This document shows positions 1 through 38,071 of a stretch of 38,071 nucleotides of DNA, piece by piece. Position 1 is the stretch's first letter; each line of letters starts with the position of its first letter. The notes beneath the pieces are model-generated. The model was not told where the DNA came from, did not search any database, and saw only the letters and a list, made by a program, of their open reading frames with translations. Both the position numbers and the translations under genes were made by a program. Source of the stretch: an uncultured Lachnospiraceae bacterium (GTDB lineage: Bacteria; Bacillota; Clostridia; Lachnospirales; Lachnospiraceae); the NCBI GenBank assembly GCA_947564645.1, contig CANOCU010000034.1:1-38071 (forward strand). The letters are read 5' to 3'.

Positions 1-89
1 CGATCGCACAGGAGAAGCAGATCTCCGATGAGACAGATGCGAAGCTGAAGCAGGCTGTGGAAGAATTCAAGGCGCAGTTCAAATTTTAA
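1..89 (+). CDS. atpA: ATP synthase F1 subunit alpha, C-terminal end (partial)
   Basis: The window opens inside a reading frame that ends in EEFKAQFKF and a TAA stop. Only about 29 residues are visible. They fit the C-terminal helix of the catalytic-core alpha subunit of F-type ATP synthase, and the gene lies 58 bases upstream of atpG, the usual alpha-gamma-beta-epsilon order. The identification rests mainly on that synteny, because the visible tail is too short to be diagnostic. The 5' part lies outside the window. Confidence 0.85.
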   Translation, partial: IAQEKQISDETDAKLKQAVEEFKAQFKF

Positions 90-147
90 TCGAGTAGAAA
101 GAAGTAACAGGAAGGTATTACTGTTATAGAAAGAAGAAGGTGACGCT

Positions 148-1011
148 ATGGCCTCAATGAGAGACATTAAAAGGCGTAAAGGCAGTATCCAGAGTACTCA
201 GCAGATTACCAAAGCCATGAAACTTGTTTCTACCGTGAAGCTGCAGAGGGCAAAACAGCGTGCGGAGCAGTCCAAGGCATATTTTAACTGTATGTATGAG
301 ACGGTGACTTCCATGCTGGCCCGTACCGGCGGCCTGAATCATCCGTATTTGAGGGCGGGTCAGTCCGGTAAGAAGGCGGTGATCGTGATCACTTCCAACA
401 GAGGTCTTGCAGGCGGCTATAATTCCAATGTCATCAAGCTGATCACAAAGGGGGAATTCCGGAAGGAGGACCTGGAGATCTATGCGATCGGCAAGAAGGG
501 TAAGGATGCGCTGCAGAGGAACGGCTATCATATCGTGATGAACAATCCGGACATCATCGAGGAGCCGTCCTATGTGGATGCGATGGCCATTACCGACCAG
601 CTGTTAAAATCTTATGCAGACGGTGAGGTGGGCGAGATTTATCTGGCCTATACCGGATTCAAGAACACGGTCGTACATGTGCCGACTCTGTTAAAGCTCC
701 TTCCCGTGGAAGTACCGAAGGACGGGGAAGGCGCGCAGGGCGCGGGCAGCCGGGCGATGATGAACTTTGAGCCGGAGGATGAGGAAGCGCTGAATAGGAT
801 CATCCCTAAATATGTTACCAGTCTGATCTACGGTGGTCTGGTAGAAGCGGCGGCCAGCGAGAACGGTGCGAGAATGCAGGCAATGGATTCCGCAACAAGC
901 AATGCTGAGGAAATGATAGATCAGCTATCACTGATGTACAACAGAGCACGTCAGGGATCTATTACGCAGGAATTAACAGAAATTATCGCAGGTGCGAATG
1001 CAATATCGTAA
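148..1011 (+). CDS. atpG: ATP synthase F1 subunit gamma
   Basis: Rotating central-stalk subunit of the F1 motor, linking the membrane rotor to the alpha3beta3 catalytic head on the cytoplasmic face. At 287 residues it has normal family length. The N-terminal helix (MRDIKRRKGSIQSTQQITKA) and the C-terminal helix (SATSNAEEMIDQLSLMYNRA...RQGSITQELTEI) are the conserved coiled-coil pair that enters the head, and a Rossmann-like segment (VIVITSNRGLAGGYN) follows the N-terminal helix. The start at 148 has AAGG seven bases upstream. An in-frame ATG three codons later cannot be excluded. It lies between atpA and atpD in the operon. Confidence 0.98.
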   Translation: MASMRDIKRRKGSIQSTQQITKAMKLVSTVKLQRAKQRAEQSKAYFNCMYETVTSMLARTGGLNHPYLRAGQSGKKAVIVITSNRGLAGGYNSNVIKLITKGEFRKEDLEIYAIGKKGKDALQRNGYHIVMNNPDIIEEPSYVDAMAITDQLLKSYADGEVGEIYLAYTGFKNTVVHVPTLLKLLPVEVPKDGEGAQGAGSRAMMNFEPEDEEALNRIIPKYVTSLIYGGLVEAAASENGARMQAMDSATSNAEEMIDQLSLMYNRARQGSITQELTEIIAGANAIS

Positions 1012-1074
1012 TAGCAGTTCAGCCAGGGCGGTCTTGCGAATGGCGTTTGCTGAACTGAAAATCAAAATGAGTGA

Positions 1075-2490
<1,416 letters not shown>

Positions 2491-2533
2491 CAGGCTATGG
2501 CAGCGTCTGAAGTTAGATGAAAGCAGGTAGCAT

Positions 2534-2941
2534 ATGGCTGATGATAGAAATTTTACATTAAAGATTATCACACCGGACAGGGTTTTCTATGAGGAAGAGG
2601 TATCCATGGTGGAGTTCAACACGGTGGAGGGAGAAGTCGGCGTCTATAAGGACCATATTCCGATGACGATGATCATTGCACCGGGAATCCTGACGATCAC
2701 GAAGGATGGCGAGGTGAAAGAGGCCGCTCTGCACGCTGGTTTTACGGAGGTGCTGCAGGATAAGGTGACGATCCTTGCCGAGATCATAGAGTGGCCGTCG
2801 GAGATTGATGTGTCACGCGCCGAGAGTTCCAAATCCCGTGCGGAAGAGCGGATCAGAGAACATGCGCCGGGAACGGACATGAACAGAGCAGAATTATCTC
2901 TGAAGCGTGCGGTGGCCAGGATAGAAGCTGTCCGGAAATAG
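2534..2941 (+). CDS. atpC: ATP synthase F1 subunit epsilon
   Basis: Small central-stalk subunit that couples gamma to the c-ring and can inhibit ATP hydrolysis. The 135 residues give an N-terminal beta-sandwich (LKIITPDRVFYEEEVSMVEF, then GEVGVYKDHIPM) and a C-terminal helical hairpin (ESSKSRAEERIREH...ELSLKRAVARIEAV). The full two-helix C-terminus is present, so the regulatory arm is intact. It is the last gene of the atp operon and is followed 42 bases later by a strong hairpin terminator. Confidence 0.97.
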   Translation: MADDRNFTLKIITPDRVFYEEEVSMVEFNTVEGEVGVYKDHIPMTMIIAPGILTITKDGEVKEAALHAGFTEVLQDKVTILAEIIEWPSEIDVSRAESSKSRAEERIREHAPGTDMNRAELSLKRAVARIEAVRK

Positions 2942-2980
2942 TAAGATCTGGAAGTAGAAGATAAAGAAATACAAAGCAGA

Positions 2981-3004
2981 AAGGCGGGAGAGATCCCGCC
3001 TTTT
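2981..3004. terminator. Bidirectional rho-independent terminator
   Basis: The stem GGCGGGA/TCCCGCC (2983-2989 with 2994-3000) closes a GAGA loop and is followed by TTTT on the plus strand. Read on the minus strand the same stem is followed by TTTCT. It therefore serves both the atp operon and the convergent gene ending at 3024. Confidence 0.9.
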
Positions 3005-3023
3005 CGATATCCCGCTTTTCTTC

Positions 3024-5645
3024 TTAAGCGCGATTCTTTTTTCGGATAAACAAGATCAGCGCGCCGGTAGCGCCGACAGCGAGTATCAGGGACAGAACAA
3101 TAATAACGCTTGTTATAGAGTCATTTCCCCGATTGCGGATTACAGTCGCGGAAGAATCGGATGAAGAGGAGGCTCCCCTGGGCGGTAGATCAATATAAGC
3201 GATCGCATAAGGAGAAAACCTGTCGGTTGAGAAGGTGATCGTATCTGAGTCCTTATCTTCATCGACAAGTTCTGCAAATTCCTGATTACCGGCTTCGTCT
3301 GTATGCATTCTCAGAATATAGAATTTTCTGTTATCTTTCTTTAAGTGATCGGGCACATTCAGTATAATCCGAAGTTCCTGGGGGAGTTTGGTGATCATCT
3401 GCGTTTCGTTCTGACAAGACTCCATGAGAGAAACTTCAAAGAACTGTCCGATCTGCATCCCCCGGATCTTATTTTCTTCAAAAAATTCTTCTGTTTCGAT
3501 CGATTCCTCTCCATCGATGCGGTCAATATGAAGGTTGATGATCACCGACATATTTCCCAACAGCATTTCTATCTTATCATCGCGGCTCAGAATATGATCC
3601 ACGGCGGCTCCGAAGTTTTTGACGCTGGAATTGTCGTAGAAACTGCCGGAGTATGTTTCCTGTGTGTTATCTGCGAAATCATTATGGATCGTTACCTGCA
3701 GATCTCCGGTCTGCAGAGCGGCCGTTAATAATTCCCGGTCGTTTTTTTCATCGATCAGCTCTTTTGCATCAGCTACGGAGATGTTAAGAGACTGAAGCGT
3801 GCCGGTCAATGGGATGGTCTGATCTGTCTGATCCATGTTATTATCCGGGACCTGGTCATTCCTGTCCGTTCTGGGGCCTTCAGGCAGGAAGGAAGTATCG
3901 ATCCCTCCGTCGCCGGACGGTTCCGGACTGCTGGTTGCCGGGGAGGTAGAATGATCATTCTCTGTTCCGGGAATCCGGGCAAAATCAGCCGCTATGCTGT
4001 GATCGTCCCTCACGTTTGTAAAATTGTAAGAGGAGACGGGGCCAATCGAGATTCCGTCTATGTATACGGTGCTGATATGGTAGCCGTCTTTGGGAGTGAT
4101 CGTATACAGAATCCCGGATCCCTGTGTGATTCTGGTCTTTCCCTCCGGAGTGACGGTGCCGTTGGAAGAGGAGACGGAAGCAGTGATTGTATAGATAACA
4201 GCGCCTTCCGGCTCAAACGAGGCGATCAGATTCATATCCCGGACAATGCCGTTTAGCGTATATTCCGGATTAGGATTGACCATAATACTGTTCTCGAACC
4301 ATCCGGCAAAACGGTATCCTGATTTCGGAACGGCTGTTATTTTAATATCTTTTCCTTTTTCATAGGTTCCCTGGCCGGATACTGTACCGGAATCCGCCGG
4401 AGAGCAGCCCAGGGAGAGACTGAATTTATTCTGTGTAAATACAGCGGTGATATTGTGTGATCTTGTAATATTAGTCAGGGAGAATTTGGCATCCCGGCTG
4501 AGGACTGCGTTGTCTTCGACCCAGCTGTCAAACTGATAGCCATCCTTCGGAACAGCCTCCAGAGTGAGGCTGTCGCCAAGACCGACAGTCCGGCTTCCGG
4601 TGACTGTACCGGCATTACTGTTGTTGGCATCGATATTGATTCGACAACTGACCGCTTTAAAGATCGCGGTATAGGTTCTGCTGCTGTGTATCTGGTCGAC
4701 CACAAATTGAGAATTTGTGGAGACGATCTTGTTGTCCAGAGACCATCCTTCAAAGATAAATCCGTTGTTAGGCGCAGCCGAGAGCAGGACATAGCCGCCT
4801 TCTTCGACAACGCCGCTGCCGTATACGCTGCCGCCGTTGTCCGGCGCCGCTTTCACCTGTATAAAATAGTTGGACTTCTGTAATGAGACGAGGGCCGTTG
4901 CACTGTAAGTGCTGTCCTGTCTGGAGACCGCTTTCACGATCAGGGCAGTGGAGGTCTCGTCCGAAGCGATGTTGAGAATACCGCCGGTATCGATAAAGGT
5001 ATTTCCGCTCAGCTGTCCGGCAACGCTCCAGGCAACTTCGCTGCTGAAATTGTTCTCTCCGGTGACGGAAGCCGTAAATCTGCAGGTCGAATTTTTGGAG
5101 GCGACGGTCGTAGAGGGAGAGATGCTGACGGATTTGATCACAGGCGCAGTCTGAACCGGTTTCCTGACTTCCAGAGACAGATCGACCCGGACACCATTCT
5201 CAAAATATGGATCCGAGAGATCGCCAAAGAGAAGAAAGGCGCTGTAGCTTCCGGGGGCAAGGGAAGTATTGGCAGATACCGTAAAAGTACAGGATTCCCC
5301 GGGTGCTAAGGAGAAATGATCCGGCGCATCCACGGTGACACAGTCATTTCGGTCGGATTCATTCCATAAGAGCTCTATGGTGCCGGAGCCTTCATTTGTC
5401 AGTACAATACTCTGCGCCGATACAATGCTGTTCTGTTCCAGGGAACCGAAGCTGATCCGGGATTGCTGCGCCGTCAGGGCATATGCGGCGGTACGCACGC
5501 CGGATTCTTCTTCCGGTACGGAACCGCTATCGGACACAGAAGCGCCGGAGCCGATCACGGTGGCATGGCACGGGAGAACATCGGATAAGAAAAACGCCAG
5601 TATCATTAAACAGGCCATAAAACGGCAGATCATTTTAGACTTCAT
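3024..5645 (-). CDS. Secreted, membrane-anchored surface protein with InlB-type B repeats
   Basis: Large 873-residue extracellular protein. Residues 1-29 form a signal peptide (a basic start, then MACLMILAFFLSDVL, cleavage likely after CHA). Residues about 60-160 resemble an Ig-like fold of the choice-of-anchor type, and 167-255 look like a second Ig-like domain. Four successive repeats at about 259-330, 334-403, 408-478 and 484-556 carry the divergent InlB B-repeat pattern (G.V.G...GY.F.GW......T.I...H..TA.F). A Ser/Thr/Asp/Pro linker (about 556-615) leads to a C-terminal domain and one transmembrane helix (VIIVLSLILAVGATGALILF) with a KKNR tail. There is no LPXTG motif, so it is probably anchored by the helix itself. 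The start at 5645 has a GGAGAGG ribosome binding site. Ligand and function are unknown. Confidence 0.85.
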   Translation of the reverse strand: MKSKMICRFMACLMILAFFLSDVLPCHATVIGSGASVSDSGSVPEEESGVRTAAYALTAQQSRISFGSLEQNSIVSAQSIVLTNEGSGTIELLWNESDRNDCVTVDAPDHFSLAPGESCTFTVSANTSLAPGSYSAFLLFGDLSDPYFENGVRVDLSLEVRKPVQTAPVIKSVSISPSTTVASKNSTCRFTASVTGENNFSSEVAWSVAGQLSGNTFIDTGGILNIASDETSTALIVKAVSRQDSTYSATALVSLQKSNYFIQVKAAPDNGGSVYGSGVVEEGGYVLLSAAPNNGFIFEGWSLDNKIVSTNSQFVVDQIHSSRTYTAIFKAVSCRINIDANNSNAGTVTGSRTVGLGDSLTLEAVPKDGYQFDSWVEDNAVLSRDAKFSLTNITRSHNITAVFTQNKFSLSLGCSPADSGTVSGQGTYEKGKDIKITAVPKSGYRFAGWFENSIMVNPNPEYTLNGIVRDMNLIASFEPEGAVIYTITASVSSSNGTVTPEGKTRITQGSGILYTITPKDGYHISTVYIDGISIGPVSSYNFTNVRDDHSIAADFARIPGTENDHSTSPATSSPEPSGDGGIDTSFLPEGPRTDRNDQVPDNNMDQTDQTIPLTGTLQSLNISVADAKELIDEKNDRELLTAALQTGDLQVTIHNDFADNTQETYSGSFYDNSSVKNFGAAVDHILSRDDKIEMLLGNMSVIINLHIDRIDGEESIETEEFFEENKIRGMQIGQFFEVSLMESCQNETQMITKLPQELRIILNVPDHLKKDNRKFYILRMHTDEAGNQEFAELVDEDKDSDTITFSTDRFSPYAIAYIDLPPRGASSSSDSSATVIRNRGNDSITSVIIVLSLILAVGATGALILFIRKKNRA

Positions 5646-5945
5646 TCGTGGTCCCTCTCCAATCTGTAAAGGCTCATTTTCCGGAAATTCTCAGGGAATG
5701 CGCAGTTCAACTTTAAATAACAGCTTTACTATACCATATCATGAATAGGATACGCATTCAATTACAAAAGGTGCACTGCCGTAACTTTTTATGAGTCATC
5801 GCCGCCGTCTGCGGCCCGGGAACGGGCGCTGAACGCACATTCTGCAAGAACAGGATTCCCTATGCGCCTTTCCCTGTCTGATGCATATGATAAAACAAAA
5901 AGACACAAATTTGTTCCTGAAAGCAGTGCAGAAATGGAGAAAAAC
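5646..5945. other. Divergent intergenic region between the surface protein and the 124-residue gene
   Basis: These 300 bases hold the minus-strand promoter candidate at 5728-5736 and, further right, a GC-rich stretch with two small hairpins: GCCG-TCTG-CGGC near 5803-5815 and GCCCG-GGAA-CGGGC near 5813-5827. Neither hairpin has a T tract, so they are not standard terminators. Open frames across 5860-6096 are not convincing genes. Confidence 0.5.
5728..5736 (-). promoter_or_regulatory. Extended -10 promoter candidate for the surface protein
   Basis: Read on the minus strand the sequence is TGGTATAGT, an extended -10 element, about 85 bases before the start codon at 5645. The -35 position is poor (TGCGTA), so the call depends on the extended -10 alone. 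Confidence 0.4.
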
Positions 5946-6320
5946 ATGAATCAATCCAGAATATTACCTTTCTATATGGCATATCCTCTGCCCATGTATT
6001 ATCAGCAGGAAGACAGTGTGACGCGTGATCTGGAATATCTGCAGCAGATGTACCCGGCACAGGCGCGGAAACTGCAGAAGGCGATCGTAGAGACATTGGA
6101 CCATATCGACTTTGAAGGAAGCATGATCTATGATGAATATCCGGACAAATGGCAGATTTACAGGCTGACGCAGATGATCACGGATAAGATCAGGAAATCT
6201 GATGAAGGGGAGCCCGTGGAAGAAGACTGGAATAAAACAACGGAGTTTGTCCAGATACTCTTATGTTATGAGATTTACAGGAGACGTCACTCTAATAAGA
6301 ACGGAATCTTAAAATTTTAG
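5946..6320 (+). CDS. Conserved small hypothetical protein (124 aa)
   Basis: I do not recognise a named family. The start at 5946 (MNQSRILPFYMAYPLP) is chosen because GGAGA lies five bases upstream, although the open frame reaches back to 5862. The protein is soluble, Tyr- and Met-rich at its N-terminus, and then mainly helical and charged (DLEYLQQMYPAQARKLQKAI, RLTQMITDKIRK). It ends in LCYEIYRRRH plus a short tail. It has no signal peptide, membrane segment or cysteine motif. The style (Tyr-rich N-terminus, YRRRH end) recalls short conserved proteins of Lachnospiraceae. It lies just upstream of the methyltransferase promoter. Confidence 0.7.
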   Translation: MNQSRILPFYMAYPLPMYYQQEDSVTRDLEYLQQMYPAQARKLQKAIVETLDHIDFEGSMIYDEYPDKWQIYRLTQMITDKIRKSDEGEPVEEDWNKTTEFVQILLCYEIYRRRHSNKNGILKF

Positions 6321-6349
6321 TTGAGCTTTTGCGGTATTCTTATTACAAT
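6321..6349 (+). promoter_or_regulatory. Sigma-A-type promoter for the methyltransferase gene
   Basis: TTGAGC (6321-6326), a 17-base spacer and TACAAT (6344-6349) lie directly after the stop codon of the preceding gene. About 80 bases of leader separate the -10 from the ATG at 6432. Confidence 0.7.
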
Positions 6350-6431
6350 AGAAACAGACTGTAGCGGCATAACTGCCGGGGAGGCCGGGTAAAAAGTCCG
6401 GTTTAAGGCTGAGGCACCAACAGGAGGCAGG

Positions 6432-7610
6432 ATGAAGGAAGAACTAAGGAAGCTTTTGACAGATACCGTGAATGAGGGGCTATACCGGATCACGATCAGC
6501 AATCCCAGAAAGAGGGACAGAGCGTTTAAGATAAAGATACGGCCGGTGATGGTAAAAGGTGTGATTACGTTTCAGGAAACCTTGTACGAAGGTACGAAGG
6601 TATTCCATGAAAATCGGGACGCCATGGCCATGATCGACCGCATAGAAGAGCTGCTTGCTCAGGATTTTGGGCAATGTGAATTGGAGCACAGAGACTGCCG
6701 GGCAACGGTCCTGGTCAGCAAGAAGGGAAAGATCACAGTCAGTAGAAAGAGAACGAAGGAAGCCGAAACAGGATCGGGAGCAGCCGCACAGCTGCGGATG
6801 GCGCATAACAGGACAAAGAAATATATTCTGGAGGAAGGAATTCCGGTCCCGTTTCTGGTCGATCTGGGGGTACAGACGAAAGAAGGAAGGGTGGTACATG
6901 CCCGCTATGATAAATTCAGACAGATCAACCGTTTTCTGGAATTTATCGAGGATATTCTGCCAACACTCTCCAGGGAAGGGGTGTTGCGTATCATCGACTT
7001 TGGCTGCGGGAAATCTTACCTTACTTTTGCCATGTACTATTATCTGCAGGAGATAAAAGGATATACGGTAGAGATCACGGGACTCGATCTGAAGGAGGAT
7101 GTGATTGAACACTGCAACAGGCTCAGAGATAAATACGGATACCACGGACTCCATTTCATAAAAGGGGATATTGCGAAATATGAGGGACAGGGGCCGGTCG
7201 ATATGGTGGTGACGCTCCATGCATGTGACACGGCTACCGATTACGCGTTGGCCAGGGCGGTGAGATGGAATGCCAGGGTTATCTTATCGGTACCCTGTTG
7301 TCAGCATGAATTGAACCGGCAGATCAAATGCGAGGATATGACATCCGTGCTTCGATACGGTATTATCAGGGAACGGATCGCGGCGCTTACTACGGATGCG
7401 CTTCGTGCGGAACTTCTGGAGACGGAGGGGTATGCCGTGGATATTCTGGAGTTTATCGATATGGAACATACACCGAAGAATCTTCTGATCCGTGCGGTAA
7501 AGAAGGAACATGAGAATAAGGAGCGACGGGAATTAGCGCGGCAGAGAGTAGACAAGGCAGAGGCCCTCCTGCACATAACCCCGACATTACAGACCTTACT
7601 TGAGTCATAA
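6432..7610 (+). CDS. Class I SAM-dependent methyltransferase (Methyltransf_32-like)
   Basis: Predicted soluble methyltransferase, 392 residues. An N-terminal domain of about 170 residues precedes the Rossmann fold. The SAM-binding motif IIDFGCGKSYLTFAMYYYL is near residues 190-210, followed by the acidic ribose-binding strand ITGLDLKEDVIEHC. The LHACDTATDYALARAV and SVPCCQHELN segments are hallmarks of a Methyltransf_32-like family related to eukaryotic GSTCD-type proteins. The conserved Cys pair in VPCC suggests metal binding or structural use. The substrate is unknown; RNA is an inference only. An AGGAGG site precedes the ATG. A charged C-terminal helix closes the protein. Confidence 0.85.
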   Translation: MKEELRKLLTDTVNEGLYRITISNPRKRDRAFKIKIRPVMVKGVITFQETLYEGTKVFHENRDAMAMIDRIEELLAQDFGQCELEHRDCRATVLVSKKGKITVSRKRTKEAETGSGAAAQLRMAHNRTKKYILEEGIPVPFLVDLGVQTKEGRVVHARYDKFRQINRFLEFIEDILPTLSREGVLRIIDFGCGKSYLTFAMYYYLQEIKGYTVEITGLDLKEDVIEHCNRLRDKYGYHGLHFIKGDIAKYEGQGPVDMVVTLHACDTATDYALARAVRWNARVILSVPCCQHELNRQIKCEDMTSVLRYGIIRERIAALTTDALRAELLETEGYAVDILEFIDMEHTPKNLLIRAVKKEHENKERRELARQRVDKAEALLHITPTLQTLLES

Positions 7611-7649
7611 CGGAACTTTGTGGTCTGTATCACAGAAATGAGGAATGAA

Positions 7650-10190
7650 ATGAGAAGAGCGATCATAAAGGGCTGCCTGTTGGGGATCATTTTTACGGTG
7701 GCATTGATTCTGATCAGCACGATCATGAATCAGGGAAATACGGACATGACAACGGATATGAGGGAAGCTGCTTTTCCGGTCATGTCCATGTCAGCGGAGG
7801 GTTATCGTGTCAATAATATGCATGGATATGCAGAAAATATGGACAGCGCTTATCTGAGGGATACCCTGCAGCCGGTGAAGAGTGACAGAAAAATTGGCGT
7901 ACAGATAGATACGTACGGAAGAGAGATCGCGCAGATCGCGTTTGAGGTCAGGAGTCTGGATGGGGAGCGCCTGGTGGAGAGCACCGAAGTCACGGAATAC
8001 AGGCAGGAGGGGAATACCATTGTTTTCGATGTCACGTTGAAAGATCTGATCGAGTATGATTCGGAGTATATGCTTGTCTTTCTCATCACGCCGCAGGATG
8101 GCGCTACGATACGTTATTATACACGTATCGTGTTGAGCGAGTCTATGCATATTCAGGAGAAGCTGGACTATATCATGGATTTTCATGAGAGGACTTTTGA
8201 CAAGGAGGAAGCCGCTGAACTGACCAAATATCTGGAATCCAATTCTGAGGGGGACAATACAACTTTTCAGAAAGTAACGATACACAGTAGTTTCCATCAG
8301 GTCACGTGGGGAGATTTAACGGTCAATAAGGTTACGGAACCGGAGATCCTGATCCAGGAGCTGACAGAGCAGACGGGATCGTTTGGTCTGGAATATCTGG
8401 CGTTAGTCAGAACGGGCAGTGATCATCAATATTACCGTATCAGGGAGCATTACCGCATCCGTTATACACCGGACAGAATGTATCTGTTGGATTATGAGCG
8501 GGAGATGAATCAGATCTTTGATGAGGAAGCGGATATTTTTATCAATGATAAGATCATGCTGGGTATCGTGGGAGACGATATCAGTCTTCGGGAGAGCGAC
8601 GGGGGCAATGTATTCGTCTTTACTACGGCAGATAAGCTCTACAGCTATAATGTAACGGATAATAAGCTGGCCAGGCTGTTTAGCTTCTATGGGAATACGG
8701 ACGGATTGACGGATGCAAGAAACATGTATGACCGGCATGATATTCAGATCCTGTCTGTGGATGAGACGGGGAACGTGAACTTCCTGGTATACGGTTATAT
8801 GAACAGGGGACGGCATGAAGGCAGGGTCGGTGCGGTCGTCTACAGCTATAACAGCATGACCAATACAGTGGAAGAAAAGTGTTATATTCCTTATCATAAA
8901 TCTTATGAGCTGTTAAAAAGCGAGATCGGTCAGCTGTCCTATGTAAACAGGAATGATATTTATTTCTTTATGATGGAAGGCTGCGTGTATGCTGTCGATC
9001 TGGAAACGGAATCCTGCAAAATGATAGTATCCGGGCTGCAGGAAGGAAGCTACCATGCATCCGATTCCAACAAAATGCTTGTATGGCAGACAGGAGACGG
9101 TACGCAGGGGGGAAACAGTCTGATCCTTATGAATCTGAATACACAGGAACAGACAAAGATCACTGCGGGAACGGGCGAATATATCTCTGTGTTGGGCTTT
9201 ATGGATGAGGATATGATCTATGGGCTTACAAGACAGAGCGATATTGCATCCGGCAGCAGCGGTGTGATGACGTATCCCATGTATTGTGTGCGGATTCAGA
9301 GTGAAAACGGCAGTGTTCTGAAGACTTACTGTAAAAACGGTGTCTATGTGACGGAAAGCAGGATAGAAGAGAACCAGATCACATTATCCCGGGTCATACG
9401 CAATGAGGAAACAGGAGAATATGAGGCGGCGGCGGACGATCATATCATGAGCACGGAGCAGGTCAAAGAAGGCATGAATATGCTTGAAAAGGTCGTTACG
9501 GAGAACTTCGAGACGATCAGCCAGATCGTGGTAAAAAGCGAGATAGACGGCAAGGGATTGAAGCGTCTGACGCCGAGAGAAGTGCTTTTTGAGGGAGATC
9601 ATGAGGTTCCGGTTTCGGAGCCGGAGGAACGGGAAGAACGGTTCTATGTGTATACGAAGAACGGAATAGAAGGTATTTTCACAAATCCGGGCAAGGCCGT
9701 GGCGTTAGCCTATACGGCGGCGGGCGTTGTGGTGGACGACGGTGGCGGCTATATCTGGCGGCGGGAGACAAGGAGCACCAGGAATCAGATCATGGCGATC
9801 ACCGAGGACGAGATGTCGGAGGAGAGAAGTTCCCTGGCGGTCTGTCTGGATACGATCCTTAGATTTGAAGGTATCTCCCGCTATACACAGCGTCTGCTGG
9901 ACGGGGGAAGTACGGTCTTCTCCATTCTGGATACGGATCTGCAGGAGGAGACCATACTGGATCTAACGGGATGCACGCTGGACGCGGTACTCTACTATGT
10001 CAATAAGGATATTCCGGTGCTGGCTCTTCTGGAAGACGGCAATGCGGTATTGATCGTGGGCTTTAACGAGTTGAATATCGTGGTGATGGATCCGATGACG
10101 GGAACGCTTTATAAGAAGGGCATGAATGATTCGACGGAATGGCTGAGCGAGAACGGGAACCGGTTTATCACTTACGTGCGCAAAGAGTAA
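7650..10190 (+). CDS. Membrane-anchored extracytoplasmic protein with beta-propeller-like middle and degenerate C39-like C-terminus
   Basis: About 846 residues. The start at 7650 is preferred because GAGGA lies about five bases upstream; in-frame GTG 7620 and ATG 7638 lack a good site. An N-terminal signal anchor (AIIKGCLLGIIFTVALILIS) is followed by a long extracytoplasmic region. The middle (about 270-600) consists of repeated short beta strands (VFVFTTADKLYSYNVTDNKL, YFFMMEGCVYAVDLETESCK, LILMNLNTQEQTKI), suggesting a propeller. The C-terminal 130 residues resemble a peptidase C39-like fold (SLAVCLDTILRF ... DIPVLALL ... AVLIVGF ... VVMDP), but the usual catalytic Cys and His positions appear to be Ser and Asn. 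It begins 39 bases after the methyltransferase. I do not know its function. Confidence 0.8.
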   Translation: MRRAIIKGCLLGIIFTVALILISTIMNQGNTDMTTDMREAAFPVMSMSAEGYRVNNMHGYAENMDSAYLRDTLQPVKSDRKIGVQIDTYGREIAQIAFEVRSLDGERLVESTEVTEYRQEGNTIVFDVTLKDLIEYDSEYMLVFLITPQDGATIRYYTRIVLSESMHIQEKLDYIMDFHERTFDKEEAAELTKYLESNSEGDNTTFQKVTIHSSFHQVTWGDLTVNKVTEPEILIQELTEQTGSFGLEYLALVRTGSDHQYYRIREHYRIRYTPDRMYLLDYEREMNQIFDEEADIFINDKIMLGIVGDDISLRESDGGNVFVFTTADKLYSYNVTDNKLARLFSFYGNTDGLTDARNMYDRHDIQILSVDETGNVNFLVYGYMNRGRHEGRVGAVVYSYNSMTNTVEEKCYIPYHKSYELLKSEIGQLSYVNRNDIYFFMMEGCVYAVDLETESCKMIVSGLQEGSYHASDSNKMLVWQTGDGTQGGNSLILMNLNTQEQTKITAGTGEYISVLGFMDEDMIYGLTRQSDIASGSSGVMTYPMYCVRIQSENGSVLKTYCKNGVYVTESRIEENQITLSRVIRNEETGEYEAAADDHIMSTEQVKEGMNMLEKVVTENFETISQIVVKSEIDGKGLKRLTPREVLFEGDHEVPVSEPEEREERFYVYTKNGIEGIFTNPGKAVALAYTAAGVVVDDGGGYIWRRETRSTRNQIMAITEDEMSEERSSLAVCLDTILRFEGISRYTQRLLDGGSTVFSILDTDLQEETILDLTGCTLDAVLYYVNKDIPVLALLEDGNAVLIVGFNELNIVVMDPMTGTLYKKGMNDSTEWLSENGNRFITYVRKE

Positions 10191-10247
10191 AGCCGGATGC
10201 GTCTGCAGGGGAACTTGCAAAAAAACGATAGATCAGGAGAACATAAA

Positions 10248-10904
10248 ATGGTAAAGAACAGAGCGGTGATCTTTGATATGGACGGGGTTATTTTTGACAG
10301 CGAGCGGATGGTGCTCGAATGCTGGGAACAGCTGGCAAAGAAGTATCATCTGTCCCGGATGCGGGAGGCGTATCTTCCCTGTATCGGAGTCAATGACGTC
10401 AGAATGCGGCAGATTATGATGGAATTTTATGGAAAGGACTTTCCGCATGACGCGTTCCGGGAAGAGGCTTCGGCGTTTTTTCATAAGATGGTAGAGCAGG
10501 AGGGGCTTCCGGTAAAAAAGGGCGTGCGGGAGCTGCTTGCCTATTTGGCAGAACAGAAGGTTCCGGTAGGTCTGGCATCGTCGACCAGGCTGGCGCTGGT
10601 GACGGAGGAGTTGAAAGAGGCTGGACTGTATGACTATTTTCAGGCGGTGACCGGGGGCGACCAGCTTAAGCGCAGCAAGCCGGAGCCGGATATTTATCTG
10701 ATGGCCTGTGAGAGGCTGGGAGTCAGACCGGAGGAGACTTATGCGGTGGAGGATTCCTATAACGGGATCCGGGCGTCTTACAGCGCGGGGATGATGCCTG
10801 TGATGGTGCCGGATCTGCTGCCGCCGACGGAAGAGATGTATGAGAAGAGCGTGGCGGTGTTAGAGGATCTGGTGCGTGTCAGAGCGTGGCTGGAGGCACA
10901 GTAG
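10248..10904 (+). CDS. HAD superfamily hydrolase, beta-phosphoglucomutase-like subgroup
   Basis: Predicted cytoplasmic phosphatase or phosphomutase of 218 residues. Motif I is VIFDMDGVIFDSE near residues 7-19, with both catalytic aspartates. The helical cap follows (WEQLAKKYHL to FFHKMVEQEGLP). Motif II is LASSTR, motif III lysine is in RSKPEPD, and motif IV is AVEDSYNGIRAS. These place it with the DhaK/PGM-like HAD-IA proteins. The substrate cannot be read from the sequence. AGGAGA lies upstream of the ATG at 10248, which is preferred over the longer open frame from 10197. It follows the membrane protein with a 57-base gap. Confidence 0.92.
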   Translation: MVKNRAVIFDMDGVIFDSERMVLECWEQLAKKYHLSRMREAYLPCIGVNDVRMRQIMMEFYGKDFPHDAFREEASAFFHKMVEQEGLPVKKGVRELLAYLAEQKVPVGLASSTRLALVTEELKEAGLYDYFQAVTGGDQLKRSKPEPDIYLMACERLGVRPEETYAVEDSYNGIRASYSAGMMPVMVPDLLPPTEEMYEKSVAVLEDLVRVRAWLEAQ

Positions 10905-10933
10905 GAAACAAGCGCATATGCCCCGGAATGGCT

Positions 10934-10977
10934 TAGTTGCGGGAAGGGAAACCAATAGTTGCGGGAGTGGAAAGCAG
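10934..10977 (+). repeat. Tandem direct repeat, two copies with 22-base period
   Basis: The 11-mer TAGTTGCGGGA occurs at 10934-10944 and 10956-10966, and the following bases also match, so the two 22-base units agree at 18 of 22 positions. The unit is about two helical turns. It lies upstream of the XRE regulator start and of a TATAAT sequence at 11007-11012. Confidence 0.7.
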
Positions 10978-11116
10978 AAGTTATGGCGTGGCAGCTTCTT
11001 TTTGCCTATAATTGCTTTACAGAAATTTAGAAAAGCACCCGGATATCACAGGATCATGCTGATACCGGGAAGCCGGTCCGGGAACGGACGGCGCTTTGGA
11101 ATGGAGGAGACAGTTC

Positions 11117-11998
11117 ATGAATCTTGAAATTGCAACCAGGCTGGTAGGGCTGCGTAAGGCAAATAATCTGTCACAGGAGGCGTTGGCGGAGAAGCTGGGG
11201 ATCAGCAGGCAGGCGGTCAGCAAGTGGGAACGGGCGGAGGCGTCGCCGGATACGGATAATCTGATCGCGCTGGCGAGGCTGTATCATGTTTCGCTGGATG
11301 AGCTTCTGAAGATCCATGATGAGGAGGAAAGCGACGCCATGGGTCATGAGGGGCCGGCGCTTTTTGACGGGGCTTACAGTGACGGAGCCGGCGAATGGTC
11401 ATCGGAAGCGACGGAACCGGGAGCAGAAGAGGATATCAGAGGACAGGCAGGCGCCCGCGAGGATCAGTGGGACAGCCGGTATGGCGCCGACGAGGATGAG
11501 GGTGCGATGGAAGACGATGTACATATCGGATTTCATGGCATTCATGTGAAGGATAAGAACGGAGACGAGGTGCACGTAGGCTGGGACGGTATCCATGTGC
11601 ATGATAAGGATAATGAAGTGCATATTGATAAGAACGGTATCTTCGTGAACGGGGAAGAGGCGCGGAAACATCTTTTTGTCTATGAAAGAGAGCGGGCACA
11701 GTTTCCGCTGGGGATCGTGGCGATCGTGATCTATATCGTGATCGGAATCTTTTTTGACCTGTGGCATCCGGGCTGGATCCTCTTCTTCCTGGTGCCGGTC
11801 ATCGGTTCGCTGATCCATGCAGTGCGCAGGCGGAATGCCAATCTGTTTGCCTACCCTGTTTTCGTGCTTTTCCTTTTTCTGTATTCGGGGTTTGTGCATT
11901 TTCGATGGCATCCCACATGGGTACTGTTTCTGACGATCCCGCTCTATTATTCTTTTGTGGAATACTGGAGGGGCAGGAAGACGCCGCCTACCTGTTAA
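11117..11998 (+). CDS. XRE-family HTH regulator with C-terminal membrane domain
   Basis: 293 residues. The start at 11117 has GGAGGAGA six bases upstream; a TTG at 11096 is less likely. Residues 1-65 are a classic XRE/Cro helix-turn-helix (LSQEALAEKLGISRQAVSKW). An acidic, low-complexity linker follows (about 70-140). Then come three successive short beta-type repeats, each with V-H-(I/V) and G-I-(H/F)-V cores, at about residues 139-187 (VHIGFHGIHV, VHVGWDGIHV, VHIDKNGIFV). The C-terminus has an FPLGIVAIVIYIVIGIFFDL helix and two or more further hydrophobic helices rich in Trp and His. A DNA-binding domain tethered to the membrane suggests a sensor of envelope or ligand state. Its last 11 bases overlap the convergent queT. 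Confidence 0.85.
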   Translation: MNLEIATRLVGLRKANNLSQEALAEKLGISRQAVSKWERAEASPDTDNLIALARLYHVSLDELLKIHDEEESDAMGHEGPALFDGAYSDGAGEWSSEATEPGAEEDIRGQAGAREDQWDSRYGADEDEGAMEDDVHIGFHGIHVKDKNGDEVHVGWDGIHVHDKDNEVHIDKNGIFVNGEEARKHLFVYERERAQFPLGIVAIVIYIVIGIFFDLWHPGWILFFLVPVIGSLIHAVRRRNANLFAYPVFVLFLFLYSGFVHFRWHPTWVLFLTIPLYYSFVEYWRGRKTPPTC

Positions 11999-12545
11999 AG
12001 ATCCGTCCCTGGTATCTTAATAGGGAGAGCAGCAGGATCATGCCGAGGATGCCGCAGGAGATGAACTCGCCGGCGCCTACGGTCAGGCAGTAATAGCCGA
12101 AACACTGCAGGGTGGAGAGGCCGTCGATCAGCAGGCCGTAGCCGTAGATCAGAATCAGCGGCACGATCAGCATATTGGCGGCGATGGGGCATACCGGAGC
12201 GCACCATTTCCACTTGCGGAGCGCGTAAGTGCCGAATGCGCCCAACAGCGTCGCCAGACTGCCGAAAAGAATGTCGGGCAGGGCGCATCCTGTCAGGATA
12301 TTGCTGAGCAGGCAGCCGATAAACAGGCCGGGTATTGCGGCGGGGGTGAAATAAGGCAGGACCGTGAGTGCCTCAGAGAAGCGAACCTGCACGGCGTAGT
12401 TGGCAAGTCCGAAGGCGTTCGCGACAAAGGTCAGCACAACGTAGATGGCGGCGATCATGGCCGCCTGAACCATGGTGGTCAGTGAGATGGGCGTAGAGAT
12501 CCGCGCGGGGATCGCCTCGCTGTAAGTCTGTTTCTTCATATGCAT
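11988..12545 (-). CDS. queT: QueT-type queuosine-precursor ECF transporter S component
   Basis: Integral membrane substrate-binding protein of 185 residues. After a short cytoplasmic start come about six hydrophobic helices: MVQAAMIAAIYVVLTFVANA, the conserved VQVRFSEALTVLPYFTPAAI loop, LFIGCLLSNIL, FGSLATLLGAFGTYAL, ANMLIVPLILIYGYGLLI and ISCGILGMILLLSLL. The RFSEAL and PGLFIGCLLSN segments are characteristic of QueT. It would import preQ1 or a related base together with the shared EcfAA'T module, which is not in this window. The start at 12545 has AAGGAG four bases upstream; ATG at 12539 is an alternative. The preQ1-I-like leader supports the assignment. Confidence 0.93.
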   Translation of the reverse strand: MHMKKQTYSEAIPARISTPISLTTMVQAAMIAAIYVVLTFVANAFGLANYAVQVRFSEALTVLPYFTPAAIPGLFIGCLLSNILTGCALPDILFGSLATLLGAFGTYALRKWKWCAPVCPIAANMLIVPLILIYGYGLLIDGLSTLQCFGYYCLTVGAGEFISCGILGMILLLSLLRYQGRIFNR

Positions 12546-12549
12546 TTGT

Positions 12550-12593
12550 CTCCTTTAGTTTTGTTTTACGTCAGGAAGGTCTCGAACTGACGT
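12550..12593 (-). ncRNA. preQ1-I riboswitch candidate in the queT leader
   Basis: On the minus strand a 7-bp stem, ACGTCAG/CTGACGT (12593-12587 with 12574-12568), closes a 12-base loop starting TTCGAG and ending CCTTC. An A-rich tail with the core ACAAAACTAA then runs into the Shine-Dalgarno AAGGAG at 12555-12550. Stem, 12-base loop, TTC.AG loop start and A-rich tail match the compact H-type pseudoknot of preQ1 class I riboswitches. Loop CCTT could pair with AAGG of the ribosome binding site, implying translational repression. The gene is a queuosine-precursor transporter, the expected target. Confidence 0.75.
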
Positions 12594-12637
12594 TTTTATT
12601 TTGGAAAATGCTGATCTATTAGCTTTTCCAGAAATTC

Positions 12638-12665
12638 ATTATACAGAGAAATGAACAAAAGTCAA
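12638..12665 (-). promoter_or_regulatory. Promoter for queT, overlapping the 3' end of the Abi remnant
   Basis: Minus-strand TTGACT (12665-12660), 16 bases, TATAAT (12643-12638). The TAA stop of the truncated Abi reading frame is part of this -10 element. Transcription would start about 40 bases before the riboswitch stem. Confidence 0.7.
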
Positions 12666-12842
12666 GCAGAAACCGCTTTTGGATTTAAATGGATTTTTAT
12701 ATCCGGAAATAAGGGCAAAATAGCTGTGTTTCTTTAAAAGATCGACAGCATTGTGGATGTCTCCGACAATGAGTCCTTTCGCAGATAATTTCTGAATCTG
12801 TTGCTCGTAAGTTAAAAACGGTTTGTCGTTTGTAGTACACAT
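12639..12842 (-). pseudogene. Truncated Abi_2 family (AbiD/AbiF-like) abortive-infection gene
   Basis: A 67-residue frame starting at 12842 with AGGAGA four bases upstream. Its first 53 or so residues (KPFLTYEQQIQKLSAKGLIV ... NAVDLLKKHSYFALISGYKN) match the N-terminus of Abi_2 proteins, which are normally about 300 residues. The match stops after NPFK, and the last residues (FCLTFVHFSV) are a translation of the queT promoter region. There is no room downstream for the missing 80 percent, since queT starts 93 bases after the stop. The promoter and RNA element upstream look undamaged. I read this as a deletion that fused the Abi N-terminus to the queT regulatory region. Confidence 0.75.
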
Positions 12843-12859
12843 ATATTCTCCTAATATGC

Positions 12860-12923
12860 AAGAAAGCTCCCGCAGGAGCTTCCCTAGGTCGCGGGCCTCG
12901 CAGGTTTCCGCAACACAATCACT
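12860..12923 (-). ncRNA. abiF-like structured RNA with its own terminator hairpin
   Basis: Between a perfect promoter and the Abi remnant lies a compact element of about 64 bases. On the minus strand GTTGCGG pairs with CCGCGAC around AAACCTGCGAGGC, which itself contains CCT-GCG-AGG. A second hairpin AAGCTCC-TGCG-GGAGCTT (12881-12864) is followed by TCTT and looks like an intrinsic terminator or attenuator. The described abiF RNA motif is, as I recall, found next to Abi_2-family genes and has this type of sequence; I have not run a covariance model. The start near 12923 is inferred from the -10 position. Confidence 0.65.
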
Positions 12924-12929
12924 GAACTC

Positions 12930-12958
12930 ACTATACCATGATGAAATCAACTTGTCAA
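12930..12958 (-). promoter_or_regulatory. Strong sigma-A-type promoter for the abiF-like RNA
   Basis: Minus-strand TTGACA (12958-12953), exactly 17 bases, TATAGT (12935-12930). This is one of the best promoters in the window. Predicted start is near 12923, a few bases before the structured element. Confidence 0.85.
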
Positions 12959-13042
12959 GAAATGTAAAAACTTTTTCCGGACTTATATTGTTTTCCCATA
13001 GTCAGAGTTCAGTAATAATATCATATGCATAACAGCTGGAAT

Positions 13043-14233
13043 TTATGCCTCCAATTCCCCCTCATGATACCGCGCCACGGCCGACTGGATCCTCTCCACG
13101 GGGTTGAGCAGGTCGCTGATGGAAGTATCGTGATTCAGGGTATCGATGATGTAGGCGATATATTTGCTCATATCGCAGTCGATATACCATTCGCGGCTGA
13201 GCAGCTCCGGCGTCTGGTAGATCAGGTTGGTGGTCAGGACGCGGTGGATCAGGCCGTCCTGGTACGCCTTGTCGAAGCCGGCAAGACCTGCGGTAAAGAG
13301 GCCGAAGGTAGCGAACACGAAAATCTTGTTGGCCTTGCGCTCCTTGAGGGCGCTTGCGACTTCCAGAACGCTTTCGCCGGAGGAGATCATATCGTCTATG
13401 ATGATCATATCCTTGCCCTCGATGCTGGAGCCGAGAAATTCATGTGCCACAATGGGATTGCGGCCGTCCTCGATGCGGGTATAATCCCGCCTCTTGTAGA
13501 ACATGCCCATATCCAGGCCGAGCACGTTGGCGATGTAGACCGCTCTGTTCATACCGCCCTCGTCGGGGCTGATCACCATCATGTGGTCGCTGTCGATCTG
13601 CAGATCCTTCACATGACTGAGTAAACCCTTGATAAACTGATACGCGGGCTGCACGGTCTCGAAACCGCTCAGCGGAATGGCATTCTGCACGCGGGGATCG
13701 TGGGCGTCGAAGGTGATGATGTTGTCCACCCCCATATGGACCATCTCCTGCAGCGCCAGAGCGCAGTCCAGGGATTCTCTGGCGGCGCGCTTGTGCTGGC
13801 GGCTCTCATAGAGATAGGGCATGATGACGGTGATGCGCCTTGCCTTGCCGCCCACCGCGGCGATGATCCGCTTTAAGTCCTGATAGTGGTCATCCGGCGA
13901 CATGTGATTCTCGTGACCACAGAGAGAATAGGTCAGGCTGTAGTTGGCCACGTCCACCAGAAGATAGAGATCTGAACCGCGGGCCGATTCTTTGATCACG
14001 CCTTTGGCTTCGCCGGAACCGAAACGGGGCACTGTCGCTTCCAGAATATAGGAATCTCTTTGATAACCGGAGAAAGCAAGGGAATCCTTGTGTTCGCTCT
14101 CTCTTTCCGTTCTCCATTTCACAAGATAATAGTCTACTTTTTCTCCCAGGGGCCTGCATCCTGCCAGAGGAATGATGCCGAGGGAACCTACCGGGATGGT
14201 TTCAAGATTTCTTTTTTCTTCGCGTTTCGTCAT
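13043..14233 (-). CDS. prs: Ribose-phosphate pyrophosphokinase (PRPP synthetase), long form
   Basis: Makes 5-phosphoribosyl 1-pyrophosphate from ribose 5-phosphate and ATP for nucleotide, His and Trp synthesis. The PRPP-binding loop MIIIDDMISSGES is near residues 275-290, the ATP/ribose region is PYLYESRQHKRAARESLD, the metal-binding segment ITFDAHDP, and the pyrophosphate-region PDEGGMNRA; all are recognisable. At 396 residues it is about 80 longer than the common 310-320-residue enzyme, with an extended N-terminus and a longer KRRDYTRIEDGRNPIVAHEF loop. This divergent form is familiar in Lachnospiraceae. It begins 10 bases after dnaC, so it belongs to the dnaD-dnaC-prs operon. Confidence 0.9.
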   Translation of the reverse strand: MTKREEKRNLETIPVGSLGIIPLAGCRPLGEKVDYYLVKWRTERESEHKDSLAFSGYQRDSYILEATVPRFGSGEAKGVIKESARGSDLYLLVDVANYSLTYSLCGHENHMSPDDHYQDLKRIIAAVGGKARRITVIMPYLYESRQHKRAARESLDCALALQEMVHMGVDNIITFDAHDPRVQNAIPLSGFETVQPAYQFIKGLLSHVKDLQIDSDHMMVISPDEGGMNRAVYIANVLGLDMGMFYKRRDYTRIEDGRNPIVAHEFLGSSIEGKDMIIIDDMISSGESVLEVASALKERKANKIFVFATFGLFTAGLAGFDKAYQDGLIHRVLTTNLIYQTPELLSREWYIDCDMSKYIAYIIDTLNHDTSISDLLNPVERIQSAVARYHEGELEA

Positions 14234-14243
14234 GAAAGGATCC

Positions 14244-15215
14244 TCACTTTCTGTTCATCAGGCGTTTTCTGTACATGCGGATATCCTGTCCGGTCAGTTT
14301 ACAGATTTCATAATGGCTGGTGATACGGGAAAAAATTCGGTCGGAGTAGCGGTTCCGCAGTTCCTCCAGCGAAAGATTTGTGGAGATGATCGTAGCCTTT
14401 TTCCCCATGTGGCGCTCGTTCAGAAGCGCAAAAAGCTGGGATGTCACGAACTGATTGGTCAGTTCGGTGCCCAGATCGTCGATGATCAGCAGATCACACT
14501 GATACAGGTCCGCGTAGGTTTCACGCAGTTCTTCTCTGTTCTTATAATCGAAGGAATTTCTGGATAGTAAATCAAACAAGCCGGTAGTGCTGAAATAGAT
14601 CACGGAATGACCGGTCTCGATCAGTTCCTTGGCAACACAACCGGAGAGAAAAGATTTTCCCGTTCCCACTGTACCATAAAAGAAGAGATTATGGTAGTCG
14701 GAATTGAAATTTTTGACAAAGTTCCGGCAGGTCCGTACCGCGTTCTGGAAGCGGGACAGATCCTCGCCGTCATAATATTCGTAAGATAAAGAGTCGAAAT
14801 TCTCCGTGCGGAGCATTTCGCGGATGTTGGACTGTTCGTAGAGCAGCGTGATCATGGCCTGCCTGAAGCAGTGGCATTTCTCGCCGCCGATATAGCCCGT
14901 ATCCTGACAGTCCGGGCATTCGTAGACCGGTTCCAGGTAATCCGGGGCAAAGCCGGCGTCCTCCAGAAGCTGCGCCTTGCGGCCCGACAGTTCGGCCAGG
15001 GAGTCCCGCAGATCTTCCATGGCTTCCTCGTCTCCGGCAAGCAGCTTCCTGCCCTGGGCTACGGAGACGGCAGCCACCATATCTTCCAGTTCCCGGTATC
15101 GGGGGATCCGGTCATAGACACAGGCCAGTCTGCGCTCCTGTTCGCGGCGGCTCTTTAATTGTTTCATCTCGTATTGATGAAGGATCGTATCGTATTGCGC
15201 ATTTGTCAGGGACAC
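14244..15215 (-). CDS. dnaC: DnaC/DnaI-type helicase loader ATPase
   Basis: Predicted AAA+ ATPase that loads replicative helicase onto DNA, 323 residues. The N-terminal part is helical and carries a zinc-binding cluster (CPDCQDTGYIGGEKCHC), as in Bacillus DnaI. The AAA+ core has Walker A FFYGTVGTGKSFLSG, Walker B LLIIDDLGTE and sensor-1 ATIISTNLS, followed by an arginine-rich RYSDRIFSRI segment. This is the domain order of DnaI rather than of an IstB transposition helper, which normally lacks the zinc cluster. It follows dnaD by 17 bases, which supports a role in replication initiation. It is called DnaC in many clostridial annotations. Confidence 0.9.
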   Translation of the reverse strand: MSLTNAQYDTILHQYEMKQLKSRREQERRLACVYDRIPRYRELEDMVAAVSVAQGRKLLAGDEEAMEDLRDSLAELSGRKAQLLEDAGFAPDYLEPVYECPDCQDTGYIGGEKCHCFRQAMITLLYEQSNIREMLRTENFDSLSYEYYDGEDLSRFQNAVRTCRNFVKNFNSDYHNLFFYGTVGTGKSFLSGCVAKELIETGHSVIYFSTTGLFDLLSRNSFDYKNREELRETYADLYQCDLLIIDDLGTELTNQFVTSQLFALLNERHMGKKATIISTNLSLEELRNRYSDRIFSRITSHYEICKLTGQDIRMYRKRLMNRK

Positions 15216-15232
15216 GTTGGGCTCCTTATAAT

Positions 15233-16360
15233 CTAGTTACTGATCAGTTCCTGCTCCAGGGCATCGAAGTCGTAGTCGTTCTGGGTAAACTGGTTGAATT
15301 TGTTGCCGGCAGCGGGTCTGGACGGCTTCGTCCGGTGGTAGTGCTCGTCCAGGGATCTTATGTCATTGACACTATGTACGCCGGATTTCTGCCAGCTTGC
15401 AAGGATACGGTCGGCGTATTCGAAGCGGTGCTTGTCCGTTGCCAGGACGGTGCGCTCACAGGCGGTAAAAATAATATCGGCGGTGAAGCCGTACTCTTTC
15501 GTCCAACGTGTGATGTAGGCAACTTCCGTCTTCGTGGGAGTGCCGTTCTTCCCCAGCGCCTTCATGATGTCATAGACGGCCTTGTCATATTTGCCGGCCA
15601 GTTTTGCGGCTTGTCTGGGAGTGGTCACGCCCTGCTGCGCCCAACTGATGGCGACTTTCTCGATGTAGCGCAGCTCCTTCTTGCCGCGGTCCACACAGTA
15701 CTGGATCAGATAATCGATCAGATCCTCCGAGAAACCGAGCCTGTCCGAGATAAAAAGGATCGTCTTTACTTCAGTGGCGCTGAGCGTCTTCTTCAGATAC
15801 TGCTCCGCAACGAACAGGAGACGGGCGGTGGCCTCATCGGATTTAAAGGCTTTCAGCTCGTCCAGCGTATAGTTGGGCTTCACATAAATATTGTCGACAG
15901 CGGATTCCGGAGATTCTTCCCGGCTGTCTGCAGGAACCGTCTGCATAAGCCTGTCCTCCGGCGGCCTCTCGCCGCAGGCGGCGTCAAACTTGGAGGTGAT
16001 GGGCACCACGGAAGCAAGAGAAGCAGACTGGGCCGCGGCCGGTACGGAAGCTTCCGGCGCAGGCGCATCGAAATCCCGCAGATGGATACCGATCACGTTC
16101 TTATGCTCATCCAGATCAAGCGTCAGCAGATGATGCTTCTCCCAATATTTCAGGGCGCGCATCACATCCTTCTCCGTATAGTTGAAAAGATCCGCGATAT
16201 CAGAGATACTGGTAGCGCGGCTGGCGCTCATCATACGGAGCAGATACAGATAGATCTTAAGCTGCGCGTCGTTGGCAGCCTGCATATATTCGTCAATAAA
16301 CCGATTGGAAATAATCGTCGAATCGGTATGATTATCCTGATAGATCGTGAAACAACTCAT
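15233..16360 (-). CDS. dnaD: DnaD-domain replication initiation protein
   Basis: 375 residues. The N-terminal winged helix covers about residues 20-110 (YLYLLRMMSASRATSISDIA, DVMRALKYWEKHHLLTLDL). A disordered Pro/Ala linker follows (about 120-175). Two DnaD/DnaB2-type helical domains follow: SATEVKTILFISDRLGFSED to YIEKVAISWAQQGVTT, and a more divergent TKTEVAYITRWTKEYGF to YADRILASWQKSGVHSV. The YxxxI..W motif is present in both. Such proteins remodel DNA and recruit the helicase loader in Bacillota. The start at 16360 has AAGGTGG upstream. It heads the dnaD-dnaC-prs operon and lies 250 bases from murC. Confidence 0.9.
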   Translation of the reverse strand: MSCFTIYQDNHTDSTIISNRFIDEYMQAANDAQLKIYLYLLRMMSASRATSISDIADLFNYTEKDVMRALKYWEKHHLLTLDLDEHKNVIGIHLRDFDAPAPEASVPAAAQSASLASVVPITSKFDAACGERPPEDRLMQTVPADSREESPESAVDNIYVKPNYTLDELKAFKSDEATARLLFVAEQYLKKTLSATEVKTILFISDRLGFSEDLIDYLIQYCVDRGKKELRYIEKVAISWAQQGVTTPRQAAKLAGKYDKAVYDIMKALGKNGTPTKTEVAYITRWTKEYGFTADIIFTACERTVLATDKHRFEYADRILASWQKSGVHSVNDIRSLDEHYHRTKPSRPAAGNKFNQFTQNDYDFDALEQELISN

Positions 16361-16397
16361 GAATACACCACCTTCGCTTTACCCCTAAAGCAGATTG

Positions 16398-16414
16398 TGT
16401 GTCAGAATGACACA
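16398..16414. promoter_or_regulatory. 17-bp palindrome TGTGTCA-gaa-TGACACA at the dnaD start site
   Basis: Perfect 7-bp arms (16398-16404 and 16408-16414) with a three-base spacer. It begins 7 bases downstream of the -10 element at 16421-16426, so it should cover the transcription start. The position fits a repressor operator. I do not recognise the binding factor. Confidence 0.6.
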
Positions 16415-16420
16415 TCTCGC

Positions 16421-16429
16421 ATTATAGCA
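16421..16429 (-). promoter_or_regulatory. Extended -10 promoter of the dnaD-dnaC-prs operon
   Basis: Minus-strand TGCTATAAT, a perfect extended -10 (TGnTATAAT), about 60 bases before the dnaD start. The -35 position is AT-rich (TTTTAT at 17 bases), which an extended -10 tolerates. Confidence 0.65.
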
Positions 16430-16451
16430 TAGCGCTCCTCAAAATAAAATA

Positions 16452-16492
16452 GGTAAACAGTAACAAAGAAAAAATAAGAACAAGTGTTTACC
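16452..16492. repeat. Inverted repeat GGTAAACA / TGTTTACC flanking an AT-rich segment
   Basis: Perfect 8-bp arms at 16452-16459 and 16485-16492 separated by 25 A-rich bases. It borders the DnaA-box pair at 16496-16513. It has no T tract and no adjacent gene end that would make it a terminator. Confidence 0.6.
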
Positions 16493-16495
16493 AAA

Positions 16496-16612
16496 TGTGG
16501 ATAATGTGGATGGTGCGGCAGAACATCCCGAAATACGGGGCGTTGTCTGCCCTGCAATATCCACAGAAAACCGGCAGGAACAGCGGCCCTTTTCTGTGGA
16601 TATTGTGAATAA
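16496..16612. promoter_or_regulatory. Cluster of DnaA-box-like 9-mers
   Basis: Site 1, TGTGGATAA (16496-16504), is the exact complement of TTATCCACA. Site 2, TGTGGATGG (16505-16513), abuts it. Site 3, ATATCCACA (16557-16565), and site 4, TGTGGATAT (16595-16603), each match 8 of 9. Site 5, TGTGAATAA (16604-16612), fits TTATNCACA exactly and abuts site 4. Five sites in 117 bases, four arranged as two head-to-tail pairs, lie between murC and dnaD. Known DnaA clusters act as origins, titration sites or regulators; which applies here is not known. Confidence 0.6.
16555..16605. repeat. 16-bp perfect inverted repeat embedding two DnaA-box-like sites
   Basis: Arms 16555-16570 and 16590-16605 are perfectly complementary around a 19-base GC-rich spacer that contains a further CCG/CGG pair. 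Each arm carries one ATATCCACA. It lies 7 bases beyond the murC stop and could form a long hairpin in the murC transcript, but no U tract follows. Confidence 0.75.
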
Positions 16613-17992
16613 TTATTTTTGCAGCAGGTCATCGCCGATTTTTACGACGTCTCCGGCTCCCATAGTTATCAACAGATCCCCTTTTGTGCAATTTTCTAAG
16701 AGGAATGCCTCGATCTGTGAAAAAGTCGGGAAATAGTGGCAACGGTGCCCCAGCTTCTCGATCTCCGCCTGCAGTGTGCGGGAACTGATGCCCAGCGTAT
16801 CTTTCTCCCGGGCGGCATAGATGTCCGCCAGTACGATCTCGTCTGCCAGGGAAAGCGCTTTGGCGAAATCGTTAAGGAAAGTCTTGGTGCGCGTGTAGGT
16901 GTGAGGCTGGAAGACACACCAGGTAGTCTTGTGCGCAAGCTCCCGCGCCGCTAGCAGCGTGGCCGTGATCTCCGTGGGATGATGGGCATAGTCGTCGATG
17001 ACGGTGATGCCGTTTACTTCGCCCTTGTACTCAAAGCGCCTGTCGGTGCCGGCGTAGGCTAGCAACGCCCCGGCGGTGGTCTTAACAGGAATGGACAGCA
17101 GGTCGGCCAGCGCGATGGCGGCCACGGCATTGTATACATTGTGCTTTCCCGGAACCCGCAGAGAGAATACGTCATCTTTTCCGTTCTGCCGCATAAGATG
17201 AAAAGAGGGACAACCCGAGGCATCATAGGTGATGTCCGTTGGATGGTAGTCATGATCGGGTGAGGAACCGTAGGTGATGACCCGGCAGGCAAGATCCCCG
17301 GTGATCTCTTCCAGGTGATCGATATCGCCGTTGATGATCAGGGCGCCGTTATCGGGCAGCAGCTTCGCAAACTGATGGAAAGAGTTGCGGATGTCCTGAA
17401 TATCGTGAAAGAAATCCAGGTGGTCTTCTTCTATATTAAGGATAATGCCGATCTTCGGGAAGAAACTTAAGAAGCTGTTGGTGTATTCACAGGCTTCCGT
17501 GACAAAATAGCCAGAGGAGCCTACACGGATGTTGCCGCCGATGGGCTTATAGATACCGCCGATGGACAGCGTCGGATCGGCCTTGTGTTCTAACAGGATC
17601 TCGGAGATCATGGAAGTGGTGGTGGTCTTGCCGTGGGTGCCGCTGACGGCGATAGGAACTTCATAGTTCTTCATCATCTGGCCCAAAAGCTGCGCCCGGG
17701 TCAGGGTGGGAATGTGCAGGTTTGCGGCGGCGGACAGCTCAGGATTGTCGGGTCTGATCGCGCTGGTATAGACGATCAGGTCGATGTCTGTCGTGATATG
17801 CTCTTCTTTCTGGCCGTAATAGACGGTCGCGCCCCGCTCTGTAAGCGTCTGCGTGAGGGGGGAGGGGGTCCTGTCGGAACCGGAGATGCGAAAGCCCTCG
17901 GACAGCAGGATCTCGGCCAGTCCGCTCATGCTGATGCCGCCGATTCCGATGAAATATATATGAATAGGATTGCTGAAGTTGATCTGATACAT
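16613..17992 (-). CDS. murC: UDP-N-acetylmuramate--L-alanine ligase
   Basis: Cytoplasmic peptidoglycan precursor enzyme that adds L-Ala to UDP-MurNAc. The start is placed at 17992 (MYQINFSNPIHIYFIGIGGI) because AAGGAG lies six bases upstream and the family begins there; the open frame to 18238 is not supported. The result is 459 residues, the usual size. The N-terminal UDP-binding loop is FIGIGGISMSGLAE, the ATP-binding loop is AVSGTHGKTTTTSM near residue 110, and the HNVYNAVAAIALA and DDYAHHPTEI motifs of the central and C-terminal domains are intact. The gene is isolated from other mur genes. Confidence 0.97.
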   Translation of the reverse strand: MYQINFSNPIHIYFIGIGGISMSGLAEILLSEGFRISGSDRTPSPLTQTLTERGATVYYGQKEEHITTDIDLIVYTSAIRPDNPELSAAANLHIPTLTRAQLLGQMMKNYEVPIAVSGTHGKTTTTSMISEILLEHKADPTLSIGGIYKPIGGNIRVGSSGYFVTEACEYTNSFLSFFPKIGIILNIEEDHLDFFHDIQDIRNSFHQFAKLLPDNGALIINGDIDHLEEITGDLACRVITYGSSPDHDYHPTDITYDASGCPSFHLMRQNGKDDVFSLRVPGKHNVYNAVAAIALADLLSIPVKTTAGALLAYAGTDRRFEYKGEVNGITVIDDYAHHPTEITATLLAARELAHKTTWCVFQPHTYTRTKTFLNDFAKALSLADEIVLADIYAAREKDTLGISSRTLQAEIEKLGHRCHYFPTFSQIEAFLLENCTKGDLLITMGAGDVVKIGDDLLQK

Positions 17993-18019
17993 GGATATCT
18001 CCTTGGTTTTTTTACTAGT

Positions 18020-18048
18020 ATTATACTCATTTAGGAAAAAAAAACCAA
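18020..18048 (-). promoter_or_regulatory. Promoter for murC
   Basis: Minus-strand TTGGTT (18048-18043), 17 bases including a T run, TATAAT (18025-18020). The leader to the ATG is only about 20 bases. Confidence 0.7.
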
Positions 18049-18293
18049 TATGTTTTTCGAAAAAGTGGGGGCTGGCTGCTGGTATTAAAAAGCGTAGATG
18101 AAAGGAAGGCCCCGGCGGGGTGAGAGAGGATGAGCGGTGACTTGGGGATAATTTATATTGAGCGGGAGCTATAGGGATAGGGAAGGAAGGGGAGAAGAGA
18201 AAAACAGACAAATGTGTGGCGGGATTGGCAGGATTCATTGTATAATATTAACATAATAGGCGGAATAACGGGAGAATAAATTCGTAAATTATA

Positions 18294-18322
18294 TTCACTT
18301 TCAAATCAGAGTGTGATATAAT
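18294..18322 (+). promoter_or_regulatory. Promoter for glgC-glgD
   Basis: TTCACT (18294-18299), 17 bases, TATAAT (18317-18322), with TG one base before the -10 (extended -10). It gives a leader of roughly 78 bases. Confidence 0.65.
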
Positions 18323-18406
18323 TATGCAAAGCCGTAAAACCCGTTTGAGATTTAATATATTTTTATATTAATTTTTTATAAAAATTAGGAAACAAGAGGT
18401 GATAAC

Positions 18407-19681
18407 ATGGTTAAGAAGGAAATGATTGCCATGCTTCTGGCTGGTGGTCAGGGAAGCAGACTGGGAGTGTTTACGTCGAAGGTTGCAAAACCTGCGGTGG
18501 CGTTCGGCGGTAAATACAGGATCATCGACTTCCCGCTCAGTAACTGTATCAATTCGGGCGTTGACACCGTGGGTGTGCTGACGCAGTATCAGCCCCTGCG
18601 GCTCAATACGCATATCGGGATCGGTATTCCCTGGGATCTTGACAGGAATATCGGCGGTGTGACGGTGCTTCCGCCTTACGAGAAGAGCGCTCACAGCGAG
18701 TGGTATACCGGTACGGCGAATGCGATCTATCAGAATCTGGATTATATGGAGAGTTATAATCCGGAGTATGTCCTGATCCTGTCGGGTGATCATATCTATA
18801 AGATGGATTATGAGGTGATGCTGGATTTCCACAAGCAGAACGGCGCGGAGGTGACGATCGCGGTTATGCCCGTACCGATGGAGGAGGCGAAGCGGTTCGG
18901 CATCATGATCACGGACAAGGACCGCAGGATCACTGATTTCGAGGAGAAGCCGGAGAATCCGCGCAGTAATCTGGCGTCCATGGGTATCTACATATTTAAC
19001 TGGAAGACCTTGAAGGAAGCGCTTTTGACGAACGCTTCGCAGCCGGGACTGGATTTCGGCAAGCATATCATTCCTTACTGCCATGAGAAGGGGGCGCCTC
19101 TTTACGCATATGAGTTTAACGGATACTGGAAGGATGTCGGTACGCTGAGCTCTTACTGGGAAGCGAACATGGAGCTTATCGATATCGTTCCGGAGTTCAA
19201 TCTCTACGAGGAATATTGGAAGATCTACACGAAGAGCGAGATACTGCCGCCGCAGTATCTGTCCTCGGACAGTGTTGTGGAGCGCAGTATCATCGGAGAG
19301 GGTTCCGAGATCTACGGGCAGGTATATAATTCCGTGATCGGGTGCGGCGTCACGATCGGTGAGGGAACCGTTATCAGGGATTCCATCATCATGAATGAGA
19401 CGCAGATCGGCAGCCACTGTGAATTGTACAAGGCCATCGTTGCAGAGAATACAGTGATCGAAGATGATGTCAGGCTGGGTATCGGGGAAGAGGCGGAGAA
19501 TGAGACGGATCCCCATATCTACAACAGCGGCATCGTGGCGGTAGGGGAGAAGAGCTTTATCCCGCAGGGCGTCACCGTCGGCAAGAACTCGGTCGTATTT
19601 GGTGTGACGAGTGCACAGGACTATGCGGACGGCAGTCTTCCGAGCGGTAAAACTTTGATTAAGGCAGGTGATAAACAGTGA
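18407..19681 (+). CDS. glgC: Glucose-1-phosphate adenylyltransferase, catalytic subunit
   Basis: Makes ADP-glucose from glucose 1-phosphate and ATP, the first committed step of bacterial glycogen synthesis. The 424 residues contain the nucleotide-binding loop [20 protein letters not shown] near residue 10, the [10 protein letters not shown] segment, the catalytic [11 protein letters not shown] motif, and [10 protein letters not shown] in the sugar-phosphate site. The C-terminus is a left-handed beta-helix (repeating V-I-[GE] hexapeptides). AGAGGTGATAAC precedes the ATG. glgD overlaps its stop codon, so both subunits are translated together. Other glg genes are not in the window. Confidence 0.97.
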
Positions 19682-20796
19682 GAGCAATCGGAATAATCTT
19701 GGCAGGTGGTAACAATCATAGGATCAGGGAGCTGACCCAGAAGCGTGCGGTCTGTGCGATGCCTATCGCGGGAAGCTACCGTGGCATTGACTTTGCACTG
19801 AGTAATATGACCAATTCCCACATCAATAAGGTTGCCGTGTTTACACAGTACAATGCGGGGAGCCTGAACGAGCACCTGAGTTCTTCCAAATGGTGGGATT
19901 TCGGTCGTAAGCAGGGCGGGCTGCGTGTTTTCACTCCGGCATTGACAGCAGAGAGTAATGCATGGTATCGTGGTACAGCAGATGCCATTGCACAGAATCT
20001 CTCTTTCCTGAAGAACAGCCATGAACCATATGTGGTAATATCTTCCGGTGACTGCGTTTACAAAATGGATTATAATAAGCTTCTGGAATTCCATATTGAG
20101 AAGAAGGCGGATATCACGGTCGTATGTAAGGATATGCCGGCGGACATCAATGTGGACAGATACGGCACGGTCAAGATGAACGAGGAATGCCGCATCGAGG
20201 AATTCGAGGAGAAGCCGGTGGTGGCCAGGTCGAACACGATTTCCTGCGGAATCTACGTCGTCAGAAGGCGGCAGCTGATCGAGATGATCGAGCGGTGTGC
20301 GGAGGAAGACAGATATGATTTCGTGAAAGATATTCTCATCCGCTATAAGAATATGAAGAGTATCTACGGCTATAAGATCAAAGAGTACTGGAGCAATATC
20401 GCTTCCGTGGACGACTACTTTAAGACGAATATGGATTTCCTCCATCCGGAGATCCGCAATTACTTCTTCAAGCAGTATCCCGATATTTATTCCAGAGTGG
20501 ATGATCTGCCGCCTGCCAAGTACAATGTGGGAGCGAGCATTAAGAACAGCTTGATCTCCAGCGGATGTATCGTGAACGGTAAGGTTGAAGATTCCGTGAT
20601 CTTTAAGAAGACGTACATCGGCAACAACTGCTATATCAAAAATTCCATCATTCTGAATGATGTCTATATCGGAGATAACACACACATTGAGAATTGTATC
20701 GTGGAGAGCAGGGGGACGATACGGGCCAATTCTTACCATAAAGGGGAAAATGGTATAGAAATTGTTGTAGAACATAATGACAGATTTGTGATTTAA
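19678..20796 (+). CDS. glgD: Glucose-1-phosphate adenylyltransferase regulatory-type subunit
   Basis: Paralogue of GlgC, 372 residues, that forms a heteromer with it in Bacillota. It starts at a GTG overlapping the glgC stop as GTGA, with AGGTG upstream, a clear case of translational coupling. The N-terminal loop is altered ([20 protein letters not shown] instead of the GxGxRL pattern), and the acceptor loop reads [11 protein letters not shown], features that distinguish GlgD from GlgC and fit weak or no catalysis alone. The C-terminal beta-helix ([25 protein letters not shown]) is present. The likely role is to modulate GlgC activity. Confidence 0.95.
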
Positions 20797-20928
20797 TGGT
20801 ATGATGGAAAGGCGGTTGCGATTGAAAGATGTATTCTATTGTGTAAGAGGCATGTGCGTAACTAATTAAATGTTTATTACAAGCTACGTGGCTTGATGAG
20901 TATGACTTGTGTGGAAAAGCTTGTGAAA

Positions 20929-20949
20929 ACCGGCAGGTTCCTGACCGGT
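20929..20949 (+). promoter_or_regulatory. Leader hairpin upstream of spoVG
   Basis: ACCGG-CAGG / CCTG-CCGGT with a single bulged A and a two-base apex, ending about ten bases before the AAGGAGG of spoVG. No T tract follows, so it is not a terminator. A role in mRNA stability or translation is only an inference. Confidence 0.4.
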
Positions 20950-20975
20950 ATCATATGATAAGGAGGCTGAGCTTC

Positions 20976-21248
20976 ATGAGAATTACTGATGTCCGCGTGC
21001 GTAAAATGACTCAAGACAGCAAGATGAAAGCAATCGTCTCAATTACCATAGACGATGAATTCGTAGTTCATGACATTAAAGTAATTGAAGGTGAAAAGGG
21101 TCTTTTCATTGCAATGCCGAGCAAGAAAGCCAACGACGGCGAATATCGCGACATTGCACATCCGATCAACTCGGAGACCCGGGACAGAATACAGAGCATT
21201 ATTCTGGACAGCTATGAAAAGGCGCTTTTGGAACCAAACGACGAGTAA
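20976..21248 (+). CDS. spoVG: SpoVG-family regulator
   Basis: Small nucleic-acid-binding regulator of 90 residues, known in Bacillota for effects on sporulation, septation and surface gene expression. The start [11 protein letters not shown] at 20976 has AAGGAGG nine bases upstream; the longer open frame from 20907 lacks support. The family signature ([44 protein letters not shown]) is complete. It ends with the acidic tail EPNDE. A strong terminator follows 29 bases later. The last bases of the gene recur at 22065-22080, beyond the toxin-antitoxin pair. Confidence 0.96.
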
Positions 21249-21277
21249 ACAAATGCATAGTGTGGATGTAATGAGGA

Positions 21278-21302
21278 GGGACGCGGGAACGCGTCCCTTT
21301 TT
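21278..21302 (+). terminator. Rho-independent terminator after spoVG
   Basis: The stem GGGACGCG/CGCGTCCC (21278-21285 with 21290-21297) closes a GGAA loop and is followed by TTTTT. Confidence 0.93.
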
Positions 21303-21320
21303 CGTATATAAAAGATGCCA

Positions 21321-21349
21321 TTGATAAATTAGCTAATTTTTGTTATGCT
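21321..21349 (+). promoter_or_regulatory. Toxin-antitoxin promoter with palindromic operator in its spacer
   Basis: TTGATA (21321-21326), 17 bases, TATGCT (21344-21349) preceded by TGT (extended -10). The spacer is occupied by a perfect 14-bp palindrome, AAATTAGCTAATTT (21326-21339). Binding there would block RNA polymerase, as expected for antitoxin autorepression. Confidence 0.75.
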
Positions 21350-21374
21350 AAAAATAGAAAAAGGAGGTTTCGCT

Positions 21375-21617
21375 ATGATCACTGCAACCGCAACTGCAAC
21401 AGAAATGCAGAATAATTTTGGAAGATATCTGAATCTGGTTATGTCCGGGCAAGAAATCATTGTAACGAAAAATGGCCGGGAGGTAGGACGTTTTATCCCG
21501 AAGGATGCTGCCGTATCATACCTGACGGATGCATTGACAGGGCTTCTGAAAGGAAATCATGATCTTGAAGAAGCCCGGTCAGAGAGGCTGAGGGAAAAGT
21601 ATGACGCTATTGATTGA
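21375..21617 (+). CDS. Phd/YefM-family antitoxin
   Basis: 80 residues. The start at 21375 is fixed by AAGGAGG seven bases upstream. The N-terminal half (EMQNNFGRYLNLVMSGQEII, VTKNGREVGRFIP) is the Phd/YefM DNA-binding fold. The C-terminal tail (about 50-80, LKGNHDLEEARSERLREKYD) is charged and helical, as expected for the part that wraps around the toxin. It overlaps the PIN toxin gene by 17 bases, and the promoter contains a palindromic operator. By family it would neutralise the toxin and repress its own operon. Confidence 0.9.
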   Translation: MITATATATEMQNNFGRYLNLVMSGQEIIVTKNGREVGRFIPKDAAVSYLTDALTGLLKGNHDLEEARSERLREKYDAID

Positions 21618-22008
21618 CGCGAATATTCTGTTGGATGTTCTTCAGAACCGGGAACCGCATGTCCGGGCATCTGCTGTCATCTGGAAATTATGTGAGACAG
21701 AGAAGGCAAAAGGGTATGTTTCTGCTTTAACATTTGCCAATCTGGTTTATGTTATGCGGAAGGAATTGGATGCAAAGAAGATTGAAGAAACTTTGAAGGC
21801 TCTTTCGCTGATCTTTGAATTTGTGGATTTCAATGTATCGGATCTTACCCGTGCCGCAGGAATGAACTGGGATGATTTTGAGGATGCAGTCCAGAGTGTG
21901 ACGGCAGAACGTCTGCACGCAGATTATATCATTACGCGGAATGTGAAGGATTTTACCGGGAGCAGAGTAGTGGCATTTACGCCGTCTGAGCTGATCGCAC
22001 GGCTTTGA
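21601..22008 (+). CDS. PIN-domain ribonuclease toxin (VapC-like)
   Basis: 135 residues starting inside the antitoxin gene. The PIN fold begins with LLIDANILLDVLQNR, carrying the first catalytic aspartates, followed by the ALTFANLVYVMRKEL helix. The third and fourth acidic positions lie in WDDFEDAVQSVTAERL, and the closing strand is ADYIITRNVKDF. All expected acidic residues seem present, so it is probably an active RNase. VapC-type toxins cleave specific tRNA or rRNA sites; the target here is unknown. The whole pair lies between two copies of the spoVG 3' end, suggesting it arrived as a unit. Confidence 0.88.
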   Translation: MTLLIDANILLDVLQNREPHVRASAVIWKLCETEKAKGYVSALTFANLVYVMRKELDAKKIEETLKALSLIFEFVDFNVSDLTRAAGMNWDDFEDAVQSVTAERLHADYIITRNVKDFTGSRVVAFTPSELIARL

Positions 22009-22064
22009 GATGCCGTGGGGATCTGCTCCGGCTTAAAAGAAATCCGGTTGGCCTGTTTTGAGTA

Positions 22065-22080
22065 AACCAAACGACGAGTA
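22065..22080 (+). repeat. Second copy of the spoVG 3' end
   Basis: AACCAAACGACGAGTA occurs here and at 21232-21247, where it encodes the last residues of SpoVG. The similarity continues imperfectly on both sides, and this copy would also read PNDE then a stop. The two copies are 833 bases apart and bracket the spoVG terminator and the Phd/PIN pair. Confidence 0.75.
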
Positions 22081-22092
22081 GACATATCATTA

Positions 22093-22304
22093 ATGAAGAA
22101 GACGAGGAAACTGCGAACAGGAATGAAGATTCTGGCGGTATGTTGTACGGCGGTGATCGGCCTGTCAGGTTCGATCCCGGTATTGGCATATAAGAAGCCG
22201 GTTGTACTTTATATGTTTATAATGCGAGACAATGCAGCAAGTGTGGAAATGTGCTGAAGGATAGTTTGGCGTATGAATTAAAGTATCCTAAATGCCCGCA
22301 TTAA
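22093..22304 (+). pseudogene. Frameshifted small secreted protein with a cysteine-pair tail
   Basis: The frame opens with a good signal peptide (MKKTRKLRTGMKILAVCCTA, then VIGLSGSIPVLA) and reads to a stop at 22257. In a shifted frame from about 22205 the sequence continues as LYVYNARQCSKCGNVLKDSL ending in KYPKCPH at 22304, which resembles a small zinc-ribbon. An indel near 22200-22212 would join the two. I cannot exclude a real 54-residue protein. No ribosome binding site is evident. Confidence 0.4.
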
Positions 22305-22496
22305 AAATTCTTACATAAGTAGTTGACAAATCAGGCGAAATGTAAATGAGAAATGCAAAATATTGTATCACTTTACATGCTTTTAACAAAAAATGCTATA
22401 TGAAGCACTTTAATGTAATGTTAAACCTGCAAACAGAAAATACATAATGATAAGCGAAGGTTATAAATAAATATCATATATGATGGAGAAAAAGTA
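22305..22496. other. AT-rich intergenic stretch
   Basis: About 190 bases, AT-rich relative to the neighbours. A TTGACA at 22323-22328 has no acceptable -10 at 16-18 bases. Short runs of TTTACAT/ATGTAA type are present but do not form a convincing hairpin. I see no gene. Confidence 0.4.
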
Positions 22497-22752
22497 ATGA
22501 TTACAGTATTTAATAGTTTCCATAGAAAACCAGGCTATGATTAAAAATATTTTGGATAATAATGGAATACAGTATTATGAAAAAGTGGTGAATAGAAGGA
22601 GTGCTTCTTCATTTGGAAATGGAACCCGCTCAAGAACTGGAAGTTATGGAGAAAGATCTTCATATACCTATGAGTATATTATATATGTTCATAAAAAAGA
22701 TTTCGAACTGGCAAATAGATATCTATATAATCAACGGATAAATAGAATATAA
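22497..22752 (+). pseudogene. DUF2007-like small protein, probably frameshifted near its N-terminus
   Basis: A GGAGA site precedes ATG at 22497 (MITVFNSFHRK...), which stops after 15 codons. In the next frame the sequence reads SIENQAMIKNILDNNGIQYY and continues to EYIIYVHKKDFELANRYL, ending at 22752. The second part looks like the signal-transducing DUF2007-type fold. MITVFNS is a plausible native start for it, so an indel near 22515-22525 probably broke the frame. The internal ATG at 22537 could restart a 71-residue protein but has no good ribosome binding site. Confidence 0.5.
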
Positions 22753-23045
22753 TGCTTTTTGTAAAGATTTGTCAGCGCTTATACTATACAATAAATGGAG
22801 CAGATTATATACTTTTTATTGACCAGATAGCAAATCAGGAAAATATTCCTATAACAGTGTATTTGTACAATACTTTGCGGCCGGAGTCAACTATTCAGGA
22901 GATGGCTGTAGAGCCGCTGAGGAATGGTACTTTTGCTAATCTTACAGCGAAATATTTATATTCGATAGGGGTTGTTTCGGTAGAAGATGCATTGAGTGCA
23001 ATACAAGAAGGCCGCTGTATATTTCAAAGAAAGTCTGTTTTGTAA
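22752..23045 (+). CDS. Hypothetical protein (97 aa)
   Basis: The start ATG overlaps the preceding stop as TAATG, so it is probably translationally coupled. I do not recognise the family. The sequence is AT-rich in codon use compared with the core genes. It has a Tyr-rich N-terminal half (KICQRLYYTINGADYILFID), a central LYNTLRPESTIQEMAVEPLR segment, and a C-terminal helical part (KYLYSIGVVSVEDALSAIQE). It has no signal peptide or membrane helix. It lies between the decayed DUF2007-like gene and the AAA-ATPase and may be accessory material. Confidence 0.45.
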   Translation: MLFVKICQRLYYTINGADYILFIDQIANQENIPITVYLYNTLRPESTIQEMAVEPLRNGTFANLTAKYLYSIGVVSVEDALSAIQEGRCIFQRKSVL

Positions 23046-23167
23046 AAAAGAACAGGACGGATGGATCATAGAAGAATCGATGTGAGAATGCGCCAGGAAT
23101 CAGAACAATGGATTTCCGGCGTTATTTTTTGCGTTTCAAAATCGGAGAACTATTTTGCAGTAAGATG

Positions 23168-23176
23168 TGGTATATT
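23168..23176 (+). promoter_or_regulatory. Extended -10 promoter candidate for the AAA/PD-(D/E)XK gene
   Basis: TGGTATATT, an extended -10-like element about 55 bases before the ATG at 23231. The -35 region is poor. The interval 23046-23230 otherwise holds no convincing gene. Confidence 0.4.
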
Positions 23177-23230
23177 GTTATCAGGACAGGAAAAGGTACT
23201 CCATGAGGATTTTCAGGAAAGAGGTATGAG

Positions 23231-24934
23231 ATGGAAGGAATAGCAAAACTTCCCATGGGTATAGAAGATTTTGAAGAAATACGTTCCATGGGTTATTATT
23301 ATGTGGACAAGACAGGGCTGATCAGGACTCTTCTGGAAAATCCGTGTAAAGTGTGTCTGTTTACGCGGCCGAGACGTTTTGGGAAAACGCTGAATATGAG
23401 TATGTTAAAATATTTCTTTGAGACAGGCAGTGACCGCGGGCTTTTTGACGGTCTGGAGATCGCCGGTGAAACGGAAATCTGCGATGCCTATCTGGGGAAA
23501 CTTCCGGTGATCTCTCTGAGTTTAAAAAGCGCGGAGGGGAAAACTTTTGATAAGACAAGAAAAAAACTGCAGTCTATCATAGGGAATGAGGCAGTCAGGT
23601 TTTCATTCCTTTCAGAAAGCGACAGACTGAATGAAACGGAACGGCAGCAATATGCAAAACTAATCGAACTGGACGATGCGGGAGATTTTGCGATGTCAGG
23701 GGAACTGCTGGAAAACAGCCTGTTGATGCTGTCCCGGTTTCTGCATAAGCACTATGGGCAAAAAACGATTATTCTGATCGACGAGTATGATGTTCCGCTG
23801 GATAAGGCGTACCAGTCCGGTTACTATGACAGTATGGTAGATTTCATTAGAACACTGTTCGGTCAGGCGCTCAAGACAAACAGCAGCTTGTATTTTGCGG
23901 TCCTCACCGGATGTCTTCGGATCTCAAAGGAGAGTATTTTCACCGGGCTGAACAATCTAAACATATATACGGTGAAGGATATACAATATAATGAATATTT
24001 TGGCTTCATGGATACTGATGTCAGGAAGATGCTTGCCTATTATGGCTTTACGGATCGATATGACACTATAAAAGAGTGGTACGACGGTTATCGTTTTGGA
24101 AGTCTCGGTATTTACTGTCCATGGGATGTGGTAAGCTACTGTCATGCTTTGAAGATGAATCCTTTTTCCGTGCCTCAGAATTACTGGGTAAATACAAGCA
24201 GTAACACCATCGTCAGGAGATTTATAGAAAAGGCAAAGACTTCTGACAGAAATGAAATGGAACATCTGATCAACGGAGGCAGCGTCAGGAAGAGGATCCG
24301 ACAGGAATTGACGTACAGGGATATGGATACTAAGTTTGACAATCTATGGAGTTTTCTGTATATGACAGGATATCTGACACAGCAGGGAGAAGATGAGAAC
24401 GGGCTGACAGAACTGATCATTCCAAACAGGGAAATACGCTGGATTTATGCGGAGCAGATCCGGGATTGGTTTGAGGAGGAAACTTTAAGAGACAGCCGGA
24501 GGCTGTCGGATTTTTGTAATGCATTTCTGGAAAATGATACACGGGCTGTCGAGGAAGGCTTCAATGCATATCTTCGGAAAACCATCAGCATCCGCGATAC
24601 AAATGTAAAAAAGGAGATGAAGGAAAATTTTTATCATGGTATTCTGCTTGGACTTTTGGGAAGTATGGATGGCTGGAAGGTTAAGTCAAACGCCGAGGCC
24701 GGGGAAGGATACAGCGATATCAGCATAGAGATAGAGGAAAAGGAGACCGGTATCATTATTGAACTGAAATATGCCGAAAACGCGGCGTTTGATGAGAGCT
24801 GTAAGGCGGCACTGCAGCAGATCAACGACAGAAATTATGCAGAGATGCTCCTTGACGATGGGATGAAAATCATTCATAGATATGGAATCGCATGTTATAA
24901 AAAGCGCTGCAGGGTTATGTCGGATCGGTCCTGA
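23231..24934 (+). CDS. AAA-ATPase_like / PD-(D/E)XK nuclease-like protein (DUF1703 type)
   Basis: 567 residues. The N-terminal family signature LPMGIEDFEEIRSMGYYYVD is followed by the P-loop-like LFTRPRRFGKTLNMSML near residues 45-62. A Walker B-like strand reads TIILIDEYDVPLDKAY near 178. The C-terminal 110 residues form a PDDEXK_9 domain: GEGYSDISIEI supplies the aspartate and IIIELKYAENA the E-x-K motif. Such proteins are common in multiple copies in gut Clostridia and Bacteroidota, often in variable regions. Biological role is unknown; defence or mobile DNA functions have been suggested. The GAGGT site supports the start. It ends 139 bases before pth. Confidence 0.88.
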   Translation: MEGIAKLPMGIEDFEEIRSMGYYYVDKTGLIRTLLENPCKVCLFTRPRRFGKTLNMSMLKYFFETGSDRGLFDGLEIAGETEICDAYLGKLPVISLSLKSAEGKTFDKTRKKLQSIIGNEAVRFSFLSESDRLNETERQQYAKLIELDDAGDFAMSGELLENSLLMLSRFLHKHYGQKTIILIDEYDVPLDKAYQSGYYDSMVDFIRTLFGQALKTNSSLYFAVLTGCLRISKESIFTGLNNLNIYTVKDIQYNEYFGFMDTDVRKMLAYYGFTDRYDTIKEWYDGYRFGSLGIYCPWDVVSYCHALKMNPFSVPQNYWVNTSSNTIVRRFIEKAKTSDRNEMEHLINGGSVRKRIRQELTYRDMDTKFDNLWSFLYMTGYLTQQGEDENGLTELIIPNREIRWIYAEQIRDWFEEETLRDSRRLSDFCNAFLENDTRAVEEGFNAYLRKTISIRDTNVKKEMKENFYHGILLGLLGSMDGWKVKSNAEAGEGYSDISIEIEEKETGIIIELKYAENAAFDESCKAALQQINDRNYAEMLLDDGMKIIHRYGIACYKKRCRVMSDRS

Positions 24935-25073
24935 AGTTTCTGATTCTACTGATGGAACAGGAAATGAAACAGGAAGTGACCGGATATCAGAAGCTATAAG
25001 GGGAGGAAACGATATTTTGATTGCAAAGATCAAAGAATTATTTCACAAGAATACAGAATTACAGGAGGGCGGC

Positions 25074-25646
25074 ATGTACATTATCGCAGGCTTGGGGAAT
25101 CCGGACCGGAAGTATCAGAATACAAGGCATAACATCGGATTTGAAGTGATAGACGAGGTAGCGCGGAAGAACCAGATTACGGTAGGAGAGCGGAAACACA
25201 AGGCGCTCATCGGCAGGGGATATGTGGGCGGCCGGAAAGTATTGCTGGTGAAGCCCCAGACTTATATGAATTTGAGTGGTGAAAGTATCAGACAGGTCAT
25301 AGACTTTTATAAGGCAGACGAAAAGAGCGAACTGATCGTGATCGCGGACGACGTCAGTCTGGAACCGGGGCAGATCCGGATCCGCAAGAAGGGAAGCGCG
25401 GGCGGCCACAACGGACTGAAGAATATCATCCTGCATTTGGGGCACGATGAGTTTCAGCGCGTGAAGATGGGCGTGGGTGAGAAGCCTGACGGGTATGATC
25501 TGGCGGATTATGTGCTTGGACATTTTACGGACAAGGAGCGGGAGGTCATGGACGAGAGCATTGCGCGGGCGGTACAGGCGGTGGAAGTGATGATCGCGGA
25601 AGGGCCGGATGCGGCCATGAATCAATTCAATAAGAAGAATCATTGA
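25074..25646 (+). CDS. pth: Peptidyl-tRNA hydrolase
   Basis: Recycles tRNA from peptidyl-tRNA dropped off stalled ribosomes. 190 residues from ATG 25074, which has AGGAGG close upstream; the open frame continues back to 24882 but that part is not family-like. The catalytic His is in NTRHNIGF near residue 20, the substrate-binding Asn is in PQTYMNLSGESI, and the ADDVSLEPGQIRIRKKGSAGGHNGLKNI block with its catalytic-region Asp and Asn is intact. It precedes mfd with a 66-base gap, a conserved pth-mfd order in Bacillota. Confidence 0.97.
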   Translation: MYIIAGLGNPDRKYQNTRHNIGFEVIDEVARKNQITVGERKHKALIGRGYVGGRKVLLVKPQTYMNLSGESIRQVIDFYKADEKSELIVIADDVSLEPGQIRIRKKGSAGGHNGLKNIILHLGHDEFQRVKMGVGEKPDGYDLADYVLGHFTDKEREVMDESIARAVQAVEVMIAEGPDAAMNQFNKKNH

Positions 25647-25712
25647 GGGAAGGAAGCAGCGTTGCTGCGAAACAAGTTAAGAAAGCAGATAGCGGCATAA
25701 CGGAGGTAAGAT

Positions 25713-28700
25713 GTGAGGGCTTTACTGGCTCCCCTGGAAGAACTGGGAGAATATGAAGAGATTAAGAAGATGCTCGGAAAGGAGCAGGCCTGCATAGCGC
25801 TCAGCGGATGCGTGGATTCGCAGAAACTGCATATGGTCTACGGGATCGGCGATGGTTTTCGGAACAAGATCATCGTTACTTTTAATGATGTGCGGGCAAA
25901 GGAACTGTATGAAGATTATAAATTCTATGACCGGAATGTGATGCTGTATCCGGCCAAGGATCTGATCTTTTTTCAGGCGGATATCCACGGCAATCGGCTG
26001 ACCATGGAGCGGATCCGCTGCCTGCGCAGGCTGATGGAGGGCCGGCCGACCACGGTGATCACCACTTATGATGCGCTGATGGCGCCGCAGATTCCGATTG
26101 ATTCCTGGCGCCGGCATGTAATCCGTATCGACAGGCAGAGCGTCCTGGCGGAGGAAGCGCTGGCCACGCAGCTGGTGGAGCTTGGCTATGAGAAGAATTA
26201 TCAGGTGGAAGCGCCGGGGCAGTTCAGTATCCGCGGCGGTATTGTCGATATTTTCGATCTGACGGAGGAGAATCCCTATCGTATTGAGTTGTGGGGCGAG
26301 GATGTGGAGTCGATCCGCAGCTTCGATCTCTTAAGCCAGCGTTCCATTGAGAAGCTGGAATCGGTCACCATCTATCCGGCCACGGAGCTGATCCTGACCG
26401 ACGGAGAACTGCGAAGCGGTCTGAAAAAGATAGAAGCGGAGTGTAAGTCTCACGCTGCCCGCCTGCGGGAAGAAAGGAAGACGGAGGAAGCCCACCGGAT
26501 CGAGACGCAGATCAGGGAACTGGAGGAACAGCTGCTGGAACTGGGGCTGTCCCGGGGCGCGGTGAATCTGGAGAGTTATGTGCGTTATTTTTATCCGGAA
26601 CTTTCTACGTTCTTAGACTGTTTCGAGAACTTTTCCGCAGGGCCTGCGGGGCGGGGCGCAAGCTGCGTCTTCGTGGAGGAGCCGCTGCGGGTCAAGGAAC
26701 ATGCCTCGGCGGTGGAACTGGAGTTTCGGGAGAGCATGATGCACCGTCTGGAGAAGGGTTATATCCTGCCCGGGCAGATGAACATTCTGTACAGCGCGGA
26801 GGAGACGGCGGCCAGGATCGTCAGGGGACGGGTGGTGACGCTTTCCATGATGGACGGCAGGAATCCGCTGTTTAAGGCGGACAGGAAGTTTGACATCCAG
26901 ACCCGGAGCCTGTCTTCCTACAATAACAGTTTCGAGGCGCTGGTGAAAGATCTGGCGAATTATAAAAAAAGGGGCTACCGGATCCTGCTGCTTTCCGGCT
27001 CGCGGACAAGGGCGAAGCGGCTGGCGGAGGATCTGCAGGAACAGGAGATCAGCGCTTTCTATACGGAGGATCCCATGCGGGAGGTACAGCCGGGGGAAGT
27101 GATGACTTACTATGGCCGGGTGTTAAAAGGATTCGAGTATCCGCTGTTAAAATTTATCGTGATCTCGGAGAGCGATATCTTCGGCGCGGAAAAGAAGAAA
27201 AAGAAGAAGAAAAAAGTCTATCAGGGCCAGAAGATCAATGATTTCAATGAACTGCGGGTAGGGGATTACGTGGTACATGAGAGTCATGGACTGGGCATTT
27301 ACCAGGGGATCGAGAAGGTGGAGGTCGATAAGATCGTCAAGGATTATATGAAGATATCCTACCGGGACGGCGGCATCCTCTATGTGCTGGCCACGGGGCT
27401 TGACGTGATCCAGAAATATGCTTCCGCGGAGGCGGGAACGAAGCCGAAGTTAAATAAGCTGGGCACCCAGGAGTGGAATAAGACCAAGTCCAAGGTGCGC
27501 AGTGCGGTGGATGAGGTGGCGCAGGACCTGGTGGAACTGTATGCGGTAAGGCAGCAGAGCCAGGGCTTCCGGTATGGCAAGGATACGGTCTGGCAGCGGG
27601 AATTTGAGGAAATGTTTCCTTTTGAGGAGACGGAAGATCAGATCAGCGCGATTGCGGCCACCAAGGAGGACATGGAGAGTGACAAGATCATGGACCGCCT
27701 GATCTGCGGCGACGTGGGCTACGGCAAGACGGAGATCGCCATCCGGGCGGCCTTCAAGGCGGTGCAGGAGAACAAGCAGGTGGTCTATCTGGTGCCTACG
27801 ACCATTCTGGCGCAGCAGCATTATAATACGTTCGTGCAGCGGATGAAGGATTTTCCGGTGCGGATCGACCTGCTCTCCCGGTTCCGCACGGCGGCGGAAC
27901 AGAAGAAGACGATCGCGGATCTGAAAAAAGGCATGGTGGACATCGTCATCGGTACGCACCGGGTGCTGTCTGCGGATGTGGAGTATAAGGATCTGGGGCT
28001 TCTGATCATCGACGAGGAGCAGCGTTTCGGGGTGGCTCATAAAGAAAAGATCAAGAAGCTAAAGGAAAATGTGGACGTGCTGACGCTGACGGCTACGCCG
28101 ATCCCGCGGACCCTGCATATGAGTCTGATCGGGATCCGGGATATGAGCGTGTTGGAGGAGGCGCCGGGGGACAGACAGCCGATCCAGACTTTTGTCTGCG
28201 AATACAACGAGGAACTGGTGCGGGAGGCGATCGTCAGGGAACTGTCCCGGGAAGGGCAGGTTTACTATGTCTATAACCGGATCAACAATATCGCCGATGT
28301 GGCGGCTATGATCCAGAAGCTGGTGCCGGAAGCCAACGTGAGTTTCGCGCACGGCAGGATGAAGGAGAGCGAACTGGAACGCATCATGTATGATTTTATC
28401 GACGGCGAGATTGATGTGCTGGTGTCCACGACGATCATCGAGACGGGACTCGATATCTCCAACGTGAATACGATGATCATCCATGATTCGGATCAGATGG
28501 GGCTTTCCCAGCTGTACCAGCTGCGCGGCCGGGTGGGTCGTTCCAACCGGACGGCGTACGCCTTCCTGATGTATAAGAGAGACAAGATGTTGAAGGAGAT
28601 TGCGGAGAAGCGGCTGGGAGCGATCAAGGAATTTACGGAGCTGGGCAGCGGCTTTAAGATCGCCATGCGGGATCTGGAGATCCGGGGCGCCGGCAACCTG

Positions 28701-29279
28701 CTTGGCGCAAGGCAGCATGGGCATATGCAGGCGGTGGGATACGATCTGTACTGCAAGATGTTAAATGAGGCGGTGAAGAACCGGAAGGGAATCTCCACGA
28801 TCGAGGATTTCAATACGAGCATTGATCTGGAGGCGGATGCCTATATCCCGGCGTCTTATATCGTCAATGAGGTGCAGAAACTGGATATCTACAAAAGGAT
28901 CGCAGGGATCGAGAACGAGAAGGAATGCGACGATATGCGGGAGGAACTGTTAGATCGTTTCGGGGAGATTCCAAAGTCGGCGGAGAATCTGCTGCGGATC
29001 GCGCTGATCCGCTCCCATGCCCATAAGCTTTATATGCCGGAGGTGAAGGGGAAGGACGAGACGATCCGTTTTCAGCTGCGGCCGGATGCCCGGATCCGGG
29101 TGGAGAACATCCCGCGCCTGCTGCAGGCCTACGAGGGCAGGCTGCATTTCGAGCCGAAGGGTGTGCCGATGTTTCGGATGCGGTATAAGAAGTGCGGCGT
29201 GATCGAGAAGGATGAGGAACTGCTGCTGGGGCTTACGGAGGCGGTGCTAAAGGATATGGAGGAGCTGTTGCTGGAGTAG
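25713..29279 (+). CDS. mfd: Transcription-repair coupling factor
   Basis: Large DNA translocase, 1188 residues, that removes stalled RNA polymerase and recruits UvrA. The start is GTG at 25713 with GGAGG six bases upstream; the overlapping ATG at 25711 reads directly into a stop. The N-terminal UvrB-like region includes [15 protein letters not shown]. The RNA polymerase interaction domain is [20 protein letters not shown] near residue 515. The motor has Walker [12 protein letters not shown], Walker [27 protein letters not shown] and [11 protein letters not shown]. The C-terminal domain D7 follows. Unusually, a run of eight lysines (residues 494-501) precedes the interaction domain. Confidence 0.98.
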
Positions 29280-29281
29280 CA

Positions 29282-30454
29282 GTGGACAGAAAGGACAATG
29301 GAGAGATGATTTATCTGGATAACGCGGCGACGACGCGGACGGCGCCGGAAGTGGTGGAGGCCATGCTGCCATATTTTACGGAGTATTACGGAAATGCGGG
29401 TAGTATCTATGGGCTGGGGAGTGAGAGCAAGAAGGCGCTCCTTGGGGCCAGGGAGACGATCGCGGGGACGCTGGGGGCGGAGACGAACGAGATCTACTTT
29501 ACGGCGGGCGGGTCGGAGTCGGACAACTGGGCGCTCAAGGCGGTATTTGAGGCGTGGCAGGATAAGGGACGGCATATCATTACCTCGAAGATCGAGCATC
29601 ATGCGGTGCTGCACACGTGCGAGTATCTGGAGAAGATGGGAGCGCAGATCACGTATCTGGATGTGGATGCGGAGGGGATCGTTGATCTTTTGCAGCTTGA
29701 GCGGGCGATCCGGCCAGATACGGTATTGATCTCGGTGATGGCGGCCAACAACGAGGTGGGGACGATTCAGCCGGTGAAGGAGATCGGGGCGATCGCGGCG
29801 GCGCATGGCATTTTGTTCCACACCGATGCGGTGCAGGCCTATGGACATCTGCTGATCGATGTGAAGGAATGTCACATCGACTTGTTGTCGGCAAGCGCGC
29901 ACAAATTTAACGGGCCTAAGGGCGTGGGATTTCTTTATATAGGACAGAAGGCGAGGATCCGCCCTCTGATCCATGGCGGGCAGCAGGAGCGGGGCAGACG
30001 TGCCGGCACGGAGAATGTGCCCGGGATCGTGGGGATGGCTGCTGCGGCAAAGAGAGCTTATGAGAATCCGGAGGAGCGGGCAAAGAAGGAACGGTTGCTG
30101 CGGGATTATCTGATCGGGCGGATAGAAGAATTGGTTCCTGACGTGACGCTTAACGGGCACAGGACGCGGCGTCTGCCGAATAACGTGAATTTCAGCTTTG
30201 CGGGCATGGAAGGCGAGACCATACTGATCATGCTGGATATGGCGGGGATCTGTGCTTCGGCCGGATCGGCCTGCACTTCGGGGGCGACGGATCCGTCTCA
30301 TGTGCTGCTGGCGATGGGATTGTCGAAAGAGCAGGCGCGGGGATCGGTGCGGTTTTCGCTCAGTGAGGAAAATACGATAGCGGAACTGGATCTTGTCGCG
30401 GAAGAACTGGCGCGGATCGTGGAGCGGGTCAGAGGATTGATGAAAATATGTTGA
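29282..30454 (+). CDS. Cysteine desulfurase, NifS/IscS family
   Basis: Pyridoxal-phosphate enzyme that takes sulfur from cysteine for Fe-S clusters or tRNA thiolation. 390 residues from GTG 29282, which has GGAG five bases upstream overlapping the end of mfd; the family-typical start MIYLDNAATT at ATG 29306 is an alternative. The PLP lysine is in SASAHKFNGPKGVGF near residue 205, the HTDAVQAYG motif is present, and the active-site cysteine lies in ASAGSACTSGA near residue 330. No IscU-type scaffold is adjacent, and I cannot say whether it is IscS, NifS or a tRNA-modification enzyme. Confidence 0.93.
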   Translation: MDRKDNGEMIYLDNAATTRTAPEVVEAMLPYFTEYYGNAGSIYGLGSESKKALLGARETIAGTLGAETNEIYFTAGGSESDNWALKAVFEAWQDKGRHIITSKIEHHAVLHTCEYLEKMGAQITYLDVDAEGIVDLLQLERAIRPDTVLISVMAANNEVGTIQPVKEIGAIAAAHGILFHTDAVQAYGHLLIDVKECHIDLLSASAHKFNGPKGVGFLYIGQKARIRPLIHGGQQERGRRAGTENVPGIVGMAAAAKRAYENPEERAKKERLLRDYLIGRIEELVPDVTLNGHRTRRLPNNVNFSFAGMEGETILIMLDMAGICASAGSACTSGATDPSHVLLAMGLSKEQARGSVRFSLSEENTIAELDLVAEELARIVERVRGLMKIC

Positions 30455-30490
30455 TAATCCTCTTTACACGGTATATACTAAGGATATACT
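30451..30490 (+). promoter_or_regulatory. mazEF promoter with 11-bp direct repeat operator
   Basis: TTGATA (30451-30456), 17 bases, TATACT (30474-30479). A second overlapping set is TTTACA (30463-30468), 16 bases, TATACT (30485-30490). TATACTA recurs with an 11-base period, and GTATATAC (30471-30478) is a palindrome. This arrangement fits autoregulation by the antitoxin. The promoter begins within the last codons of the preceding gene. Confidence 0.65.
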
Positions 30491-30507
30491 ACACAGGGAG
30501 GTTTTAT

Positions 30508-30750
30508 ATGCAGACACGGGTAAAAGAATGGGGAAACAGTCAGGGAATAAGATTGCCAAAGGAAGTATTGAAAAATGCAGGAATTTCGCTAAATGAAATT
30601 TTAGATATTAAGACATCAAATGGTGCAATTACATTGGTAAAACCATTTCGTCATAAAACATTAGAAGAAAGAGCTGAGGAATTTGACGGAGAATTAATGC
30701 TTGATGGAGAATATGATTGGGGCGAACCGGTTGGAAGAGAGGTGTGGTAA
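30508..30750 (+). CDS. mazE: MazE/PemI-type antitoxin (AbrB-like fold)
   Basis: 80 residues, start at 30508 with GGGAGG seven bases upstream. The N-terminal half is a swapped-hairpin AbrB-like DNA-binding fold (QTRVKEWGNSQGIRLPKEVL, then DIKTSNGAITLVKPF). The acidic C-terminal tail (ERAEEFDGELMLDGEYDWGE) is the toxin-neutralising part. The stop overlaps the toxin start as TAATG. AT content is higher than in the flanking core genes, consistent with an acquired module. Confidence 0.88.
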   Translation: MQTRVKEWGNSQGIRLPKEVLKNAGISLNEILDIKTSNGAITLVKPFRHKTLEERAEEFDGELMLDGEYDWGEPVGREVW

Positions 30751-31052
30751 TGGAACTTCTGCATCAAGGGGATATTTTGAAAATAGAGAAGATAAAACAT
30801 CCGGTCTTAGTTGTCAGTAAGAATTTTTTCAATACCAGCGGTGAGATAATTGGATGTCCTGTTATTTATAATTCTAAGCCAGGGCCTCTCCACATATGGA
30901 TCTCTACAGAAAATACAGAAGGATATATACATTGTGAAAAGCTTGGATTGTTGGATTTATCTATTCGCGGTCATAAAAAGATAGATAGGTTATCCATTTC
31001 CGAAATGATGATTATTTCGGATGCCATTCAGGGTATTTTTGAATATATATGA
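30750..31052 (+). CDS. mazF: MazF/PemK-type endoribonuclease toxin
   Basis: 100 residues, starting MELLHQGDILKIEKIKHPVL. The fold pattern of PemK/MazF is visible: the N-terminal strand with GDI, the VLVVSKNFFNT loop, the IGCPVIYNSKP strand, and the C-terminal CEKLGLLDLSIRGHKKIDRL segment. The usual GDIxWxx(D/N) and RP motifs are relaxed, so it is a divergent member and its cleavage site cannot be predicted. A strong terminator follows 21 bases after the stop, ending the two-gene operon. Confidence 0.82.
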   Translation: MELLHQGDILKIEKIKHPVLVVSKNFFNTSGEIIGCPVIYNSKPGPLHIWISTENTEGYIHCEKLGLLDLSIRGHKKIDRLSISEMMIISDAIQGIFEYI

Positions 31053-31073
31053 TGAAATTTATAAGATTGTTTC

Positions 31074-31104
31074 ATAGAGTCCGGATTATAGGACTCTATT
31101 TTTT
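31074..31104 (+). terminator. Rho-independent terminator after mazF
   Basis: The stem ATAGAGTCC/GGACTCTAT (31074-31082 with 31091-31099) is followed by a T run to 31104. Confidence 0.9.
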
Positions 31105-31217
31105 GTATCCTTATCTCAGAGAAGAACAGAAGTTCGACTGCCGGCGGAACAGGAATAGAGAATGAGACGTTCTGTGGTGGGCGGTCATCAGTAAGGGAAA
31201 GGGAAGAGGTAAGGATC

Positions 31218-31319
31218 ATGAAAGGTTATGCAGTGGAAAGTGGTTACATGGGATATGTGAACGGAGAATATATGTTGTTTGCCAGCGAGACGGATTATGC
31301 GGATTATGTGGAGAACTGA
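31218..31319 (+). CDS. Very small conserved-looking protein (33 aa)
   Basis: ATG 31218 has AGAGGTAAGG upstream. The 33 residues begin MKGYAVESGYMGYVNGEYML and end FASETDYADYVEN. The pattern of Tyr and Gly followed by an acidic end matches short conserved proteins of Lachnospiraceae that I recall as unannotated or hypothetical. No signal peptide or metal motif is present. It is too short to assign by composition alone, and its reality rests on the ribosome binding site and recall of similar sequences. Confidence 0.6.
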   Translation: MKGYAVESGYMGYVNGEYMLFASETDYADYVEN

Positions 31320-31341
31320 GGTACATGGAAACCAAATAGGC

Positions 31342-31370
31342 TTTACACTTTTTTACCAATCCGCTATAAT
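31342..31370 (+). promoter_or_regulatory. Promoter for the 68-residue protein
   Basis: TTTACA (31342-31347), exactly 17 bases, TATAAT (31365-31370). The start codon at 31412 lies about 42 bases beyond the -10. Confidence 0.8.
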
Positions 31371-31411
31371 AAGATCAACAGGTCAATAGTTGCTTAAGAA
31401 GGCGGTGAACG

Positions 31412-31618
31412 ATGGAGGTATTAGAGGAAATGAATAATGCTGAAATAATGCAGAGAGCCATGGATGATTTCAGAGAAGTGCAGGAATACATGGCAACCGC
31501 AAAGGAAGAAAACGCTATGAAGACTTATGCAAAATTGAAACGGAAATATACATCCCTGAAAGCATTGCTTAATAGTCTGGGTGTTAATATGACAGATATT
31601 GATGAAATAAAAGAATAA
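31412..31618 (+). CDS. Small helical hypothetical protein (68 aa)
   Basis: The ATG at 31412 has AAGGCGGTG upstream. The protein is predicted to be all-helical and highly charged (MNNAEIMQRAMDDFREVQEY, ENAMKTYAKLKRKYTSLKAL), with a short hydrophilic tail (VNMTDIDEIKE). It has no cysteines or membrane helix. I do not recognise the family. A strong promoter of its own suggests it is truly expressed. It stands alone between the 33-residue gene and the cell-wall cluster. Confidence 0.65.
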   Translation: MEVLEEMNNAEIMQRAMDDFREVQEYMATAKEENAMKTYAKLKRKYTSLKALLNSLGVNMTDIDEIKE

Positions 31619-32016
31619 TCATACTGTAAACAGTCAACCGGAAGGTGCAGGGCCTATTGATTTATTGAGGCTTTACACCTTTTTATAGTTAACGGCATTA
31701 GAAATTTCGTTTACAATCGACCGCCTCGCTGCTGCCTTATACTTTCTGCGATTTTAGTAATATGGGACAAAAACATGATTGCCAAATAATGGGCGGGGGT
31801 ATATGATAAATCATAGTGTGTTGGGTAAAATAGAATAGGGATCCGTGTTGCGGCAGGAATGCGGTGTGCATAGACTATACTGAGCGTCAGATAAATCTGC
31901 CTCCTGGCATGGCAGGATAACACAATAACAGAACAGCGGCAGAGTATATCGGTCGTGGCATTCCGGCGGCTATGCCTGCTGCGGGATTTATATTTGACAG
32001 ATCGTTGGGGTAAGAC
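31619..32016. other. Intergenic region upstream of the alpha/beta hydrolase
   Basis: Nearly 400 bases. AGGCTTTACAC followed by a T run (31668-31687) repeats the -35 region of the promoter at 31338-31357, with 18 of 20 bases identical, but lacks a clear -10. A TATACT at 31876-31881 and a TTGACA at 31994 have no suitable partners. The reverse-strand frame at 31711-31923 has no ribosome binding site and no recognisable protein. I see no gene. Confidence 0.5.
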
Positions 32017-32787
32017 GTGGTTAAGAAGATTGATTCAATAGCGGTAAACTATATAGATGAAGGGGAAGGCGACATCATTCTGCTGCTGCATGGATGGGGG
32101 GCCAATATTACCCTGTATGCGGGCATGATCCGTGTATTGGCACAAAGTCACAGGGTGATCGCGCCGGACCTGCCGGGGTTCGGGAAGACGCCGGAGCCGC
32201 CGGAGGCGTGGTGCGTGGATGATTATGTGAATTTTGTAGTGCGGTTTATGGCATCGTTCCGGGCATCGAAGATCAGTATTGTGGTGCATTCTTTCGGCGG
32301 AAGAGTGTTCTTTAAGATGAATGCCAGGCAGCGGCTGCCTTTCGCGATCGAGAAGGCGGTCCTGATCGACAGCGCGGGTATTCTGCCGAAGAAGAGTTTC
32401 CGGCAGAAGCTGAGTCTGCGGTGTTATAAGATCGGGCGTGCGGTCATGAGTACGAAGGTGTTGCATTTCCTGTATCCAGATGCGGTGGAGGATATGAGGC
32501 GCAGACGGGGATCTGCGGATTATAACAATGCCACGCCGACCATGCGGGCGACGCTTGTGAAGGTGGTAAATGAGGACTTGGAGCCGCTTATGCATCTGGT
32601 GAAATGTCCCACGCTTCTGATCTGGGGCGACCGGGATACGGCGACGCCGCTGTCGGATGCGAAGCGGATGGAAGAACTGATACCGGATGCAGGTCTGGTG
32701 GTCTGCGAAGGCGCGGGACACTTTTCCTTTGCGGAACAGGCGCCGAAGGTACATGGGGCGTTGGAGGCATTTTTCAGTACGTTATAA
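32017..32787 (+). CDS. Alpha/beta hydrolase
   Basis: 256 residues from GTG 32017, with GGGG about seven bases upstream. The oxyanion loop is LLLHGWGAN near residue 25, the nucleophile elbow is VVHSFGGRVF with serine near residue 92, the acid is in LIWGDRDTATPL near 208, and the catalytic histidine is in GAGHFSFAEQ near 235. The family's elbow is usually GxSxG; here H-S-F-G-G is intact. A lid region (about 120-180) is helical and basic. It is directly upstream of a MurF-like ligase with a 34-base gap, which suggests a cell-wall or esterase role, though the substrate is unknown. Confidence 0.88.
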   Translation: MVKKIDSIAVNYIDEGEGDIILLLHGWGANITLYAGMIRVLAQSHRVIAPDLPGFGKTPEPPEAWCVDDYVNFVVRFMASFRASKISIVVHSFGGRVFFKMNARQRLPFAIEKAVLIDSAGILPKKSFRQKLSLRCYKIGRAVMSTKVLHFLYPDAVEDMRRRRGSADYNNATPTMRATLVKVVNEDLEPLMHLVKCPTLLIWGDRDTATPLSDAKRMEELIPDAGLVVCEGAGHFSFAEQAPKVHGALEAFFSTL

Positions 32788-32821
32788 ATTTTGATAGAAA
32801 TAAGATCGGGCAGGAATCGTC

Positions 32822-34390
32822 ATGGATAGAGTATGGATGCTTGTATGGTTCGTCACTTATATGACAGGGGTCGTTTTGTATGAGATTTACATCGTGCATA
32901 TGTTTCAGCAGAACTCTTATAAGCCGAGAGAATACAGAGAATGGATGCAGGTACACAGCAATGTGGGCAGACTGCTGGGAAAGAGTCTGTATGCGGTGAT
33001 ATCGCTTCCTCTGGTGCTTGTCGGGAATCTGGGATGTCTGGTCGCAGCCTGCGTGATGAATGCAATGACTATATTGGTCAATAAACCGCGGCAGGCGAAG
33101 AAGCCGCTTGTATATACAATGCGGGTACGGCGTATGCTGATCACGACGGCGGCGCTGTATGTAGTCTGTGTGCTGTTGTCACTGACTGCGGGAACGTATC
33201 GGACACGCGTGTGCGGGAGCATTCTGCTGGTATTGTTCCTCTTGCAGCCGTTCCTGATTCTGTTGGTAAATTGGATCAACAGGCCGGTCGAGCAGGCTAT
33301 CGACAGGCATTATGTGTCGGATGCCGCCCGTATTCTTCGGGAGATGCCGAATCTGACGGTGATCGGTGTGACAGGCAGCTACGGGAAGACCAGCGTGAAA
33401 TATTTCCTGAATACGCTGTTGTCCAGTAAGTTCAATGTCCTGCAGACACCGGGCAACTATAATACGACGTTGGGCGTCGTGCGGACGATCCGGGAACAGA
33501 TGAAGCCCTTTCATGAGATCTTCCTCTGTGAGATGGGCGCCAGGGAAGTGGGCGATATCAAGGAGATCTGCGATCTGGTGCACCCGGAGCATGGGATCAT
33601 CACTTCGATCGGGCCGCAGCATCTGCAGAGTTTCCATACGATAGAGAACATCATTGCTACCAAGTTTGAGCTGGCGGATGCCGTGCCGGTGGGAGGAAGG
33701 GTGTTCCTGAATTATGACAACAGCTATATTCGAGCGCATAAGACAGATAAGAACGTTGTAAGCTATGGAACAGCGGGAGATGATATCGATTATAGAGCCT
33801 ATGACATCGCGGTGTCGCCAAACGGTTCTGTCTTTAAGATGAAGGATGAGCGGGGAGAGGAAGTTGAATTTCATACGCGTCTGGTGGGGAATCACAATGT
33901 GCAGAATATCGCCGGTGCCATTGCGGTGGCGCATACGCTGGGCATTCCCATGGAGCAGCTTCGCTATCCGGTGAAGCAGCTGGAGAGTGTGCCTCACAGG
34001 CTGCAGCTGAGCAGGCAGGGCGGACGGATCCTGTTGGATGACAGCTATAATTCCAATAAGAATGGATTTATGGCGGCGCTTGACACGCTGGGGATGTTTA
34101 AGGAACTGCGGATCCTGATGACGCCGGGGATGGTGGAACTGGGAGAGAAGCAGTACAGCGAGAACAAAGAAGCAGGCATGTACGCCGCGGATAAATGCGA
34201 CTATGCGGTACTGGTCGGCAGAGAGCAGACGAAGCCCATTCAGGACGGATTGCTGGAGGCCGGATTTGCGAGAAGCAGGATGATCGTAGTGGATACGTTA
34301 CAGGAGGCCTTCCAGATGGTGAATGCGATTCCGGATGAGAAGCAGAAGGTGGTTTTGATCGAGAACGATCTGCCCGACAATTATGCGTGA
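32822..34390 (+). CDS. Membrane-anchored MurF-like ligase
   Basis: 522 residues. The N-terminal 150 residues contain four hydrophobic helices (MLVWFVTYMTGVVLYEIYIV, ISLPLVLVGNLGCLVAACVM, TTAALYVVCVLLSLTAGT, SILLVLFLLQPFLILLVNWI), unlike soluble MurF. The Mur-ligase core follows: ATP loop VIGVTGSYGKTSVKYF at 180-195, acceptor region LCEMGAREVGDIKEI, SIGPQHLQSF, LVGNHNVQNIAGAIAVA and LDDSYNSNKNGFMAAL. These motifs are those of MurF (D-Ala-D-Ala adding enzyme). AGGA lies seven bases before the ATG. It is followed 132 bases later by a D-Ala-D-Ala ligase, so it probably acts on peptidoglycan precursors. Confidence 0.85.
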   Translation: MDRVWMLVWFVTYMTGVVLYEIYIVHMFQQNSYKPREYREWMQVHSNVGRLLGKSLYAVISLPLVLVGNLGCLVAACVMNAMTILVNKPRQAKKPLVYTMRVRRMLITTAALYVVCVLLSLTAGTYRTRVCGSILLVLFLLQPFLILLVNWINRPVEQAIDRHYVSDAARILREMPNLTVIGVTGSYGKTSVKYFLNTLLSSKFNVLQTPGNYNTTLGVVRTIREQMKPFHEIFLCEMGAREVGDIKEICDLVHPEHGIITSIGPQHLQSFHTIENIIATKFELADAVPVGGRVFLNYDNSYIRAHKTDKNVVSYGTAGDDIDYRAYDIAVSPNGSVFKMKDERGEEVEFHTRLVGNHNVQNIAGAIAVAHTLGIPMEQLRYPVKQLESVPHRLQLSRQGGRILLDDSYNSNKNGFMAALDTLGMFKELRILMTPGMVELGEKQYSENKEAGMYAADKCDYAVLVGREQTKPIQDGLLEAGFARSRMIVVDTLQEAFQMVNAIPDEKQKVVLIENDLPDNYA

Positions 34391-34522
34391 GAACAGGATC
34401 CGAGGGGCGAGCTTATTATGAGCGGCCCTGGCGTGAATGATCGTAAGCGACATAACAAATCGGAAACGGAATCGTTATAAAGAATCGGGTTAAAAAGTAG
34501 AAGAAAGGCATGGTTTGATAAC

Positions 34523-35704
34523 ATGAAGATTCGAGTGGGTGTATTTTTTGGCGGTAAGAGTGTGGAGCATGAGGTGTCGGTGATCTCCGGGCTGCAGGCG
34601 TATAATTCCTTTAACAGGGATAAGTATGAGCTGATCCCCGTCTATATCACGAAGGACAACGAACTTTATACAGGGGATGCGATCGCTGATATCGCCAATT
34701 ACAGGAATATTCCGGCCCTTCTGCAGAAGAGCATCCGGGTTTTTATCATGTGTGAGCAGGGACAAGTGCAGCTGATCCGCTATCCGGTGAAGAAGATGGG
34801 CAATTCCGTAGTGGCGCAGATCGACGTGGCCTTTCCGGTGGTGCATGGTGCGAATGTGGAGGACGGTTCTCTGCAGGGATTCCTCCGCCACTACAATATT
34901 CCGTTTGTGGGCTGTGATGTGTCGGCTTCCGCGGTGACGATGGACAAATATGTAATGAAGACCGTGCTGAGGGACAACGGCGTTCCGGTACTGGACTGCG
35001 TTACCCTGAATGTGAAGGAGTACGAACGGGATGAGGAAGCAGCCTGCGGCAGGGTGGAAGGCAGGATCGGTTATCCTGTCATCATCAAACCGGTCAACCT
35101 GGGCTCCAGCGTGGGTATTAAGGTGGCGAAGGACAAGGAAGGGCTTAAGGAAGCGCTTGAGTATGCTTTTACCTTCGGGCCAAGAGTGTTGGTCGAGCGT
35201 GCGATCATGAACCTGCGGGAGATCAACTGTGCGGTGTTGGGCGACTACGAGGATGCCCAGGCGTCCGAGTGTGAAGAGCCCATTTCCAGTGACGAGATCT
35301 TAAGCTATGAAGATAAGTATGTGGCGGGCGCTAAGGGCGGCTCGGAAGGAATGCGCACGGCAAGGCGGGAGCTGCCGGCCGACCTTACGCCGCAGAAGCG
35401 GGAGGAGATCCGGCAGATGGCTGTGCAGACCTTCCAGGCGTTAAACTGTAACGGCGTATCCAGAATCGACTTTATGATCGATCAGGATACGGATCAGGTG
35501 TATGTCAATGAGATCAATCCGATTCCGGGATCACTGGCGTTCTATCTGTGGGAGGCGCTTGGCAAGCCTTATGCCGAGCTGCTTGATGATATGGTCGGCC
35601 TGGCGCTCAAGAGAGAGCGGGAGGAGAAGAATATGCTGACCTCCTTCGACAGTAATATTCTGCAGAGCGCGAATCTGTCCGGGACGAAAGGGGTTAAGAA
35701 GTAG
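34523..35704 (+). CDS. ddl: D-alanine--D-alanine ligase family protein
   Basis: ATP-grasp enzyme of 393 residues joining two D-Ala for the peptidoglycan stem. VGVFFGGKSVEHEVSVISGL is the N-terminal signature, VVHGANVEDGSLQGFL the substrate loop, YPVIIKPVNLGSSVGIKVAK the ATP-binding block, EDKYVAGAKG the omega loop, and FMIDQDTDQVYVNEINPIPG the metal-binding end. The EINPIPG motif and the KY omega loop look like a normal D-Ala-D-Ala enzyme, but specificity for D-Lac or D-Ser is not excluded. The start lacks a strong ribosome binding site. The last 11 bases overlap the convergent response-regulator gene. Confidence 0.9.
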   Translation: MKIRVGVFFGGKSVEHEVSVISGLQAYNSFNRDKYELIPVYITKDNELYTGDAIADIANYRNIPALLQKSIRVFIMCEQGQVQLIRYPVKKMGNSVVAQIDVAFPVVHGANVEDGSLQGFLRHYNIPFVGCDVSASAVTMDKYVMKTVLRDNGVPVLDCVTLNVKEYERDEEAACGRVEGRIGYPVIIKPVNLGSSVGIKVAKDKEGLKEALEYAFTFGPRVLVERAIMNLREINCAVLGDYEDAQASECEEPISSDEILSYEDKYVAGAKGGSEGMRTARRELPADLTPQKREEIRQMAVQTFQALNCNGVSRIDFMIDQDTDQVYVNEINPIPGSLAFYLWEALGKPYAELLDDMVGLALKREREEKNMLTSFDSNILQSANLSGTKGVKK

Positions 35705-36479
35705 GGTGCCCGACATGTGTCGTGTTGTTCCTGCGATACTCATTGGGCGTCATACCGGTACATTTTTTAAAGACCTCACTGAAGTAGGACTGTGAGTTAT
35801 AGCCGCATAAGGCGCCGATTTCACCGATAGTCAGTTTGTTTTCGGACAGCATCTTCTTACCCATATAGATGCGGTAGTATTGCGTATACTCCATCAGGGA
35901 AAAGCCGGTTTCCCGTTTAAACTCACGGTTGACATGATCTACGTTCAGATGTACCAGGGACTCGATGTTTGCGCGGGTGATGTCTTCTCCATAGTGTGAA
36001 TTAATATAGTTACGAATTTCAGCAAGGTATCCTTTCAGGGACAGCTCTTTCTCGGTGTCGACAGAATAGAGCTGTTCTTTCTTTTTCCGATATTCCGATG
36101 TCTGCTCGGTACGAATCTTCTCAATGGCAGTTTTTACGGTTGTTTCCAGTTCCGCGAACAGGATCGGCTTCAGCAGGTAGGCATAGACGCCTAGTGAAAC
36201 GGCATCACGGGCGTAATTGAAATCCTGGTGTCCTGTCAAAATGATGTTGACGATCTCCGGATAGAGGTCCTTGATACAGGAGATCAGTTCCAGGCCGCTT
36301 TCTCTGGGCATTTCAATATCACAGACAGTGATGTCGATGGATTCTTTTGCCAGAAGAGATTTTGCTTCGATCGCGTTTTTGGCAGTAAATACCTGATTTA
36401 TTCCCAGATGATTCCAGTGAATGGAAGCGCTCAGGATTTCCAGGGTTGCGATCTCATCATCAACGATCATAATATTCAT
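35694..36479 (-). CDS. Response regulator with AraC-type DNA-binding domain (YesN-like)
   Basis: 261 residues. The receiver domain (1-120) has the acidic pair VDDE at 6-9, the phosphoacceptor aspartate D54 in CDIEMP, the ILTGH threonine and the LLKPI lysine. A helical linker leads to an AraC-type domain (about 155-255) with two helix-turn-helix motifs: ITRANIESLVHLNVDHVNRE and LTIGEIGALCGYNSQSYFSE, ending FKKCTGMTPNEYRR. It overlaps the kinase stop codon by ATGA, and AAGGAGG precedes the start. The pair probably regulates sugar or stress genes, as in YesMN-type systems, but its target is not visible here. Confidence 0.95.
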   Translation of the reverse strand: MNIMIVDDEIATLEILSASIHWNHLGINQVFTAKNAIEAKSLLAKESIDITVCDIEMPRESGLELISCIKDLYPEIVNIILTGHQDFNYARDAVSLGVYAYLLKPILFAELETTVKTAIEKIRTEQTSEYRKKKEQLYSVDTEKELSLKGYLAEIRNYINSHYGEDITRANIESLVHLNVDHVNREFKRETGFSLMEYTQYYRIYMGKKMLSENKLTIGEIGALCGYNSQSYFSEVFKKCTGMTPNEYRRNNTTHVGHPTS

Positions 36480-38071
36480 TGTACAAAATCCTCCTTCTTT
36501 ATGATTGGCAGTCTGATCTTTACCAGGGTATTTCCCGGTTCGCTCTCAATCTGTACGGAGCCATCCTTGCCATAAAACAGCTTAATCCGTTCTTTGATGT
36601 TCTGGATTCCGATATGATGGCCGTTCTTGCTGATGTCTTCATGATTATTGATCCTGGCCAGAATATCAGGGTTGAAGCCAAGACCATTGTCATGGATGCA
36701 GAACAGCAGATTCCCGGCAGCCTGTTCAATCTTTAAAGTGACAGTCAGAACAGGGACCAGTGTTATGTTATGCTTGATGCTGTTACTGATAAATGCCTGC
36801 AGGATCATAGGGATGACGATTTGCTCTTCCGTCCTGTCACCTGATGAAACAAAAACGAATTGCAATGCTTCTTTATATCTGAGTTTCTGAATATCCATAT
36901 AACTTTTCACACAATTGATCTCGTCCGATAACCTGACGAAACTGCCCTTTTCCCCCAAAAGATATCGAAAATAGGAACCGGCCGAGTAAGAAAGCTTCTG
37001 TATGCTGTCGAAATCCTTAATCTGCGCCAAAGAAAAGATCAGATGCAGTATATTCGCATAGAAATGTGGCTGTATCTGGGTGATCATGAAATTGTTATGA
37101 ATCCTTTCCTTTTCCAGGGTGGATTCATAGACTTGTATTTTCAGGGAAGTGATCTGTTCCACCATGTGATTAAATACATGGTATAGAGACGAAATTTCCC
37201 GGTCATTATAAGTTTCGGAAGAATCCAGACGTATCTCGGTATTGCCATTGCTAAATTCCTGCATACCGTTTTTTAATGTATCCAAAGGCTTTAATACGTT
37301 GTGTACATGATATTTCAGGTTGACGGATAACAGAAAGAGACCGACGATCAGAATGATCACAGTCAGAGCGATGGCTGAGGAGGTTTCTGCCAGAAACAGG
37401 CCTCTGTGTAAATAGATTCGGAACGTGTAATCAACACAATTCATAGAATGATCGAACACAGCAGAGTGCTGAATATCCGGTGTGGATGGATTTGCGGACT
37501 GGTAAATGAGCTGTCCGTGCTCGTCTAACAGCTGGATCGTCACGGGCATGGAGTCTGTTAGCGCCACATCGGAAAATATGCTGCTAAGAGGGATATAGGT
37601 GCCAATGTAATTGTTGTCGATCAAATAGTAATTGAGCAGAAAGGGCCGGTACTCGTTTAATAATAAAGTCCAGCCGCTTCTGGAAGCGGTGAGATCCGGT
37701 GACAGCAGAGAGAGAATATCTGCCTTCACACTTTCCCGCTCGTCACGATCCGGTATATAGTTCTTGGATTCGATGAGCAGACCATTGCGGGAAGGAAAAT
37801 AAGTAAAAAAGTGAAATTCCTGCTGCTGACTTCTGGAGTAATAGTTGAGTTGGCTGTAAAGCTCTGATTTGCTGACTTCTACGGTCAGAGTGTCGCTTGC
37901 ATTGCATACGTAGAAATAGGCCTCACTGCTGACATCTGCGATCTGTAGCAGGGAATTGCTGATGACGTTAAGCCGGTTGTCCCAGAAAGAGAGGGTGGAT
38001 GCCAGGGAATTGGAATAATTATGAAGGGTCGTTTTCCGCAGTCTGTTAAGATGCACGCTGCTGATGACCTC
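36476..38071 (-). CDS. Sensor histidine kinase (YesM-like), 5' end cut by window
   Basis: The frame stays open to the window edge, and the apparent start at 38056 is an internal GTG, so the true N-terminus with its first transmembrane helix is missing. An extracytoplasmic sensor domain of about 220 residues is followed by a second helix (TSSAIALTVIILIVGLFLLS), a HAMP segment (VLKPLDTLKNGMQEFSNGN), the phosphoacceptor QIQPHFYANILHLIFSLAQI, and an HATPase domain with IHDNGLGFNPDI. The histidine motif PHF is canonical for the LytS/YesM group; the usual following Leu/Tyr-Asn reads YAN. It is coupled to the downstream response regulator. Confidence 0.93.
   Translation of the reverse strand, partial: EVISSVHLNRLRKTTLHNYSNSLASTLSFWDNRLNVISNSLLQIADVSSEAYFYVCNASDTLTVEVSKSELYSQLNYYSRSQQQEFHFFTYFPSRNGLLIESKNYIPDRDERESVKADILSLLSPDLTASRSGWTLLLNEYRPFLLNYYLIDNNYIGTYIPLSSIFSDVALTDSMPVTIQLLDEHGQLIYQSANPSTPDIQHSAVFDHSMNCVDYTFRIYLHRGLFLAETSSAIALTVIILIVGLFLLSVNLKYHVHNVLKPLDTLKNGMQEFSNGNTEIRLDSSETYNDREISSLYHVFNHMVEQITSLKIQVYESTLEKERIHNNFMITQIQPHFYANILHLIFSLAQIKDFDSIQKLSYSAGSYFRYLLGEKGSFVRLSDEINCVKSYMDIQKLRYKEALQFVFVSSGDRTEEQIVIPMILQAFISNSIKHNITLVPVLTVTLKIEQAAGNLLFCIHDNGLGFNPDILARINNHEDISKNGHHIGIQNIKERIKLFYGKDGSVQIESEPGNTLVKIRLPIIKKEDFVQ

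Follow-up and report, generated by a model that had tools for sequence, protein, structure and literature searches.

The analysed window is a stretch of 38,071 nucleotides and represents contig 34 of a 140-contig, 4.15-Mb assembly of an uncultured Lachnospiraceae bacterium. Its minus strand carries, in this order, murC, a gap of 252 bp, dnaD, and a gene for a helicase loader of the DnaC/DnaI kind. The murC gene (UDP-N-acetylmuramate-alanine ligase; 16613..17992; Pfam Mur_ligase, Mur_ligase_M and Mur_ligase_C) was given a putative start codon, and the open reading frame stays open farther upstream. The dnaD gene (15233..16360; Pfam DnaB_2, the DnaD/DnaB_2 domain) encodes a helicase-loading replication initiation protein, and the loader gene (14244..15215; Pfam IstB_IS21 and Bac_DnaA, an IstB/DnaA-AAA protein) is probably the next gene of the dnaD operon. 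The first-pass annotation had named two initiation genes downstream of the gap, and the Pfam matches confirmed both.

Five DnaA-box-like 9-mers were located within 117 bases of the gap. Array 1 (16595..16612, minus strand) immediately adjoins the murC stop codon TAA and is an abutting head-to-tail pair of TTATTCACA (16604-16612) and ATATCCACA (16595-16603). Behind it follow an inverted box, ATATCCACA on the plus strand (16557-16565), and array 2 (16496..16513, minus strand), in which CCATCCACA (16505-16513, two mismatches) abuts TTATCCACA (16496-16504). All five boxes, the abutting head-to-tail order that joins four of them into two pairs, and the 16-bp perfect inverted repeat (16555-16570 and 16590-16605) had been described in the first-pass annotation and were recovered. 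The AT-rich segment framed by GGTAAACA and TGTTTACC fared less well. Both words (16452-16459 and 16485-16492) and the segment (76% A+T) are present, but the segment corresponds to the upstream portion of the dnaD promoter region, and of 102 regions, made up of 99 genus and named loci and three same-order loci (see below), only 3 have the frame. The frame was therefore rejected as an unwinding element, and frame and segment were given little weight as evidence. The pair at 16595-16612 was the sole zero-mismatch match to TTATNCACANTATNCACA on both strands of the 4.15-Mb assembly. Exact boxes numbered 31 in forward and 55 in reverse orientation in the same genome, compared to 2 and 3 for the reversed pattern; this count was not used as evidence because the reversed word has a different make-up.

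The window was also searched for known RNA families. None was present at the gathering threshold, and two weak sub-threshold matches were obtained between positions 12000 and 21000. A weak match to the preQ1 riboswitch (12549-12596, minus strand; 23.2 bits, E 0.32, gathering score 39) directly precedes a QueT transporter gene (11988-12545) and is possibly a divergent riboswitch of the preQ1 type.

The probable promoter of dnaD is an extended -10 element, TGC-TATAAT, at 16421..16429 of the minus strand (-10 hexamer 16421-16426, TG 16428-16429). The -10 hexamer is separated from the 3' end of array 2 by 69 bp. A -35-like hexamer, TTTTAT (16444..16449, minus strand), was recognised by position-wise conservation in 120 family loci, the conserved TT of the -35 being located at -23/-22 from the start of the -10 at a spacing of 17 bp. 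A search that picks the best hexamer and favours a preceding TG found the extended -10 in all 81 distinct regions of the genus and named sets and in 125 of 130 distinct regions of the family. High-scoring extended -10 elements were present in 120 of 131 family regions, compared to 14.3 expected from shuffled sequences. A short palindrome, TGTGTCA-TTC-TGACACA (16398-16414, minus strand), is located where the dnaD transcript probably begins; it may be a 5' stem-loop or an operator. It was kept in three of the four near relatives checked, as TGTGTCcTTCTGACACA in L106 and L107 and as TATGTCtTTCTGACATA, with paired changes, in L125; L010 was without it.

Conservation of the region was analysed at three levels. 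The genus set comprised 25 genomes including the window's own, with a DnaD match in 23 (L009-L031) and both genes at 21 loci. At all 21 loci, a pair lies no more than 12 nt from the murC stop codon with an inverted box behind it; a second tandem pair was present at 19, and the same number carried pair, inverted box and second tandem together. The named set consisted of the best 80 of 316 Lachnospiraceae matches, including the formally named strain Eisenbergiella tayi DSM 26961, which has the element at locus L178, and overlaps the genus set in part, some contigs being in both. Among the 78 named loci that hold both genes, the pair was found at 77, the inverted box at 78, the second tandem at 72, and all three at 71.

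The family survey covered 150 genomes from 149 genera (about one per genus), in 148 of which DnaD was found. Besides the window's own genome, 139 loci were readable on the upstream side; G095 (contig start), seven genomes without a listed dnaD match and two without a match were omitted. The murC gene was located upstream on the same strand at 137 of the 139 loci, the gap ranging from -1 to 631 bp, and was not found at L244 and L308. Four gaps were too short for boxes, and the remaining 133 were analysed. When up to one mismatch was allowed, these gaps had a mean of 5.0 boxes (0.52 for shuffled sequences, 1.29 for equal lengths of murC coding sequence); exact boxes averaged 2.5 (0.025 shuffled) and abutting same-strand pairs 1.5 (0 shuffled). 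At least three boxes were present in 117 gaps and at least one abutting pair in 106. Three gaps scored as box-free; one of them (L260) resulted from a misplaced murC stop, and the true box-free cases are L290 and L295. The clustering of boxes is well beyond chance, which confirms the original observation, and the sites seen in the window are kept upstream of dnaD in its relatives.

The composition of the region varies within the family. Of the 133 gaps, 84 have a pair no farther than 12 nt from the murC stop, 39 an inverted box following it, 92 a second tandem, and 26 pair, inverted box and second tandem together. With the pair near the stop in 84 gaps and all three elements in only 26, the complete arrangement characterises only the closer relatives of the window. 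Nineteen of the 150 genomes (control 0) matched a strict search pattern that combines the pair with the inverted box. The pattern lies directly before the dnaD match in 16 of the 19, own genome included; in G145 and G056 the pattern and the best dnaD match are on different contigs, and for G157 the position of dnaD is unlisted. In many genera of the family, with L253, L301 and L306 as examples, array 1 is continued by a third box after a step of 12 bp (offsets 3, 12 and 24), so that arrays combine 9-bp and 12-bp steps. Six loci (L290, L295, L275, L297, L322 and L326) have no arrays and a murC-dnaD gap of at most 64 bp; dnaD may therefore be transcribed from murC in these genera, which offer natural contrasts for comparing dnaD regulation.

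Outside the family, the same-order loci L034, L036 and L038 contained 7, 4 and 3 boxes, respectively; the gap was undefinable for L035 and L037, and L032 and L033 had no murC. Ten further same-order stretches included five with murC upstream (one at a distance of 1290 bp), all of which had boxes and four an abutting pair. The excess over murC coding sequence was small for five same-order loci (4.8 versus 3.4 boxes). Stretches from 20 families of the same class, but of other orders, were also covered; in none of the 20 was murC detected upstream of dnaD, and none had an abutting pair within 2.3 kb upstream of dnaD. The 400 bp before the dnaD reading frame contained 0-2 boxes in these families, counted from the opening of the reading frame, with the dnaD start uncertain in at least 3 of the 20 stretches. 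A 300-bp spot with at least three boxes occurred somewhere in the 2.3 kb in 3 of the 20 controls and in 129 of 137 family stretches of 1.5 kb.

Two hairpins were predicted between murC and the promoter. The arms of hairpin 1 (16555..16605, minus strand; arms 16590-16605 and 16555-16570) hold the second box of array 1 and the inverted box 16557-16565 (plus strand). Hairpin 2 (16520..16554, minus strand) is a predicted fold of the window's region. Equivalent hairpins in many relatives have a T-rich tail and resemble a terminator of murC; the six bases past the inverted box contain on average 4.4-4.7 T. The T-run is absent from hairpin 1 of the window, and a terminator scan called no terminator in the window. 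A terminator-like hairpin with T-run was present on the murC strand in 82 of 120 family regions, compared to 4.2 expected from shuffles that preserve single-letter composition, and a terminator-like hairpin lies between arrays 1 and 2 at 51 of 64 family loci with two arrays. Covariation was analysed in two sets of 49 and 38 distinct sequences, in which the second box and the inverted box are 38 or 39 bp apart. The stem reaches past the boxes through covarying pairs. Cells with changes on both sides numbered 46 in the first set (10.8 shuffled) and 69 in the second (30.3 shuffled). Pairs with both-side changes were not in excess in the second set (9 versus 8.4 shuffled), and sliding the structure by -1 gave the same number of both-side cells (69) with far fewer paired cells (46.6% versus 84.8%). 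Within the genus, array 1 also supplies an arm of the covarying hairpin that follows murC.

At family loci, distances to the dnaD -10 were measured from where the last tandem array ends. Distances cluster near 39, 49, 59, 69, 79, 90 and 100 bp, corresponding to an R of 0.69 at a period of 10.4 bp (n=98; distances of 20-110 bp), and 89 of the 98 loci fall into the in-phase half. This R is to be read with kinship among genera only partly removed and a -10 search biased to TG. It was not reached in 5000 jittered sets or in 5000 random draws of equally many distinct values, and permuting partners between genera (5000 sets) abolished the phasing. The main test omits 15 of the 113 tandem-bearing loci, at which the last tandem is more than 110 bp from the -10; R falls to 0.63 with all 113. 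Two control distances at family loci were unphased, R being 0.18 (p 0.11) between the -10 and the ATG and 0.16 (p 0.35) between the last tandem and the ATG; the distance from murC stop to -10 was weakly phased (R 0.30; p 0.11 for distinct values). Arrays 1 and 2 are also in phase with each other (R 0.65 at 11.2 bp, n=64).

Gain of boxes could mimic steps of about 10 bp because boxes are 9 bp long. Growth of the arrays by 9 bp was excluded as a trivial cause by separate tests of 2-box arrays (R 0.71 at 11.0 bp, n=54), 3-box arrays (R 0.87 at 10.3 bp, n=42) and distances taken from the start of the array (R 0.76 at 10.7 bp, n=98). Relatedness was checked using a FastTree phylogeny of MurC fragments from 97 loci, which gave 48 disjoint nearest pairs. 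The two distances of a pair differed by 0-3 bp in 24 pairs, by 8-11 bp in 15 and by 19-22 bp in four; the remaining differences were 13, 25, 30, 34 and 50 bp, one each. The turn class switches at least 33 times on the MurC tree. A conserved box cluster at one promoter and a geometry tied to that promoter, as at a DnaA-regulated promoter, were thus both found.

The first-pass annotation had also proposed a secondary initiation site, and the location of dnaA and the GC skew argue against it. No dnaA was detected in the window's own assembly. In ten genomes in which dnaA and dnaD were both located, the two shared a contig in eight, at distances of 101-667 kb in seven and of 3.33 Mb along the contig in G142 (about 257 kb if circular), and were on separate contigs in two; the arrays before dnaD are thus on another contig than dnaA or at least about 101 kb away from it. 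In contig G023:C1 of one relative, GC skew was positive in 31 of 32 10-kb windows over 320 kb (160 kb on each side of dnaD), the only non-positive window (-0.014) being about 100 kb from dnaD. No sign change was thus found at dnaD in this relative, whereas the skew flips sign at dnaA in G023 and G013. With six boxes, the murC-dnaD gap exceeds every other 180-bp spot in the same 320 kb, the next best elsewhere having three; the alternative that other places are equally dense in boxes did not hold there. At 11 dnaA loci, the dnaA match is flanked by clustered boxes on either side, with the limits of the gene verified for L074 only. The ABC primosome uses a DnaA-box hairpin, and the inverted boxes of the murC-dnaD gap, which adjoins helicase-loader genes, can form a similar one. 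Given the skew and the separate box clusters at dnaA, use of the region as a secondary chromosomal origin or replication restart site is extremely improbable, and the region is probably not an origin.

The clusters at the dnaA loci of the same genus consist, like the arrays, of several boxes of the same consensus; they differ in being located beside dnaA, at the skew flip in two genomes, and in their spacing. Same-strand spacings at dnaA loci were 8, 10, 11 and 12 bp, mostly 11 and 12 bp, and no abutting 9-bp pair was found in 21 dnaA loci of relatives (1.9-3.2 kb each). In comparison, 120 murC-dnaD regions contained 184 abutting 9-bp same-strand pairs. DnaA is the natural candidate for the binding protein because of the box consensus. 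Another protein with a similar site, which would bind contiguous TTATCCACA rows and regulate dnaD, has to be considered because of the lack of abutting 9-bp pairs at these dnaA loci, and the tandem boxes have C as their fifth letter in 439 of 460 readings, a total in which the middle box of each triple is entered twice. However, the first box varies in the genus and named loci in the manner of a DnaA box (TTATTCACA, TTATCCACA, TTATACACA, TTATGCACA, TTTTCCACA, TTGTCCACA), and the arrays also show 12-bp spacings, 41 in 120 loci. Binding by a protein other than DnaA is accordingly regarded as quite improbable.

A DnaA sink was the second role suggested in the first-pass annotation. Clusters of DnaA boxes outside oriC are described in B. 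subtilis, where they limit free DnaA (Okumura et al. 2012, as cited in PMC13220808), and deletion of six such clusters is reported to cause early initiation (PMC13220808). The boxes before dnaD are likewise dense, of the consensus type, and separated from dnaA by the distances given above. The described role of the B. subtilis clusters is that of limiting free DnaA, and dnaD is absent from the 20 leading DnaA regions found in vitro for B. subtilis, as given in PMC4447404. In E. coli, datA, DARS1 and DARS2 are also DnaA-binding loci away from oriC, as is predicted here; they are described as working on the nucleotide state of DnaA, datA with IHF (PMC13220808). A titration cluster that lowers free DnaA and stands before dnaD by happenstance is quite unlikely. 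A pure sink would explain neither the position of the boxes before dnaD, which most genera retain, nor their phasing with the promoter, which titration does not need. Titration could, however, be an additional effect that coexists with regulation.

It is considered fairly probable, from position and phasing, that the arrays form the control region of the dnaD-loader operon, on which DnaA would act from one face of the helix, probably as an activator. The interpretation in the first-pass annotation is partly supported: its proposal that DnaA controls its downstream partners finds support in the conservation and in the phasing with the dnaD promoter. DnaA would bind the head-to-tail rows of contiguous 9-bp boxes in arrays 1 and 2, and the bound protein would act on RNA polymerase at the extended -10 promoter from a fixed helix face. 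The last array ends 39-101 bp 5' of the -10 without overlap with the promoter (98 loci). From this upstream position and the phasing, a factor bound to the arrays probably touches a factor bound to the promoter. DnaA would most likely be an activator at class-I-like distances, by comparison with activators of the CRP type. The hairpin after murC, terminator-like in many relatives, would shield array 2 and the promoter from read-through.

The opposite sign of control was weighed on the same geometry. DnaA on the arrays could repress dnaD, or mainly block read-through from murC; the mutual phasing of arrays 1 and 2, as for a loop, and the terminator-like hairpin between the arrays would suit such a role. 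However, the last array is clear of the promoter, and an upstream, non-overlapping arrangement is more usual for activation. Repression has precedent, as DnaA feedback-controls dnaA-dnaN and represses this operon in E. coli (PMC13220808). Repression of dnaD or a read-through block as the main function is rated as rather unlikely, and activation by DnaA is retained as the preferred reading.

The closest described counterpart of such activation is the sda gene of B. subtilis, for which boxes upstream of the promoter are reported to matter for full DnaA activation (PMC4447404). Boxes upstream of a promoter are common to both. The region described here differs from the account of sda in that the target is dnaD, the boxes form contiguous 9-bp rows, the phasing with the promoter extends over many genera, and array 1 is part of a terminator-like hairpin in part of the family. 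No paper on control of dnaD by DnaA boxes was found, judging by titles and the opening lines of abstracts, in the open-access literature searched (most subscription papers were outside this scope), and the only paper found there that pairs the DnaA box with Lachnospiraceae concerns a Psychrobacter plasmid. DnaD of B. subtilis inhibits cooperative binding of DnaA (PMC13220808), and the DnaA-dnaD circuit may therefore be a feedback loop.

A wider reading is possible and is offered tentatively: DnaA would directly set the supply of its helicase-loading partner via phased arrays, with feedback between DnaA and DnaD, and in part of the family the murC terminator would be built from the boxes. If this is true, initiator occupancy and murC transcription meet in one element in that part of the family. 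A phased, family-wide element predicts that steps of 10 bp are tolerated and steps of 5 bp are not. The cross-genus phasing test provides a means of recognising working regulatory sites from sequence alone. To our knowledge, little is known about the control of replication initiation in Lachnospiraceae, a family common in the gut. The element joins initiator, helicase loader and a cell-wall gene of these bacteria at one junction.
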